A stretch of 64,000 nt of DNA from Parasphaerochaeta coccoides DSM 17374 (GTDB lineage: Bacteria; Spirochaetota; Spirochaetia; Sphaerochaetales; Sphaerochaetaceae). The stretch lies in contig NC_015436.1 of NCBI RefSeq assembly GCF_000208385.1, positions 2,046,001-2,110,000 on the forward strand, given 5' to 3'. The position numbers and the translations under genes are program-made. This document shows, in pieces, positions 1 through 64,000 of this stretch; positions within the stretch are counted from its first letter, which is position 1; every line of letters begins with the position of its first letter. The notes under the pieces are model-generated. The model did not search any database, was not told the DNA's origin, and saw only the letters and a program-made list of their open reading frames with translations.

Positions 1-21
1 GGAAAAGAACTCTTTCTTCAT
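1..21 (-). CDS. Start of a further minus-strand gene, cut by the window edge
   Basis: Only about seven codons are visible (MKKEFFS...). An AGGAGG at 27-32 lies five bases before the ATG at 19-21, better spacing than for the in-frame ATG at 22-24. The gene starts 20 bases after the GH88 hydrolase stop, so it is probably the next member of the same operon. Nothing can be said about its product. Confidence 0.5.
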
Positions 22-44
22 CATGGCCTCCTGGTCATGGATTC

Positions 45-1229
45 CTACCAGTAGGGCTGCCACGCCGTGGACAGGCGGGACAGATGAGACAGGCGCGTGA
101 GGGCTTCTACATAAAAATAGTCTCCCCATGAGACACATTCATCAACGCCTTCCTCCGTACACGTATTGTATGGTGATTTCTTGCTATACGTGCCGTGGAG
201 CAACTGGCCGTTCGACACGCGGGGATCAGATACGCTATACCCTTCGACCAAGCTCCGCATCAGACGCTTCGCCAGACACGTGTATTCCTGGCCTGTCTTC
301 TCATCTACCAGGGAGGACATTTCCAGGAGACCGCAGGCGACGATTGCTGAACTGGAGGAATCGCGCGGCTCTCCGCTTCCTTCCGTAAAGGTGAAGTCCC
401 AATAGGGCACCAAATCACCGGGCAGGTGTGTGATGAAACAGTCCAGAACCTTGCGGAACAATGCCGGACACCGGCTATCACCGGTATAGCGGTAACTCAA
501 GGCGATTCCGTAGATGCTCCATGCCTGGCCGCGTGCCCAGATGGAATCATCCTTGTACCCCTGGCATGTCTCCCCACGGAGGGGCAATCCCGTCACGCTG
601 TCCATGAAGAATGTATGGTATGTGGAGCCGTCAGGCCGGATTGACCATGCAAGTGAAGTTGCGGTGTGTATTTCCGCAACAGTCCTGTACCGCTCATCCC
701 CTGTTTCCTTGGTCGCCCAATACAACAGCGGAAGATTCATCAGGCAGTCAATGATGAACCTATGGCTTTCCGGCTTGTCCATGGGTCCCCACGCCTGAAG
801 AAATCCACCTTTCCCATGGAACCGGGTGAGGAGCTGGTCAGCGGCAAGCAGGGCTGCCTTGCGGGCTTTTTCACTGCCCGTGAGCAGATAAGCGGACACG
901 CACGAAGGAGAATAGAGGAACCCCATGTCATGATGATCCACCTCAATTTTCCTCTCTATGCGGTGCAGGAAGCTGTCCACCAAGGTCAAGGCACAGGAAA
1001 GCATATCCTTGTCCCGCGTCTTCTCCCAGGCAAGCCACACCTGACCGGGCCAGAAGCCGGTAGTCCATTGGTCATTGGCGCACGCAGGATAAAAATTGCC
1101 GATACTGCTGTGGTTCTGGCAAACGTGGGTGAAATGCGGGATATTCCTGGCTATCTGCTCGATCGCCCTGTCCAAAGCTCCTGTAATCAACGCGTCATCG
1201 GCTTCAGCCGCATGAATCCCCTCATGCAT
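45..1229 (-). CDS. GH88 unsaturated glucuronyl hydrolase
   Basis: A GH88-type (alpha/alpha barrel) enzyme that removes the 4,5-unsaturated uronic acid left at the non-reducing end by polysaccharide lyases. The TGFWPGQVW stretch, the HHDMGF motif (Asp101) and IIDCLMNLP (Asp161) match the family's conserved aspartates, and DDSIWARGQAW is the typical late motif. There is no signal peptide, so it should act in the cytoplasm on imported oligosaccharides. The reading frame extends to a GTG at 1250, but AAGGAGG lies eight bases before the ATG at 1229, which I take as the start (394 aa). It is the distal gene after a binding protein and two permeases. The family is confident; the substrate (glycosaminoglycan, ulvan-like or pectin-derived) is not visible. 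Confidence 0.88.
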   Translation of the reverse strand: MHEGIHAAEADDALITGALDRAIEQIARNIPHFTHVCQNHSSIGNFYPACANDQWTTGFWPGQVWLAWEKTRDKDMLSCALTLVDSFLHRIERKIEVDHHDMGFLYSPSCVSAYLLTGSEKARKAALLAADQLLTRFHGKGGFLQAWGPMDKPESHRFIIDCLMNLPLLYWATKETGDERYRTVAEIHTATSLAWSIRPDGSTYHTFFMDSVTGLPLRGETCQGYKDDSIWARGQAWSIYGIALSYRYTGDSRCPALFRKVLDCFITHLPGDLVPYWDFTFTEGSGEPRDSSSSAIVACGLLEMSSLVDEKTGQEYTCLAKRLMRSLVEGYSVSDPRVSNGQLLHGTYSKKSPYNTCTEEGVDECVSWGDYFYVEALTRLSHLSRLSTAWQPYW

Positions 1230-1300
1230 TTCCCGTTCCTCCTTGCTCACGCATCATCCCTTCAAAAGGAATGCTTTCCAAGAGCTTACCCCTTCAAAGT

Positions 1301-2137
1301 TCATCCTTTCAAGCCTGTATTGGCAATACCTTGGACAAAGAATTTCTGGAGGGACAGGAACACAATGAGGATAGGGATGAGTACGACCACGGATGCTGCC
1401 ATGATCAGACCGTATTCCGCTGAAAACTGCGAAATGAACATGCGCAGGCCAATCTGTATGGTTTTCAGGTTCTGCCGTGTCAGATAAATCATCGGTCCGA
1501 GAAAATCATTCCATACCGTGACGAATGTAAAAATCACCAAAGTGGACAGGGCTGGTTTGGACAAAGGCAGCATGATGCGTCCGTAAATCAGGTATTCATT
1601 CATACCGTCTATGCGTGCCGCCTCGCACAGTTCGTCCGGTATGCTTTGGTAGAATTGCCGCATCAGGAACACGCCGAAGGCACTGAACGCCTGAAGGAAG
1701 ATGAGGGAAAGATGCGTATTGTTGAGACCAAAGCTCCGCATCATGATGAACTGGGGAACCATGTACACATGCCACGGCATGGCTATGGTAGCGATGTACC
1801 CCAGGAACAGGGCATTCTTGAACTTGAAATCAAGTTTCGCGAAAGCATAAGCGGCGAAACTGGATGTGAAAAGCTGGAGGAGCGTGATAATGACCGTCAG
1901 CTTGACGGTATTCATGATGAAACGGCCAAGAGGTATAGTCGTCCAAATCTCCACATAGTTGCTCCACCGCGGGAGTTTGGGAATCCATTGGATGGGAAAG
2001 ATGAATACATCCTTGTTCAGTTTCAAAGATGAGGACAACATCCATGCAAAGGGTACAAGCATGATGAATGCAGTGATGATCAAGAATACATAAATAAGAA
2101 GTTGTATGAACGCTTTCCTGGTTTTGATAGTATGCAT
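1301..2137 (-). CDS. Carbohydrate ABC transporter permease, MalG type
   Basis: An inner-membrane permease of the sugar ABC importer class (binding-protein-dependent, MalG/UgpE-like), 278 aa with six predicted membrane segments. The cytoplasmic EAA loop that docks the ATPase is clear (CEAARIDGMNEYLIYGRIMLP, from residue 171). It follows the MalF-type permease with a nine-base gap and precedes the GH88 hydrolase, so it belongs to one import operon. No ATP-binding subunit is encoded in this window; such importers often share a MsmK/UgpC-type ATPase encoded elsewhere. Confidence 0.92.
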   Translation of the reverse strand: MHTIKTRKAFIQLLIYVFLIITAFIMLVPFAWMLSSSLKLNKDVFIFPIQWIPKLPRWSNYVEIWTTIPLGRFIMNTVKLTVIITLLQLFTSSFAAYAFAKLDFKFKNALFLGYIATIAMPWHVYMVPQFIMMRSFGLNNTHLSLIFLQAFSAFGVFLMRQFYQSIPDELCEAARIDGMNEYLIYGRIMLPLSKPALSTLVIFTFVTVWNDFLGPMIYLTRQNLKTIQIGLRMFISQFSAEYGLIMAASVVVLIPILIVFLSLQKFFVQGIANTGLKG

Positions 2138-2146
2138 GGCTCTCTC

Positions 2147-3067
2147 CTATTTCATCCGACGTTCACCGCGCATCTGAACCAGAGTCACGATCAGTACAAG
2201 AAGGAAAAGTACCATGGCAATCGCACTGGCATATCCGAGATCCCAGGAAATGAAGGCTGTATTGTAGATATGATAGACAAGCACCAAAGTCGATGTCCCC
2301 GGCCCGCCCAATGTCAGCATGTACACAATGTCATACACTTTGAAACACGCTATGGTCAGCATGATGAGGACAAAGAAATTGGTCGGACGGAGCTGTGGCA
2401 AGGTGACGTAACGGAATTTTTGCCACGGGTTGGCTCCGTCAAGGCTGGAGGCTTCGTACAGTTGGGGATCCATCCCCTGTAGACCGGCGAGATAAATGAT
2501 CATGTAATACCCCATGTTCTTCCAGATGCTGAACATGATGACACTCACCATGGCCCAGTCCTTGCTGGTCGCCCATCCCGGAGGATTGCTAACGCCAAGG
2601 AGGGTCAGGACATTGTTAATCGGACCGCGGCCAGGCAGGAACATCATGTTCCATACCACGGTCACGGCAACCAAGGACGCGACATAAGGGAAAAAGCTCA
2701 CCGTCCGGAAAAAATTGCGCCCCCTGACCTTCTTGTTCAGGAGAACCGCCAGGAACAAGGCGGTGACCATGGTCAGCGGTACGGTAGCGACGGTATAGAT
2801 GATGGTGTTCTTGAGTGCTATGAGAAATCGTTCATCGGAAAGCAACCGGACAAAGTTGGAAAATCCGGCAAAGGTCATGGCATTCGAACCATCCCAGTTC
2901 AGGAAAGCCAAGATGAAAGCAAAAATGATAGGCCCCAGCGTGAATATGGCAAAACCAATGAAATTCGGTGCTATGAAACTGTAAGCCACAAGGTTCTTTT
3001 TCATGATGGTCTTTCTTTTCTCCGGGGAAAATCCGGGTAGCCGTATGGCCTGTGAGCGTAGATTCAT
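2147..3067 (-). CDS. Carbohydrate ABC transporter permease, MalF type
   Basis: Partner permease of the sugar importer, 307 aa. The first membrane segment starts near KKNLVAYSFIAPNFIGFAIF, typical of UgpA/MalF-like permeases, and the EAA-like loop YEASSLDGANPWQKFRYVTLP sits in the second half. The frame is open to 3124, but AGGAGG eight bases before the ATG at 3067 decides the start (MNLRSQA). It is separated from the upstream binding-protein gene by 203 bases that carry a strong hairpin, which would allow binding protein to be made in excess over permease. Confidence 0.92.
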   Translation of the reverse strand: MNLRSQAIRLPGFSPEKRKTIMKKNLVAYSFIAPNFIGFAIFTLGPIIFAFILAFLNWDGSNAMTFAGFSNFVRLLSDERFLIALKNTIIYTVATVPLTMVTALFLAVLLNKKVRGRNFFRTVSFFPYVASLVAVTVVWNMMFLPGRGPINNVLTLLGVSNPPGWATSKDWAMVSVIMFSIWKNMGYYMIIYLAGLQGMDPQLYEASSLDGANPWQKFRYVTLPQLRPTNFFVLIMLTIACFKVYDIVYMLTLGGPGTSTLVLVYHIYNTAFISWDLGYASAIAMVLFLLVLIVTLVQMRGERRMK

Positions 3068-3219
3068 TGTTTCAGCCTCCTGATAAAAGTCCATATGCGC
3101 CTTGCGGAAAACCAGCGGAACCATGGGGAACCAGTAAAACCATGATGGAGAGACAGCCTATGCGGAAAGCAATCTCCAGATATTATACAGATATGTCATA
3201 TGCAGATATACAGAAAGAA

Positions 3220-3251
3220 GGGATGGACGGAAAGAACCGTCCGTCCATCCC
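3220..3251 (-). terminator. Intercistronic hairpin after the binding-protein gene
   Basis: On the minus strand GGGATGGACGGA and TCCGTCCATCCC form a perfect 12-bp stem around an eight-base loop, followed by a short pyrimidine run (TTCTTTC). It sits 19 bases after the binding-protein stop and about 150 bases before the permease start. It may be a partial terminator or an mRNA-stabilising stem that sets unequal expression within the operon. Confidence 0.65.
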
Positions 3252-3270
3252 GCTCTGTCAGCTCATGTAC

Positions 3271-4551
3271 CTAGCGATTGAGAATCGCCTGGACTTCACG
3301 TGACATCTTCGCAAGACCATCACGGATGGATGTATTGCGGGTCATGATGTTGTCGTGGTTGGCGTTCAGGACGACTTCAATGTCAGCGCTCCTTTCATCC
3401 AGAGGCATTTCAAGGAAAGTCTTGGTGACCTTGAGCGCCTCACGGCTGGCATCATCCTGCGGGAAACCTGCCATGGAAGAAATGGCATCCAGAACAGCTT
3501 CCGTGCGGATGGCGGGAATGGTTCCCGTGGACGCGATAATCTCAGCTCCCTCGGCTCCCGTGACAAACTTGATGAAGTCAAGGGAAGCCTGCTGGTTCCT
3601 GGACTTGGCATTGACCGCCAGAGATGTGATGGTACCCAGCGTCGTGCCTTCGGCGACTCCGTCCGGATGAGGATACTTTACGATACCCCAGTTCTTTATA
3701 TCAGCCTTTCCGCTCTTGATGTCAGCAATCACGGTGGAAAGGAACCAGCTGCCCATGTTGAGCATGGCAACGGAACCGTTCTCAAACACGCCGCTGTAGT
3801 GGGTGCTCGTAGTCTTGGCGGTACCATAATCCATGGCCACGCCATCTCTCATCTCGTCCAGTATCAACTGATAGGTAGGTTCAAGGAAGGCATATTCCCC
3901 GCCCACGATAGAATTCTTGCCATCAAGGACGCCGAACAACTGCACGGCGCTTCTCCACGTATGGTAATGGGCGCCATATATCTTGTTTGCTCCGCTTCCG
4001 CTGACGACCTTGCGGGCAAGCGCGTCATACTCCTTCAACGTCATGTTGTTGCCGGGATACGCGATGCCTGCGGCATCAAAGACATCCTTGTTGTAGTACA
4101 CGACCCAGAAATCACTGCGGAAAGGAAGGGCATAGAACTTGCCGCCGACGGTAATCTGGTCGATGATACCGCCATAGACGGAGGTATCAATACCTTCCTG
4201 TACGACATAATCATTCAACGGCAGGAGCTGTCCGGCGCGAATCATGGTGCTGTAACCCGGAATATCCTTGACGCTTATGATGTCAATTGTATTGTCTCCG
4301 CCCGTAAGCTGTGTACTCAGCATGGTCTGGAAATCAGCGGAGCCCAAGTCGAGCATCTCAATGGTGACATTGGGATTCTTTGCCTGATACGCATTGATGA
4401 GAGGTTCATAATACGTTACCAGGGCGGTGTCCCATAACGCCCACACAAGATTTGTCTTCCCCGTCGGCGCTGCTTCTTTTGCTCCCGCGGCAAACAGGGA
4501 ACCTGACACGATAGCCAGAATCAATACTAGCGCAATAAGTTTCTTTTTCAT
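3271..4551 (-). CDS. Extracellular solute-binding protein, family 1 (sugar ABC importer)
   Basis: A 426-residue periplasmic binding protein of the sugar importer. It begins with a basic n-region and hydrophobic core (MKKKLIALVLILAIVSGSLF) followed by AAGAKEA, a signal-peptidase I-like site; there is no cysteine, so it is not an obvious lipoprotein. Family features include VWALWD, LPFRSDFWVVYYNKDVF and MLNMGSWFL. AAGGAGGAAGG immediately precedes the ATG. It is the first gene of the transporter operon, divergent from the sensor-kinase operon, and is the likely regulated target of that two-component pair. The ligand is probably an acidic or unsaturated oligosaccharide, judged only from the neighbouring GH88 and heparinase-like enzymes. 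Confidence 0.93.
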   Translation of the reverse strand: MKKKLIALVLILAIVSGSLFAAGAKEAAPTGKTNLVWALWDTALVTYYEPLINAYQAKNPNVTIEMLDLGSADFQTMLSTQLTGGDNTIDIISVKDIPGYSTMIRAGQLLPLNDYVVQEGIDTSVYGGIIDQITVGGKFYALPFRSDFWVVYYNKDVFDAAGIAYPGNNMTLKEYDALARKVVSGSGANKIYGAHYHTWRSAVQLFGVLDGKNSIVGGEYAFLEPTYQLILDEMRDGVAMDYGTAKTTSTHYSGVFENGSVAMLNMGSWFLSTVIADIKSGKADIKNWGIVKYPHPDGVAEGTTLGTITSLAVNAKSRNQQASLDFIKFVTGAEGAEIIASTGTIPAIRTEAVLDAISSMAGFPQDDASREALKVTKTFLEMPLDERSADIEVVLNANHDNIMTRNTSIRDGLAKMSREVQAILNR

Positions 4552-4595
4552 CCTTCCTCCTTGAACGACCGGGAGAACATCTCCGGAACGTAACG

Positions 4596-4613
4596 ATGAT
4601 ACGTCATTATCAT
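4596..4613. promoter_or_regulatory. Inverted repeat upstream of the binding-protein gene
   Basis: ATGATA-N6-TATCAT is a perfect inverted repeat 44 bases upstream of the binding-protein start. On the minus strand it overlaps a good -10-like sequence (TATGATAAT) that lacks a clear -35, as expected of an activator-dependent promoter. It lies in the 268-base divergent region shared with the sensor-kinase operon. The regulator is unknown; the adjacent YesN-type protein is the obvious candidate. Confidence 0.35.
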
Positions 4614-4819
4614 ACCGAAACAGTGAAGGCTACATGAAAAATACCACACAGAATCCATATCTTTATATTTACCTTGCTGAAAAACATATACTATCCAGCG
4701 CAAATATATATTTTCATCCTGTGAAGCCCAAAACTCACTCAAAAACCCCAAGCACATACCGGAACCTCTGTTTGACAACCATTCCGATGCACCCTACCCT
4801 ATGACAAAGGAAAAGTACC

Positions 4820-6622
4820 ATGGTCAAACGTTCCTATTCGGTGAAATTCAAGGTCATCATCATAATGGTCATATTCTTGATGGCGGTCACGCTCATCATG
4901 GTAAGCGCCAGCTATGCCTTCCTTTCAACCTACACCAGGAAAAGCATCATCCAGACGGCGGAACTCAACCTGTCATTGGTTGCCGCGCATATTGCCCAGG
5001 ACATTGCTTCGGTCGATTATGTGAGCCGATGGAGTTCGAGCAATGTCATGATTTCCGAATGGATAGAAAAGCTGGACAAATATAGCGCGAACACTGTTTT
5101 CACCCGTCTTCTGGAAGAATATGCCAACACCCGTACCAAGCAGTACATATCCCGAATCATCATCACCAGCCTTGATCATGAACGCTTGCTCCACTATGGT
5201 TCGAACATCTCTGAAAGCCAGCCTGTGAATCAATACTCCGTGCTGGACATAGAACCACACGACATATCCATAAGTTTTTCCTGGGACAGAGTGCTGCACG
5301 ATCCTTTCATGCCACATGTTGCCCTCCCTGTCATTCCTTTGTTCCGACCAATCGGAGGGCCAAATTCCGGGGGCAGGATTATAGGCTGGTCATGGATGGG
5401 AGTCTCCACCGACATCATCATGGACAAGCTCCATACATACCCGCTGGAAAATGACAACGCCCTCTACTTGACCTTGGGCAATGATACCTGGCTTATCCAG
5501 GGGACGACCTTGGTTCCTCAAGCAGTCTCTCCGGAGGATGGACAGCCGACCGGGGACACTTCCTTGAGCGCGAATACAAGCATACGGACGTTCCCGGATG
5601 ATGCCGGACATACGCAGACAATAGTGACCTATCAGGTGGGAACCTTCCCCATATGGATCAGCCAGAGTCTCTCCGGAGTACAGTTTGCTCGTCAAACAGA
5701 ACTTTATGCACGCCAACTTGCCCTTTTCATTCTCATCATCCTTCTCCTGGGAATAGCGGTCTCCTTCTTCTTCACCCGTATCATAAATCGTCCCATCGCC
5801 AAGCTACAGCACAGGCTGAGCGCCATTTCCTCCGGCGACTTCTCGACTGACCCGACAATCGAATGGCACAACGAACTTGGAGATGTGGGACGCGGCATGA
5901 ATGAACTTGCGCTCAGCGTGAAGGACTTGCTGGAAACAACCATTGAGGGAGAAAAAAAGAAACAGGAGTTGGAGTACAGGATTTTGCAAAGTCAGATAAA
6001 TCCTCATTTCCTTTATAACACGCTCAATTCAATAAAATGGATGGCTTCGCTTCAGCAAGCCCCAGGCATTGCCGAAATGACGACCGCCCTCTCCCGCCTT
6101 CTGAAAAACATAGCCAAAGGCACACGGACTGTCATCCCGCTCAAAGAGGAACTTGAACTGCTTGATGACTACTTCACCATCCAACGTTACCGTTATGGAG
6201 GAAGCATCAGGCTGGTCGTCACCATAGGAAAGGAACTTGAGCAGTGCCCTATTCCACGCTTCAGCCTCCAACCGCTGGTAGAAAACGCCATCTTCCATGG
6301 GATAGAGCCGAAAGGAGGCGTCGGAACCATCACCATTGCCGCTCATGCCCAGGAAGATGACACCGTCCTTATTACAGTGCATGATGATGGAGTAGGCATG
6401 ACCCGCGAACAGATAGACGCCATCTTCTCAGGACGTGAGCAAAACGAGGGCATGTTCCGGGACTTCGGTGTAGCTAACGTCAATTCACGTCTGAGGTGGA
6501 CCTTCGGAGAACGTTTCGGCATGTCCATGAAAAGCGAGGAAGGAAGCTATACCTGCGTGACCATCAGAATTCCCCGCGCGGGATATTCGGGAGATACGGG
6601 AAATACGGGAGATACACCATGA
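4820..6622 (+). CDS. Sensor histidine kinase, YesM type
   Basis: A 600-residue membrane histidine kinase. The first membrane helix is at about 9-34, an extracellular sensing region of roughly 260 residues follows, and the second helix is near 292-316 (LALFILIILLLGIAVSFFF). A HAMP region, the His_kinase core with QSQINPHFLYNT (His396 as phosphoacceptor) and an HATPase domain (N box PLVENAIFHG, G box DDGVGM) complete it. This is the family that controls extracellular carbohydrate use together with AraC-type response regulators. It overlaps the regulator by four bases (ATGA). The C-terminus is a short GDTGNTGDT repeat encoded by 9-bp DNA repeats. Confidence 0.93.
   Translation: MVKRSYSVKFKVIIIMVIFLMAVTLIMVSASYAFLSTYTRKSIIQTAELNLSLVAAHIAQDIASVDYVSRWSSSNVMISEWIEKLDKYSANTVFTRLLEEYANTRTKQYISRIIITSLDHERLLHYGSNISESQPVNQYSVLDIEPHDISISFSWDRVLHDPFMPHVALPVIPLFRPIGGPNSGGRIIGWSWMGVSTDIIMDKLHTYPLENDNALYLTLGNDTWLIQGTTLVPQAVSPEDGQPTGDTSLSANTSIRTFPDDAGHTQTIVTYQVGTFPIWISQSLSGVQFARQTELYARQLALFILIILLLGIAVSFFFTRIINRPIAKLQHRLSAISSGDFSTDPTIEWHNELGDVGRGMNELALSVKDLLETTIEGEKKKQELEYRILQSQINPHFLYNTLNSIKWMASLQQAPGIAEMTTALSRLLKNIAKGTRTVIPLKEELELLDDYFTIQRYRYGGSIRLVVTIGKELEQCPIPRFSLQPLVENAIFHGIEPKGGVGTITIAAHAQEDDTVLITVHDDGVGMTREQIDAIFSGREQNEGMFRDFGVANVNSRLRWTFGERFGMSMKSEEGSYTCVTIRIPRAGYSGDTGNTGDTP
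6581..6616 (+). repeat. Four 9-bp tandem repeats at the kinase/regulator junction
   Basis: The units GGATATTCG, GGAGATACG, GGAAATACG and GGAGATACA run in tandem. They encode the GYSGDTGNTGDT tail of the kinase, and the last unit supplies the GGGAG ribosome-binding site seven bases before the regulator ATG at 6619. Change in unit number would keep the kinase in frame. Confidence 0.7.
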
Positions 6623-8244
6623 TTAAACTTATCCTGGCTGACGATGAGCCGTTGGTGCTCGTAGGGCTACAGAACATGCTTGCCTGGGAAAATCATGATG
6701 TCACTCTCTGTGGTACTGCCCGCAACGGCATGGAATTGCTCTCTATGATTGAACAGCACCAGCCTGACATTGTAATCACTGACATCAAGATGCCGCTGGC
6801 CTCCGGTCTGGACGCGGCCAAGGTGAGCGCGGAACGTTTCGGACGGTTCCCGTTGTTCATCATGCTGACCAATTTCGAGGATTTCTCCTATGCCCGTGAA
6901 GCCCTGAGCTTGCGGGCGGTCGATTATCTGGTCAAGATTGAGTTGACGCCCCAGGTACTTGCGGCATCAGTGGACAAAGCGGTCGAGATAGCCAAGCGTG
7001 AGAATGATTCCTCCCCCCGTAAATCCTTCTCCGTATCAGGACGGGGAGGCATACACCCCTTTTACGACAAGTTCTTCATCAGGCTCCTGAACAATCTCTT
7101 TGAAAACCGGGAGCAATTTGAATTGCAGAAGAATGAGCTTGGCCTTGCCATGCCGGGAGCGTCCCATGTTGTCTGCTTCTGTACATTGGGAGGAATGAAG
7201 GTCGATACACTGGACAATGCGTCCCTCGCTGAACTGAACACCACTATCGTCCGTATGCTCAAGGATACCGCTTCACGTTTTCTCTCCTGTGATGTCATTC
7301 CACTGGACATGAAATCAATCGTCGTGCTGGCTCATCTGGAGACAAAAATCTCCACGGAAACCTTGCGGACAGCCCTTTCCTTGATGCTTCAGCAGACGGA
7401 ACAGGTCATCAGAAACTACTTCTCCGTCACGCTCACCTATGCAATCGGAGTTCCGGTGCAGGACATGTACGACATCCATCATTCTTTCTTCACCGCCCGC
7501 CGTCTCAGTCTCCGCAATTCTTTGGCAGTCGCTTTCCCGGATGCCCTGGATGAAGAAGCGGAAAGCCCGGAGGCAGTATTCATGCACAGGGATGCCATTG
7601 CCAAGTCCATTGAAGAACTGGACACGGTGTCGCTGGATGCTTCCATCACCAATCTCCTCCACGTCATGGAAGAAAGACAGCTTTCCTTCTCGGAAGCCAT
7701 GGACGCCGCGTGCGCCGTGCTCTACATGGCTTTGACCCTGTTGCCTGACGGACAGACGGTGATAGACGGAATTTTTTCCGACTCTCCGGACGGGTATCGC
7801 AGTATCTATTCCTGCAAAAACCATGAGGATATCATGAAATGGCTCAGCAACCTGGCCGCTGGGCTCAGCAAGGATATGGCAAGCAAGCGGCAGGACTACC
7901 GCCAGATGGTAGTACGCAATGTCCAGACGTACATTCATGAAAACATCTCGCGCAAACTGTCCCTTGGAGAAGTGTCGGCGTTGTTCGGCTTCAGTCAGAA
8001 CTATCTCAGTCATCTGTTCACGAAATATGTCGGCACGTCTTTCGTGGAGTACGTGACCCGTGCAAAAATATCCACGGCAAAGGAAATGATGGTCTCCAGC
8101 AATGATAAGATTTATGCGATAGCCGAGAAATTGGGATTTGAAAACTCTTTTTATTTCAGTAAGGTGTTCAAGAAGGTCGAAGGGATATCCCCGCGTGACT
8201 ATATGAACCGTACCATAAGCCAAGGAGAACAACATACGCCATGA
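6619..8244 (+). CDS. Response regulator with AraC-type DNA-binding domain, YesN type
   Basis: A 541-residue regulator. Residues 1-120 form a receiver domain (acidic pair ADDEP, phosphoacceptor Asp55 in IVITDIKMP, Lys in YLVKIEL). A long linker of about 300 residues follows, and the C-terminal 100 residues form a double helix-turn-helix of the AraC family (LSLGEVSALFGFSQNYLSHLFTKYVG... IAEKLGFENSFYFSKVFKKVEGISPRDY). I take MIKLILADDEP as the start, with the ATG overlapping the kinase stop, rather than any further upstream codon. It most likely activates the divergent transporter operon and its own operon in response to oligosaccharide sensed by the kinase. Confidence 0.93.
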   Translation: MIKLILADDEPLVLVGLQNMLAWENHDVTLCGTARNGMELLSMIEQHQPDIVITDIKMPLASGLDAAKVSAERFGRFPLFIMLTNFEDFSYAREALSLRAVDYLVKIELTPQVLAASVDKAVEIAKRENDSSPRKSFSVSGRGGIHPFYDKFFIRLLNNLFENREQFELQKNELGLAMPGASHVVCFCTLGGMKVDTLDNASLAELNTTIVRMLKDTASRFLSCDVIPLDMKSIVVLAHLETKISTETLRTALSLMLQQTEQVIRNYFSVTLTYAIGVPVQDMYDIHHSFFTARRLSLRNSLAVAFPDALDEEAESPEAVFMHRDAIAKSIEELDTVSLDASITNLLHVMEERQLSFSEAMDAACAVLYMALTLLPDGQTVIDGIFSDSPDGYRSIYSCKNHEDIMKWLSNLAAGLSKDMASKRQDYRQMVVRNVQTYIHENISRKLSLGEVSALFGFSQNYLSHLFTKYVGTSFVEYVTRAKISTAKEMMVSSNDKIYAIAEKLGFENSFYFSKVFKKVEGISPRDYMNRTISQGEQHTP

Positions 8245-10163
8245 ATGACTTCACCGCATCAGCAGAAACCTCATCATCAGAAACCTTGACACGGAGCGAC
8301 CTGCTCAGATCCCATGCGCCCCGTCTCTCCCCTATACCGGGACACTATCGCCCGTTTCCCGCCGCATGTGACAGGAAGGCATGGGAAAGCCTTCCCTCCT
8401 GCCTTTCAGAAGCCCTTGTCTCCCAGGCCCTCACTCTTGGGAAACCCTATTGGCCGCCTCTGCCACCATCCCTGTACAGGGATTTCTCCCTGACCGGCAA
8501 CCGTGTCCGGTTCCAGACGCCCTATTTTGAACGGAGAAGGAACCTGTCTTCCCTCATCCTGGCCGAATGCGTCCTGCATGACGGTACGTTCATGCAGGAC
8601 ATCATGGATGGAATCAATGCAATCTGCGCGGAAACAGCGTGGCAGCTACCGGCTCACAACAACTATGTACGCGATTCTCCCCCATTGCCTGCCCCAGATC
8701 CTCAACGTCCTGTGCTGGATTTGTTTGCCTGCGAGACTGGAGCCATCCTTGCCCTGTGCTGCCATCTCCTGGGGTCAGAGCTTGATGGAGCGAATCCGTC
8801 CATCGTTTCCCATGTATGGGATAAAATCAATGAACGCATCATCCGTCCTTATCTGGGAACACATTTTTGGTGGATGGGTTCACCGGATACGCAGGAATCA
8901 CTGAACAACTGGACGCCATGGTGTACCCAGAACGTACTCATTGCCGCCTGCATCTTCTCTGTCAGGTTCCCCAAAAAGGAAACCTTGCGGGAAATCATGG
9001 GAAAGGCGTTGTCCAGCCTGGATTACTTCGTTGCCAGTTACGGCGAGGACGGCTGTTGCAGTGAAGGCGCACAGTACTATCGGCATGCGGGCATCTGCCT
9101 GTTTTCATCTCTGGATATCATGTGCCAGGCAAGCGAATCGGATGGAAACGCCTTCTGGTCACTGCCAAAACTGCGCAACATGGCTCTGTACATCAGGAAT
9201 GTCCACGCTTCCGAACCGTGGTACATCAACTTTGCCGACTGTTCAGCAACCCCTGGCCCTTGCGGAGCGCGGGAATTCCTCGTTGCTGAAAAAATCGGAG
9301 ATGAAAATCTTGCCCGTGTTGCCGCTCATGAGCGCGTGGCTCTCCCTCCCGCCCCGCCATGGGATGAGAACAATATCTTCAACAGGCTCCAAGACATTTT
9401 CACGTATGAGAGAATGTTGGACGTTGCCGCGCGTACTCCCGCCAATGAAGCCGCCCCTCCTGACATCTATTATCCAAGCAACGGACTTTTCATTGCCAGG
9501 GACAGCAGGTTCTGCGTGGGCGTAAAGGCTGGCGACAATGATGACAGCCATAATCACAATGATGTAGGAAGCGTCACTGTCTATGCGGCCGGTTGTCCTC
9601 TGTTGATTGACCTGGGTGTCGAAACCTATACACGCAAGACATTTTCTCCTGAACGCTATGAGATATGGACCATGCAGAGCGCATGGCATAACCTCCCTAC
9701 CTTCGGAAACTGGATGCAGCATGATGGTTCTGAATACAAGGCACTTGATGTTTCCGTATGTCTGGAGAAGCACTCCGCATCAATTTCCATGGATATTGCA
9801 GGAGCGTATCCGCCTGAAGCCCGCATAGGAAGCTATCGGCGCACCGTACGGTTGGATAAAGAAAAAAGCCTGGTTATCACGGACTCTCATTCAGGCGCGA
9901 TACCGCCAACGCTCTCTCTCCTGTTTGCCGAAGAACCTGTGATATCAGAGACAACCATCACCGTGGCGGGACATACGCTCTACCTGAAAGGGACTTCCGG
10001 CAAAGGAACACCCTGCTCCTGCCAAAGCGAAAGGGTTCCTGTCACCGATGACCGTCTTGCTCCGGCATGGGGAACGGCTGTCTGGCGCGTCCTGGTAAAA
10101 TTCACAGATACACTTGAAATACACATCCCATGGGAAACTCCAGGGGAAAGAGGCGCGTTATGA
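8241..10163 (+). CDS. Heparinase II/III-family polysaccharide lyase
   Basis: A 640-residue protein with the two-part build of heparinase II/III lyases: an N-terminal alpha/alpha toroid (roughly 1-390) and a C-terminal beta-sandwich domain. The conserved segment DDSHNHNDVGSVTVYAAGCPLLID followed by ETYTRKTFSPERYEIWTMQSAWHN carries the His and Tyr residues typical of the family's catalytic interface. No signal peptide is present, so it probably acts in the cytoplasm on imported oligouronides, giving the unsaturated ends that the GH88 enzyme removes. It overlaps the regulator and the following gene by four bases each (ATGA), showing translational coupling. The exact polysaccharide-lyase family cannot be told by eye. 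Confidence 0.85.
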   Translation: MNDFTASAETSSSETLTRSDLLRSHAPRLSPIPGHYRPFPAACDRKAWESLPSCLSEALVSQALTLGKPYWPPLPPSLYRDFSLTGNRVRFQTPYFERRRNLSSLILAECVLHDGTFMQDIMDGINAICAETAWQLPAHNNYVRDSPPLPAPDPQRPVLDLFACETGAILALCCHLLGSELDGANPSIVSHVWDKINERIIRPYLGTHFWWMGSPDTQESLNNWTPWCTQNVLIAACIFSVRFPKKETLREIMGKALSSLDYFVASYGEDGCCSEGAQYYRHAGICLFSSLDIMCQASESDGNAFWSLPKLRNMALYIRNVHASEPWYINFADCSATPGPCGAREFLVAEKIGDENLARVAAHERVALPPAPPWDENNIFNRLQDIFTYERMLDVAARTPANEAAPPDIYYPSNGLFIARDSRFCVGVKAGDNDDSHNHNDVGSVTVYAAGCPLLIDLGVETYTRKTFSPERYEIWTMQSAWHNLPTFGNWMQHDGSEYKALDVSVCLEKHSASISMDIAGAYPPEARIGSYRRTVRLDKEKSLVITDSHSGAIPPTLSLLFAEEPVISETTITVAGHTLYLKGTSGKGTPCSCQSERVPVTDDRLAPAWGTAVWRVLVKFTDTLEIHIPWETPGERGAL

Positions 10164-10981
10164 TTACACTGAGCATTGCAAGAAAGGACTCCGTCATTGC
10201 ATCACGCACGGGAAAGGAAGAAAGCATCCTTGTCCATGAAGGGAAGTATCAGGAAGGTGATTCCATAATCCTGGAAACTGATGAAGCTCCCTGCCATCTT
10301 GTCATACGGCTTGAAGCCACACTGTCGCCTGCGCTTGTCTTTATGAAGGAAAAGTCCTTCTCCCTCCCTATCCCTGTCGGAGAAAAACATATTTCCTATG
10401 ATCCCCTCTCTTTTCAGGGCAATGTCCATCTGGTGAGCGCACGCAAGGCTTCAAAGCAGGAAATCACGGCATGGCGCAATCTGGCACTCAATCCGTATGA
10501 CCATCACGGCAACTCGGCTCTGTTCCCCCATGCATCGGCGAATGTGGAGACACGGGGAGAATCTGTGTTCGCCGCACGCAATGCCATAGATGGATACGCA
10601 GCGGCTGATGGTCATGGCAAATGGCCTTATACAAGTTGGGGAATCAACAGGGATCCCATGGCTTCCCTCCGGATTGAATTTGGGCAGGATGTGGAGATTG
10701 ATGAGATTGTCCTGTACTTGCGAGCGGATTTTCCTCATGACGGATGGTGGAAGAAGGCTACGGCGCATTTTAGCGATGGCTCATCGCTTGAGCTGAACCT
10801 GAAAAAGCCAAAGGGAGCGCAACGTTTCTCCCTGGAAAAGAAAATCACGTCCTTCATTGTCCTTGATTCCCTTGTCAAGGCCGCCGGGCCTTCGCCATTC
10901 CCTGCCTTGGCGCAGATAGAAGCATGGGGAACTGCGTGTCCTTGCCCGCCTCCTTGTCCCTGTGGTCGGGGGATGGTATAG
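10160..10981 (+). CDS. Hypothetical protein with a discoidin-like C-terminal region
   Basis: A 273-residue protein I cannot assign to a named family. The stretch around residues 120-260 (AARNAIDGY, WPYTSWGINRDPMASLRIEFGQDVEIDEIVLYLR, SDGSSLELNLKK) resembles F5/8 type C (discoidin) carbohydrate-binding folds, with a preceding beta-rich region. There is no signal peptide. Its ATG overlaps the lyase stop (ATGA), with GGGGAAAGAGG upstream, so it is the last gene of the sensor-regulator-lyase operon. A role in binding or modifying the same oligosaccharide is an inference from position. Confidence 0.7.
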   Translation: MITLSIARKDSVIASRTGKEESILVHEGKYQEGDSIILETDEAPCHLVIRLEATLSPALVFMKEKSFSLPIPVGEKHISYDPLSFQGNVHLVSARKASKQEITAWRNLALNPYDHHGNSALFPHASANVETRGESVFAARNAIDGYAAADGHGKWPYTSWGINRDPMASLRIEFGQDVEIDEIVLYLRADFPHDGWWKKATAHFSDGSSLELNLKKPKGAQRFSLEKKITSFIVLDSLVKAAGPSPFPALAQIEAWGTACPCPPPCPCGRGMV

Positions 10982-11028
10982 TCATCCTGTCCCGGACATC
11001 GTCCGCAAGAACACCCTATGGAGGAACG

Positions 11029-12324
11029 ATGGCTCCAGTTGACATTCTCGATGCCCGTGAGCAGCGGGCGGCTTTCCAGCAAGAACTCCTTGCCCAGAAC
11101 AGCGGTGCGGTACTTGTCTGCATCAAGGCCAACTATCCCGGCCCGGACAAGCACACTCCCCATACCAGTTTCACCGTCCATCTCCTTGCCAGGGAAATTG
11201 AAGATTCCATTCCTGTCATCGGTCGATGGGAAACCGATACCTGCGAAGGAACGGCCGTGTACTTCATTTCAGCAGGAGCCGCGGTCCCGATAAAGGATGC
11301 CATGATGCGCCTGGAAAATAACCATCCGCTGGGCAGGCTTATTGACATAGACGTGCTTTCGTCACGGGGAGCAGTCTCCCGCCGTGATATGGGCTACCCC
11401 GAACGTACATGCTTCATCTGTAACGAACCGGCGCGTATCTGCGCACGGATGCGCAGGCATCCGGTGGAGACCATACAGAAGTATTACCGTGATACCGTGG
11501 AAGACTGGTGCGCGCGCGACGCGACAAGGAGCGTATTGTTCGCCTTGGTCGCCGAAGCTGCATGCCGACCCAAGTTTGGACTTGTGACGCCGTTCTCTCA
11601 AGGTCGTCACCGTGATATGGATTATCCCCTGCTGGTACGCAGCGCCTTTGCCATAGCTCCCCTCATTACCGAAGCCACAGCTATGATTGATGCCTTAAGG
11701 AAACCGGAAGATGTGTTTCACGACCTTCGTCACGCAGGCGTGGGAATTGAAAGGAAGATGCTGGAGGTGACGGGAGGGGTGAATACACACAGGGGCGCGG
11801 TGTTCACCTTCCTTCTTGTCCTGATGGCAATGAGGCTTGACCATGCCGTACCCTTGTCCGAACGGATAAGGATGCTGGCCGCTCCTGTCGCGGAGGATTT
11901 CCAGGCGATAGAGAAGAAAGCCGCGCAGGGAACTCCCCTCAGCCATGGGGAACAGGTGTACATGCAGTACGGAGAAGGCGGGATACGCGCCCTTGCCCTG
12001 GCCGGATTCCCACGGGTGTTCAATGACTACCTTCCCTTCTTTCTTGTTCAGGAAGATGAGCCGAACACTGCCCTGGCGCGGACATTACTTCACATCATGG
12101 CTACCTGTGACGACACAACGGTTCTTTACAGGAACGGTATTGATGCTCTGCGGGAAGTCCAGCGCGGCGCAGCCGACGTACTCGCGGGAAAGAAAGAGAT
12201 GATGCTTTTCAACGATGAATGCATCAGGAGGGGAATCAGCGCGGGGGGCTGTGCTGACCTGCTCGCTCTCGTGGTATTCCTCACCGTCCATGGCAAGAAG
12301 GGACATGACGCGGGGACAGTCTGA
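11029..12324 (+). CDS. citXG: Fused CitX-CitG: citrate lyase holo-ACP synthase and prosthetic-group precursor synthase
   Basis: A 431-residue fusion. The N-terminal part (about 1-175) is CitX, which attaches the phosphoribosyl-dephospho-CoA group to the acyl carrier CitD; LDAREQRAAFQQELL and the TCFICNEPARICARMRRH motif are typical. The C-terminal part (about 180-431) is CitG, which makes triphosphoribosyl-dephospho-CoA; GLVTPFSQGRHRDMDYPLL and LEVTGGVNTHRGAVFTF match. The start is the ATG at 11029 with TATGGAGGAACG before it. It is convergent with citC and lies 48 bases after the lyase operon, so it may be read through from there or have its own promoter. The same fusion is known in some other bacteria. 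Confidence 0.9.
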   Translation: MAPVDILDAREQRAAFQQELLAQNSGAVLVCIKANYPGPDKHTPHTSFTVHLLAREIEDSIPVIGRWETDTCEGTAVYFISAGAAVPIKDAMMRLENNHPLGRLIDIDVLSSRGAVSRRDMGYPERTCFICNEPARICARMRRHPVETIQKYYRDTVEDWCARDATRSVLFALVAEAACRPKFGLVTPFSQGRHRDMDYPLLVRSAFAIAPLITEATAMIDALRKPEDVFHDLRHAGVGIERKMLEVTGGVNTHRGAVFTFLLVLMAMRLDHAVPLSERIRMLAAPVAEDFQAIEKKAAQGTPLSHGEQVYMQYGEGGIRALALAGFPRVFNDYLPFFLVQEDEPNTALARTLLHIMATCDDTTVLYRNGIDALREVQRGAADVLAGKKEMMLFNDECIRRGISAGGCADLLALVVFLTVHGKKGHDAGTV

Positions 12325-12349
12325 CCGTCCCTTTCAAACCGTACCCCCC

Positions 12350-13366
12350 TCACGCCTGTTGGCGTAGCTTTTCAATTGTTTTCTGTCCGGCGTCGGTCAA
12401 GAAGAAAGCATATGTCGTCTCCGGGACGTAGGCGCGGACTGCATCCATCTCTCCGTCTTTCAGCATTCGGCGGACTTTCGTGGCACTGATGATGTCCCCG
12501 CTGGCGGCGATGCGTTCCAGCACGACAAGCCGAGGCATTCCAGCGAACTCTTTTTCCATCTCATGGTTGTAGATGTTCGTCGCACGGCTGTAGGGCTCAT
12601 CCCCCACATAGCGGACGCCTATGCCAAGCGCGGGGGCTATGTGCCACTTGAAAAGCCGTGCGTCCAGCCGTGCCTGAATCTCGGTGACATCATCGTCCTC
12701 TTTCAGAAAATAGGACGGGAATGTAGAGGATGACACCATGTAGCTCCCCGTCCCGTGTACATGCACATTGGGCAGATGAGCCGTACCCGCCTTGACCAAG
12801 GTCAAGCGATCCGCAGCTGAGAACACGGACATTTCCTCACTGAGTACGAAGACGTGGAGTACATCATTTTCCTCGCTGGCGTGTCTGACAAGGTACTGAT
12901 GCCCTTTGGTGAAGGGATTGGCGTTCATCACGATGGCCGCGACTTTGCCGCCTTCCTTCTTTTCCTTTGCAAGACGGGCAATGAAACCTTGGAAACCCGA
13001 CACCGCCTTTTCCATGAAGTAGAGCCTGTCATCGACATGTTCGATCAGACGGAATCCAAGATGCTCGAACGAAGGGACAGCCTCATGCTTGGTATAGACG
13101 CATACGGACTGATACCCGCGATGGAACACCTCCGCCATAAGCTCCGAGACAAGCTGGCTGAACACGTTCCCGCCACGGCGTGAGGAATCAACGGCGACAC
13201 ATTTCAGGACATTGTGGAACAGGGAACCAGTCGCAATGAGGACGCCGTCTTCATAGATGCCGTAGGCAGCGTCTATGTTGTTCTCCACACGTATGCCTTC
13301 CCGCTCGACCAAGCCTTTCCATTCCGCCCGGTCGCGGGAGCTGTCCTCAATCCACAATCTGTTCAT
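12350..13366 (-). CDS. citC: Citrate lyase ligase CitC
   Basis: A 338-residue [citrate (pro-3S)-lyase] ligase, which acetylates the thiol of the citrate lyase prosthetic group using acetate and ATP. The N-terminal 125 residues look like a GNAT acetyltransferase-type domain (CVAVDSSRRGGNVFSQLV), followed by a nucleotidylyl-transferase domain with NANPFTKGHQYLV and a C-terminal SATKVRRML motif. I chose MNRLWIEDSS at 13366, with AAGGAG seven bases upstream. It is separated from citDEF by the AbrB-type gene and the transporter, an unusual order because citC usually leads the operon. Confidence 0.93.
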   Translation of the reverse strand: MNRLWIEDSSRDRAEWKGLVEREGIRVENNIDAAYGIYEDGVLIATGSLFHNVLKCVAVDSSRRGGNVFSQLVSELMAEVFHRGYQSVCVYTKHEAVPSFEHLGFRLIEHVDDRLYFMEKAVSGFQGFIARLAKEKKEGGKVAAIVMNANPFTKGHQYLVRHASEENDVLHVFVLSEEMSVFSAADRLTLVKAGTAHLPNVHVHGTGSYMVSSSTFPSYFLKEDDDVTEIQARLDARLFKWHIAPALGIGVRYVGDEPYSRATNIYNHEMEKEFAGMPRLVVLERIAASGDIISATKVRRMLKDGEMDAVRAYVPETTYAFFLTDAGQKTIEKLRQQA

Positions 13367-13488
13367 CCCGCCGCTCCTTTCCTGGCAATATCCATGCCCT
13401 ATACCTCTATGATATGCAAACAGCGGGTACATCGGCAAGCCGTCCCTTACTGTCCCTACCATTCCACACGTATGTCCTATCCCCCATT

Positions 13489-14637
13489 TCAGGAGAAGAA
13501 TGGCAAGAAAGCCTCGACAGCAAGAGGGACAAGAGCGACGACCGCGACAAGACGAATCATATGCATGAGCACGACCTGCCCCTGGTCGGCTCCGGGAGCT
13601 ATGTCGCTGACAATGAGGGCAATGTCGCTGGCTCCCCCCGGCGCCGTTGCGAACAGCGCAGTCTCCATGTCCATGCCGGAGATGCGGGGAATCACGCTGG
13701 ACACCAGCCAGTTGCACGCAAAATATACCGCCAGGACAATCACCAGCGGAACCACAAGGGAGGGTACTCCCCGGATGAAATCCCATGTGACACCGGAGCC
13801 GATGAGGGCTCCTGATAATCCCTGAGCAATCCGTTTGGCAAATTCAGGGACACGGGCATGGCGGGTGATGATTCCGTATGCAGCCGTGAACAACATGGCG
13901 AAGCTCAAGGCTCCTGCCGGAATGCCGGACATCTTGCCCAGAACGCCGCCAGCGACGGCCGCAAGAAGGGTCAGCATAATGTCAATGCCAGTGCCGCCAT
14001 GACCACCAGCCCGGCTGCCAGCCGAGCTATTCGCCGTGCCATCAGTCGGGCAAGACGCACGGTTCATTCCTTCGGCACTAACCGCCGGGATGGCCGCCGA
14101 CGCGTTTGCGGCAGGCATCACTTCTCCTGCGGACTTGAGCGTAGCAGGAACCCTGCGCAAGCGGAACCGGGCTATTTGAGGCAGGAGCGTCAGGACGCAA
14201 ATCAGACGAGAAGTCTGGAAAAGCGCAACAACCGATATGTCCGCATGGAAATCAGAACTCATCAGCGTGATGTCGGCGACCCCTCCCGGAACGGATGACA
14301 GTAACGCCGTAGTCAACGACAGACCGAAGAACTTGTGCAGGATGAAACCGCTGATGGTCATGCACACGAGCATCAGGACGACAGAGACAAGCGCGGGAAC
14401 CGCTATCTTGCCAGCACGGGAAACTTCCCTGCGTGTGATGTTCTTGCCAATGTACGCTCCTGCGATGACCTGGGCAATGATCTTCCAGTCCGAGGGATAC
14501 GCGGCCTTCCCCGTGGAAAGACCAAATATGGATACCGCCAGCAACGATCCGAACATCCATGGATTCGGCATGCGGATTTTCTTCCCCACGAAGCCTCCGA
14601 GAAACGCAACTGCGATAGTCACAGCGACCTGAACCAT
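13489..14637 (-). CDS. AbrB-type integral membrane protein (COG3180 family)
   Basis: A 382-residue polytopic membrane protein made of two related halves, each with glycine-rich helices (AFLGGFVGKKIRMPNPWMFGSLLA and GGVLGKMSGIPAGALSFAMLF; GGVADITLMS and GGASDIALIVS). This is the family often mislabelled ammonia monooxygenase or AbrB regulator; its transport substrate is not established. The repeated 'PGGxxDI' motif marks each half. It sits between the citrate transporter and citC in the same direction, suggesting a second organic-anion or cofactor permease for the pathway, but a strong terminator separates it from the transporter gene. Confidence 0.8.
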   Translation of the reverse strand: MVQVAVTIAVAFLGGFVGKKIRMPNPWMFGSLLAVSIFGLSTGKAAYPSDWKIIAQVIAGAYIGKNITRREVSRAGKIAVPALVSVVLMLVCMTISGFILHKFFGLSLTTALLSSVPGGVADITLMSSDFHADISVVALFQTSRLICVLTLLPQIARFRLRRVPATLKSAGEVMPAANASAAIPAVSAEGMNRASCPTDGTANSSAGSRAGGHGGTGIDIMLTLLAAVAGGVLGKMSGIPAGALSFAMLFTAAYGIITRHARVPEFAKRIAQGLSGALIGSGVTWDFIRGVPSLVVPLVIVLAVYFACNWLVSSVIPRISGMDMETALFATAPGGASDIALIVSDIAPGADQGQVVLMHMIRLVAVVALVPLAVEAFLPFFS

Positions 14638-14751
14638 GATGCTCGACTCCTTTTCGACACGTGTGATACGCCAACGTCAGTATAAAAGAAACTCTCGCTT
14701 CATAAAAGAACCCAAAGCGGGAACAGGCAGCCCCTTACAGGAACTCCGCAA

Positions 14752-14798
14752 GAAAAAAAGAAATGCGGACAACGTTACCGGCATTGTCCGCATTTCTT
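14752..14798 (-). terminator. Rho-independent terminator after the citrate transporter gene
   Basis: AAGAAATGCGGACAA and TTGTCCGCATTTCTT form a perfect 15-bp stem with an 11-base loop, followed on the minus strand by a run of Ts. It lies 20 bases after the transporter stop and would end the citDEF-transporter transcript, making the AbrB gene and citC a separate unit. Confidence 0.9.
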
Positions 14799-14817
14799 CA
14801 AGTTCAGGCTGTCAGCT

Positions 14818-16197
14818 TCAGATTATCAGTGGCACGATGCCCGTGATGGCAGCAACACCGACAAAACTGATGAAGATACCAATGGCCCACTTTCCGGCTT
14901 CCTTCTGCCATGCGCCCATCTCCACCTCGGTCAGGTTGATCAACAGATAGATGAAGGCTACCAGAGGACTCAGCAAGTGGAACGCCTGACCAAGCAAGGA
15001 AGCAACACCAAGCGACATTTCGCTGAAACCGTAGAGTTTTCCGGTCTCCGCAAAGACAGGCAGAACGCCATAGTAGAACGCATCGTTCGACAGGAAGAAA
15101 GTACCAGGAGCCGACAACACCGCGACAACAAGACCCCATGCGCGGCCAAGGCTCTGGGGAATGATGGCGACAAGGCTGTTCGCCAGTGCGGTGGACATGC
15201 CTGTGCTGGTAAACAGACCGGAGAAAATGCCTGCCGCAAAGACAAGGATGACAACCTGCAACGCATCGCCTGCGTTATCCTGGATACGCGCCTTCTGATC
15301 CTTCTGCTTAGGATAGTTGACCATCAGGGCAACAACCGTACCGGCAAGGAAGAGGAATACTGACGGGAACGTACCGGCCATCAGCATGGCGACCAACGCA
15401 ATGGTCAGGATAAGATTGAACCAGAACAGCTTAGGTCTTTTCAAAGCTTCTTCTTCAGGGGACGCGGAAGCCGTCAGCTCATTGAGCTCGGCCTGAGTGA
15501 ACGTCCTGACCCCGATGCGAGCGCTTTCACGACGACCAAGGACATAACAGACGCCCATCATGTAGAGGAATGCAACGACCATGCCGGGAGCCAGAGCCCG
15601 CAGGATTTCGGCATCCTTGCCGTTAAGTGACGGAAGGACGGAAATGACGCGTGCCGTAGGCCCGCCCCAGGGCAACAGGTTCATGATGGTGTTCATCAAA
15701 ACCGTGATTACCGCAAGGTTCATCAGCTTCATGTTCATCTTCTTGTAAAGCGGAAGGAAAGCAGTACATACGATGAGTGTCGTCGTCGTTCCATCACCAT
15801 TGAGGGAGACAGCTGCCGCAACAATACCGGTCGCAATCAGGATGCGCTTCGGATCGCCCTTGGCGAACTGAATCATCCTGCGGGTAATCGGGTCAAACAT
15901 ACCGGTGTTCAGCATGATTGAGAAGTACATGATTGCGAACAGCAACATGATACCGGTCGTCGAAGTCTTCTTGACACCTTCAACGGTGAATTCACCCAAG
16001 ACCCGAATCTGGTGCCAGAGCGTCGGATCGGCGATCTTGTACACCTTGGCTGCCTGCTCGGCATAAAGACCGAAGAACGATCCTACCAGAGCAAACAGGA
16101 ACGGCACGACTATAAGCGCCGTAAACGGAGACAACTTCTTGGTAATGATGAGCGCCATGAAGGTGGCGATCATTGCCCAGGCAAGTAATGTCATCAT
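14818..16197 (-). CDS. Citrate transporter, CitMHS family
   Basis: A 459-residue transporter of the CitMHS family (divalent metal-citrate/H+ symporters), with about 12 membrane segments. Diagnostic stretches are IMLNTGMFDPITRRMIQFAKGDPKRI, LNGDGTTTTLIVCTAFLPLY and NLLPWGGPTARVISVLPSL. The frame is open to 16242, but GGGAGG six bases before the ATG at 16197 fixes the start. It lies 211 bases after citF in the same direction and is the expected uptake route for the citrate lyase pathway. Confidence 0.9.
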   Translation of the reverse strand: MMTLLAWAMIATFMALIITKKLSPFTALIVVPFLFALVGSFFGLYAEQAAKVYKIADPTLWHQIRVLGEFTVEGVKKTSTTGIMLLFAIMYFSIMLNTGMFDPITRRMIQFAKGDPKRILIATGIVAAAVSLNGDGTTTTLIVCTAFLPLYKKMNMKLMNLAVITVLMNTIMNLLPWGGPTARVISVLPSLNGKDAEILRALAPGMVVAFLYMMGVCYVLGRRESARIGVRTFTQAELNELTASASPEEEALKRPKLFWFNLILTIALVAMLMAGTFPSVFLFLAGTVVALMVNYPKQKDQKARIQDNAGDALQVVILVFAAGIFSGLFTSTGMSTALANSLVAIIPQSLGRAWGLVVAVLSAPGTFFLSNDAFYYGVLPVFAETGKLYGFSEMSLGVASLLGQAFHLLSPLVAFIYLLINLTEVEMGAWQKEAGKWAIGIFISFVGVAAITGIVPLII

Positions 16198-16408
16198 AAA
16201 GAACCTCCCATACCTACTATAACAAGTGGTGATGTGCGTCATGCGTGCCGGAACACGCGAAAAACAGAAATTAAAAACAACGGAACTCCGCGTCCATCCT
16301 GCCCGCAGGCAGGAGAAAGATCCCCGGATTCCCTGCCGACGCCCGATAACAGGAAAACCGGAAACTTTCGCTAATGTTCCGCGACCTCACCGGAGGGAGG
16401 CTCAAGCC

Positions 16409-17959
16409 TCAGCCCAAATCGGCAGGTTTGCGTATGACATCAATGATGGTTCCGTCGCGGTATTCGACGAGCGCCACTATTTTGTCCTCAAATTTGATGT
16501 CCGCGGGAGTACCCACAAGTTTGTAAGCCTCGTCGCGCAGCTCCTCAATCGTCTTGAGCGGTACGCCGCTGTCAGCCAGGCACGCAATCAAGTCCGCGCG
16601 CGCTGGATTGACCGCAACGCCATATTCCGTCACGACGATATCGACGCTCTCACCGGGAGTTGTGACCGATGTCACCCGGTCACGGATGCTCGGAATGCGG
16701 CTCCGCACAAGTGGTGTGGCGATAATTGTGCATTTTGCGCCAGCCGCCGTGTCCACATGCCCGCCAGGAGCCCCCTGGATAAGGCCATCGGAACCCTGGA
16801 CGACATTGACGTTGTAATCAACATCCACTTCCAACGCTCCAAGGATGACGAAATCCAGGTAGTTGACGAACGCGCCCTTGTTCAGCGGGTTGGCATACTC
16901 GGATGTCGAAATCTCGACATGTCCGGGCGTCTTGCCGATTGATTCTACGGAAGCGATATCAAAGTCCTGCGTGTCAACAATCTTCCTGATGAAGCCGTCC
17001 TTCAAAAGCTGAACCATCGGCTCGACAATGCCTCCACAGGCAAATCCCATCTGGATACCCTGCTTCTCCATGTACGGACGGAGGAAACGGGTCACTGCAA
17101 GGCTTGCGCCACCGGCTCCCGTCTGAAAGGAAAATCCGTCCTTGAAATAAGGAGTAGCCACCATGCACTTCGTTGCATATTCGGCAATCATCAGTTCACG
17201 GGGATTTTCCGTCATGCGGAGTACCGCGGAAGCAATCTTTTTGGGATTGCCAATCTGGTCAACGACAACGACATAATCGACATCGATGCCCTGGATGCCC
17301 GCAGGCAGGTTCGGAGTCGGCACAAGCATGTCGGTGACGACCACTACCTTGTCGGCGTACCGGGCATCAACGACGGCATACGAAAGAACTCCGCAATCGG
17401 ACTTGCCGCCGGTTCCCCTGGAGTTGCCGAGTTCGTCGCTCGTCGGAGCGCCGATGAACGCAATGTCAATGTGGATGTCGCCGGTCTCAATAGCCCGCAC
17501 ACGTCCGCCATGGGTTCTGATCATCGCCGGTCTGGGCAGTTTCCCTTCGGATATGGCACGGCCTATCTCAGCACGGACGCCGCTGGTGGAAATGCCAGTG
17601 ATGGTTCCATCCTCAATCATCGGGACAAAGCTTTTCTGAGCAGCGCCAAGGCTTGAAGCACAGATGTAGATGTCCTTGAATCCTAGTTCATGGATTACTT
17701 CCATGACCATGCTGGCAACATAGTCCCCCTCACGGAAATGGTGATGGAATGACACGGTCATGCCATCTTTCAAACCGCACTTGAGGATAGCATCCTTCAA
17801 GGAATCAACAACCTTGCTGCCACGGGGTTGCACGTAACCTTTCACCTTCGGGGCAGCTTTCTTGTATTCGTATCCATCACGGTAATATTGTCCCTGGAAT
17901 ACTTCCAGGCCATCCTTGAGGAGTTCATCCGGGATGTCGCGTCCTGCTTTGTTGATCAT
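16409..17959 (-). CDS. citF: Citrate lyase alpha subunit (citrate:acetyl-ACP transferase)
   Basis: A 516-residue CitF, the transferase subunit that swaps acetyl for citryl on the acyl carrier. It shows the CoA-transferase-type GGKSDCGVLSY, FQTGAGGASLAVTRFL and IPSIRDRVTSVTTPGESVDIVVTEYG motifs, and its length is normal for the family. GGGAGG precedes the ATG, which overlaps the citE stop by four bases. It is the third gene of citDEF. Confidence 0.96.
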   Translation of the reverse strand: MINKAGRDIPDELLKDGLEVFQGQYYRDGYEYKKAAPKVKGYVQPRGSKVVDSLKDAILKCGLKDGMTVSFHHHFREGDYVASMVMEVIHELGFKDIYICASSLGAAQKSFVPMIEDGTITGISTSGVRAEIGRAISEGKLPRPAMIRTHGGRVRAIETGDIHIDIAFIGAPTSDELGNSRGTGGKSDCGVLSYAVVDARYADKVVVVTDMLVPTPNLPAGIQGIDVDYVVVVDQIGNPKKIASAVLRMTENPRELMIAEYATKCMVATPYFKDGFSFQTGAGGASLAVTRFLRPYMEKQGIQMGFACGGIVEPMVQLLKDGFIRKIVDTQDFDIASVESIGKTPGHVEISTSEYANPLNKGAFVNYLDFVILGALEVDVDYNVNVVQGSDGLIQGAPGGHVDTAAGAKCTIIATPLVRSRIPSIRDRVTSVTTPGESVDIVVTEYGVAVNPARADLIACLADSGVPLKTIEELRDEAYKLVGTPADIKFEDKIVALVEYRDGTIIDVIRKPADLG

Positions 17960-18861
17960 ACCAAGCCTCCCTTGTACACTCCCGATGCCTTTGCAAGCGT
18001 CAGGGTCCTGTAGGCGCCTTCGACCATGGCAATGTCAACCATGGCGCCATCGACGACAAGGACACCGACACCTTTCTTCTTGTTTTCCTCTACCGCGAGG
18101 ATCAAATGCTCGGCACGGCTGATTTCCTTCTCCGTCGGCGTGAACACCTCATGGATGGTGGCAATCTGCTTTGGGCTGATCAAGGATTTGCCGTCGAAAC
18201 CCATGTCCCGAATCAGTTCGGCTTCACGGCGCAGTCCGGCTATGTCATCAATGTTGGTGTATACGGTATCGAAGGCCATGATGCCAGCGGCACGGGCGGC
18301 CATGATGATCAAGCCGCGAGCCGTGGCCAGCTCGGAACCGTCAGCAGTCTGACGGGCATGCATCGTTCTCTTGAAATCACCGGCGCTCAGGGCAATTCCC
18401 ATCATCCTGTCGCTGCTGGTGGCAATCTCGTATGCGTTCAGCACTGCGCGGGGAGACTCCAAGGCTGCCATCAGCATTGTGGAACCGACCGGTCTGCCAA
18501 ATTCCTTCTCGGCTTTCTCCACCAGTTCCTCGACCAGGGCGACATCATTCTTCGTCTCGGTCTTGGGGATGCGGATACCATCAGCGCCACCGGCCACGGA
18601 AGCACGGATGTCTTCCTTATAATGAGGGGTATCAAGTCCGTTGATCCTCACGAATCTCTCCACACCGTGGTAATCGACATACTTCAGCGTGTTGTACAGC
18701 TGTACGCGGGCAGAATCCTTCTCTCCCTCCGCAACAGCGTCCTCAAGGTCAAGAAGGACGGAGTCAGGTTTGTACACGTATGAATCCTTGACGAGAGCCG
18801 CCCTCTGCGTGTTGAGGAACATCATTGTTCGTCGGATACGGTTTTTCTGGGCATCGGTCAT
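17956..18861 (-). CDS. citE: Citrate lyase beta subunit (citryl-ACP lyase)
   Basis: A 301-residue CitE, which splits citryl-ACP into oxaloacetate and acetyl-ACP. The HpcH/CitE TIM-barrel motifs are present: VLLDLEDAVAEGEKDSAR near the N-terminus, VRINGLDTPHYKEDI, and GADGIRIPKTE. I start it at MTDAQKNRIRRTMMF (18861) because that ATG overlaps the citD stop, although the frame is open to 18942. It overlaps both neighbours by ATGA, so the three subunits are translationally coupled. Confidence 0.96.
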   Translation of the reverse strand: MTDAQKNRIRRTMMFLNTQRAALVKDSYVYKPDSVLLDLEDAVAEGEKDSARVQLYNTLKYVDYHGVERFVRINGLDTPHYKEDIRASVAGGADGIRIPKTETKNDVALVEELVEKAEKEFGRPVGSTMLMAALESPRAVLNAYEIATSSDRMMGIALSAGDFKRTMHARQTADGSELATARGLIIMAARAAGIMAFDTVYTNIDDIAGLRREAELIRDMGFDGKSLISPKQIATIHEVFTPTEKEISRAEHLILAVEENKKKGVGVLVVDGAMVDIAMVEGAYRTLTLAKASGVYKGGLV

Positions 18862-19154
18862 AGCACTGTCCCCCACGGAAGATTCTCCGTTACGTTGCCG
18901 GCTCGAAGTACCGCTGTCTGGACACGGGAGCGAATCGTGCATTCGAGAGCCCCTTGATCGTGGGCGGATATCTTCACTCCGTCTACATCCATCTTCTTCA
19001 ACACTTCAAGGATGGTGTCTCGAATCTGATCACCGAACTGAGCCATCACGCTGCTTTCAAGCTCAAGGGCAATCCCTTCCTTCGCGGGCTCTACCATCAC
19101 CTGTATGTCACTTGATTCCAAAGTTCCCGCCATAGCAGGCTTTTCTATCACCAT
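18858..19154 (-). CDS. citD: Citrate lyase acyl carrier protein
   Basis: A 98-residue CitD. AGTLESSD at residues 9-16 contains Ser14, the site that carries the phosphoribosyl-dephospho-CoA group, and the C-terminal half (DGVKISAHDQGALECTIRSRVQTAVLRA) is typical. AGGAGG lies seven bases before the ATG at 19154; longer forms of the frame have no ribosome-binding site. First gene of the citDEF operon, divergent from the LysR gene. Confidence 0.95.
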   Translation of the reverse strand: MVIEKPAMAGTLESSDIQVMVEPAKEGIALELESSVMAQFGDQIRDTILEVLKKMDVDGVKISAHDQGALECTIRSRVQTAVLRAGNVTENLPWGTVL

Positions 19155-19176
19155 GGAGCATCCTCCTGACTCATCT

Positions 19177-19205
19177 GTTATAAAGTACTTCTTTCTACTA
19201 GGCAA
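19177..19205 (-). promoter_or_regulatory. Probable citD promoter with AAGTACTT palindrome
   Basis: On the minus strand TTGCCT (19200-19205), a 17-base spacer and TATAAC (19177-19182) form a good sigma-70-type promoter 23 bases before citD. An 8-bp palindrome AAGTACTT (19183-19190) lies in the spacer and could belong to the LysR-type regulator's site. Confidence 0.6.
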
Positions 19206-19267
19206 ATATCGTTTTTTCATGGTATCATAACTTAAATGCATGACCCCTTCAGAAGGAGGATGCAACC

Positions 19268-20221
19268 ATAAACACGAAAGACGTCGACTACATACTGGAA
19301 ATAGCAAAGTTCCAGTCCATCTCGCAGGCGGCGAAATCGCTTTACATCTCCCAGCCTGCCCTGAGCCGTTTTCTCGCAAACCTGGAGGATGACCTACAGA
19401 CTCCACTGTTCGTCCGGGGCAAGAACATGCTGACCTTAACGGAAGGTGGAAAGATATATGTGGAGTATGCCCAGGCCGTGAGGGAGAAGCACTTCCAGAT
19501 GCTCAACACTATTGAAGCGTTGCGGTCTCACAGGCGAAGCATCATCTGGATTGGCTACACGTTGGCTTCAAACTTCCCCACGTTCGCTTACACGTCACAG
19601 GAATTCAATACGTTGCATCCTGATGTCGAACTCCAGTTCATACGGGTCTACAGTCGCGACATAAAAGCAAACCTGCTTGATTCAACTCTTGCCTTCGCTC
19701 TGTCGAGTCCTCCTGATGAGGGGGATCCCATTGCCTACCATAATTGTTTCTCATCTCCCTTGCTCGTCGTAATACCCAAGTCTTTTCCCCTGTCACTCTC
19801 TCCCGTGATGTTGGAGGACGGCGGTTACCCATGGGTTGACATCAGGGCGTTGGCCGATCTTCCTTTTGCCCTGGCAGACAAGACATCCGGCATCAGGAAA
19901 CTGATTGACAAGAGCCTGGCGGACATGGGTGTCACTCTCCGCAATGTTCCCATCACGACTGACAATTCCCTGAGCGCGCTTTTCTATACAGAGCAGGGCA
20001 AACATCTGTGCATCACTACTGAGAACATAATAAATAACTTCCAGATGCGGGGGAAATACCATGTCTACCGTTTCGGGACTCCCCCGGTTACCCGCAAGAG
20101 CGGCATACTCCATCTCAAGGCCAAGGATTTCACCGCCCCGGAAAAAGCCTGTTTCGAGTTGCTGAAAAAATATTACTCCTCTACTCCATCGTTGAAAAAG
20201 TCAGGGGCAGGCGGCAGATGA
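19268..20221 (+). CDS. LysR-type transcriptional regulator, apparent ATA start
   Basis: A 317-residue LysR regulator divergent from citDEF, so probably its citrate-responsive activator. The N-terminal helix-turn-helix is complete only when translation begins before 19427 (NTKDVDYILEIAKFQSISQAAKSLYISQPALSRFLANLE). In this frame a TGA lies 29 bases upstream, and the only codon in the right place is ATA at 19268, eight bases after a perfect AAGGAGG. No ATG, GTG or TTG exists between that stop and the HTH. An out-of-frame ATG CAA CCA TAA overlaps the ATA. Either ATA is used as a weak start or an ATG has mutated. The effector domain (about 90-300) is intact. Confidence 0.85.
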   Translation: MNTKDVDYILEIAKFQSISQAAKSLYISQPALSRFLANLEDDLQTPLFVRGKNMLTLTEGGKIYVEYAQAVREKHFQMLNTIEALRSHRRSIIWIGYTLASNFPTFAYTSQEFNTLHPDVELQFIRVYSRDIKANLLDSTLAFALSSPPDEGDPIAYHNCFSSPLLVVIPKSFPLSLSPVMLEDGGYPWVDIRALADLPFALADKTSGIRKLIDKSLADMGVTLRNVPITTDNSLSALFYTEQGKHLCITTENIINNFQMRGKYHVYRFGTPPVTRKSGILHLKAKDFTAPEKACFELLKKYYSSTPSLKKSGAGGR

Positions 20222-20365
20222 AGCGAACGGGTATTACGCATTACCAAGAATCACATGGCTTCCTATTGTCCCGAATATTGCAGAAATATGCTTGTTTTTC
20301 ACGCTTTCCCCTACACGTTCCCTGTTTTCATAACTACTTTTATATATATCTAACTATGGAGGATA

Positions 20366-20992
20366 ATGACCATGTTTACCCAGATTGAACTTTCCTATGA
20401 TTTTTCCGCGCTTGAGCCATACATAGATGCGCTGACAATGGAAACCCATTATACGAAGCACCATGCGGCCTACGCCAAGAACCTGAATGCGGCTCTGGAG
20501 AAAGCCTCTGACAAAGACCGTGAGAGAGGGATTGAGTGTCTGCTCAAGGATATTACTTCTCTGCCGGAAGAAATCCGCACGGCGGTACGCAACAATGGCG
20601 GCGGCTTTTATAATCACAATGTGTACTTCGACACCATGGCTCCGGGAACCGGAGGCATCCCTTCCGGACGGCTTGCTTCCCAGATTGACAAGAACTTCGG
20701 TTCCTTTGATCTTTTCAAGGAAAAGCTGAGCGCCGCTTCCATTGCTCGCTTTGGTTCAGGCTGGGGCTGGTTGTCCACCGACAAGAACGGCACGCTGACC
20801 GTATCTTCCTCAGCGAATCAGGACAATCCTCTCATGGATGGTTCCGGGTTTCCCATCCTTGGCATTGATGTCTGGGAGCACGCATACTACCTGAAATACA
20901 AGAATCTGCGCGCTGACTATGTCAAGGCTTTCTGGAATGTCATTGACTGGAAGAAGGTTGGAAGCCTGTATGAGAAGGCAATCGAGGCGTAA
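20366..20992 (+). CDS. Superoxide dismutase, Fe/Mn family
   Basis: A 208-residue Fe/Mn superoxide dismutase that removes superoxide in the cytoplasm. Metal ligands are visible: His28 in METHYTKHH, His84 in GGGFYNHNVYF, and Asp and His in GIDVWEHAYYLKY. Whether iron or manganese is used is not clear from sequence. Two in-frame ATGs (20366 and 20372) follow GGAGG; the second has the better nine-base spacing. It is monocistronic, with a strong terminator after it, and agrees with the Suf and class I NrdAB genes in suggesting oxygen exposure. Confidence 0.95.
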   Translation: MTMFTQIELSYDFSALEPYIDALTMETHYTKHHAAYAKNLNAALEKASDKDRERGIECLLKDITSLPEEIRTAVRNNGGGFYNHNVYFDTMAPGTGGIPSGRLASQIDKNFGSFDLFKEKLSAASIARFGSGWGWLSTDKNGTLTVSSSANQDNPLMDGSGFPILGIDVWEHAYYLKYKNLRADYVKAFWNVIDWKKVGSLYEKAIEA

Positions 20993-21035
20993 TTAAGGAT
21001 GCCATAGGAGCGTTCTTTGTCACGCTACGCATGCA

Positions 21036-21075
21036 GGGGGATGTCGCAAAAAAGTTTGTGGCGTCCTCCTTTTTT
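21036..21075 (+). terminator. Rho-independent terminator after superoxide dismutase
   Basis: GGGGGATGTCGCAAA pairs over 15 positions (with wobble pairs) with TTTGTGGCGTCCTCC and is followed by a T run. The left arm is repeated almost exactly in the hairpin at 24351-24383. Confidence 0.88.
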
Positions 21076-21161
21076 CATAATCTCCACTTTTTTGATTTCT
21101 TGCACCATATACGCTTGAAAATTAATCATAAACAAATATTAACATCCAAAATCACCAAATA

Positions 21162-21207
21162 ACCCGAAAGTATTATATGCTTTTCATGCAAAATAATACC
21201 TTTGGGT
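21162..21207. promoter_or_regulatory. Long imperfect inverted repeat upstream of the AG-tract gene
   Basis: ACCCGAAAGTATTAT (21162-21176) and ATAATACCTTTGGGT (21193-21207) are 15-base arms with one wobble and one mismatch, separated by 16 bases. It lies about 100 bases before the AG tract in an AT-rich region of roughly 180 bases. No T run follows, so an operator or leader structure is more likely than a terminator. Confidence 0.45.
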
Positions 21208-21257
21208 AATAGCTTTCTGCCATCACCACGTTTATACTATTTCCTAATTACTACCAT

Positions 21258-23477
<2,220 letters not shown>

Positions 23478-23494
23478 CCAGAACACGAGGAGAT

Positions 23495-23539
23495 ACCGGC
23501 GTACGCCGACCGATTAACAAGTCGTTCCGCCACGCCGGT
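23495..23539. repeat. Conserved stem-loop element after RCC1 gene copy 1
   Basis: ACCGGCG and CGCCGGT enclose a smaller GACcgattaacaaGTC hairpin. Almost the same element follows copy 2 (46908-46952), although the rest of the flanks differ. It may serve as a terminator, although the T run is weak. Confidence 0.6.
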
Positions 23540-23685
23540 TTCATCCCCTTTGAAATTGAGAATCCAGGGACAACATTCGCATGAAATACAGCCTCATACA
23601 CGCCCCGCCTGTAATCCGACACATATAGCCCCCAGCCACATCCGTGGCTGTTCATTACATATACCTATCATTGTAGGAGTTCCAC

Positions 23686-24207
23686 ATGTCAGACATCAAC
23701 AGCTTGAAAAAAAGCTCCGTAGATTCTCACAATCAGGGAAAGACAGAGACTGCTAAAGCCCTGCCGTTCATCGTCCGGTTCATCCCCATGGCTACATTCT
23801 TCATCCTTGTCATAGTCAGCTGCATTGCCTGCAACATCTCGCTGCCCGCCATCATTGACAAAGACTCACAGGAGTTATTGCTGCTTCATCTGGCAGGAAC
23901 CACATGGAAACAGGACATCGGTTCCGACAAACCCGCCACCGACTGGAAATGGCGTCATCTGGAGTTTTATCCTACGGTCACAGAAGACGGGGAACTGAAT
24001 GGGTGGCTGGATGATGGAAAGAGCAAACTCCCCTCCGACAAGACCAACGTTCTTCTGGGATACGGGGAAAAGAATCTTATCCTCACCGTGAGCCAGGACA
24101 TGGAGACGCTGGAGGTGAAACATTCGGAAGGTTCGGCGGAAGGAACAGAGACCCTGACCGTGACGGATGCACAAGGGAAGCACTTCTACTTCCTGCGGGA
24201 TATGTGA
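23686..24207 (+). CDS. Small membrane-anchored or lipoprotein of unknown function
   Basis: A 173-residue protein I do not recognise. It has a hydrophilic N-terminus of about 25 residues, a hydrophobic segment with two cysteines (MATFFILVIVSCIACNIS, about residues 35-52) and a roughly 110-residue outer part rich in beta strands (LAGTTWKQDI, WRHLEFYPTV, NLILTVSQDMETLEV, ETLTVTDAQGKHFYFLRD) that resembles small lipocalin-like domains. TAGGAG six bases before the ATG supports the long N-terminus. It follows the RCC1 lipoprotein by 208 bases in the same direction and could be part of the same surface structure; that is a guess from position. Confidence 0.75.
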   Translation: MSDINSLKKSSVDSHNQGKTETAKALPFIVRFIPMATFFILVIVSCIACNISLPAIIDKDSQELLLLHLAGTTWKQDIGSDKPATDWKWRHLEFYPTVTEDGELNGWLDDGKSKLPSDKTNVLLGYGEKNLILTVSQDMETLEVKHSEGSAEGTETLTVTDAQGKHFYFLRDM

Positions 24208-24350
24208 TTGGAGACAGAGCATACACAGCGGGAGAGAAAGAAACTGTCTGCCGTAATAAAGAATCTGTAAGATCCAAAATCACGCAAGCCATAGCACGGA
24301 GGATTCTTGTGCCATGCCCATGTGATGTTTCCCGCATATGGTTATAGTCC

Positions 24351-24383
24351 GGGGGATGTCGCAAAAACTTTGCGGCATTCCCC
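24351..24383. terminator. Bidirectional terminator-like hairpin
   Basis: GGGGGATGTCGCAAA pairs with TTTGCGGCATTCCCC over 15 positions, with a very short loop. It lies between two convergent genes and shares its left arm with the terminator at 21036. Confidence 0.7.
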
Positions 24384-24412
24384 TTCCTTTGTCGGAAACA
24401 GCATGTTCCCGG

Positions 24413-25510
24413 TCACTCGCCTCGCTCCTTGGCAAGGAAAGACACCAGCTTCATGAAAGGTTCGTTCATTTCCCTGAAAAACATCCTATGGCTTTCACAG
24501 AATCTGTACTCTCCCTTCTCATCCCTATACCGTTTGCATCCACCCCGGCATAGCATCAGATAAGGACATTCCTTGCATTTTTCAGAGCCATTGCGGGTAT
24601 TGTGCAGGAAAAGAGTCGTGAAACGCTTGTCATTGATTGTTTGGAGTGAATCAGAAAGGATATTGCCCAGAAGATACGGGTCAAGGCAATAGAAATCACA
24701 GGGATATGTGGAACCGTCTGATTCAACGACATACTGTACCGAACAAACTCCCTTCATGTCACATGCTTCCGGAGGGAGTCCCATGTACATCCCGACCAGA
24801 TTGTCAAAATACCGGATTGATACCGGAAAAGGACTGTGCAGGGAGTGCATCCATTTCTGTGCCAGCTGGATAAGGAAATGTCCGTAGGCTTCGGCAGTGA
24901 GAAAATCACGAGCATCGCCCAGCAGGTTCATGCACGGGATGTACTGCTGATAATACAGTCCATGCCGCATGAAAAAGTCCCATACCTGGTCAATGTTCTG
25001 TGCGACTTCATCGGTCACGACAGTAAGTATGTTGAGATCGACATGAGCGCGTTGCATGGCCTCTATTCCCGCAAGAACGTCTGCGCTGCTGCGTCCTCCC
25101 CCAATCCTGGGACGATGCATGTTATGAATGCGGGGAGCGCCATCACACGAAATGCCGACCAGAAATCCATTTTCCTTGAAGAATGCCGCCCATGTATCAT
25201 CCATCAGTGTTCCGTTCGTCTGGAAAGCATAGGAAACAGGGATATGTCCGGTATTCAGTTCTTTCTCCAGCGCTACGAACCTCTTGAACCACGACAGCCC
25301 CGCAAGCGCAGGCTCTCCCCCTTGGAACGCATATGATACGCTCCCTGCCTCTTCAAGGGTCTTGTGAAGAAGCGCCCGAACCACGTCTTCCTTCATGATT
25401 GTGTGACAGGGGACGCTCCTGTTGGCCGCTTCATTGCAGTAGAAGCAATAATCACATGCAAGGTTACATGCGGATGAGGCAGGTTTGATCATGATGGACA
25501 GAGGCTTCAT
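24413..25510 (-). CDS. Anaerobic sulfatase-maturating radical SAM enzyme (anSME type)
   Basis: A 365-residue radical SAM/SPASM enzyme that converts a Cys or Ser of sulfatases to formylglycine. The radical SAM cluster motif is CNLACDYCFYC (from residue 14), with FQGGEPALAG as the SAM-binding GGE motif. The C-terminal SPASM cysteines are in GVCSVQYVVESDGSTYPCDFYC, CKECPYLMLCRGGCKR and FCESH. Its length and motif order match anSMEs (AslB/ChuR-type). Its ATG overlaps the stop of the TSUP gene by four bases. No sulfatase is in this window; the targets must be elsewhere. Confidence 0.92.
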   Translation of the reverse strand: MKPLSIMIKPASSACNLACDYCFYCNEAANRSVPCHTIMKEDVVRALLHKTLEEAGSVSYAFQGGEPALAGLSWFKRFVALEKELNTGHIPVSYAFQTNGTLMDDTWAAFFKENGFLVGISCDGAPRIHNMHRPRIGGGRSSADVLAGIEAMQRAHVDLNILTVVTDEVAQNIDQVWDFFMRHGLYYQQYIPCMNLLGDARDFLTAEAYGHFLIQLAQKWMHSLHSPFPVSIRYFDNLVGMYMGLPPEACDMKGVCSVQYVVESDGSTYPCDFYCLDPYLLGNILSDSLQTINDKRFTTLFLHNTRNGSEKCKECPYLMLCRGGCKRYRDEKGEYRFCESHRMFFREMNEPFMKLVSFLAKERGE

Positions 25511-26298
25511 TTCCTTCCCATTCCAAACATGAAGACATTATACAACGACAATCCTATGATGACGACCATCACCGCCATGAACAGCCGGTCTACGTGGGCA
25601 TGGCTCAGTTTCAACGATACTTTCCTGCCAAGCAGTGCGCCGCAGATACCGGATGCAATCATCAGGATCAGCAGCAACCATGGGAAATCAGGAACCGAAT
25701 TTGTTAAAATGGTCATTGCCAGGCTTGCAAGCTGTGAGAAGAAAATGATGAACAGGGAATTAAGCGCCGCATGTTTGCTGTCCATGGAAAAAAGATAGGA
25801 AAGAATCATGATGTTGACAGGACCGCCACCAATGCCCAGGAAAGAAGAACAAAGCCCCAGAAACAGGCCGGACGACAAACATAGGACAGGATGCACGACG
25901 TGCAAGGTTTCTATTTTGTTTTTCCGTACTGTGTACAGGAAGACCATGGCAGTAAGGATGACAAGAATGATGTTCTGCGTGAAACCCACCAGCTCATCAT
26001 TGCCCGCGGCCTGTCGTATGAAAAAAAGCGCTTCCTTGCCAATGATTCCTCCAAGCACGCTTCCTATGGCAAGCAAAGTCCCAATCTTCCCATTAACGCG
26101 TACTTCTCCGTCTTTGCGCGTAAGCAAGGCAACGGAGGTCATGGCCAGTACGGTTGTTCCGCAGAGGAAACTGATGACGGAGACCGTCAAGCCACTGACG
26201 GCATCCATGACCGGCTTGATGATGACTCCCCCGCCTATGCCGCTGATTGAGCCTATGACAGTCGCAATGAACGTAACAAAAACAATGACACTACTCAC
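25507..26298 (-). CDS. TSUP (TauE/SafE) family anion permease
   Basis: A 263-residue membrane protein with two TSUP half-repeats, each holding the SIxGIGGG-type motif (GSISGIGGGVIIKP and SSFLGIGGGPVNIMIL) and about eight membrane segments. The family exports or takes up sulfite, sulfonates or related anions. The frame is open to an ATG at 26355, but the GTG at 26298 (with GAGG eight bases upstream) gives a normal N-terminus. It precedes and overlaps the sulfatase maturase, so it may deal with sulfite or sulfate from desulfated glycans; this is inference from context. Confidence 0.88.
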   Translation of the reverse strand: MSSVIVFVTFIATVIGSISGIGGGVIIKPVMDAVSGLTVSVISFLCGTTVLAMTSVALLTRKDGEVRVNGKIGTLLAIGSVLGGIIGKEALFFIRQAAGNDELVGFTQNIILVILTAMVFLYTVRKNKIETLHVVHPVLCLSSGLFLGLCSSFLGIGGGPVNIMILSYLFSMDSKHAALNSLFIIFFSQLASLAMTILTNSVPDFPWLLLILMIASGICGALLGRKVSLKLSHAHVDRLFMAVMVVIIGLSLYNVFMFGMGRK

Positions 26299-26464
26299 TT
26301 CCCTGTCCTCACCATAGAGAAACCAAACATTCACGTCTTCTATGGTGACATGCATGAGAAAAACAGTCCATGGGGAATGACCGGCGTTGCGTTCCTCTTT
26401 TGTTCAGGTTATAAGCCAAATGAATCCTTTTCTTTGCGCCTACCTCTTTCTCATGGCATAGGAA

Positions 26465-26503
26465 CAAATAAAAAACCGCCTGCATGGTCATCCCATGAGG
26501 CGG
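26465..26503 (-). terminator. Rho-independent terminator after the esterase-like gene
   Basis: On the minus strand CCGCCT...ATGG and CCAT...AGGCGG form a strong stem followed by TTTTTT. It starts 44 bases after the stop at 26548. Confidence 0.88.
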
Positions 26504-26547
26504 CAATACAATTCCTTCACATTATCCGTGAAGCGTATATGTCCCGT

Positions 26548-27615
26548 TTACAAGGAAGCCGCGAAGAACTCGGAAATCGTTTCCTCCACCAAAGCAGTCA
26601 CTTCACTCTGGTCGGAATAGAAACCATACCCATGGTCTGCGCCGGGAATATCGACCAGCGTGACGCCAAGCGCGTCAGCCACCTTCTGGTTGGAGTCACG
26701 GGGGACTACTGTGTCCTCAGTACCATGGAGGATCAGGACATTGCCCATCGGAGGCAGGTTGTTCATGACCTTATCGGTGATGAACAAGTCCTCAAACCAC
26801 TTGGAACCAATCGTAAGGGTCGAGCCATACCATGGTTGTTCATAGGCTCCGGTACGGTAGGCACTCACGTAGTTCTTGATGTTCTCCTGGGTTGAATAGG
26901 GCATCGTCGCCGGAGCAAGGAGTGCTATGCCGCCATAGTCAAACTCCCCACGGGAGGCTTCCACCAAGGCAAGACGACCGCCCATGCTGTATCCGAGCAA
27001 TCCAATCCGCCGAGAATCGACAGGTTGCGTCTCGACAGCCCAGAGACCTGCCGCACGGGCATCCTCAAGCATCGATGTCATGTTATTCTCAATGAAAGAG
27101 ACGCTTGAATCACCGCAACCGGCAAAATCCATCCGCACTGAAGCAATGCCCTTTTCAGCCAACGCCTGGGCGATACCGGCGAAACCTCCGTTCTCTTGGC
27201 GGCTTCCTCCATGCCCATGCATGATGACGACCAACGGAGAGAAATCGGAACCGGCAGGCAGGACGATAGTCACCGGAATCTGCCGTGAGGAACCTTCGAT
27301 AATCGCATCAAATGATTCGATGCTGCCAAGAACCACGGCAGGGGTTTCATCAACGACAGGCGTCTCGCTTTCCACTGGTTCACTGCTGTCATGGATGATG
27401 CTGTCAGGAACCAGGACAGGCGTCTCAGCGACAATAGGCATATCAGTTTCGGCTTCCGCTTCCACCGGAGAAGAATCGGCGGGGACTTCACGTTCTGCCG
27501 CTGCCACTTCCGGAACCGTTGCGCACGGCGGCAGGTCAGCAGTCTGTACCGGGGTGGTGGCACAAGAAACCAGCAGCATCAGGACAACCCCGCATGTAAT
27601 CAGGAACGTTCTCAT
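26548..27615 (-). CDS. Secreted alpha/beta hydrolase lipoprotein, esterase-like
   Basis: A 355-residue lipoprotein with signal MRTFLITCGVVLMLLVSC, then a linker of about 90 residues rich in Pro, Glu, Thr and Val (residues 20-105), then an alpha/beta hydrolase domain. Oxyanion-side HGHGG, nucleophile elbow GYSMGG, an acid in HGTEDTVVP and the His in PGADHGYGFY form a complete triad. The arrangement resembles feruloyl or acyl esterases of the dienelactone/prolyl-oligopeptidase type. It should act at the cell surface, perhaps removing acyl groups from glycans; the substrate is not shown by sequence. It is transcribed alone. Confidence 0.88.
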   Translation of the reverse strand: MRTFLITCGVVLMLLVSCATTPVQTADLPPCATVPEVAAAEREVPADSSPVEAEAETDMPIVAETPVLVPDSIIHDSSEPVESETPVVDETPAVVLGSIESFDAIIEGSSRQIPVTIVLPAGSDFSPLVVIMHGHGGSRQENGGFAGIAQALAEKGIASVRMDFAGCGDSSVSFIENNMTSMLEDARAAGLWAVETQPVDSRRIGLLGYSMGGRLALVEASRGEFDYGGIALLAPATMPYSTQENIKNYVSAYRTGAYEQPWYGSTLTIGSKWFEDLFITDKVMNNLPPMGNVLILHGTEDTVVPRDSNQKVADALGVTLVDIPGADHGYGFYSDQSEVTALVEETISEFFAASL

Positions 27616-27765
27616 CTTTTCATCATCTCCTATGTACCCACAAGGCGTCTTTCCTTTCCAGGCTCATGGCCACGTAAGAACACCTTGTGTATTTTCATGA
27701 TGATGATAAAGAAAATGCTACTGATGCACAACGTCACAGGGGAAGCTCATGCAAAGAACATATTA

Positions 27766-27792
27766 GGGGATGTACAGGAACGGAACATCCCC
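27766..27792. terminator. Hairpin after cysK
   Basis: GGGGATGT and ACATCCCC form an 8-bp perfect stem with an 11-base loop, 90 bases after the cysK stop. There is no clear T run, so termination is uncertain. The rest of the 266-base gap holds no gene that I can support. Confidence 0.4.
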
Positions 27793-27881
27793 TGAGCCGC
27801 GAGTACACGTCCAATCACCGGAACTAACGTTCATCTCCGCTTGTCTGTCGGCAATGCTCGTGTTGTCCTCAAAGCATTCAA

Positions 27882-28805
27882 TCACGCCTCATCCCACAGC
27901 CACGTGGAAAGATAGCGTTCACCAGTATCAGGAAGGACGACGACGATTGTCTTGCCGGCGTTCTCCGGTTTGCGGGAGTATGTCAGGGCAGCCTCAAGCG
28001 CAGCGCCGGATGATATGCCAATCAACAAACCTTCCTCACGTGCGGCGGCACGGGCGGTGACCCCTGCCTTCACTTCATCTGTTTCATAAATCTCATCGAC
28101 TATGGCCGGATCATAAACCTTGGGCACAAATCCCGCGCCGATACCCTGTATCTTATGCGGCCCCGGCTTTCCGCCGGACAGGACAGGGCTGGTCACCGGT
28201 TCCACTGCAACGACCTTCACATCCGGCTTCTTCCCTTTGAGAAACTTGCCGACGCCGGTGATTGTACCGCCAGTACCAACACCGCCTATGAGGATATCAA
28301 CCTTTCCCTCGGTGTCATCCCATATCTCAGGACCTGTCGTCGCCTCATGGATGGCAGGGTTCGCAGGGTTGTTAAACTGCTGGGGAATGAAGGAATTTTC
28401 ATATGTCGTAGCCAGTTCCTCAGCCTTTTCAATGGCTCCTTTCATCCCTTTCGCTCCCTCGGTCAGCACCAATTCAGCTCCATAGGCCTTCAAGAGCTTG
28501 CGCCGCTCAATACTCATGGTCTCCGGCATGGTAAGGATGATACGATACCCTTTCACCGCTGCCACGGCAGCCAGAGCAATGCCTGTGTTGCCGCTTGTCG
28601 GCTCAATGATGACGGAACCTTTCGTCAGCTTTCCGGCTTTTTCAGCGGACTCGATCAACGCAAGACCGATACGGTCTTTTACGCTGGAAAACGGATTGAA
28701 ACTTTCCACCTTGGCGTAAACATCCGCTCCACCATCATTCAATCTGTTGATACGGACAAGGGGCGTCCGTCCTATCACCTGTGTAATATCATTCACACGA
28801 GCCAT
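27882..28805 (-). CDS. cysK: Cysteine synthase A (O-acetylserine sulfhydrylase)
   Basis: A 307-residue PLP enzyme making cysteine from O-acetylserine and sulfide. The PLP lysine is Lys43 in NPFSSVKDR, followed by [12 protein letters not shown] (substrate and phosphate-side loop), [10 protein letters not shown] and [15 protein letters not shown] lies six bases before the ATG at 28805. It has its own promoter and a leader with two inverted repeats. It is close to the suf operon, which needs cysteine as sulfur donor, though the AraC gene lies between. Confidence 0.96.
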
Positions 28806-28829
28806 GGTTTTCCTCCTTGGAAAGTGAGC

Positions 28830-28848
28830 TGTACGAAAAAAGCGTACA
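28830..28848 (-). promoter_or_regulatory. Inverted repeat in the cysK leader
   Basis: TGTACG-N7-CGTACA is a perfect repeat between the promoter and the cysK start. A second repeat, TTCTCT-N8-AGAGAA (28852-28871), lies directly upstream at the expected transcription start. Both are candidate operators; the regulator is unknown. Confidence 0.4.
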
Positions 28849-28872
28849 ACATTCTCTTGTGGTATAGAGAAT

Positions 28873-28901
28873 ATGATACTGGACAATCTTTTTACTGTCA
28901 A
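28873..28901 (-). promoter_or_regulatory. cysK promoter
   Basis: On the minus strand a perfect TTGACA (28896-28901), a 17-base spacer and TATCAT (28873-28878). Confidence 0.75.
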
Positions 28902-28979
28902 TATAACCATATGAAATACTGTAGTGTAGTAGGAATTATAAATGCCAGAAAAAGGCTCCCCGTGTATCTTCTCCCTGCT

Positions 28980-29930
28980 TCACAGGGATGTCTTTACTTT
29001 TCCCGGATACTCGCCGAAGACCAGGCGGAAGGCTTCGGAGAATCGGTTCACGCTCTTATAACCCACCGCATAGGAAACCTCGGTCACCGAGCGGCCTTCC
29101 CTAAGATAGTTTGCCGCCAGGTTCATTCTCAAGGTACGGAGATAGCCGTAGAGGGTGTCCCCATACTGCTTCTTAAAAAGGGTCTTCAACTTGGTGGGAC
29201 TCATCCCGGCGATATGTGAAAGTTTTTCTATCGACGGCGAATCAGCCGGATGTTCAAGGAAATATGCCGTCACGGCGCACAACCCCATCTTGTCCTGGGA
29301 ATGACATCCCCCTTGGATGTCACATGTCTCGCAGAACTCAAAGGTATTGTTGGTCAGATAAAAGAGGAACAGCGACATTGAGGAACTGATGGAACGCTGG
29401 GCAGCGTCTGCGGTCAGGGTAATGTCTCCCAGCCGCTGGAAAAGCTGAAGCACATGCTCAACGTTGAGATGGCGGGGCAGATGGTAGAGGGCGCGCGCCT
29501 GTTCACCATCGTCATTGGAATAGCGTTTTCCTAAATAAGCACGAAATTCCTTCTCCCTATAGGCAAACTCGACTATGCGAACCAGACGACCGGCGGGAAG
29601 ATCCAAGGTAGCCCTGTCCGTAGCGGACGATGCTGGCATATGGCAGGTGATTACTTCATCCTTATCAATATCACGCAGAAAAAGAAACGAACGCTCATGG
29701 ACAGGAAAAAGCTCAAGGCTGGAAAGTTTCAGGGGTTCGTAAAGGAAAATGTTCATCTTGAGAGCCACCATGCCCGGTGAAGACGCAAAAATCTGTATGG
29801 TACCGTACCCGTATTTATCCGGAATGATGTATGTCGAGAAAGATTCCTCATGAGTGGCGATGCATCCCGCAGCTTCAAGAATATCACCTGCCGGATGTCC
29901 TGTCGTCCTTTCAGCCCCCATTTCCACCAT
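28980..29930 (-). CDS. AraC-family transcriptional regulator at the end of the suf operon
   Basis: A 316-residue regulator with the AraC double helix-turn-helix at the C-terminus (IEKLSHIAGMSPTKLKTLFKKQYG, VTEVSYAVGYKSVNRFSEAFRLVFGEYP). The N-terminal 220 residues are a sensing region with several cysteines (CETCDIQGGCHS, CAVTAYF) that could bind metal or an Fe-S cluster; this is a suggestion only. The C-terminal arrangement recalls PchR/YbtA-type regulators. ATG at 29930 lies 20 bases inside sufU, with AAGGAAGG upstream, so it is co-transcribed and translationally linked with the suf genes. Confidence 0.88.
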   Translation of the reverse strand: MVEMGAERTTGHPAGDILEAAGCIATHEESFSTYIIPDKYGYGTIQIFASSPGMVALKMNIFLYEPLKLSSLELFPVHERSFLFLRDIDKDEVITCHMPASSATDRATLDLPAGRLVRIVEFAYREKEFRAYLGKRYSNDDGEQARALYHLPRHLNVEHVLQLFQRLGDITLTADAAQRSISSSMSLFLFYLTNNTFEFCETCDIQGGCHSQDKMGLCAVTAYFLEHPADSPSIEKLSHIAGMSPTKLKTLFKKQYGDTLYGYLRTLRMNLAANYLREGRSVTEVSYAVGYKSVNRFSEAFRLVFGEYPGKVKTSL

Positions 29931-30381
29931 CCTTACCGCCTTCCTTTGCTTCCGAGGCATCCAATGCCTCATTGAGTGTATGCCATCCCAGTACGGCACA
30001 TTTCACCCGTGCCGGCATGTGGGATACATTAGAGAAAGCCGCTGCCTCCTGTAGATGTCCGATAGTCTCATCGTCCAGCTTTCCGTCCCGTACCATCTCC
30101 AAAAACAATCCTTCCAACCGCCGTGCCTCGGCAAGCGTCTTGCCTCGGACAAGATCAGCCATCACCGAAGCGGAAGCCTGCGAGATGGCGCAACCCGTAC
30201 CGGTGAAGGCGACATCTTCGACCACCCCTTCAGGCGACAACCGAAGTTCCAGCTCTATCTCATCCCCGCATGAAGGATTCACTCCTTTGATTGTCGCTGT
30301 CGGATGCTCTACATGACGCTTGTTGCGGGTAGAGGCGTTATGAACCATGATGACCTGTGTGTAGATTTCCTTAAGATCCAT
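29911..30381 (-). CDS. sufU: SufU: NifU-like sulfur-transfer/scaffold protein
   Basis: A 156-residue IscU/SufU-type protein with three conserved cysteines, Cys38 (NPSCGDE), Cys64 (GTGCAIS) and Cys128 (VKCAVL). In Suf systems it is a zinc-dependent sulfur acceptor for SufS. The C-terminus is Gly-rich (KEGGKDGGNGG), partly because it overlaps the AraC gene. It overlaps the end of sufS by 11 bases. Confidence 0.94.
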   Translation of the reverse strand: MDLKEIYTQVIMVHNASTRNKRHVEHPTATIKGVNPSCGDEIELELRLSPEGVVEDVAFTGTGCAISQASASVMADLVRGKTLAEARRLEGLFLEMVRDGKLDDETIGHLQEAAAFSNVSHMPARVKCAVLGWHTLNEALDASEAKEGGKDGGNGG

Positions 30382-31627
30382 AGCCGAATACTTCCCTCGC
30401 TTTCTTTAACGCGGCGACCAAGGCGTCAATGTCTTCCCGCGTATTGTAGATGCTTATGCTGGCGCGACAGGTGGCATGCGCCCCCAGATACTGCATCAGA
30501 GGCTGGGCGCAGTGATGTCCCGCGCGAATTGCGACGCCCTCCGTATCCAGGATGGATGCCACGTCATGGGGATGGATGCCATCTACGGTGAAGGACATGA
30601 CAGGGTAACGCCCGTCACCTTCCCTCGCCTTGCCGTAAATATGAATCCAGGGCAAGCCGCCCAACGTATCCAGGGCATAGTCCGTCACCTCTTTCTCAAC
30701 CCTCCGGATTTCATCATAGCCGACCGCCTCAATGTAATCTATGGCAGCCGCCAGACCGACAGCTCCTTCCACATTCTGCGTACCCGCCTCAAAACGCTGG
30801 GGAAGCGGCGCAAAGGTGGCATGCTGTTCCGTCACATATTCAATCATGTCGCCGCCGGTGAGAAATGGCGGCATATCCTTCAGAATATCCTTCTTTCCAT
30901 AAAGAACCCCGATGCCCAGGGGAGCGAACATCTTGTGGCCGGAAAAAGTGGCAAAGTCCAGATCAAGCGCCTGTACGTCAAGCCTTTCATGGGGGATGCT
31001 TTGGGCACAGTCAGCAATCACGACGGCTCCTGCTTCATGGGCTTTCTCCACAATACGGCGAACCGGCACTTCGACGCCCAATACATTGCTCACCACTGCG
31101 AAAGCGACAATCTTGGTGCGAGCTGTAATCTTGGTTTTGATGTCCTCATCACGAATATAACCGTCATCATCAAGGTAGAGATAGACTAAAGAGGCTCCCG
31201 TTTCCGCACAAACTATCTGCCAAGGGACTAAGTTGCTATGATGCTCCGACACGGGTATGACTACTTCGTCTCCCTTTTTCAAAATGCTTCGTGCATACGT
31301 CCACGCAATGAGATTGATCGACTCCGTAGTATTGCGGGTGAAGATAATCTCCTGCGGAGAGGCTGCGCCAATGAAGGAAGCAACCTTTGATCGGGCGCCT
31401 TCATAGGCTTCCGTCGAAGCCACCGCCAGAGCATATACCCCACGGTGAGGATTCGCGTTGGCCGTCTCATAATACCGGGTCATGGCATCAAGTACTTGCC
31501 GAGGCCGTTGTGAAGTCGCCGCGCTGTCCAGATAGACGGTTCTTTCATCCCCTGATGAATGGGAAAGGATGGGGAAATCCTCTCTGTATTCTTGTATTTT
31601 CCGTGTGCCGCTCATTATGTCGCTCAT
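30371..31627 (-). CDS. sufS: SufS cysteine desulfurase
   Basis: A 418-residue class V aminotransferase-fold desulfurase that takes sulfur from cysteine. The PLP lysine is in TFSGHKMFAPLGIG and the persulfide cysteine in IRAGHHCAQPLMQ; ITEFHHSN-like VSEHHSNLVPW is also present. Its ATG overlaps the sufD stop (ATGA). Normal length for SufS. Confidence 0.96.
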   Translation of the reverse strand: MSDIMSGTRKIQEYREDFPILSHSSGDERTVYLDSAATSQRPRQVLDAMTRYYETANANPHRGVYALAVASTEAYEGARSKVASFIGAASPQEIIFTRNTTESINLIAWTYARSILKKGDEVVIPVSEHHSNLVPWQIVCAETGASLVYLYLDDDGYIRDEDIKTKITARTKIVAFAVVSNVLGVEVPVRRIVEKAHEAGAVVIADCAQSIPHERLDVQALDLDFATFSGHKMFAPLGIGVLYGKKDILKDMPPFLTGGDMIEYVTEQHATFAPLPQRFEAGTQNVEGAVGLAAAIDYIEAVGYDEIRRVEKEVTDYALDTLGGLPWIHIYGKAREGDGRYPVMSFTVDGIHPHDVASILDTEGVAIRAGHHCAQPLMQYLGAHATCRASISIYNTREDIDALVAALKKAREVFGYGS

Positions 31628-32724
31628 TGTGCTGCCAGCCTTGTCGCAATGACCGTGGATACTTCATCACGGATATTTTCATCAGGGATCATAGCTATGA
31701 TGGGCTCGAACTGGGCTTCTACCAACAGCTTCCTGGCCGTCGTTTCATCCAGGCCGCGGCTCATCAGGTAGAACAGGGAATCTACATCAATCCGTCCGGT
31801 ACTCACCGCATGGGCGCCTTCCACGTCTTCCTCTCCGCAGAGAATCAGGGGGACTGATTTATTCCTTACCTGTGGGCTGAACATCAAGGAAAATTCCTCC
31901 TCGGCTCCTTTGCTTCCGACCGCGCCGGGGAGAAAGTCTATGGTGCCTTTGAATGTCTTGACCGCTTTGTCAAGCAAAGCACCACGCCCCACCAGGTCGG
32001 AGTGGGTGCGTTTCCCCTGGTGGGTCGCCATGTAGTTCATCTCGGACACGCGCTCATTGTCTCCAAGGAACATGGTTCCCAACTCATAGGAAGCATCGTC
32101 CCCGGCAAGGAACGCCTTGGATCCGCCGAACATGCGCCGTCCGCCAATCAGTACGTGGACGACTTTCACTGTGGCTCCTTCTTCAGCATGCACGCCACAG
32201 TCAATGAAACTCACCGCCTGGTCATCCAGCAACTGAACCTGCACGATGGTCACGTGAGAATGAGGATGGGCAACCACGCGCGTAGAGCCTGCGTAGTACC
32301 GTGCCGCCGCTGGCGTTCCCGCCGAATGAATGGTCTGGACGAGCGTCACATTGCTTCCCTCCCCGGCCACAAGAACCGTGTCATCGACAATGGCTGGCGA
32401 TGAGCTATCCACGACATAAGGGATGATGATTGGGTCGGTCACTCGGACATGCGGCTTCACGCCAATGAAGAACCCGGCGTTCGCCGAAGAACGGACATGC
32501 GCGACGAACTGGTCGCCTATGCCCGATGGAACGGCAACCTGAGAAGTGAAAGCCGCACTGTCCTTGATGACATAATCATCCGACGGAGGGGGGACAGGCT
32601 TCTTGGGCAGAGAACCGGCCACGGCAAGCTCATCCTGGAAATCTCCGCCGTTCAGTCCCATCCGACGGTAGGTCAGCCGGGGAAGGATATTCACATCATG
32701 TATGGTAAGTTTTTCTGTCTTCAT
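31624..32724 (-). CDS. sufD: SufD Fe-S cluster assembly protein
   Basis: A 366-residue SufBD-fold protein, partner of SufB and SufC in the scaffold complex. The right-handed beta-helix core ends with the family motif HAVSTGRIDVDSLFYLMSRGLDETTARKLLVEA. It lies eight bases after sufB and overlaps sufS by four. It lacks the extra N-terminal region seen in SufB. Confidence 0.93.
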   Translation of the reverse strand: MKTEKLTIHDVNILPRLTYRRMGLNGGDFQDELAVAGSLPKKPVPPPSDDYVIKDSAAFTSQVAVPSGIGDQFVAHVRSSANAGFFIGVKPHVRVTDPIIIPYVVDSSSPAIVDDTVLVAGEGSNVTLVQTIHSAGTPAAARYYAGSTRVVAHPHSHVTIVQVQLLDDQAVSFIDCGVHAEEGATVKVVHVLIGGRRMFGGSKAFLAGDDASYELGTMFLGDNERVSEMNYMATHQGKRTHSDLVGRGALLDKAVKTFKGTIDFLPGAVGSKGAEEEFSLMFSPQVRNKSVPLILCGEEDVEGAHAVSTGRIDVDSLFYLMSRGLDETTARKLLVEAQFEPIIAMIPDENIRDEVSTVIATRLAAQ

Positions 32725-32732
32725 CTTTCACC

Positions 32733-34151
32733 TCAGCCAATGCTGCCCTCCATCTCAAGGGTGATGAGATTGTTCATCTCAACCGCATATTCAAGCGGCA
32801 GCTCCTTGGCGATGGGTTCCGCGAAGCCCCTGACAATTAAGGTCTTGGCTTCTTGCTCTCCCAATCCGCGGGTCATCAGGTAGTAGATTGCCTGGTCGCT
32901 TATCCGTCCTATCCGCGCCTCATGCCCGATATCCACATCATCAGTGCGGATGTCCATGCCGGGGATGGTATCTGAACGGGAGATGCTGTCCAGCATCAGG
33001 GATTCGCAGGATACTGTATTCTTGGAATGGACGGCTTCCTTGGCGACCATCACTTGGCTGCGGGTAATGCACTTTCCTCCGTTCTTGGAGATGGATTTGG
33101 TGTTGACCGAACTGGTGGTGAAGGGAGCCAGATGGAACACCTTGGTTCCCGTGTCCAGTTCCTGTCCCTTGCCGGCGAATGTAATGCCCGTAAATTCCGA
33201 ATGGGCGCCTTCACCCAGCAGGACGCTTGAGGGATAGAGCATGGATATCTGGGAGCCGAAGGAACCGGACACCCATTCTATGGTTCCCTTCTTTTGGACG
33301 TGGGCGCGCTTGGTGTTGAGGTTCCACATGTTCTTGGACCAGTTTTCTATGGTGGAATAGCGCAGGCGCGCTTCTTCCGCAACATACAGCTCCACGCATC
33401 CGGCATGGATGTTCAGCACATTGTACTTGGGAGCGGAACATCCTTCAATGAAATGCAGATCGGCACCTGGCTCCACAATAATCAGGGTATGCTCGAACTG
33501 TCCTGTCCCCGGAGCGTTCTGCCGGAAATAGGATTGCAGGGGGATGGGAACCTTCACGTCCTTCGGCACATAGACGAACGAACCGCCAGACCAGACAGCC
33601 CCATGCAAGGCGACATACTTATGGTCGGAAGGAGGAACCATCTTCATGAAATGGGTTTTCACCAGGTCTTCATAATCACGCAGGGCGGTCTCCATGTCAC
33701 AGTAGACGACTCCCAGATCCTCGACTTCCTTACGCATGTTGTGGTAGACGACCTCGGAATCATATTGGGCACCTACTCCCGCAAGGGATTCTTTTTCCGC
33801 CTGGGGAATACCCAGCTTGTCAAAAGTTCCCCTGATGTTCTCCGGAAGGTCTTTCCAAGAGGTCTTCATGTCGGTCTTCGGCTTGAGATATGTCACTATT
33901 TCATTCATGTCCAACGCGGATAAATCTGGCCCCCACACGGGATTCTCCAGCTTGTAGTAAGTCTCAAGGCTGTGGAGGCGGAACTCCCGCATCCACGGGG
34001 GATCATTCTTTGCGCGGGAAATCGTTTCGACAATCTCCGGAGTCAGCCCCTTGCGTGTCTTGAAGGCGGCATCTTCCTCATAACGGAAATCCCAGCGTGA
34101 CAGATCCATTTCTTCAAGCTGGGTCTTTTTTCTCTGTGCTTCCATAGGCAT
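32733..34151 (-). CDS. sufB: SufB Fe-S cluster assembly protein
   Basis: A 472-residue SufB scaffold subunit. Typical motifs are YDSEVVYHNM, AVWSGGSFVYVPKDVKVPIPLQSYFR, FIEGCSAPKY, WVSGSFGSQISMLYPSSVL and CESLMLD near the C-terminus, ending HEARIGRISDQAIYYLMTRGLGEQEA. AGGAG lies seven bases before the ATG, just after the sufC stop. Confidence 0.97.
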   Translation of the reverse strand: MPMEAQRKKTQLEEMDLSRWDFRYEEDAAFKTRKGLTPEIVETISRAKNDPPWMREFRLHSLETYYKLENPVWGPDLSALDMNEIVTYLKPKTDMKTSWKDLPENIRGTFDKLGIPQAEKESLAGVGAQYDSEVVYHNMRKEVEDLGVVYCDMETALRDYEDLVKTHFMKMVPPSDHKYVALHGAVWSGGSFVYVPKDVKVPIPLQSYFRQNAPGTGQFEHTLIIVEPGADLHFIEGCSAPKYNVLNIHAGCVELYVAEEARLRYSTIENWSKNMWNLNTKRAHVQKKGTIEWVSGSFGSQISMLYPSSVLLGEGAHSEFTGITFAGKGQELDTGTKVFHLAPFTTSSVNTKSISKNGGKCITRSQVMVAKEAVHSKNTVSCESLMLDSISRSDTIPGMDIRTDDVDIGHEARIGRISDQAIYYLMTRGLGEQEAKTLIVRGFAEPIAKELPLEYAVEMNNLITLEMEGSIG

Positions 34152-34155
34152 AGGA

Positions 34156-34905
34156 CTACTCCTGCTTCCCGATGAAAATGGTGTAGCCCTGCTCGTTGAT
34201 TTGTTTGATCAGGGATGCGTCGCCGGTAGTCACCAAGCGGCCCTTGACCAGGACATGGACGAAATCAGGGCGCATATGTTCGAGGATGCGGGTATTGTGG
34301 GTGATGACGAGCAGCGCGTTCTTATCAGTGCGGAACTTCTCAATGCCCTGGGAGACGACTCTCACGGCATCGACATCCAGACCAGAGTCCGTTTCATCAA
34401 GGATGGCCAGCTTTGGTTCAAGGGTCAGCATCTGAAGGATTTCCGCCTTCTTCTTCTCACCACCGGAGAAACCTACGTTCAGGTATCTACGGGCATAGGA
34501 AGGATCCATATCCAGTTCGCTCATTTTTTTCCGAAGCTCGACATTGAAGATGAAAACATTTTCTTCTTCTCCCCGGAGGGCGCTTTTTGCTGTACGGATG
34601 AAATTCTCCATGTTGATGCCCGGAACTTCTTCCGGATTCTGGAAGGAAAGAAAGAGTCCGAGCTTGGCTCTCTTGTCGGTATCCATTTCCGTGATGTCTT
34701 CTCCATCAAAGAAAATTGTCCCGTCTTCAACGGTGAACGATGGATGACCCATGATGACATTGCCCAAGGTGGACTTTCCCGCTCCGTTTGGTCCCATCAG
34801 GACATGAAGCTCGCCCTCCTTGATGGTCAGATCGATATGACTGAGCAATTCCTTATCTTCGACTTTCACGGATACATCCGTGATTTTCAGCAATTCCTTT
34901 GACAC
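34156..34905 (-). CDS. sufC: SufC Fe-S assembly ATPase
   Basis: A 249-residue ABC-type ATPase of the Suf complex. Walker A is GPNGAGKST, the signature is FSGGEKKKAEILQ and Walker B is LAILDETDSGLD. The frame is open far upstream, but the first conserved residues follow a GTG at 34905 that has AAGGAG seven bases before it, so I take that start. First gene of sufCBDSU-araC. Confidence 0.95.
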   Translation of the reverse strand: MSKELLKITDVSVKVEDKELLSHIDLTIKEGELHVLMGPNGAGKSTLGNVIMGHPSFTVEDGTIFFDGEDITEMDTDKRAKLGLFLSFQNPEEVPGINMENFIRTAKSALRGEEENVFIFNVELRKKMSELDMDPSYARRYLNVGFSGGEKKKAEILQMLTLEPKLAILDETDSGLDVDAVRVVSQGIEKFRTDKNALLVITHNTRILEHMRPDFVHVLVKGRLVTTGDASLIKQINEQGYTIFIGKQE

Positions 34906-34943
34906 AGGGATACTCCTTACATGGAGAGAATATACTATCTTTG

Positions 34944-34981
34944 AAGGACAAAATAATATCCTTTGGAGACATTTTTCGCAA
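34944..34981 (-). promoter_or_regulatory. suf operon promoter with overlapping inverted repeat
   Basis: On the minus strand TTGCGA (34976-34981), a 17-base spacer and TATTAT (34953-34958) lie about 50 bases before sufC. AAGGA-N10-TCCTT (34944-34963) spans the -10 and is a candidate operator. The remaining part of the 229-base gap to nrdB has an 8-bp inverted repeat (ATCTGTAA/TTACAGAT, about 35108-35146) but nothing clearer. Confidence 0.6.
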
Positions 34982-35134
34982 TTGTACTTCTTTTGAGCGG
35001 TGGTATCAAGGCTTCCCATGGCAAAGAGAATGCACATACAGAAAAAGCGTCGAGGTGGTAGTGGTAATTATTGACGCTGGGAAAGACAGCAACTCAATCT
35101 ATCTGTAAATTTTGTATCTTCCTCTGTGCATCCC

Positions 35135-36217
35135 TTACAGATCATCAAGCAAGGAAGTGCTTTTGGCATAGGCTGTGTTGCGTGCCTCAAAGAAATCAGT
35201 CTTGATCAGATTGGCGTTGGAATACTGACCGACCCATTTCATTGTCTCCGGCTCCTTGTCATGCCCCTCATAGATGGGCTGAAAGCCCAGGTCGGTGCAA
35301 CGCAGATTTCCCAGATACTGGATGTAATCAGTGACCATATCCTTGTTCAGCCCTACGATGTCATCTCCAATGACATAGTGTCCCCAGGCTATTTCCTGGT
35401 CGGCGCCCTGCTTTATCATGGCACGGTACTCATCCACCAGATTAGGAGTGAACATGGCCGGTTCCTCCTTCTGCATCTCCCTGAGAATTGAACGGAAAAG
35501 CCAGAGATGGGTTGTCTCGTCACGGTTGATGTAGCGTATTTCCTGGACTGAACCGGGCATCTTGTTGTTCCGCCCCAGGTTATAGAAGAACATGAACCCG
35601 CTGTAGAAATAAATGCCTTCAAGGATGTAGTTGGCCACCATCGTCTTCACAATCTGACAGACATCCTGGTTGACCATGAAGTTCTGGTAGAGATCTCCAA
35701 TGAACTTATTGCGGGCAAGAAGGTGCGCGTCGTCACGCCACTGGTAGAGTATCCCGGTACGTTCGTCCGGAGAACAGATGGTATCGAGCATATAGCTGTA
35801 GCTCTGGCTGTGGATGGCTTCCTGGAACGCCTGTATGGTCAGGCAAAGGTTGACCTCGTTGGCGGTGATGAATTGGGCAAGGTTTGGCAGGTTCGCCGTC
35901 TGCACGCTGTCAAGAAAGATGAGGAACGACAGAATCTTGTCATATGCCGTCTTCTCCGCAGGACTTAACCTGCGATAGTCCTGGACATCAGTGTTCATGT
36001 TGATTTCCTCTGGTATCCAGAAATTGTTCATTGCCTGCCTGTACCAATCGCTCGTCCATCCGTACTTCAGATTGTTGAAATCATTCAAATTGGTGGTGTT
36101 TCCGCCTACCATACGTCTTTTGTCCAGGCCAGTGTCTCCATGTTCATTGAAGATTGGCTTGCGGTAAATCGGGAAACAGTCATCATTGTATTTGTCTTTG
36201 TCTCCAGTCACGGGCAT
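35135..36217 (-). CDS. nrdB: Class I ribonucleotide reductase beta subunit
   Basis: A 360-residue radical-generating subunit. Metal ligands and the radical tyrosine are visible: Asp103 (FLDSVQ), Glu133 and His136 in FQEAIHSQSYSYM with Tyr140 as the candidate radical residue, then LEGIYF and RDETTHL for the second Glu/His set. It is therefore a tyrosyl-radical type rather than the Phe-containing class Ic. GGAGG lies eight bases before the ATG. It follows nrdA by 63 bases in the same operon. Confidence 0.95.
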   Translation of the reverse strand: MPVTGDKDKYNDDCFPIYRKPIFNEHGDTGLDKRRMVGGNTTNLNDFNNLKYGWTSDWYRQAMNNFWIPEEINMNTDVQDYRRLSPAEKTAYDKILSFLIFLDSVQTANLPNLAQFITANEVNLCLTIQAFQEAIHSQSYSYMLDTICSPDERTGILYQWRDDAHLLARNKFIGDLYQNFMVNQDVCQIVKTMVANYILEGIYFYSGFMFFYNLGRNNKMPGSVQEIRYINRDETTHLWLFRSILREMQKEEPAMFTPNLVDEYRAMIKQGADQEIAWGHYVIGDDIVGLNKDMVTDYIQYLGNLRCTDLGFQPIYEGHDKEPETMKWVGQYSNANLIKTDFFEARNTAYAKSTSLLDDL

Positions 36218-36280
36218 GTGTACATCCTCCGTTAAGCTATGTGCTTTTGTTTCAGCATGAATTTCATCACTCCATGCATC

Positions 36281-38827
36281 TTATGACGCGCAGGAGTCGC
36301 ATTCATCGACTTCCAGTGCTTTGCTTCTCAGGTAGTAAATTGTCTTCACACCATTTTTCCACGCCTCCACGTACAGATTCATGATCTGGCGGAAGCTCAT
36401 ATCCGTGGTGATGTAGAGATTGAGGGACTGCGCCTGATCCACATGCCTCTGGCGCACGCCTGCGGCGCGGACTGTCCAGATTTGGTCAATCAGGTGGGCG
36501 TTCTTATAAAGCCAGTACGTCTTCGGCGACAGCTCAGGAGCCACACGAGGCAGGATGTTCTTCTTCTTTTCCTCAAGGAAGAAACGTCTCAGGACAGGGT
36601 CGAGCCCTGCGGTAGTCCCGGCAAGGATTGACGTGGAGCTGGTCGGTGCAATGGCTATGAGATAAGCGTTCCTCATGCCTTGTTTCGCGACGGTTGAGCG
36701 TAGAGCCGCCCATCTGTCCCCCGTGTAGTTCCTTTTGTCAAAATACGCGCCAGTCTGCCAATCAGATCCTTCAAAATAGGCATAGGAGCCTTTTTCCGCC
36801 GCAATGTCGCTGCTCGCCTTCACCGCCCAGTAGTTGATGGCTTCGAATACCCTGTCAGCAATCCCAAGGTGCGCCTCGCTTTCCCATGCCACGCCCTTCT
36901 TGGCAAGCATGTGGTGATATCCGCTGGTTCCCAGCCCAATTGCCCGGTAACGCTTGTTGGTGATCTCCGCATACGGCACGGGGTACATGTTCAGGTCGAT
37001 TACATTGTCCAACGCCCTGACCGTAGCCGTGACGATGCCTTCAACCTCCACCGGGTCATCAACATTGATGTTTCCCAGCACCAAGGATGCCAGGTTGCAG
37101 ACAACGAACTCGCCCGGCTTTGTTTTCTCCACGACAACAATGTCCCCTCCCGCTCCTTCAGTGGTGACTTCCACGCTCTCCTGCGTGATAGGAGCCATGT
37201 TCTGGGCAATTTCCGTACAAAGGTTCGAGCAATAAATCATGCCTTTGTGAGCGTTGGGATTGGCCTTGTTCACCGCGTCACGGAAGAACGCGAAAGGCGT
37301 TCCCGTCTCAACACCGCTCTTGATGATCATGCGAACCAGTTCTTTAATCTTGATGGGACGTTTGGGAACCGCCGGGTCGTTTAAACATTCATGGTATCTT
37401 TTTTCCCACTCATCTCCGTAAGAATCCTCAAGGTGGTAGCCTTTGACCTTGTATATCTCATAAGGACACATCAGGTTCCAGGTTCCCTCAATGTCGTTCT
37501 CTACCATCCTCCAGAAAAGATCGGGGTAACACACTCCGGGAAACACATCATGAGCCTTCATCCGGTCATCGCCGTTGTTCGTCCTGAGCTGGAGGAATTC
37601 CGGCAGATCCTTGTGCCAGGCGTCAAGATAAACTGCCACGGCTCCCTGACGCATGCCCAGCTGATCCACCGCGACCGCAGTGTCGTTAGCAAGCTTGATC
37701 CATCTGATGACGCCGCCGGCCACTCCTTTGAAGTCCCGGATGGCAGAGCCAACAGCACGCACCTTGCCAAAGTACAATCCCATGCCTCCCCCGAACTTGG
37801 ATACTTGGGAAAAGTTAGTGACCGACCGGTAGATTCCATCCAACGTATCGGGGACTGTATCAATGAAACAGGAGGAAAGCTGGTGGTATGGCTTGCGGGC
37901 ATTTGACAACGTCGGCGTCGCCATGGTGACTTTCAGGGTGCTGATCATGTCGTAGAAACGCCGAACCCAGTCCAGCCTGTCCTTCTTCTCATCCATGGCC
38001 AGGTGGAGGGCTATGCCGAGAAAAAGTTCCTGCGGAGTCTCAAGCAGTTCCCCTTCATGACTGCGAATCACGTAACGTTGCAAGAGAAGGTCCAGAGCCG
38101 AATATGTAAGAAAATCATTTCTTTTCTCATCAATGAATGCCGCTGCCCTGTCAATCTCCTCATGGGTATATTTCTCCAGGATGTAAGCTCCATAGAGGCC
38201 TTCCGTGGTCAGAAAGCGAATCTTGCCGAACAGGTCGGAGAATCCGTAACGGGACTCCTGCTTCTTCAGCGTGAGGGAGAATTGCAGATAGCGGAGGCGG
38301 GCGGCTATGAACTCCCAGTCAGGAGCGTCTTGGGTGGTCATCTCGACTGCGGCGCGAACCAGCATGCCCAGAGACTCGTCCGTCTCCATCCCCGGTTTAC
38401 TGAAAGCACTGAACTTCCCATAAAGAAGGTCAAGCTGGTAGGGAGCATCCGCATAGTCGCGTTGTATTGAAATGAGAACAGGCTCAAGTTCCGGCACAGG
38501 GAGCAGATTGAGGATTTTCTTCCTGTCATCCCGTTTTTTCGTGCGCACGGAACGGTACAGGATGTAGCTCTTGGCAACATCAAAGTATTCATGCTTCATC
38601 AGGATTTTTTCCACGGTATCCTGAATCAATTCGACATCCACCATTGTCCCGGAGGCATGAAGGCGCGTCAGTTCATCATGGACTTCTCCTGTCAGGCGGG
38701 AAAGAATCGTATCATCCGCGGTGTGGGATCGGCTTGCGAAAGCGGCCTTCATTGCCGCGGTAATCTTATGTTCCTGATAGGTTTCGGGTTTTCCCGTCCT
38801 CTTTATGATAGTTTCCATTGCTGGCAT
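36281..38827 (-). CDS. nrdA: Class I ribonucleotide reductase alpha subunit
   Basis: An 848-residue catalytic subunit converting ribonucleoside diphosphates to deoxy forms. Residues 1-95 form an ATP-cone (allosteric activity site). Catalytic elements are TPTLSNARKPYHQLSSCFI, NLCTEIAQ (the N-x-C-x-E motif), CNLASLVLGNI and APTSSTSILAGTTAGLDP; the C-terminal CDSC pair is the redox shuttle. I start it at MPAMETIIKRTG, with GAGG five bases before the ATG at 38827. Upstream lie NrdR-box-like sites. Confidence 0.95.
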   Translation of the reverse strand: MPAMETIIKRTGKPETYQEHKITAAMKAAFASRSHTADDTILSRLTGEVHDELTRLHASGTMVDVELIQDTVEKILMKHEYFDVAKSYILYRSVRTKKRDDRKKILNLLPVPELEPVLISIQRDYADAPYQLDLLYGKFSAFSKPGMETDESLGMLVRAAVEMTTQDAPDWEFIAARLRYLQFSLTLKKQESRYGFSDLFGKIRFLTTEGLYGAYILEKYTHEEIDRAAAFIDEKRNDFLTYSALDLLLQRYVIRSHEGELLETPQELFLGIALHLAMDEKKDRLDWVRRFYDMISTLKVTMATPTLSNARKPYHQLSSCFIDTVPDTLDGIYRSVTNFSQVSKFGGGMGLYFGKVRAVGSAIRDFKGVAGGVIRWIKLANDTAVAVDQLGMRQGAVAVYLDAWHKDLPEFLQLRTNNGDDRMKAHDVFPGVCYPDLFWRMVENDIEGTWNLMCPYEIYKVKGYHLEDSYGDEWEKRYHECLNDPAVPKRPIKIKELVRMIIKSGVETGTPFAFFRDAVNKANPNAHKGMIYCSNLCTEIAQNMAPITQESVEVTTEGAGGDIVVVEKTKPGEFVVCNLASLVLGNINVDDPVEVEGIVTATVRALDNVIDLNMYPVPYAEITNKRYRAIGLGTSGYHHMLAKKGVAWESEAHLGIADRVFEAINYWAVKASSDIAAEKGSYAYFEGSDWQTGAYFDKRNYTGDRWAALRSTVAKQGMRNAYLIAIAPTSSTSILAGTTAGLDPVLRRFFLEEKKKNILPRVAPELSPKTYWLYKNAHLIDQIWTVRAAGVRQRHVDQAQSLNLYITTDMSFRQIMNLYVEAWKNGVKTIYYLRSKALEVDECDSCAS

Positions 38828-38928
38828 AAAAACCTCTTTCGTCCGCATTTTTCCTTTCCGGGCAAGGAGAGTCCCAACCGGAAATTTGTTATATAATAAT
38901 GATATCTATTATCATCATCTTTTCAATA

Positions 38929-38944
38929 ACCATACAGATAGGAT
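38929..38944 (-). promoter_or_regulatory. Possible second NrdR box
   Basis: ACCATACAGATAGGAT matches about 10 of 16 positions of the NrdR box and is centred 32 bases from the stronger box, the three-turn spacing usual for paired NrdR boxes. It overlaps the predicted -10 of nrdA (38938-38943). Confidence 0.4.
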
Positions 38945-38960
38945 GATTGATTCAGACATA

Positions 38961-38976
38961 GCACAATATATTGTGG
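38961..38976 (-). promoter_or_regulatory. NrdR box upstream of nrdA
   Basis: CACAATATATTGTG (38962-38975) is a perfect 14-base palindrome matching every inner position of the NrdR consensus acaCwAtATaTwGtgt. It overlaps a minus-strand -35 (TTGTGC, 38961-38966) that is 17 bases from a TCCTAT -10, so binding would repress nrdAB. No nrdR gene is in the window. Confidence 0.65.
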
Positions 38977-39218
38977 TATACTTTATTTGTCCAGATAAAG
39001 TTCATTTTTTCACATTTCTTTTTCCGTCATATATCAAATCATCTGGGAAGTCCTTTCATTCTTGTATGGATCCCTATTTGCATTGGCTTTCTGCTGTTGT
39101 ACAAGTTTTCCATTCCTGCTATATCACTAGTATCCGGTTTTCCCCTCTTTCCTATTCTGCTTTTCCAAGGCTTTCCGGGGAAAATATGGGCGCTATGCCA
39201 AAAAATGGAGAAAGCATC
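38977..39218. other. Long AT- and T-rich leader between nrdA and purH
   Basis: The nrdA-purH gap is 391 bases. Besides the NrdR sites it holds a TATACT -10-like sequence on the plus strand (38977-38982) with a weak CAGACA -35, and then about 240 bases of pyrimidine-rich leader before purH. I looked for a purine riboswitch fold here and saw none. Confidence 0.4.
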
Positions 39219-40775
39219 ATGAATAAAACCCCCGTCACCATTACCCGTGCCTTGCTGTCCGTCTCGGACAAAAGCGGGTTGCTTGAACTGGCCGAAGCTT
39301 TGCATGACCGGCATGTGGAACTGATATCCACAGGAGGCACTGCCCACACACTGCGCAAGCATGGACTGCCAGTCAAGGACGTAGCGGAAATCACCTGTTT
39401 CCCGGAGATGATGGACGGACGAGTCAAGACGTTGCATCCGTTGATACATGGCGGCATCTTGGGATTGAGGGATGACGAGGGACATGTCAAGGCAGCCAAA
39501 GACGCCCATATCGGTTGGATTGACCTGGTGGTCTGCAATCTCTACCCTTTTGAAAAGACAATAAACAAGCCCGGTGTTGAATTGGACGAAGCTATCGAGA
39601 ACATCGACATTGGCGGGCCTTCCATGATACGCGCGGCAGCCAAGAACATGGGATGGACAGCTGTGCTGACCAGTCCCGACCAGTACCCGGCATTCATTGA
39701 GGAGTTCTCCCGCTATGGACAGATATCCTTTGCCTCCCGGCGTGAGCTTACCGCCGCGGCGTTCCGCCATACCGCCCAGTATGATACTCTTATCCAGTCG
39801 TATCTCACCGATGAACCATTCCCTGAAACCTTGAGCCTGACATGGCGCAAGTCCTACCCCCTCCGCTACGGCGAGAACCCCCATCAGACGGCGGCTGTCT
39901 ATCAATCCGTAGAGCCACCTACCCAAAGGGATGGCGTATCACTGCTCGATGCCAAGGTTCTCAATGGCAAGGAGTTGTCCTACAACAATCTGAATGATGC
40001 TGATGGCGCGGTACTCACCGTGAGGGAATTCACCGCTCCCGCCTGCGTAGTGGTCAAGCATGCCACTCCCTGCGGAGTCAGCATTTCTGATGACATAGCT
40101 ACCGCCGTTGACCAGGCGTTCATGGCCGACGAGCTGTCCGCCTATGGCGGAATCGTGGCGATAAACAGACCTTGTACGGTGGAGGTGGCGAAATACTTCT
40201 CACAGAAGTTCATCGAGGTGTTCCTTGCCCCTTCCTATGAGGAAGATGCCTTGGAGGTGCTGAGGAAAAAGAAAGCCTTGCGCGTCCTTGCGCTGGGAGA
40301 TATCCCTCCACTCTCCCCTCATCTTGTCTGTCGTCCTATCAGCGGTGGTCTGCTTGTACAGGAACGGGACATGACTGACCTGATGCCTGATGATGTACAC
40401 GTCGTGACAAAGGTTCAACCGACATCAGCGCAGCTTTCCGACTTGCTCTTTGGCTGGAAGGTAATCAAGCATGTCCGTTCCAATGCCATCCTGCTCGCCC
40501 GCGACACTACCACGGTCGGCATAGGCGGCGGTCAGGTCTCCAGGGTCGATGCGGTGAAGATTGCCATAAGCAAGGCAAAGGATACCCACGGAGCAGTGCT
40601 TGTCAGCGATGCTTTCTTCCCCTTCCGGGACAGCATCGACGTCCTCAAGGGTACGGGCATCACGGCGGTCATCCAGCCGGGGGGCTCAATCCGCGACCAA
40701 GAGGTGATAGATGCTTGCGACGAGGCTGGGATAGCCATGGTGTTCACGGGAGGAATCAGGGGATTTCTGCATTAA
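39219..40775 (+). CDS. purH: Bifunctional AICAR formyltransferase/IMP cyclohydrolase
   Basis: A 518-residue enzyme for the last two steps of IMP synthesis. The N-terminal IMP cyclohydrolase/MGS-like domain (ISTGGTAHTLRKHG, MMDGRVKTLHPLIHGGIL) is followed by the AICAR transformylase domain (YGENPHQTAAVYQ, LSYNNLNDADGA, VVKHATPCGVS, GGGQVSRVDAVKIA). GGAG eight bases before the ATG at 39219 decides the start, as the open frame runs further upstream. It is monocistronic in this window; no other pur gene is near. Confidence 0.96.
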   Translation: MNKTPVTITRALLSVSDKSGLLELAEALHDRHVELISTGGTAHTLRKHGLPVKDVAEITCFPEMMDGRVKTLHPLIHGGILGLRDDEGHVKAAKDAHIGWIDLVVCNLYPFEKTINKPGVELDEAIENIDIGGPSMIRAAAKNMGWTAVLTSPDQYPAFIEEFSRYGQISFASRRELTAAAFRHTAQYDTLIQSYLTDEPFPETLSLTWRKSYPLRYGENPHQTAAVYQSVEPPTQRDGVSLLDAKVLNGKELSYNNLNDADGAVLTVREFTAPACVVVKHATPCGVSISDDIATAVDQAFMADELSAYGGIVAINRPCTVEVAKYFSQKFIEVFLAPSYEEDALEVLRKKKALRVLALGDIPPLSPHLVCRPISGGLLVQERDMTDLMPDDVHVVTKVQPTSAQLSDLLFGWKVIKHVRSNAILLARDTTTVGIGGGQVSRVDAVKIAISKAKDTHGAVLVSDAFFPFRDSIDVLKGTGITAVIQPGGSIRDQEVIDACDEAGIAMVFTGGIRGFLH

Positions 40776-40851
40776 AAATGCACCAATGGTGAGCCAGTCG
40801 AAAGCCTCGTTTTTTGCGGCATGCCTTCATTGTGCGCAACTACGTTCCCCA

Positions 40852-42186
40852 TTAATATCCTAGCTCTACCATTGCATCAGCAACCTTTTTGAACCCCGCG
40901 ATATTTGCCCCGCGGACATAATTGATATAGCCGTCTTCCGTTCCTTCACGGACACAGGACGCATGGATTGCGCTCATGATATCATGAAGTTTTGCATCGA
41001 CCTCCTGGGCACTCCATCCATAGTGCATGGCATTCTGGCTCATCTCCAGGCCGCTGACTGCTACCCCACCCGCATTGGCCGCCTTTCCCGGAGCAAAGGG
41101 AATCTTCTTTTCCAGGAAGAAATCCACGGCTTGCCTCTGGCAACCCATGTTGGAAGTCTCGACAACATACGTGATGCCGTTGGAAACCAATATCTTCGCG
41201 TCTTCCACATCCAGCTCGTTCTGGATGGCGCACGGGAACGCCATATCGACCTTGACTTCCCATGGCTTGCGTCCCTTGATGAACGCAGCCCCGAACCGTT
41301 TGGCATAAGGCTCGACGACATCATTGTTAGAAAGCCGCAACGCGTTCATATACGCCCATTTCTCAGGCGTCCTGATGCCATCTTCATCCAAGATATAGCC
41401 ATCAGGCCCGCTGATTGTCATGACCTTCGCGCCCAAGTGCGTCGCCTTCATCGCCGCTCCCCATGCCACATTGCCGAAGCCGCTGAGTGCTATCCGCTTC
41501 CCGGCAAAGGTGTCCCCATGCGCTTCCAGCATCTCCTTGGCAAAATACATCGCCCCGAATCCTGTTGCCTCCGGGCGAACCAGCGATCCTCCCCATCCTT
41601 TGCCCTTGCCCGTAAGGACACCGGTATTTTCCGTGACAATCTTCTTGTATTGCCCATAAAGGAAGCCTATTTCCCGTGTCCCGACTCCAATGTCTCCAGC
41701 CGGGACATCAGTATCCGAACCTATGTACTTATATAGTTCCGTCATGAAAGAACGACAGAAACGCAATATCTCGGCATCACTCTTTCCTTTGGGGTTGAAA
41801 TCACTCCCGCCTTTTGCGCCACCCATGGGTAGTGTCGTCAGGCTGTTTTTCAATGTCTGCTCAAAGCCCAGGAACTTCAAGGTTCCCATGGTGACATTGG
41901 GATGGAACCGCAAGCCACCTTTATATGGCCCTATGGTATTGTTGAACTGGACGCGATAGCCACGGTTCACCTGAAGCCTTCCCTCATCATCCTCCCATTC
42001 AACTCTGAAAGATATCACGCGGTCGGGTTCCGTGATTCGTTCAAGGATGCGTGCCTTCTGGTACACAGGATTCATATTCACTACATCAAGCACAGATTCC
42101 ACGACCTCGCCAACGGCTTGTGAGAATTCTGGCTCTCCGGGGTTTCTGCGTTCCAAGTCAGCCATGAATACGTTCAAATCATACAT
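40852..42186 (-). CDS. gdhA: NADP-type glutamate dehydrogenase
   Basis: A 444-residue hexameric-type glutamate dehydrogenase, interconverting 2-oxoglutarate plus ammonia and glutamate. GPYKGGLRFHP and MGGAKGGSDFNPKGKSD carry the catalytic lysines, and ALSGFGNVAWGAAMKA is the nucleotide-binding turn. Length and motifs suit the biosynthetic NADP(H) type, but cofactor choice is not proven. GGAGG lies seven bases before the ATG at 42186. It is convergent with purH, with 76 bases between them. Confidence 0.95.
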   Translation of the reverse strand: MYDLNVFMADLERRNPGEPEFSQAVGEVVESVLDVVNMNPVYQKARILERITEPDRVISFRVEWEDDEGRLQVNRGYRVQFNNTIGPYKGGLRFHPNVTMGTLKFLGFEQTLKNSLTTLPMGGAKGGSDFNPKGKSDAEILRFCRSFMTELYKYIGSDTDVPAGDIGVGTREIGFLYGQYKKIVTENTGVLTGKGKGWGGSLVRPEATGFGAMYFAKEMLEAHGDTFAGKRIALSGFGNVAWGAAMKATHLGAKVMTISGPDGYILDEDGIRTPEKWAYMNALRLSNNDVVEPYAKRFGAAFIKGRKPWEVKVDMAFPCAIQNELDVEDAKILVSNGITYVVETSNMGCQRQAVDFFLEKKIPFAPGKAANAGGVAVSGLEMSQNAMHYGWSAQEVDAKLHDIMSAIHASCVREGTEDGYINYVRGANIAGFKKVADAMVELGY

Positions 42187-42602
42187 AGAAGAACCTCCAG
42201 ATGGTGTTCGGTGTTTCATCGTATTTTTTTGCTGTCGTCTGACCAAGCGTCTTTCCCGATAATTTTCACCGCATGCAGACAAGCAAAGAGATATGACATC
42301 ATCCAATTCTCTCATTGTTTTCCCATAATTTCCAACATTTTGGTATTAAATCTTACATCGCTTTAATTCTTTTCGAGTAATGCATATGAAAGAATACGTG
42401 CATAAATGAGCGGGAATTGTAATAAAAAGAGACAATTTTTTAGTAAAGCCGCACATAGAAAAGCAAATCAGGATTTGCCACCGCAAAGGTCGAAAAACGC
42501 AAAAAAATGGGATCTACAGGAAAAACCCGCAAATCCCAAGACAGACATAACAGACATTCTTGATGAAGCGACCACTCCAGTTGACCGCTTCACCTGACTG
42601 GT
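42187..42602. other. Gap between gdhA and asnB
   Basis: These 416 bases hold the gdhA upstream region and the asnB terminator. An AT-rich stretch at 42300-42430 contains no sharp promoter match. A 63-codon frame at 42406-42597 is lysine-rich but lacks a ribosome-binding site and crosses the terminator, so I do not call it a gene. Confidence 0.5.
42501..42538 (-). terminator. Probable terminator after asnB
   Basis: On the minus strand TGGGAT and ATCCCA enclose a 19-base loop and are followed by TTTTTTT, about 65 bases after the asnB stop. Confidence 0.6.
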
Positions 42603-44294
42603 TCAATACGCCTTTTCATGTACGCCCAGCACTGCTCGGCCTGACGGTTCGTTCATTTTCTTGAACGCTTCGTCCCATTCCAGGGCAATCGGCGTAGAAC
42701 AAGCTACCGAAGCCTCATGCGGAACGCACGCCGCAGCGGAATCAGAGGGGAAACGCTCAGTGAAAAGCGCACGATAGTAATACTCCTCCTTGGTAGCCGG
42801 AGTATTGACTGGAAAACGCTTGGCGGCGGAAGCAAACTGACGGTCGCTCACTTCCTTCTCGGTAAGCGAACGAAGCGTATCAATCCAGTTGTAGCCGACC
42901 CCGTCAGAGAACTGCTCCTTCTGACGCCAGACGATTTCCTCAGGCAGATAGTCCCGGAAAGCCTCACGGAGAATCCACTTCTCAATCCGTGGCTTGCCGT
43001 CAGCAGTACGGCACAGCTTGTCCTTTGGATTCAACGTCATCGCCACATCAATGAACTCCTTGTCCAAGAAGGGCACGCGGCCTTCAACGCCCCATGCGGC
43101 AAGCGACTTGTTCGCCCGCAGACAGTCGTACAGATGCAGCTTGCCCAACTTTCGGACAGTCTCCTCATGGAGAGCCTCAGCGGTGGGAGCCTTATGGAAG
43201 TACAGATAGCCACCAAAAAGTTCATCCGAACCTTCCCCTGACAGAACCATTTTGATGCCCATGCTCTTGATGACGCGGGCAAGGAGATACATAGGAGTCG
43301 ATGCCCTGACGGTCGTGATATCATATGTTTCCAGATGGTAGATTACCTCTCCAAGGACATCAAGTGCCTCCTGGATGGTGAAATGCACCTCATGATGAAC
43401 GGTGCCTATGAAGTCAGCGGCCTTGCGTGCCGCCACCAAATCAGGCGAGCCCTCCAGCCCAATGGCAAAACTGTGGAGACGCGGCCACCATGCTGTCTCT
43501 GCATCCTGGGTTTCGATGCGCTTTGCGGCGTACTTTGCCGTGACAGCCGCTATGATGGAACTGTCCAATCCACCTGAAAGCAAGACCCCATATGGCACAT
43601 CACACATCAACTGCCGTTTCACCGCTGATTCCAGGGATGCACGCAACCTGTCGATATCCGACACATTGTTCTTCACCGCTTCATAGGTAGTCCATGCACG
43701 GTCATACCATTGGGTCGGGACCTTATCCGGACTATAGAAATACTGTCCGGGAAGAAATTCCTGAATGGTAGGACATATCCCTTCAAGCGCCTTGAGCTCG
43801 CTCGCCACATAGTAGCAACCTTCCCCATCCCATCCCTGGTACAGGGGGATGATGCCAATATGGTCGCGGGCGATGAGGTAGACATCCTTCTCAATGTCAT
43901 AAAGAGCAAAGGCAAAGATGCCGTTCAAGTCCTCCAGGAAAGCTGTGCCTTTCTCTCGGTACAGGGCAAGGATGACTTCACAGTCACTCTGGGTCAGAAA
44001 CTCATAGTAAGGATTACCGTTCTTTCCGTTGAAATGTTCGCGTATCTCGCGATGATTGTAGATTTCGCCATTGACAGCCAAGACCACATTGCCGTCTTTC
44101 GTATACAGGGGTTGCTTCCCGGACAGCGGGTCAACGATGGACAACCGCTCATGGGAAATGACTGCGTCATCGCCGCACCAGATGCCGGACCAGTCCGGAC
44201 CACGGTGGCGAAGGCGGCGGCTCATGCCGAGAACTTTGTCCCGGTATGTCGCGGCACCGTCCTTGATGTCAAACATTCCGACGAAACCACACAT
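42603..44294 (-). CDS. asnB: Asparagine synthetase B, glutamine-hydrolysing
   Basis: A 563-residue enzyme making asparagine from aspartate, glutamine and ATP. Cys2 (MCGFVGMFD) is the class II glutaminase nucleophile, RLRHRGPDWSG, SHERLSIVD and AVNGEIYNHREIR complete that domain, and the synthetase domain has LLSGGLDSSIIAA and SGEGSDELFGGY. GGAGG lies seven bases before the ATG. It has its own promoter and is divergent from RCC1 gene copy 2. Confidence 0.96.
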   Translation of the reverse strand: MCGFVGMFDIKDGAATYRDKVLGMSRRLRHRGPDWSGIWCGDDAVISHERLSIVDPLSGKQPLYTKDGNVVLAVNGEIYNHREIREHFNGKNGNPYYEFLTQSDCEVILALYREKGTAFLEDLNGIFAFALYDIEKDVYLIARDHIGIIPLYQGWDGEGCYYVASELKALEGICPTIQEFLPGQYFYSPDKVPTQWYDRAWTTYEAVKNNVSDIDRLRASLESAVKRQLMCDVPYGVLLSGGLDSSIIAAVTAKYAAKRIETQDAETAWWPRLHSFAIGLEGSPDLVAARKAADFIGTVHHEVHFTIQEALDVLGEVIYHLETYDITTVRASTPMYLLARVIKSMGIKMVLSGEGSDELFGGYLYFHKAPTAEALHEETVRKLGKLHLYDCLRANKSLAAWGVEGRVPFLDKEFIDVAMTLNPKDKLCRTADGKPRIEKWILREAFRDYLPEEIVWRQKEQFSDGVGYNWIDTLRSLTEKEVSDRQFASAAKRFPVNTPATKEEYYYRALFTERFPSDSAAACVPHEASVACSTPIALEWDEAFKKMNEPSGRAVLGVHEKAY

Positions 44295-44344
44295 CTCTTA
44301 CCTCCAATCCAAGCACGGACACATGTGCCTGGGTTATTCCCGGA

Positions 44345-44374
44345 ATTGTACTTTCTTGAAATTTCCCCTGTCAA
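44345..44374 (-). promoter_or_regulatory. asnB promoter
   Basis: On the minus strand a perfect TTGACA (44369-44374), an 18-base spacer and TACAAT (44345-44350), 50 bases before asnB. Confidence 0.75.
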
Positions 44375-44476
44375 TGCAGCCAAGGAAAAAATACGGGAAA
44401 GTGGTTTTTATTCGACAAAAAAGGGGTGTAAGCTCCAAATCCTCCCGCATGGAATTGTAAGAGACGCTTATACATG

Positions 44477-44508
44477 ATAAGCTTTTTTATACTTATAAAA
44501 AAACTTGT
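44477..44508. promoter_or_regulatory. Inverted repeat upstream of RCC1 gene copy 2
   Basis: AAGCTTTTTTATA and TATAAAAAAACTT form near-perfect 13-base arms with a two-base centre, about 35 bases before the start. It may be an operator or the -10 region of the gene. It is unlike the repeat upstream of copy 1 in sequence. Confidence 0.4.
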
Positions 44509-44538
44509 TCAGCTCGCCTTATTCCAGAAGGGATGAAA

Positions 44539-46890
44539 ATGAATGAGAGAGAGCCTAAACCAAGCGTCATGGTCTTTCTGACCATCCTGATGCTTCTTAT
44601 CACCTTCATTTCATGCGACAACAAACTGAATGTTTCAAATACCAACGAGGTACGCTTCACTACGGAAATCGGACGCAAGGCCATGGCAAATTCCGAATGG
44701 CAAGCCAATGATAAAGTCGGTATCTACATGGTAGTTCATGATGCCCTGACAGCTTCTGCCGCCTCAGAACGTGCAAACAAACTCTATACGGCTGACACAT
44801 CCTTCCAGACTTCCGGCTTCAGTCCTGCTGATAATGCCAATACCTTGAAGTGGGACGACATCTCCAATCCTGCCATCACACACTTCGACTTCATCGCCTA
44901 CTATCCTTACGTATCTCCCATCGCCAATACCACCGCTCTACCCATAAATGTCTATCCGGGTTCCGGGGAACAGGATACCGGAAAGGCCGACTTCCTGTGG
45001 GGACGCACCGACAACGTACAGAACAATACCTCAACGGTGCATCTGAAGCTTGACCATATGCTCTCCCGCCTGATTGTCAACATCTCTCCCAGCACGACCA
45101 TCGATGCGGACGCCATCACGGGTGGCGTACTTTCCGTTATGGTCGAAGGCACAAGCACGCAAGGCACGTTCAACCTGGATACCGGAGCCTTGTCAGTCAC
45201 AAGTTCCGTTGAGGGAATCAAAATGAAGGACATCTCCCACACCCTCAGTCAAGCAGACCAGGATGCGGGCAAGCGCAGGTTTGAAGCGGTACTGATACCT
45301 GTGGTTCACTCGGAGATCCTGCTGGATACTTTGAAACTGGAATTTACCCTGGGCTCTGATACATACACGTGGGCAGCAACTTCCATAGCTGAGGGAGACA
45401 AACACCTGATTCACTTTGACAAAGGCAAGACTCATGTCTACAACATGACGCTGAACACGGATGCTCATGAAGTCTCCGTTGCCGCCATCCAGATTGAGAT
45501 ACAGGACTGGGACACCGGGGACGGCGGAAACTGGGGTGCTACGCCAAAGTTATACCGCCTCTCCTTTTCCAGAAACGGTGCCATGGTCGGGGATGAGCCG
45601 GAAGATCTGTACGCTCATGCGGGCGACACGGTTACACTGCCGGATTCCGGGACATTGGAGAAGACTGGCTATTACTACTTCGGTGGATGGGATACCACTT
45701 CTAACGGCAACGGGGTTCAGTATGCCATTGGTGACACATTAGAGATTCTTGACCAGGATGTGACGCTGTATGCACGGTGGTTGGTGAAGATTAAGTCAGT
45801 CTCCGCCGGAGATACCCATACGATGATACTGAAGGAGGACGGGACGCTCTGGGCGACAGGACAGAACAACTATGGTCAACTGGGTGTCGGCGATACGATT
45901 GACAGAAGCACGCCCGTGCAAATCATGACTGGTGTCAAGGAGATCGCAGCTGGAAGCACTCACACAATGATCCTGAAGGAGGACGGGACGCTCTGGGCAA
46001 CCGGACGGAACACCTATGGTCAACTGGGTGTCGGCGCTACGCCTACCCAGACAAGCGCGCCCGTGCAAATCATGACTGGTGTCAAGGAGATCTCAGCTGG
46101 AAGCACTCACACGATGATCCTGAAGGAGAACGGGACGCTCTGGGCAACCGGACGGAACAACTATGGTCAACTGGGTGTCGGCGATACGACTAACAGAAGC
46201 ACGCCCGTACAAGTCTGGGATTCTGCCAATGGTTCCGTGTTCATGACTGGTGTCAAGGCTGTCTCCGCCGGAGCCTCCCATACGATGATCCTGAAGGAGA
46301 ACGGGACACTCTGGGCGACAGGTCGCAACTTTTATTATCAGCTGGCCGACGGCACTAAAATCGACAAAAACATACCCGTACAGGTCATATCCATGGGCTC
46401 TGATGTCGAGGCCGTCTCCGCCGGAACCTACCATACGATGATCCTGAAGAAGAACAGGGAGCTATGGGCAGTAGGAAACAACCAATCAGGTCAGCTGGGC
46501 GACAACACCCAGACCACCAGATCATCGCCTGTGCAAGTCAAGGCTAGTACCATTCTCAACGACTTCATGATTGATGTCGAGGCTGTCTCCATCTGGGATT
46601 ATCACACGATAATCCTGAAGAAAAACGGGACGCTCTGGGCGACAGGAAACAACAGTTCTGGACAACTGGGTATCGGTGCTACGCCTGCCCAGATAAGCAT
46701 CCCCATGCAGGTCAAGGGTGCTGACGGGGTCGGATTCATGACTGATGTCGCATCAGTCTCCACCGGAACCTCTCACACGATGATCGTGGGTACAGACGGG
46801 ACACTCTGGGCGACTGGATTGAACAATAAAGGCCAACTGGGTGACGGCACTACGACCACCAGAACCACACCCGTGCAGATTATTTTCTGA
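44539..46890 (+). CDS. Fimbrillin-like/InlB-repeat/RCC1-repeat surface lipoprotein (copy 2)
   Basis: Paralogue of the gene at 21258, 783 residues from the ATG at 44539 (AGAAGGG six bases upstream). The order is a signal peptide with lipobox cysteine (VFLTILMLLITFISC), a fimbrillin-like region of about 310 residues (FDFIAYYPYVSP, DFLWGRTDNVQ, LKLDHMLSRLIVNI, IEIQDWDTGDG), then a Listeria-Bacteroides (InlB B-type) repeat of about 75 residues ending FGGWDTT...VTLYARW, then seven RCC1 repeats. The InlB-type repeat is absent from copy 1. Here the start is in frame and the GA run is short (GAGAGAGAG), so this copy should be expressed. It is probably displayed on the cell surface as an adhesin or binding protein; the ligand is unknown. 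Confidence 0.9.
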   Translation: MNEREPKPSVMVFLTILMLLITFISCDNKLNVSNTNEVRFTTEIGRKAMANSEWQANDKVGIYMVVHDALTASAASERANKLYTADTSFQTSGFSPADNANTLKWDDISNPAITHFDFIAYYPYVSPIANTTALPINVYPGSGEQDTGKADFLWGRTDNVQNNTSTVHLKLDHMLSRLIVNISPSTTIDADAITGGVLSVMVEGTSTQGTFNLDTGALSVTSSVEGIKMKDISHTLSQADQDAGKRRFEAVLIPVVHSEILLDTLKLEFTLGSDTYTWAATSIAEGDKHLIHFDKGKTHVYNMTLNTDAHEVSVAAIQIEIQDWDTGDGGNWGATPKLYRLSFSRNGAMVGDEPEDLYAHAGDTVTLPDSGTLEKTGYYYFGGWDTTSNGNGVQYAIGDTLEILDQDVTLYARWLVKIKSVSAGDTHTMILKEDGTLWATGQNNYGQLGVGDTIDRSTPVQIMTGVKEIAAGSTHTMILKEDGTLWATGRNTYGQLGVGATPTQTSAPVQIMTGVKEISAGSTHTMILKENGTLWATGRNNYGQLGVGDTTNRSTPVQVWDSANGSVFMTGVKAVSAGASHTMILKENGTLWATGRNFYYQLADGTKIDKNIPVQVISMGSDVEAVSAGTYHTMILKKNRELWAVGNNQSGQLGDNTQTTRSSPVQVKASTILNDFMIDVEAVSIWDYHTIILKKNGTLWATGNNSSGQLGIGATPAQISIPMQVKGADGVGFMTDVASVSTGTSHTMIVGTDGTLWATGLNNKGQLGDGTTTTRTTPVQIIF
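45790..46889 (+). repeat. Seven RCC1-coding tandem repeats of copy 2
   Basis: Repeats of about 150 bp share cores with the copy 1 array (TCAACTGGGTGTCGGCGATACG appears in both in pieces). The first three units are especially alike (CACACGATGATCCTGAAGGA and ACGCTCTGGGCAACCGGACG). Confidence 0.85.
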
Positions 46891-46907
46891 TTGAAGACAT
46901 AGGGAAT

Positions 46908-46952
46908 ACCGGCGCACGCCGACCGATTAACAGGTCATTCTGTTGCGCCGGT
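46908..46952. repeat. Conserved stem-loop element after RCC1 gene copy 2
   Basis: ACCGGCG and CGCCGGT enclose GACCgattaacaGGTC, the same layout as at 23495-23539. Here it lies between convergent genes and could end both transcripts. Confidence 0.6.
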
Positions 46953-46970
46953 TTGCTGTATTCTTCTTAA

Positions 46971-48182
46971 TCAAAGAATCACACCGCCAAAGATTTCTCT
47001 CAGAGCATCGACCACAACATCACAATCCCCACATGAAACGACAAGAGGAGGAACAAAACGCAGGACATCAGTTCCCGCAGACGCTATCAGGACACCACGT
47101 TCCCGACACGCCGTCACTACATTGCCCGGAGGCAAAGCGACTTGCAATCCGCGGATAAGCCCCCTCCCCCTTACGGCCAGAGCAATGGAAGGAAAGTCTT
47201 CCACCAAGGCGACAAGAGAGGAACCCAGATAGCTGCCAATTTCCCGAACATGAGAGAGAAAATCGGGGTTGGAGAACCGTCTGAGGACGACACATGCCGC
47301 AGTCATCGCCAGAAGGTTGCCCCCGAAGGTCGAACCATGGTCGCCTGTCGTCAAGACTCCGCAAGCTTTCCCGCCCACCACCATGGCTCCGACAGGGACG
47401 CCTCCGCCCAAGCCTTTGGCAAGGGTCATCACATCAGGCTTCACCCCGCTTTTCTGCCATGAGAATGCATCACCCGTCCGTCCCATGCCACACTGCACCT
47501 CGTCCATGATCAACAAGAGACCATGTTTCCTGGCCAGGGATGAAAGCCCCATGAGAAAATCATCCGTGGCCTCGATGATGCCGCCTTCACCCTGTATCCC
47601 TTCCACCATGATGGCGCAGGTTCGGGGAGTAATCAAAGCCTCCACCGATGCCAAATCATTGTACATGGCGTAGGAAAATCCAGGGACAAGAGGCTCGAAA
47701 GCCACACGATATTTTTTCTGCCCGGTCGCTGACAAAGCCCCGCAGGTACGTCCATGGAAGGAGTGATCCATAGCAATGATATCAGTGCATGCCTCTCCTT
47801 TCGTGATGCGTCCCCATTTATGGGCGAGCTTGATGGCCGCCTCATTCGCTTCGGCTCCGCTATTGCAGAAGAACGCCTCATCCATGCCGCTTAAGCCAGC
47901 CAGCAATGATGCCGCTTCCACGGCATGAGGATTCCAATAGAGGTTCGAGCAATGAAGAAGACCATCATCAATGGTTTTCTTGAGGCTTTCGCTCAATTCC
48001 GCATCGCCATATCCCAAAGCATTGACCGCTATGCCGGCTACGAAATCCAGATACGTCTTTCCTTCGACATCGTTCACCGTCACGCCAGAACCTGAACAAA
48101 GAATCAGGGGAGCCCGTGCGTACAGAGGAATGGTATGACCGCTTCCCCGGTCAATGATGTCCTGCGTATTCATCGTACTCAT
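46971..48182 (-). CDS. argD: Acetylornithine aminotransferase
   Basis: A 403-residue class III PLP aminotransferase for arginine synthesis. Motifs include FCNSGAEANEAAIKLAHKWG, FHGRTCGALSATG, LLIMDEVQCGMGRTG and the PLP lysine in VMTLAKGLGGGVPVGAM. The ATG overlaps the argB stop by four bases, with GGAGG seven bases upstream. Last gene of argCJBD. Confidence 0.94.
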   Translation of the reverse strand: MSTMNTQDIIDRGSGHTIPLYARAPLILCSGSGVTVNDVEGKTYLDFVAGIAVNALGYGDAELSESLKKTIDDGLLHCSNLYWNPHAVEAASLLAGLSGMDEAFFCNSGAEANEAAIKLAHKWGRITKGEACTDIIAMDHSFHGRTCGALSATGQKKYRVAFEPLVPGFSYAMYNDLASVEALITPRTCAIMVEGIQGEGGIIEATDDFLMGLSSLARKHGLLLIMDEVQCGMGRTGDAFSWQKSGVKPDVMTLAKGLGGGVPVGAMVVGGKACGVLTTGDHGSTFGGNLLAMTAACVVLRRFSNPDFLSHVREIGSYLGSSLVALVEDFPSIALAVRGRGLIRGLQVALPPGNVVTACRERGVLIASAGTDVLRFVPPLVVSCGDCDVVVDALREIFGGVIL

Positions 48183-49108
48183 GCCTGTTCCTCCTTTCCG
48201 ACTTCACTGTCCGCCTGGTCGTTACTACCTACCTCATCATCACCGGTCATCATGGTTCCGATGCCCCTGTGCGTATAGATTTCCAGGAGGATGCTATGGG
48301 CGACCCGCCCGTCAAGTATGTGGACGTGCCTTACTCCCTTGTCCAAGGCGGCAATGCAACATTCTGTCTTGGGAACCATGCCGCCGGAGATGACACCCTC
48401 CGCCATCAAGCCCCTTGCCTGCGACACAGTAAGGGAACGGAACAACGTTGAGGAATCACCGACATCGGCAAGGATACCTTCCACATCGGTGAGAAATACC
48501 AGCTTCCGAGCCTTGAGCGCACCTGCCACCGCTACGGCGGCATAGTCGGCGTTGATGTTGTAGGTTGCGCCATCTTGCCCAATGCCCACCGGCGAAATTA
48601 CCGGAATGAAACCACTGTCCAAGAGGGATTCAATCAAGGTCACATCCACATGGACGACATTACCAACATAGCCTAAATCCTCATTATGATGTCCCTTTTT
48701 CTTCTCGACTTGCAATGTCCGACCATCTTTTCCGCTGATTCCCACAGCTCCAACCCCGACCTTCTCCAAATCGCTGGCCAGATTCTTGCCTATGGAACCT
48801 GACAGAACCATCTCCGCCACCTGAGCAGTCTGTACGTCAGTAACCCTCTGCCCTCCTATGAAACGGGTGGGGATTCCCAGCCGTCCGAGCATGTCGGTAA
48901 TCTCCCGTCCTCCCCCATGAACCACGACAGGACGAAGTCCCAGATATTTCAGCATGGCAATGTCGGTGATGACCGCCATCTTGAGGCTCTCGTCCGTCAT
49001 GGCGCTGCCACCGTACTTGATGACGACAGTGCTTCCGGCAAAGGTTCTGATATACGGGATAGCCTCAATCAGCACTTCCGCCTTTGCAATTTCCCTGCTC
49101 ATGTCCAT
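48179..49108 (-). CDS. argB: Acetylglutamate kinase
   Basis: A 309-residue amino-acid kinase phosphorylating N-acetylglutamate. VIKYGGSAM, VVVHGGGREITDML and NINADYAAVAVAGALKARKLVFLTDVEG are typical. It runs about 15-20 residues beyond the usual end with an acidic tail (TGDDEVGSNDQADSEVGKEEQA). AGGAGC, which overlaps the argJ stop, precedes the ATG by nine bases. Confidence 0.95.
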   Translation of the reverse strand: MDMSREIAKAEVLIEAIPYIRTFAGSTVVIKYGGSAMTDESLKMAVITDIAMLKYLGLRPVVVHGGGREITDMLGRLGIPTRFIGGQRVTDVQTAQVAEMVLSGSIGKNLASDLEKVGVGAVGISGKDGRTLQVEKKKGHHNEDLGYVGNVVHVDVTLIESLLDSGFIPVISPVGIGQDGATYNINADYAAVAVAGALKARKLVFLTDVEGILADVGDSSTLFRSLTVSQARGLMAEGVISGGMVPKTECCIAALDKGVRHVHILDGRVAHSILLEIYTHRGIGTMMTGDDEVGSNDQADSEVGKEEQA

Positions 49109-49114
49109 GGTCTT

Positions 49115-50401
49115 TTAGCTCCTGTAATCGCCGTTAATCCGCACATAGTCATAGCTGAGGTCACAGCCCCATGCGGTCGCGTCTTCTTCTCCATCTCCCA
49201 ATACGGCTTTCACCGTCACATCCTTCTCCATGAGAATCTTCTTGGCCTGCGTTTCATCGAAAGCAAGAGGCATCCCTTCCCTGACAACCTGGATGGTTCC
49301 GGCATGGCTGATGAACCAAAGAGATGCCAAGTCGGGATTGAACGTGGCGCCGCTGTAGCCCATGGCGCAAAGGATGCGCCCCCAGTTGGCATCCGCACCA
49401 AAGAAGGCGGTTTTCACCAAGTTGGACGATATGACTGAACGGGCAAGAATCCGAGCATCACCTTTGGTCGCCGCTCCGGATACGTTCACTTCAATGAAAT
49501 GTCCGGCTCCCTCCCCGTCCCTCACAATTTCACGGGCAAGATGTCCAAGAACGTAGGTGAAAGCATCAGAAAACTCATCCCATCCGGCCTGTTCCTTCTC
49601 AACTACAACGCCGGAAGCCCCGTTAGCCAAGACAAGTACCGTATCGTTGGTGGATGTGTCGCCATCGACCGATATCATGTTGAAAGTGTCCGCAATACTG
49701 TCTCCCAGCAGTTCTTGGAGAAGGGATGTGGAAATTCCGGCATCAGTGGTGATGAACGCAAGCATGGTGGCCAAGTTGGGATGAATCATGCCGGAACCTT
49801 TTGCCATACCGCCGATGGTCACTGTCTTGCCGCCAATCTCACAGCTGACAGCCATGACTTTCTCCGTCGTATCAGTGGTAAGTATGGCGTGGGCGGCATC
49901 ATCAGCGGAAGCTGCGGAAGCAGCGGAATCGGTGGAATGTGCGGATGAACTTCCGGAAACAATCATGGCCGAGGCAGCAGTGATGCCACAGAGCAGTCTG
50001 TCCATGGGCAGCGGGACGCCGATGACGCCGGTGGAACAGACCAGGATATTCTCTGCCTTCATGCCGGAAACGGCCGTCTCACGCAATTCAAGACTCTCAA
50101 GAGCAGATGCCGCATGAGCGGCGGTCGCTTGTGCGTCAATCATGCCCCTGGCACCGGTGCATGCGTTGGCGTTGCCACTGTTCACCACTATGGCATGAAC
50201 CGGCCCTCCGGCGTCAATGATGGCCTTGTCCCAGACGACCGGCGCAGCCTTGACTACATTGGTAGTGAACACCCCTGCCGCACTACAGGGGCGGGAACTG
50301 ACTATCAAGGCAAGGTCTTTCTTTTTTTTCTTGATACCGCAGGCTACTCCTACAGCTTGGAACCCTTTTGCCGCGGCAATGCCGCCGGTGATAATCTTCA
50401 T
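49115..50401 (-). CDS. argJ: Glutamate N-acetyltransferase / ArgJ, with a Ser/Ala-rich insert
   Basis: A 428-residue ArgJ that moves acetyl from acetylornithine to glutamate; some members also use acetyl-CoA. It is a self-cleaving precursor: MIHPNLATMLAF holds the Ala211-Thr212 cleavage site, with Thr212 as nucleophile. Two oddities are a lysine run KKKKK at residues 24-28 and a low-complexity insert of about 20 Ser/Ala/Asp residues near 149-169 (49892-49960 in DNA), in the alpha chain before the TTDT motif. The start is the ATG at 50401 with GAGG seven bases upstream. It follows argC by 13 bases. Confidence 0.94.
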   Translation of the reverse strand: MKIITGGIAAAKGFQAVGVACGIKKKKKDLALIVSSRPCSAAGVFTTNVVKAAPVVWDKAIIDAGGPVHAIVVNSGNANACTGARGMIDAQATAAHAASALESLELRETAVSGMKAENILVCSTGVIGVPLPMDRLLCGITAASAMIVSGSSSAHSTDSAASAASADDAAHAILTTDTTEKVMAVSCEIGGKTVTIGGMAKGSGMIHPNLATMLAFITTDAGISTSLLQELLGDSIADTFNMISVDGDTSTNDTVLVLANGASGVVVEKEQAGWDEFSDAFTYVLGHLAREIVRDGEGAGHFIEVNVSGAATKGDARILARSVISSNLVKTAFFGADANWGRILCAMGYSGATFNPDLASLWFISHAGTIQVVREGMPLAFDETQAKKILMEKDVTVKAVLGDGEEDATAWGCDLSYDYVRINGDYRS

Positions 50402-50414
50402 GCTGCTTCCTCGT

Positions 50415-51467
50415 TCAGATGGGAAATATACCTGATGCCGACAGGCCGGTGTCTTCGTCACAACCCATGACGACATTCATGTTCTGGAGGGCTTGTCCTG
50501 CCGCTCCTTTGACCAGGTTGTCCAATGCGCCGACGACAATGATGCGCCCGGTGCGTTCATCAATCACCCAGCCGATGTCACATCTGTTGCTTCCTTTGAC
50601 CCACCGTGTCTGTGGCAGTGAAGATGACGGCCTCATGCCGATGAACTTCTCTTTTCCATAAGCATCTTCATAAGCGGCTGCGACAGAACTGGCGTTGACG
50701 CCTGCCTTGAGGGAAGCGTAACAGGTCGTCAAGATGCCCCGATCCATGGGAATCAGGTGGGGCGTGAACTGAACAATGACCGGCTGTCCTCCCTGGCGGG
50801 CAAAGCCAAGCTCCTGCTCTATCTCCGGTGTATGCCGGTGGACGGCCACGCCGTAGGCTTTCACTGACTCGTTTGCCTCGCAGAACTGAGTGTCAATGGA
50901 AAGCTCCCGTCCCGCTCCGCTCACCCCGCTTTTAGCATCAATGATGATGCCCTCCGGTTCAATCAGTCCTTGCTTGAGAAGTGGATGCAGGCTCAAGATG
51001 GAACAGGTTGTATAGCAGCCGGGATTGGCTATCAGCCGGCTGTTCCTGATTTCATCCCGATGCAGTTCGACCAGTCCGTACACCGCTTTTTCCAACAAGG
51101 CAGACGGTGCCGCCAGTTTCTTGTACCACGCTTCATAAACTGCCCTGTCACGCAGGCGAAAATCGGCGCCAAGGTCAATGACCACAGTCTTCTTCAAGAT
51201 ATCTTCATTGAGCGTCCCCGCCGCAATGCCCGCTGGCAGAGCAAGGAATATGACATCACAGGAAGCGGCAGCAGTCTGTATGTCATCATCCTGAAGCAGA
51301 ATGTCTCCCTCCGGTGACGCAAGATGAGGATGGATGTCCTTCAGTTTCCGTCCGGCATGGGAGTGCGAGCCGGCATACGTGAGGCGGGCATGATGATGCC
51401 GTGCAACCATATGGGCAAGCTGTACGCCTGCGTAACCGGTGATTCCGATGATTCCGACGCTGAACAT
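50415..51467 (-). CDS. argC: N-acetyl-gamma-glutamyl-phosphate reductase
   Basis: A 350-residue NADPH-dependent reductase, third step of arginine synthesis. The Rossmann start is VGIIGITGYAGVQLAHM, the catalytic cysteine is in NPGCYTTCSIL, and GVSGAGRELS and AVHRHTPEIEQELG follow. AGGAGG lies four bases before the ATG at 51467; the open frame continues upstream without a better site. First gene of argCJBD. Confidence 0.95.
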   Translation of the reverse strand: MFSVGIIGITGYAGVQLAHMVARHHHARLTYAGSHSHAGRKLKDIHPHLASPEGDILLQDDDIQTAAASCDVIFLALPAGIAAGTLNEDILKKTVVIDLGADFRLRDRAVYEAWYKKLAAPSALLEKAVYGLVELHRDEIRNSRLIANPGCYTTCSILSLHPLLKQGLIEPEGIIIDAKSGVSGAGRELSIDTQFCEANESVKAYGVAVHRHTPEIEQELGFARQGGQPVIVQFTPHLIPMDRGILTTCYASLKAGVNASSVAAAYEDAYGKEKFIGMRPSSSLPQTRWVKGSNRCDIGWVIDERTGRIIVVGALDNLVKGAAGQALQNMNVVMGCDEDTGLSASGIFPI

Positions 51468-51492
51468 ATTTCCTCCTGTCTGCGTATCTGAC

Positions 51493-51533
51493 ATTATACA
51501 TAAATATTCAGCATATTCCAGTATATTGGAATA
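51493..51533 (-). promoter_or_regulatory. argC promoter with inverted repeat (possible ArgR operator)
   Basis: A perfect TATAAT on the minus strand (51493-51498) lies 25 bases before argC. TATTCCA-N6-TGGAATA (51514-51533) covers the -35 position, and TGAATATTTATGTA next to the -10 resembles one ARG box (TGAATwwwwATTCA) with two changes. Repression by an ArgR-type protein is plausible; no argR is in the window. Confidence 0.5.
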
Positions 51534-51702
51534 AATATACAATAATTCACCTATAATATAGTAAATTTATTCATTGAGTTCTAAAGATTCCTTAAAAGAA
51601 GAAGATATTGACAGTACACTCAAACGAGTACATATTCAGAACCAGAAACGGTCTGCCTATAAAACAACTCACCCTTACCACTACCATCAAGGGAGAACAC
51701 AC

Positions 51703-52833
51703 ATGGAACGATTCCTTTTGCTTCCCGATTCCTTCAAAGGGACAATGGATTCCCGGCAGGTATGCTCCATCATGAAACGGGCTATCCTTACTCACTATCC
51801 GGAAGCAAAAGTAGTTTCGATTCCTGTGGCCGATGGAGGTGAAGGAAGTGTTGACGCTTTCCTGGCATCACAAGAAGGACGCAAAATCACCACAACAGTG
51901 AAAGGCCCTTTCATGGAAGACATGGAAGCCTCATATGCCTTGCTTTCCGATGGGACGGCAATCCTGGAAACAGCTTCCTGCGCGGGGCTGCCTATCGCAG
52001 GAGACCGAAAAGAACCGGACAAGACAACGACATATGGCCTCGGACAGTTGATGAGACATGCCGTGGCACAAGGCTGCCGCAAACTGGTCATAGGGCTTGG
52101 GGGAAGCTGCACCAATGACTGTGGCGCTGGAGCGGCAGCCGGAGCTGGCGTCATTTTCAAAGATTCAGACAACATGCCATTCGTTCCCACCGGCGGCACG
52201 TTATCCAAGGTCGTTTCCATCGATATGAGCGGACTCGATCCGGCAATAAAATCTGTTCCCATTATCGCAATGTGTGATGTCAACAACCCATTATACGGGG
52301 AAAACGGAGCGGCGTATGTTTTTTCTCCCCAAAAAGGAGCTGATCCGGATATGGTGGAATCCCTTGACAAAGAACTCAAGGCGTTCGCCGGAATCATCAT
52401 GACAGAACTCAATGAAGATATAGCACACATTCCAGGCGCAGGTGCCGCCGGAGGTCTCGGCGCAGGCATGCTGGCTTTCTTCAATGCAAAACTTCAAAGA
52501 GGTATAGACACCATCCTTGATACGATTGGATTTGACACGCTTGCAGAACAGACGGACTACATCTTCACAGGAGAAGGCAAGCTGGATGCGCAAAGCCTGA
52601 GTGGAAAAGTCGTTGTCGGCATAGCCCGGAGGGCAAAGAAACATCATGTCCCTGTCGTGGCTGTTGTAGGAGACATAGGGGATGGCATTGATGACATTTT
52701 CAATGAAGGTGTTACAGCGATATTCAGCATCAACAGGATTGCCGCACCCTATTCCGTGCTGAGGACGAGAAGCCAATCAGACATGATGCTGACAATGGAC
52801 TCAATCATTCGCCTGATCAAATCACGCAAATAG
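51703..52833 (+). CDS. Glycerate kinase
   Basis: A 376-residue kinase of the GarK/GlxK family that phosphorylates glycerate, normally to 2-phosphoglycerate in this family. Motifs are PDSFKGTMDS near the N-terminus, VADGGEGSVDAFL, LGGSCTNDCGAGAAAGAGV, CDVNNPLYGENGAAYVFSPQKGA and TGEGKLDAQSLSGKVVVGIA. GGGAG seven bases before the ATG at 51703 decides the start. Its last 12 bases overlap the end of the convergent oxidoreductase gene. It may feed the product of the facing operon into glycolysis; this is an inference from position. Confidence 0.93.
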   Translation: MERFLLLPDSFKGTMDSRQVCSIMKRAILTHYPEAKVVSIPVADGGEGSVDAFLASQEGRKITTTVKGPFMEDMEASYALLSDGTAILETASCAGLPIAGDRKEPDKTTTYGLGQLMRHAVAQGCRKLVIGLGGSCTNDCGAGAAAGAGVIFKDSDNMPFVPTGGTLSKVVSIDMSGLDPAIKSVPIIAMCDVNNPLYGENGAAYVFSPQKGADPDMVESLDKELKAFAGIIMTELNEDIAHIPGAGAAGGLGAGMLAFFNAKLQRGIDTILDTIGFDTLAEQTDYIFTGEGKLDAQSLSGKVVVGIARRAKKHHVPVVAVVGDIGDGIDDIFNEGVTAIFSINRIAAPYSVLRTRSQSDMMLTMDSIIRLIKSRK

Positions 52834-54195
52834 AGTGCCTTTGTACTCATCAAGGAACGCGCCATCCTGCGCCAACTGCTTCTTCAGTTCAGTAATATCC
52901 ACATCCTGCACAGAAACTCCTGCCTCCGCGCACAATGCCGCGGCAGTTCCTGCGCCTTGGCTTATTGCCATGACAACAGGAGTCACCCTGACGGCGGCGC
53001 AAGCCTCATGAGTCGCGCTGATGCATCGGCCTGAAACAATCAGGTTGTCTATCTCATGGGAGACAAGACATCGGTAAGGAACCGAATACCAGCTTCCTGG
53101 GCTGAGGAAACGATGCTTTGTGGCAGCTCCGTCAGGAGAATGTATGTCAATTGGATATCCGCCCATTGCAATGGCATCATTGAACATCGTGTTCTCCAGA
53201 AGATCCTCCGCCGTGAGCTTGTACACTCCGTTTATCTTGCGGCTTTCACGGATACCGACATACGGTCCTGTCATGACAACTTTACAAGACTCGAATCCGG
53301 GGATGTATTTTTGCAGGAACGCGACAATCTCCCTACCCTGGCGTCGTCCCTCAACCTCCGCTTCGGTGAGCTCGAAGGGATCGGTCGCCATCTTCTTTGT
53401 AATGCGGGACATGTTGACAATGAACTCTCCCACGTTGTTTGTCTCAAAACACAACACCATGTCCCTGTCTACGGAGAACTCTCCCCGTTCCTTGGCACGT
53501 TTCACCAAGGAATAGGCTCCCTGGATTCCTGTGCGCGGGATTTCCCTCAAGCGGTCAAAGGGGATAGTCGGCAGCATGTCGTCCCTGTGCGCAGACACAA
53601 AGTCAATCAGCTTGTCGCGGTCAACCCCGGAAACCTTTACGTTCATGGTCATCGGCTGGGCAAGATTATCCGATTCACGCCCGAAGACGCTGGGGACTCC
53701 CGCATGGGTGGCTACATCCGCATCCCCTGTACAGTCAATGACCACCTTCGCTTCTACAGAGAACGCTCCGTTCTTTGCATGAAGGGTGATACAGGTGATT
53801 TTTTTATCCTGGACATGACAGCCAGTATAAAGCGTATGGTACAGCAGCGTCACTCCGGCTTCCAAAGCCATCTGCTCAAGGACATATTTCAAACCTTCCG
53901 TGTCAAACGGTGTCACACTGCTTGCATAACCGACAAAGTCATCCATGTGTCCCGGTGAATAACCGAGGGCTTTCATCCTTTCCACGATTTCATCGGGGAT
54001 GCCGCGGACGACCTGGGTTTTTCCGGCATGATAGGTCATCTGGGGGCCTGTCCCGTAGCGGGTCAGGGCGCCTCCGAGAAAACCACTTTGCTCCACGAGA
54101 AGTGTTTTTGCTCCGTGACGCGCAGCGGCGATTGCCGCGACAGTACCGGATGGCCCTCCCCCTACGACAACCACATCATATATGAGATTTTTCAT
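52822..54195 (-). CDS. FAD-dependent oxidoreductase (FAD_oxidored family)
   Basis: A 457-residue flavoprotein with the dinucleotide-binding start YDVVVVGGGPSGTVAAIAAARHGAKTLLVEQ and a second conserved FAD region at the C-terminus (VSGRCISATHEACAAVRVTPVVMAISQGAGTAAAL). CTGDADVATHAGVPSVFG is typical of the FAD_oxidored family (PF12831), whose members oxidise or reduce varied small substrates. GAGGG six bases before the ATG at 54195 marks the start, 20 bases inside the upstream gene. The substrate is unknown; the operon suggests an organic or amino-acid derivative. Confidence 0.88.
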   Translation of the reverse strand: MKNLIYDVVVVGGGPSGTVAAIAAARHGAKTLLVEQSGFLGGALTRYGTGPQMTYHAGKTQVVRGIPDEIVERMKALGYSPGHMDDFVGYASSVTPFDTEGLKYVLEQMALEAGVTLLYHTLYTGCHVQDKKITCITLHAKNGAFSVEAKVVIDCTGDADVATHAGVPSVFGRESDNLAQPMTMNVKVSGVDRDKLIDFVSAHRDDMLPTIPFDRLREIPRTGIQGAYSLVKRAKERGEFSVDRDMVLCFETNNVGEFIVNMSRITKKMATDPFELTEAEVEGRRQGREIVAFLQKYIPGFESCKVVMTGPYVGIRESRKINGVYKLTAEDLLENTMFNDAIAMGGYPIDIHSPDGAATKHRFLSPGSWYSVPYRCLVSHEIDNLIVSGRCISATHEACAAVRVTPVVMAISQGAGTAAALCAEAGVSVQDVDITELKKQLAQDGAFLDEYKGTLFA

Positions 54196-54865
54196 CTTGT
54201 TCCCTCTCGGCACGCTCATGCATGGATTGTTTCAGATCGTGATATGTCCGGGCAAAGGCATGAGCCCCAATCTCTGATAAAGCCCGGATTCCTGTCCTGC
54301 CCAGCTTCAGTTTTCCAATGCGGAGAATCGGCACGGTGTAGTCCTTGCTTGTCAATCCCAGCTCGGTGCATTCCAGGACATGGAAGAACTCATGGCTCAG
54401 GATAAGCTCGACAGCGACATTCATGGACAGGGAATTTTCCTGTGCCCACAGCCTGATTGAAGGCAGATAAAGCACCACTTCTTTCCGACCGGAAACATAG
54501 TCGCAAAAGTATCGTCTGTTCCCTACAATCATGTCCTTGTCAATTTCCTTACAGGCTATGCCTTTTTTTGCAAGCAATTCCCTGAACCCGGCATTACCTT
54601 CGGCATTACCTTCGGCATTACCTTCGGCATTACCTTCGGCATTACCTTTGGCATTATTTTCGGCACTACCCTCAGCATCACCCACCATAGCAAATATCCG
54701 GCGGGCGGCTTGTTCGCCCTTGTCCCATGCGGCACAGACCGCCCGTTCCCTGTCGGCCTGTGGAATCTTGTCATAGCACAGGTCATAGCTCAGCTCGACC
54801 AAGGCAAGCTCCTTGCCGGGGAACGGGAAAATCTCATGCGCGGACATGTCACTGTTTTTCTCCAT
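54176..54865 (-). CDS. HExxH-motif putative metalloprotein with GNAE repeats
   Basis: A 229-residue protein I cannot name. The C-terminal half has a zincin-like helix ELILSHEFFHVLE (HEFFH) followed about 45 residues later by RALSEIGAHAFARTYHDL, whose Glu could be the third ligand, so a gluzincin-like site is possible. Residues about 64-92 are a low-complexity GNAE tandem repeat encoded by 12-bp DNA units. There is no signal peptide, so it is likely cytoplasmic. GGGAG five bases before the ATG at 54865 supports the start. It sits in an operon between the hydantoinase-like gene and the FAD oxidoreductase. Confidence 0.8.
   Translation of the reverse strand: MEKNSDMSAHEIFPFPGKELALVELSYDLCYDKIPQADRERAVCAAWDKGEQAARRIFAMVGDAEGSAENNAKGNAEGNAEGNAEGNAEGNAGFRELLAKKGIACKEIDKDMIVGNRRYFCDYVSGRKEVVLYLPSIRLWAQENSLSMNVAVELILSHEFFHVLECTELGLTSKDYTVPILRIGKLKLGRTGIRALSEIGAHAFARTYHDLKQSMHERAEREQDEKSHI
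54590..54673 (-). repeat. 12-bp tandem repeat array in the HExxH gene
   Basis: About seven units of GGCATTACCTTC (plus-strand sense) lie head to tail. The first four or five are identical or differ by one base, and the last two are decayed. Each unit codes for GNAE-like residues on the minus strand, so unit gain or loss keeps the frame. Confidence 0.9.
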
Positions 54866-54913
54866 AAGGACTCCCTGATGTGCGAATATGTCCAGAATAT
54901 GCACCACATCCGC

Positions 54914-57067
54914 TCAAACATCGACCCGCTTCGTCGCAATGACAATAAGGACTTCTCCGGCAGGGTACCCTGATACCTCCACAGTGCCGAGACTCAGGAT
55001 TTGGGATTCGCTCTGGAGTCCGGACAGGTCCACAATCTTTTTTCCAAGGACCACATAGATGTTCGGAAGGTTTGCCCCGCCGTCATTGTACTCCGTCAAT
55101 TCTTCAAGCAGCCACTTTATGTCACTTTCCCATGTTTCCCTGGAACTTTTCCTCACCCATGCATTGTTCTTCTGCAAGCGGATGATGCCTTCATCATCAA
55201 TCAGACGGAGCGCACGGGTTTCTTTCTTCATCAGTCCAAAAAGTTTTTTTTGTGTCTTCATCTGCTGTATGGCGAACATCTGGCCGTTCTCAGCTGTGAC
55301 CGTCAGCCCCTGAGAAGCGACATTCAGGTTCCCGGCGACCAAGGAGATGAGCATGGCCTCGGAAAGCTTCTCCTGCCTGAGATCCTTGCTCCGCATTTCA
55401 GTGGCGCCGACAGCAATGGCACGCACCAGATTCCTCTGGGTATCCACCTCCACACTGACATCGACTGTTCCGGGAGCCGCTCCGCTTTGGATGGCTTTCA
55501 TCTCGGCTTCACGTCGCACCTGGACTATATCCTCGTCAGTGGGGTTGATCACCGTCCTTTCAACCATGTCCCTGACCATTGCCAGGGCGACGCCTATCGT
55601 AGAAATGACCGGTGCATTCCTGGCCAGTTTCCACGTGTGTTTCATGATACCGGCAAGATGGGGAACGACCACCGCAGCGCCACCGCCGCCACCGACAAAC
55701 AGAGTAGTACGGGGATTCATGTGATAGTCTTTCAGCAGCTGGGCGACTACGGCACCGTTCTTCACCGCGGCAAAACCCAATACTTTCCGGGCAGCTTCTT
55801 CAAGGGAACAGCCCATATTGTCCGCCAATGGCTTCCATGCTATGCGGGCGGCTTCCGCGCTCCCATAAGCGTAATCACCTTCGGTGACATATCCGGCAAT
55901 ATTCGCAGCTCCTGACAGTGTCAGGGCAATCCGGACGCCTCCGTCACATTCAATGCTGGCATAATCAGCGTCCGACGCCGTATGACGAACCGGAACCAAG
56001 CGCGGATTCTTCAAAACAGCGGGGTTGGAGAACACTTCGTAGTTCAACCCTACGATATGGGCGGAACGCGGGCCGGTATCCACGGCTTTTCCGTCCTTAA
56101 TCTTAATCATGCTGCCGCCGCCAATGCCGACCGTGCGCACATCCAGGCTATTGAGATAGGTCTTGTGTCCGCCGACCTCAGCGTACTGGATCATGACCTT
56201 CCCGTCCTTGACGCAGGAAATATCGGTGGAAGTCCCTCCCACCTCAAAGAATATCCCGTCGGTCAGCTTCTCATACATGAGCGCTCCGGCGACTCCCGCC
56301 GCCGGGCCTGAGAGAATGGTAAGGATAGGACGGGAACGAACCTCATCAACGCTCATGACGCCTCCATCACAGCGCATGATCATCAGAGGACTCGTGATGC
56401 CGGCTTTCTGGATGCTCTCCTCGGTCATCGTGGCCGCTTCAAGCATCTTGGGCATCACGCTTGCGTTGATGACCGCGGTTCTCGTCCGTATCCGTAGCCC
56501 GTACAGTTTTGAAATGTCATTCGTCGCCGTCCCAGGAATGTTCTTGCGGGTACAGAGGCTCACGGCGAGATTTTCATTTTCAGGATTGTCAACACTGAAT
56601 GTCTCAGCCGTCACGATGCTTGAACCACCGGACTCCGTCAGTTTTACTATTGCGGCGGAAATATCCGCCGCAAGGTTTGTGCTTTTATCAACGACGACAT
56701 ATTCGTTGATGGTTTCCAGAAATTTTCCGGGAGAAAGCTCGATACGCCCGATGTGGGTGTCCGACTTGCTTTTCAAACCTTCAAGCCCGCTGCCCAGCGT
56801 GATGATGCCGACATCCGCGACATCACCCTCAAGCAGCGCATTCGTCGCCTGGGTAGTCCCATGGGCGATGAACACAATATCTTCCGGCTTTATGGAATGC
56901 TGTGTCATGATGGCATCCAGCACCTGGACGATACCGGCGGCCACGCCTTCCTTGGCAGTATGCGTCGTAGGAATCTTTACCGTTCCGACCAGCTCATACG
57001 TATCATTGTCAATCGCGGCGGCATCAGTGAATGTCCCCCCAACGTCTATGCCAATACGAACCTTCAT
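54914..57067 (-). CDS. Hydantoinase/oxoprolinase family protein (HyuA-like)
   Basis: A 717-residue protein of the ATP-dependent hydantoinase/5-oxoprolinase A family. The N-terminal actin-like phosphate loop is IGIDVGGTFTDAAAID, then FIAHGTTQATNALLEG and, in the main domain, SGPAAGVAGALMYEKLTDGIFFEVGGTSTDISCVKDG and GGGGGAAVVVPHLAG. The C-terminal third (about 580-717) is less familiar. No B subunit (HyuB) is nearby, which fits single-gene members of unknown substrate. It follows the permease by 34 bases. Confidence 0.9.
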   Translation of the reverse strand: MKVRIGIDVGGTFTDAAAIDNDTYELVGTVKIPTTHTAKEGVAAGIVQVLDAIMTQHSIKPEDIVFIAHGTTQATNALLEGDVADVGIITLGSGLEGLKSKSDTHIGRIELSPGKFLETINEYVVVDKSTNLAADISAAIVKLTESGGSSIVTAETFSVDNPENENLAVSLCTRKNIPGTATNDISKLYGLRIRTRTAVINASVMPKMLEAATMTEESIQKAGITSPLMIMRCDGGVMSVDEVRSRPILTILSGPAAGVAGALMYEKLTDGIFFEVGGTSTDISCVKDGKVMIQYAEVGGHKTYLNSLDVRTVGIGGGSMIKIKDGKAVDTGPRSAHIVGLNYEVFSNPAVLKNPRLVPVRHTASDADYASIECDGGVRIALTLSGAANIAGYVTEGDYAYGSAEAARIAWKPLADNMGCSLEEAARKVLGFAAVKNGAVVAQLLKDYHMNPRTTLFVGGGGGAAVVVPHLAGIMKHTWKLARNAPVISTIGVALAMVRDMVERTVINPTDEDIVQVRREAEMKAIQSGAAPGTVDVSVEVDTQRNLVRAIAVGATEMRSKDLRQEKLSEAMLISLVAGNLNVASQGLTVTAENGQMFAIQQMKTQKKLFGLMKKETRALRLIDDEGIIRLQKNNAWVRKSSRETWESDIKWLLEELTEYNDGGANLPNIYVVLGKKIVDLSGLQSESQILSLGTVEVSGYPAGEVLIVIATKRVDV

Positions 57068-57101
57068 ATCTCACCTTCTCCCTTTCAGTCATTTATATCG
57101 T

Positions 57102-58406
57102 TCAGATGTACAGAATGCCGGACAGAGCCACGCCGAAGACAGCGACCGCCCACAGGTAGGGCAGAAGTTTCTTCGTGATGGTATTCACGTCAACCTCGGT
57201 GAAGTTTGCCGTCCAGACATTCTGCGTGTTGGTCGGGTCGCCACAGCCCTGGATTCTTTCAGCGGCAAGGAAAGCACCCATGACAGCAAGAGGCGACAAT
57301 GAGCCGAGTCCTATGATGAGAGCGGCAATGCCGGAACCAAGCCCAAACAGGTTCATCGGACCGCGGTACAAGGCAAGGGGCGCCAGCAAGGAGAAGAACA
57401 GGATGTATCCGATGCGTCCGGATGGCACGACAGCGAGCAGGAATGGATTCAGCGTCGCTTTCACCGTAGGATGCGTCACCGCAAGATACAGGATGCCAAT
57501 ACCAATCATCAGGATGATGGCAGGGCCGCCGTCAGTGATACCGTCATAGCACGTCTTGACAAGAGTGTTCATTGCCTTTGAAAAACTTTTCGCGGTAAAA
57601 ATCAGTATCCATGCAATGCCGACAATGAAGGAAGGAACGACCGGCCATTTGAAGGCCGCGACCAGGATGATGGGAATTAACGGAGTCAGCACGGCAAAAG
57701 CACCGCGCACACCCTTGAGGTTCCTGTCATTTTCTTCTTCTTTCTTGACAGGAGCCGAAAAGCTGAACTTCGTTCCGTTCTTCTTGAACTCGACAAACAC
57801 AAGGATGAGTGTTGCAAGCGCGGTAGCCGCGAGAAGATAAATCTCAAAATTCCTGATATAGACGATCTCCAAGTTGAAAATCGAGGAAAAAGTCTTCCAG
57901 TTGGCAATGTTGAACGTCAGTCCCGTCGTAAAAGCCATGAGGAAAATACAGGCGGCGCTGATGGCGGGAATCCCGACAGAGACCAAGATAGGAAGCACGA
58001 TGGAGCCAACCATGATGATGGAACCCAGTCCGCTCAAGGTTGTAAAGAGAAGCGCGCATGCCACGACCATAATCAAGGTCACAATCAAAGGTTTGTCACC
58101 TCCCAGCTCGGCGCTTTTCTTGATAATCGTTTCAGTGACTCCTGTCTTGTTCATAAGCTGACCAAGCCATGCGCCGAATACGACAGCCATGATAGCCGCC
58201 GCCATACGGACCGTCCCTGCCTCAAGCACCGTCTGCAACCAGCCAACCTGGGCTCCCTGTTCGTTGACTTCCACGGCGGGGACTCCTGCGATGATACAAA
58301 TGACGACCGCCATGAGGGGCAAGGCCAAGAGCGTAGGAATCTTCTTGAGCATCATAAGTGTCGCAATCACCAAGAACGCAGCAATCATGAGAATGCCTTG
58401 TAACAT
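57102..58406 (-). CDS. Ion-coupled organic anion permease (IT superfamily, GntP/DcuC-like)
   Basis: A 434-residue membrane protein with about 12 segments. Hydrophobic stretches at the N-terminus (LQGILMIAAFLVIATLMML), a loop VVFGAWLGQLMNKTGVTETIIKKSAELGG and the second-half match YLAVTHPTVKATLNPFLLAVVPSGR resemble GntP, DcuC and CitMHS-type carriers. GGGAGG nine bases before the ATG supports the start. It lies directly before the hydantoinase-like gene and is probably the uptake system for that pathway's substrate. Confidence 0.82.
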   Translation of the reverse strand: MLQGILMIAAFLVIATLMMLKKIPTLLALPLMAVVICIIAGVPAVEVNEQGAQVGWLQTVLEAGTVRMAAAIMAVVFGAWLGQLMNKTGVTETIIKKSAELGGDKPLIVTLIMVVACALLFTTLSGLGSIIMVGSIVLPILVSVGIPAISAACIFLMAFTTGLTFNIANWKTFSSIFNLEIVYIRNFEIYLLAATALATLILVFVEFKKNGTKFSFSAPVKKEEENDRNLKGVRGAFAVLTPLIPIILVAAFKWPVVPSFIVGIAWILIFTAKSFSKAMNTLVKTCYDGITDGGPAIILMIGIGILYLAVTHPTVKATLNPFLLAVVPSGRIGYILFFSLLAPLALYRGPMNLFGLGSGIAALIIGLGSLSPLAVMGAFLAAERIQGCGDPTNTQNVWTANFTEVDVNTITKKLLPYLWAVAVFGVALSGILYI

Positions 58407-58520
58407 AATCCACTTCCTCCCTTTAGGAAACTAATATAAACACAGCATCCATGATGCCGTGACGAACCACATGAAAAAACTTTGCCCCACATCCTGCCTT
58501 CTTCACCGTTTCATCTTCTC

Positions 58521-59216
58521 TTACAGCGCGTCGATGGCTTCACGGAACTCTTGGGTGACAGCCCTAAGCCTTTCAGGAGAGGGATCCTTGCCCAGGACAA
58601 TGGCGCCGATCATGATTGCCTTGCACCCGGCGTGATGCAAATGCCTGACCTCCGAAGGCTTGATGACCTTCTGCGTAGGAATAAGCGTCGGCTTGCCGAC
58701 CTTGGCGGAAATATCCGCATATTTCAGGATGTCGGCATAGTTCAACGGTGTCCCGTAAAGCTCGCCCGGCTGTATGCTGCATTCCAAGACATCGATTTCA
58801 CTGGCACGTATGGCATCCAGCGTGTTCTGGGTATATGTCGAATCAATCGCGGGCATCTTGGTGAGAATCCGGGATTCCATCATATGCACGGGAAGATGCT
58901 GGGCGTAGGAAGAAAAGAAGTCCACTCCCAAGGCTTCCATTTCCACCCTTTCCTCAGGGGAAATGAAAGCATCCGCGCCACCGGGAACCAGACCGACCGG
59001 AACATCACCGCAAAGACGAACCATATCCCGCAAGAATCCCTTGTTTTCCTGATACGTGCCAAAGGTGTGTCCGCTTGCCCTGTGCCAGACGTTCACATGA
59101 ACCTTGACGGCATCACATCCACCATCCAAGGCGGCACGTGCCAGTCCAAGGTCATTCTCAGGCAGACTGACGACCAATGAAAATTTCCTTTCCGACAATA
59201 TCCTGTGCAATTTCAT
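58521..59216 (-). CDS. TIM-barrel protein, probable aldolase or epimerase-like enzyme
   Basis: A 231-residue (beta/alpha)8 barrel. VVSLPENDLGLARAALDGGCDAVKVHVNVWHR gives an early Lys and His near the barrel mouth, and HHAGCKAIMIGAIVLGKDP at the C-terminus looks like a phosphate-binding strand of the ribulose-phosphate-binding barrel superfamily. I do not recognise the exact family, so the reaction is open. AAGGAG eight bases before the ATG marks the start. It lies 33 bases after the ROK gene. Confidence 0.8.
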   Translation of the reverse strand: MKLHRILSERKFSLVVSLPENDLGLARAALDGGCDAVKVHVNVWHRASGHTFGTYQENKGFLRDMVRLCGDVPVGLVPGGADAFISPEERVEMEALGVDFFSSYAQHLPVHMMESRILTKMPAIDSTYTQNTLDAIRASEIDVLECSIQPGELYGTPLNYADILKYADISAKVGKPTLIPTQKVIKPSEVRHLHHAGCKAIMIGAIVLGKDPSPERLRAVTQEFREAIDAL

Positions 59217-59249
59217 TGAGGCATCTCCTTCAGGACATGTTTTCCTTCA

Positions 59250-60311
59250 TCAGGAAACCAACGCCCTGTCACGTACTTGTCCTGCGATGGTATTCACTTT
59301 ATCTGTCGCGGGAATATCATCAAGCATCCGGATATCGGGGACAGTTCCGTCATCCATTGCTTTTTTCAATTCCGCTTTCAACGGAGATAAGAATTTCTGG
59401 ACGTTCCCCACGAAAAAAATGGTGTCCAAGGAAAACAGCATACATATCATCCGTATGGCATTGCATGCTTTCTGAATAAAAACCTTGCCTCCCCTGTCAT
59501 CAAGGATGAAGGGAACAAGATTTGTCCCGGAAGCTTCCATGCTTCCGCTTCCCACGGGATTCCCATTCTTTTCTTCATGGAGGAACATGTGAGTGATGAT
59601 GCTTGCAGAGCCGTCCCTCAGAGGAATAAGCTTGCCTTCCAACATGACACTGACCCATACCTGCTTGCCGAAAACCAAGAGCGCGGCATTCTTCTGATCC
59701 CGTCTGTCCACCGCCGAGAGAGCATCATCCAGAGTATGTTCCAGGGAAAACTCCTCCAGAACCGGTACCTTGAAGCAGGTGAAAAGCGCATCATGGAGGG
59801 AAATGGTCGCCGACGACAATGAGGTCGAATACATGACGGAGAAATCCGAAGCCTGGATATCATCCTGGAAAAGCAGGCCGACTCCCATCAAACGTCCGCT
59901 GAGTGAGCTCTTTTCCTCCATGATATTCCGCACGGCATCTACAATCTCGGAAAACACATCGTCTCCGGACAGTTTTCCTTGTCTCGTCACTGCTTGTTCC
60001 CGACGGGTCAGGGACATGTCATAGAAATGGAGCGTGACATTGCGCCGGGATATTTCCGCTACAACGAAAAAACCATAGTTCCCATTGAGCCCCAGCTGCA
60101 TGCGCCGTCGCCCTCCGGTGGAACCCAGGGGAGCAATTTCAATGAGGATGCCATCTTCCAGCAATTCTCCGACAAGACTGGAAACCGTGCTGGGGGCAAG
60201 GTTGGTGATTTTCGCTACATCTGTACGGGAGATGGCATCCTGATGCATCAATGAGTTCAGAATCAGATTGGCATTGTGTTTCCTGATGTCCTGCAAGCTG
60301 CTTTTTTTCAT
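59250..60311 (-). CDS. ROK-family transcriptional regulator
   Basis: A 353-residue repressor-type ROK protein. Residues 1-75 are a winged helix-turn-helix (NANLILNSLMHQDAISRTDVAKITNLAPSTVSSLVGELLEDGILIE) followed by STGGRRRMQLGLN. The ROK fold follows, but the zinc-binding CxCGxxGC motif of sugar kinases is absent, so it should sense rather than phosphorylate. It heads the operon and probably controls it in response to the substrate or an intermediate. Confidence 0.87.
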   Translation of the reverse strand: MKKSSLQDIRKHNANLILNSLMHQDAISRTDVAKITNLAPSTVSSLVGELLEDGILIEIAPLGSTGGRRRMQLGLNGNYGFFVVAEISRRNVTLHFYDMSLTRREQAVTRQGKLSGDDVFSEIVDAVRNIMEEKSSLSGRLMGVGLLFQDDIQASDFSVMYSTSLSSATISLHDALFTCFKVPVLEEFSLEHTLDDALSAVDRRDQKNAALLVFGKQVWVSVMLEGKLIPLRDGSASIITHMFLHEEKNGNPVGSGSMEASGTNLVPFILDDRGGKVFIQKACNAIRMICMLFSLDTIFFVGNVQKFLSPLKAELKKAMDDGTVPDIRMLDDIPATDKVNTIAGQVRDRALVS

Positions 60312-60621
60312 TGTCCTTTTCCTCTATGGTACCATCCTGAACAGAGGAAAAGCATGGGCGTACAACTTTATTCGGAGTCCGTAATAAGTTGACAGTATCA
60401 TTGATTCATAAAGTCAGCAAGAAAAAAACCTCAAGGGAACAGAGAAAATTTTTTGAGGGATTTGGTTCCTCATACGCGCCTCGCCAGCCAAGCCGAGGGC
60501 ATCCGAAAAACGATTGAGACGAAAGGCCACAAAAAAGGGACCAGCAGTCCTGCTCAAGCAGAAACATGTCAGGTCCCTGGGGAAGGCTTAGTATCATGGA
60601 TACAAATCAGACAAATGCCGA
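60312..60621. other. Gap between the ROK operon and glnA
   Basis: These 310 bases hold the upstream region of the ROK gene and, nearer glnA, its terminator. I see no gene. A short minus-strand frame at 60406-60597 crosses the terminator and is not supported. Confidence 0.5.
60530..60578 (-). terminator. Rho-independent terminator after glnA
   Basis: On the minus strand AGGGACC and GGTCCCT enclose an inner CTGCTtgAGCAG hairpin and are followed by TTTTTT, 44 bases after the glnA stop. Confidence 0.8.
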
Positions 60622-62709
60622 TCAGACTGAGAAAAGAAGCTCTCCATAGGTAGGGAACGGCCAGTATCCCTGTCCTACGAACCCTTCCAGCTCATCGCTC
60701 ATCGCACGGGCTTCCTGCATCCTGGCAAGGATTTCATCACGACAGAAGCGGGCAGCCTCTATGCCGGACAGTCCCTTCAACCTGATGATGGTGTCGTCCA
60801 GTTCCTCCACCTTGGCGAACAGGCTGTCCTCAAGGTCGCTGAAACGCTTGACCAGTGTCTTCTCCATGGTCACGGCAAGGCTTGGATCCAAACTGCGTTT
60901 GGTAACTGCTTCCGCCGCGTACTTGGCAGAAAAAGCGCTGGCAGCGGGGAGAACCTGCTTGCGGATTATCTCAACAAAGGTAAGTGCCTCGATATTGATG
61001 GTCTTTATGTAATTTTCGACCAAAATATCGTAACGGCTATGCAGCTCCGAAGAACTGAACACTTTATATTTCGCAAAGACTTCTTCATTCTTCGGTGCGA
61101 TGAACGCCGGTAGTGAGTCTGGAGTCGAATGAAGGTTAAGCAACCCTCGCGCCTCCGCTTCCTTCACCCATTCATCACTGTAGTTGTTGCCGTTGAACAC
61201 AATCCTCTTGTGGGCAAGGTAGGTATCGGTGACAATCTTGGCAAGGGTTTTCTTGAAATCCTTTGTCCCTTCCAGCAGGTCAGAGAACTCATCCAGCTCC
61301 TTGGCTATGATGGTGTTGAGGATGATGTTCGGACCGGAGACGGAAAAAGATGAGCCCAGCATGCGGAATTCAAACTTATTGCCGGTAAAGGCAAAGGGGC
61401 TTGTACGGTTCCGGTCCGTGCTGTCCCTGGGAATGGGAGGCAGGACATGAACACCCAGAGCCATTGCCTTGCGGCTCTTGGCACCATAGGCTGTACCGTT
61501 GGCAAGGGAATCAAGGATTTCAGTCAGCTCCTCTCCCAGATACATCGAGACAATGGCGGGAGGCGCTTCGTTCGCGCCAAGGCGATGGTCGTTGCCCGCG
61601 CTGGCGACGGATACGCGCAACAAATCCTGATATTCATCCACCGCCTTGATCACCGCCACAAGAAAGATGAGGAACTGGGCGTTGTCAATCGGGGAATCTC
61701 CCGGTTCAAGAAGATTGATGCCCGTGTCGGTCGCCATGGACCAGTTGTTATGCTTGCCCGACCCATTGACCCCGGCAAAAGGCTTTTCATGGAGAAGACA
61801 GGCAAGGCCATGCTTGTCGGCAATCTTCTTCATGATTTCCATGATGAGCTGATTATGGTCTACGGCGAGGTTGGATGTCTCGTAGACGGAAGCAAGCTCA
61901 TGCTGGCTGGGAGCTACTTCGTTATGACGTGTCTTGGCATAGACGCCTAGTTTCCATAGCTCACGATCGAGATCCTGCATATAAGCGGATACACGGGGTC
62001 GGATGGGACCGAAATAGTGATCCTCAAGCTCCTGCCCCTTGGGAGGTTTCGCTCCAACCAAGGTACGTCCGCAATGAACCAGGTCTTTGCGCTTGAGATA
62101 AAGCTCACGGTCAACCAGGAAGTATTCCTGTTCAGGCCCTGCCGTGGTGATGACTCTCTTGACATCAGTCTTTCCGAACAGACGGAGCAGGCGTACCGCG
62201 GAATCACTCAACGCTTCCATGGAACGAAGAAGCGGAGTTTTCTTGTCCAGTGCTTCACCGCTGTAGGAACAGAAAGCCGTGGGGATGCACAGCGTATTGT
62301 CCTTGATGAAGGCATAACTCGTAGGATCCCATGCCGTATAGCCGCGAGCCTCGAAGGTAGCGCGGAGACCTCCCGAAGGGAAAGAAGATGCATCAGGCTC
62401 TCCCTTAATCAGTTCCTTGCCGGAGAATACCATCAAGACCCGTCCGTCCTTGGTGGGAGAAACAAAGCTCTCATGCTTCTCAGCGGTGATACCGGTCATT
62501 GGCTGGAACCAGTGGGTATAATGAGTCGCGCCCAGTCCAATCGCCCATTCCTTCATGGCATTGGCTACGGCGTTGGCTATGGTGATGTCCAAATCTTTGC
62601 CGTCTCGAACCGTTTTCTTCAGCGCCTTGTAGATGTCCTGAGGCAATGACTCCTGCATGATCCTGTCATTGAAGACGAGTGACCCAAAATAACTGGAAAT
62701 CGTATCCAT
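60622..62709 (-). CDS. glnA: Glutamine synthetase type III
   Basis: A 695-residue type III glutamine synthetase (GlnN-like), far longer than the 450-470 residues of type I. Family landmarks are [92 protein letters not shown] and [48 protein letters not shown] seven bases before the ATG marks the start. The leader has a terminator hairpin, and an ANTAR regulator gene is divergent, suggesting control by nitrogen through antitermination. Confidence 0.96.
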
Positions 62710-62756
62710 TGATGTTCTCCCCTATAAAAACCGGCTTCGCAATACCTGCATGATAT

Positions 62757-62796
62757 GAAAAAAGACGCCGTAGACCACATGGACTACAGCGTCTTT
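62757..62796 (-). terminator. Terminator hairpin in the glnA leader
   Basis: On the minus strand AAAGACGC and GCGTCTTT close a stem that continues with GTAG/CTAC pairs and a small CATGTG-type loop, then TTTTTT. It lies 48 bases before the glnA ATG and downstream of the promoter, so it is in the 5' leader and would attenuate transcription. I did not find a certain second hairpin with the ANTAR A1/G4 hexaloop. Confidence 0.8.
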
Positions 62797-62809
62797 GCTG
62801 ATGTCGTTA

Positions 62810-62839
62810 CTTTTACAGGAGACTGCCCGTTTCTGTCAA
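62810..62839 (-). promoter_or_regulatory. glnA promoter
   Basis: On the minus strand a perfect TTGACA (62834-62839), an 18-base spacer and TAAAAG (62810-62815). Transcription would start near 62803, just before the leader hairpin. The rest of the 313-base divergent region up to the ANTAR start is AT-rich and has a CGCAAG-N5-CTTGCG repeat near 62926-62942. Confidence 0.65.
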
Positions 62840-63022
62840 CTCCCAAGGAAAGTCATTTTTCATTTTTCCTTTTCTTTTTCATTTTTGTTTTATATGGGAA
62901 ATCGGAAGCGCCATCACGCCTCCTACGCAAGCGCGTCTTGCGCCAAGCTCAACAGCATATTATCATGACGCGAAAGAACATCACGACCTGATTGTCTCCG
63001 AGCGGGAAAAAAAGGCGGAATT

Positions 63023-63592
63023 ATGAGTGGAAGTATTCTTGTCGCGTCCATCGCTCCTTCACAAAGCTGCCATATGGCAGCCATCAAAGACGCCGCGTCA
63101 TCTTCCATCCTGACCATTGTGCAGTCGGGAGCCGAGGCTCGCCGCCTCATCATGGATGAAGAATGGGATACCATCATCCTTGATCTCCCCCTGCCTGATG
63201 AGAAAGACAGCGACCTTTGCCGTATGATTGGAGAAAAAACCTTTGCATCGCTCGTGGTTATCGTGCCAGACGACCTTGTCGATACGACATCTTCTGTGGT
63301 AGAAGATTACGGGGCCGTGGTCATCGGCAGGCCATTGGATCCGGTCGCGTTTTCTTATGTGTTGAAATTCGCCCGGTCAATGAGACGCCGCATAGCCATG
63401 CTGCATCAGAAGAACTCCCGGCTTGAAAGTAAGCTGGATGAGGTCAAGCTGGTCGATCGCGCGAAAATCGCGCTCGTTCATTACCTTGACATGACTGAGG
63501 CGCAGGCTCACCGCTACATTGAGAAGCAGGCTATGGATCTGCGCATTCCGCGTATAGCGGTGGCGCGCCGTATCCTGAAGACATATGAATGA
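63023..63592 (+). CDS. ANTAR-domain response-regulator-like RNA-binding antiterminator
   Basis: A 189-residue protein with a receiver-like N-terminal domain (Asp in [13 protein letters not shown], residues 50-60) and a C-terminal ANTAR domain ([41 protein letters not shown]). ANTAR proteins bind paired RNA hairpins in leaders and prevent termination. AAGGCGG four bases before the ATG supports the start. It is divergent from the type III glutamine synthetase, whose leader has a terminator, so that leader is the prime candidate target. No dedicated sensor kinase is visible. It precedes pyrG by 34 bases. Confidence 0.92.
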
Positions 63593-63626
63593 GCATAGGG
63601 AACTATCAGGGAAACGGGAGAAGATG

Positions 63627-64000
63627 ATGACGAAATATGTCTTTGTGACTGGTGGTGTTGTTTCTGGCCTGGGAAAAGGGATAACCGCTGCGTCCCTGGG
63701 GCGTCTGCTGAAAAACCGCGGGCTTAAGATAGCGGCGCAAAAGTTGGATCCGTACATGAATGTCGATCCGGGCACGATGAGCCCGTTCCAGCATGGGGAA
63801 GTCTTTGTCACCGATGATGGCGCTGAAACCGACCTTGACCTGGGACACTATGAAAGGTTCATTGATGAGGATCTCAACAAATTCTCCAACATGACCAGCG
63901 GGAAAGTATATTGGAATGTCCTGACCAAGGAACGGAACGGGGAATATCTGGGCAGCACCGTCCAAATCATCCCCCATGTGACCAACGAAATCAAAAGTTT
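63627..64000 (+). CDS. pyrG: CTP synthase, N-terminal part (cut by window end)
   Basis: The first 124 residues of CTP synthase, which aminates UTP to CTP. The synthase domain start is clear: [28 protein letters not shown] with the ATP loop, [40 protein letters not shown], and [20 protein letters not shown] is doubled; GGGAG six bases before the second ATG (63627) makes it the likely start. It may be co-transcribed with the ANTAR gene. Confidence 0.96.

Follow-up and report, generated by a model that had tools for sequence, protein, structure and literature searches.

The window, a 64,000-nucleotide stretch of the Parasphaerochaeta coccoides genome, contains the gene glnN for a type III glutamine synthetase and, divergent from it, a gene for an ANTAR-domain regulator (Table 1). 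Assignment of the glnN product to the type III enzymes follows from its two Pfam domains, GSIII_N (269 bits) and Gln-synt_C-ter (135 bits), and a PF00120 search of the organism's own genome identified it as the sole glutamine synthetase. The divergent gene, which a first-pass annotation of the window had recognized as encoding an ANTAR protein, scores 50.1 bits with PF03861 against a cut-off of 27.3 and is the only gene of this family in the 2.23-Mb, single-contig genome. Directly 3' of it lies pyrG, which is probably part of the same operon.

Table 1. Coordinates of genes and regulatory features around the glnN leader, in positions of the window
Feature	Position	Strand	Basis
glnN, type III glutamine synthetase, 695 aa	60622..62709	-	Pfam GSIII_N and Gln-synt_C-ter
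Terminator U tract (T run)	62758..62763	-	sequence
Intrinsic terminator stem-loop	62761..62796	-	5' arm begins at first hexaloop base; excludes the hairpin
ANTAR-type hairpin CAGC[AAAGAC]GCTG, P2 equivalent	62787..62800	-	R1 match, 41.7 bits, E 2.4e-5
-10 element TAAAAG, 18-nt spacer	62810..62815	-	sequence; aligns with the -10 boxes of relatives
-35 element TTGACA	62834..62839	-	sequence; near-constant distance to the hairpin in relatives
ANTAR-domain regulator, 189 aa, divergent from glnN	63023..63592	+	PF03861
pyrG (CTP synthase), runs past the window end	63585..64000	+	NCBIfam PyrG

Upstream of the glnN start codon, an ATG at 62709, a TTGACA/TAAAAG promoter is followed by a strong terminator, as the first-pass annotation had described. 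The -35 element is perfect and the -10 element only fair to weak; a consensus promoter scanner, which demands T at the last -10 position, did not include this promoter in its output. From the position of these elements, transcription is predicted to start at about 62804. The leader folds with an energy of -29.3 kcal/mol (z = -2.7), and its terminator was likewise missing from the output of a consensus terminator scan, probably because a single internal U.U mismatch interrupts the stem.

Nine bases separate the -10 element from the hairpin CAGC[AAAGAC]GCTG, the 5' end of which is predicted to lie about 4 nt past the transcript start. The hairpin consists of a 4-bp stem with a C:G closing pair and a hexaloop in which the first base is A and the fourth is G, the A1/G4 arrangement by which Ramesh 2012 defined ANTAR targets. 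A further element of that definition, the overlap of the P2 hairpin with a mutually exclusive intrinsic terminator, is also found in the glnN leader, where the two structures exclude each other because the 5' arm of the terminator starts at position 1 of the loop. Another element, a tandem of two hairpins, each with 3 bp or more and connected via a short linker, is absent, as there is one hairpin only. Binding by the ANTAR protein and a requirement for readthrough, which also belong to the definition, are predicted for this leader. The first-pass annotation had judged the hexaloops "not obvious" and suggested on that basis that the RNA target might be unusual. One A1/G4 hexaloop is in fact present and only the second, upstream one is absent, so that the target is indeed unusual, in having one hairpin instead of two, but not for the reason that had been given.

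In the minimum-energy fold of the growing RNA, counted from the predicted start, the hairpin is present while the RNA measures 18-30 nt and has been replaced by the terminator once it reaches about 38 nt. The hairpin alone is weak (-3.7 kcal/mol) and something would therefore have to hold it. An Rfam search at gathering and relaxed thresholds returned chance matches only, with no family that fits. We also built R1, which models promoter and hairpin together. Its only strong match in the P. coccoides genome is the glnN-leader hairpin, the next best reaching only 17 bits; pyrG, in a genome with this single R1 site, has no hairpin of its own. Other exact CAGCANNGNNGCTG matches in the genome are not commoner than those of the reversed control.

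To place the hairpin in a comparative setting, glnN leaders and ANTAR neighbourhoods from Sphaerochaetaceae were scanned for hexaloop hairpins with the 3' side inside a terminator, a promoter not being required. The scan returned 78 distinct sites with A1/G4. Each of the 15 alternative base combinations at loop positions 1 and 4 gave 0-4 sites, and loops of a length other than six gave 0-9. A box that agrees with TTGACA at 5 or more of its 6 positions stands 34-46 nt upstream of the stem in 71 of the 78, where about 6% is estimated by chance, and a near-fixed distance between the -35 element and the hairpin recurs at Treponema-type and clostridial sites. When loop cores were picked by their distance from the promoter, blind to pairing, 67 of 70 were enclosed by a 4-bp stem. 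The stem covaries, with 42 double-changed cells, where shuffling gives 11.8 and slid controls give 1-4; the 38 sequences of the covariation set were chosen for pairing, and their 100% paired figure is not independent. Stem variants include CAGC/GCTG, GAAC/GTTC, GGAC/GTCC, CGAC/GTCG, AGGC/GTCT, CAAC/GTTG and CATC/GATG, among more, and the loop consensus over 125 sites is AANGR followed by a variable last base.

Upstream of these hairpins, P1-like structures occur at chance level, namely at 2 of 125 non-redundant sites compared to a shuffled mean of 2.8. The same test recovers P1 in two spirochaete loci with canonical dual-hairpin ANTAR targets, L310 (G472; at about 2750 on the minus strand) and L308 (G174; at about 6200 on the plus strand), the ANTAR proteins of which carry the EutV-like residues R142 and Y164. 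The promoter occupies the usual place of P1 in the glnN leader, and there is no room for a P1 because the hairpin starts only about 4 nt after the predicted transcript start; in eutP, the loop A's of P1 and P2 are located at +29 and +53 relative to the transcript start (A29 and A53; PMC3369931). The leader could nonetheless be a canonical two-hairpin target if transcription started further upstream and P1 either lay inside the presumed promoter or had a different shape. Such an arrangement would conform to the characterized ANTAR targets and published searches in the open-access literature, which use two hairpins (PMC3369931, PMC7496416, PMC8164766), and to the need of both hairpins for induction in the characterized EutV system (PMC3369931), and the roughly 12 times weaker binding of NasR to P2 alone (PMC7496416) counts against recognition of a single hairpin. 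Given that P1-like hairpins stay at chance in a test that finds the positive controls, and that the -35 element keeps its near-fixed distance at the Sphaerochaetaceae-type, Treponema-type and clostridial sites alike, we regard a hidden second hairpin as improbable.

The site is distributed together with the ANTAR gene. Among 139 Sphaerochaetaceae genomes, an R1 site at E<=0.1 is present in 94, an ANTAR gene in 87 and both in 86, which corresponds to 86 of 87 genomes with the gene and 8 of 52 without it; the training set of R1 consisted of loci close to ANTAR or GSIII genes, a choice that favours this family result and affects comparisons outside the family less. GSIII is encoded in 134 of the 139 genomes, and those that have no ANTAR gene nearly all keep it. 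Most of these ANTAR-less genomes are devoid of the site, among them members of genera otherwise having both the gene and the site, which argues against simple shared ancestry as the cause of the association. Among Spirochaetia outside the family, the site was found in 35 of 40 genomes with an ANTAR gene and in 1 of 40 controls without one at E<=0.1, and in 26 of 40 and 0 of 40, respectively, at E<=0.01. The eight site-bearing family genomes that have no ANTAR match are mostly incomplete assemblies; one of them, G081, is 95% complete and has two R1 matches (E 0.001), which may mean that its ANTAR gene was missed or is divergent, or else that the sites were left behind. One genome, G132, combines a weak ANTAR match with the absence of a site. 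The clostridial named loci with the closest protein relatives contain 18 one-hairpin sites, none with a P1, which precede glnN (GSIII), GSI-type glnA or amtB (in Sedimentibacter, Clostridium cuniculi and others).

This association, along with the pattern of stem changes, bears on two explanations that dispense with an ANTAR protein. The element is an imperfect palindrome adjoining a promoter and might be read by some other RNA-binding protein, act as a glutamine-sensing RNA or serve as a DNA operator at the start site. We consider this decidedly unlikely: unlike those of a DNA operator, the arms vary widely while their pairing is kept, no Rfam family matches, and the A1/G4/C:G signature, like the joint occurrence with ANTAR genes, fits an ANTAR protein specifically. 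Still less credible is an ordinary constitutive attenuator or upstream terminator, with the ANTAR gene adjoining by chance; although a strong terminator alone would lower glnN expression, the CAGC arm lies outside the terminator and yet is conserved and covarying, and the ANTAR-less relatives keep GSIII, yet the site is found in only 8 of those 52 genomes.

The regulator itself is composed of a degenerate receiver, a coiled coil and the ANTAR domain, and its structure model, a confident one (pLDDT 87.5), finds its best match among solved folds in RNA-bound EutV (6ww6). The RNA-contact positions of EutV include K149, E160 and M172 (PMC8934654), which are invariant in 62 of 62 relatives of the P. 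coccoides protein and kept in the protein itself. Three contact residues differ from EutV (R142V, Y164H and R168E), the histidine at position 164 being also that of AmiR, and the proteins associated with one-hairpin sites form a branch with I, V or L at position 142 (E in some), H164 and E168. Because the pattern used to search for the 80 named loci contained IEK[QM]AMD, it partly presupposes E168 and D173, and conservation at these positions was judged instead from a set derived from Pfam and phmmer. In phosphorylated response-regulator receivers, two acidic residues at the end of strand 1, a phospho-acceptor Asp and a conserved Lys are present. The acidic pair is replaced here by S/A/I and the Lys by Arg, and the acceptor, Asp54, is kept in P. 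coccoides and is Asn in most relatives. Because the acidic pair is gone and Asp54 is so widely replaced, phosphorylation of the receiver appears unlikely, and regulation by a partner, as for AmiR, would be the more likely mode. Genes for GSI, the ANTAR protein and GSIII are adjacent in many relatives, which makes glutamine synthetase a candidate for that partner.

Taken together, these data suggest, with a probability that we put at about 0.8, that the glnN leader is subject to ANTAR antitermination at a single, 5'-terminal hairpin. Transcription would begin a few nucleotides before CAGC[AAAGAC]GCTG, making the hairpin the first structure to emerge. Without the ANTAR protein, the terminator, which takes up the hexaloop and the hairpin's 3' strand into its 5' arm, would overtake it and transcription would stop before glnN. 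When active, presumably under nitrogen or glutamine shortage, the protein from the divergent gene would grip the hairpin via A1, G4 and the C:G closing pair, so that the polymerase reads into glnN; an upstream P1 would play no part. Least likely of all is that the protein acts in the opposite sense, or via translation as at some mycobacterial and actinobacterial targets, of which examples overlapping ribosome sites are known (PMC8164766), since the glnN hairpin, about 78 nt upstream of the ATG, shares sequence with the terminator and not with the ribosome site. With the only ANTAR gene, the only glutamine synthetase and the only strong site of the genome side by side, the compact circuit that the first-pass annotation had envisaged, a leader terminator under likely ANTAR control, is upheld.

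The glnN leader would work like the known systems yet falls outside the two-hairpin definition of their RNA target. With EutV/EutW, which control the eut genes of Enterococcus faecalis, the P. coccoides system shares an ANTAR protein, with the fold match noted above, and an A1/G4 hexaloop hairpin that extends into the 5' arm of an intrinsic terminator; the A1/G4 loop features are required in eutP (PMC3369931). It differs in that eutP has P1 and P2, both of them needed, whereas P. coccoides has one hairpin at the 5' end, and in that EutV combines a phosphorylatable receiver with R142/Y164/R168, whereas the P. coccoides protein combines a degenerate receiver with V142/H164/E168. Klebsiella NasR, acting at nasF, provides a precedent for ANTAR antitermination of nitrogen genes, which is what we predict for P. 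coccoides, and SELEX with NasR independently picked a C:G closing pair together with A1/G4 (PMC7496416), but that system has two hairpins, a NIT sensor domain and W164/R168. AmiR of Pseudomonas aeruginosa resembles the P. coccoides protein in its degenerate receiver and H164, and differs in having a reported dual-hairpin target, the amiE leader (PMC3369931), and in being controlled by the amide sensor AmiC. The nearest protein relatives outside spirochaetes are ANTAR proteins of clostridial one-hairpin loci, 54-55% identical to the G116 homologue, and the same single, promoter-abutting hairpin is present at those loci, in another phylum. We found neither spirochaetal nor single-hairpin ANTAR targets, the clostridial ones included, described in the open-access literature.

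We consider it probable that, in the ANTAR branch characterized by a degenerate receiver, H164 and E168 and found in Spirochaetia and Clostridia, one 4-bp hairpin at the 5' end is the complete target, with promoter geometry replacing the P1 recruitment hairpin, and that the two-hairpin rule is a property of the EutV/NasR branch. In the structural study of EutV with RNA, the dimer appears to hold a single hairpin, and the reason why two are needed is left open (PMC8934654). This question becomes directly testable with natural targets that have the terminator-overlapping hairpin alone, accompanied by a matching protein signature. The searches published in the open-access literature require two hairpins and would have passed over such sites.

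In the family, genes downstream of the sites are glnN, type I glnA, amtB and a glutaminase-type amidotransferase gene with weak PurF/GlmS/glutamate-synthase similarity, and Treponema-type genomes add gltB, gdhA, carA, asnB, pyrG, purA, purC and dapF. By these gene assignments, the one-hairpin sites of relatives constitute a predicted nitrogen/glutamine regulon, which fits the recognized tendency of ANTAR targets to be associated with nitrogen genes (PMC3369931), and they predict such regulons in many gut and environmental spirochaetes and in clostridia. Only the glnN site remains in P. coccoides, which represents the minimal case of one regulator, one site and one glutamine synthetase. The spirochaetal circuit proposed in the first-pass annotation is supported for P. 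coccoides but is not peculiar to it, as its relatives would run a whole regulon through one-hairpin sites.

Some of the loci in relatives have additional features. A one-hairpin site of its own precedes pyrG in the Treponema-type loci L199, L215, L219, L220, L222 and L224. In L073, L160 and L101, a hexaloop-hairpin/terminator unit is followed at 60-80 nt by another that lacks its own promoter; the gene behind such a tandem encodes GSIII in the first two loci and an ammonium transporter in the third. Many members of the family (loci L043, L050, L061, L168-L192, L318 and L319) have divergent promoters about 100 bp apart, each with its own one-hairpin site, of which one serves a type I or type III glutamine synthetase gene and its counterpart an amidotransferase gene.
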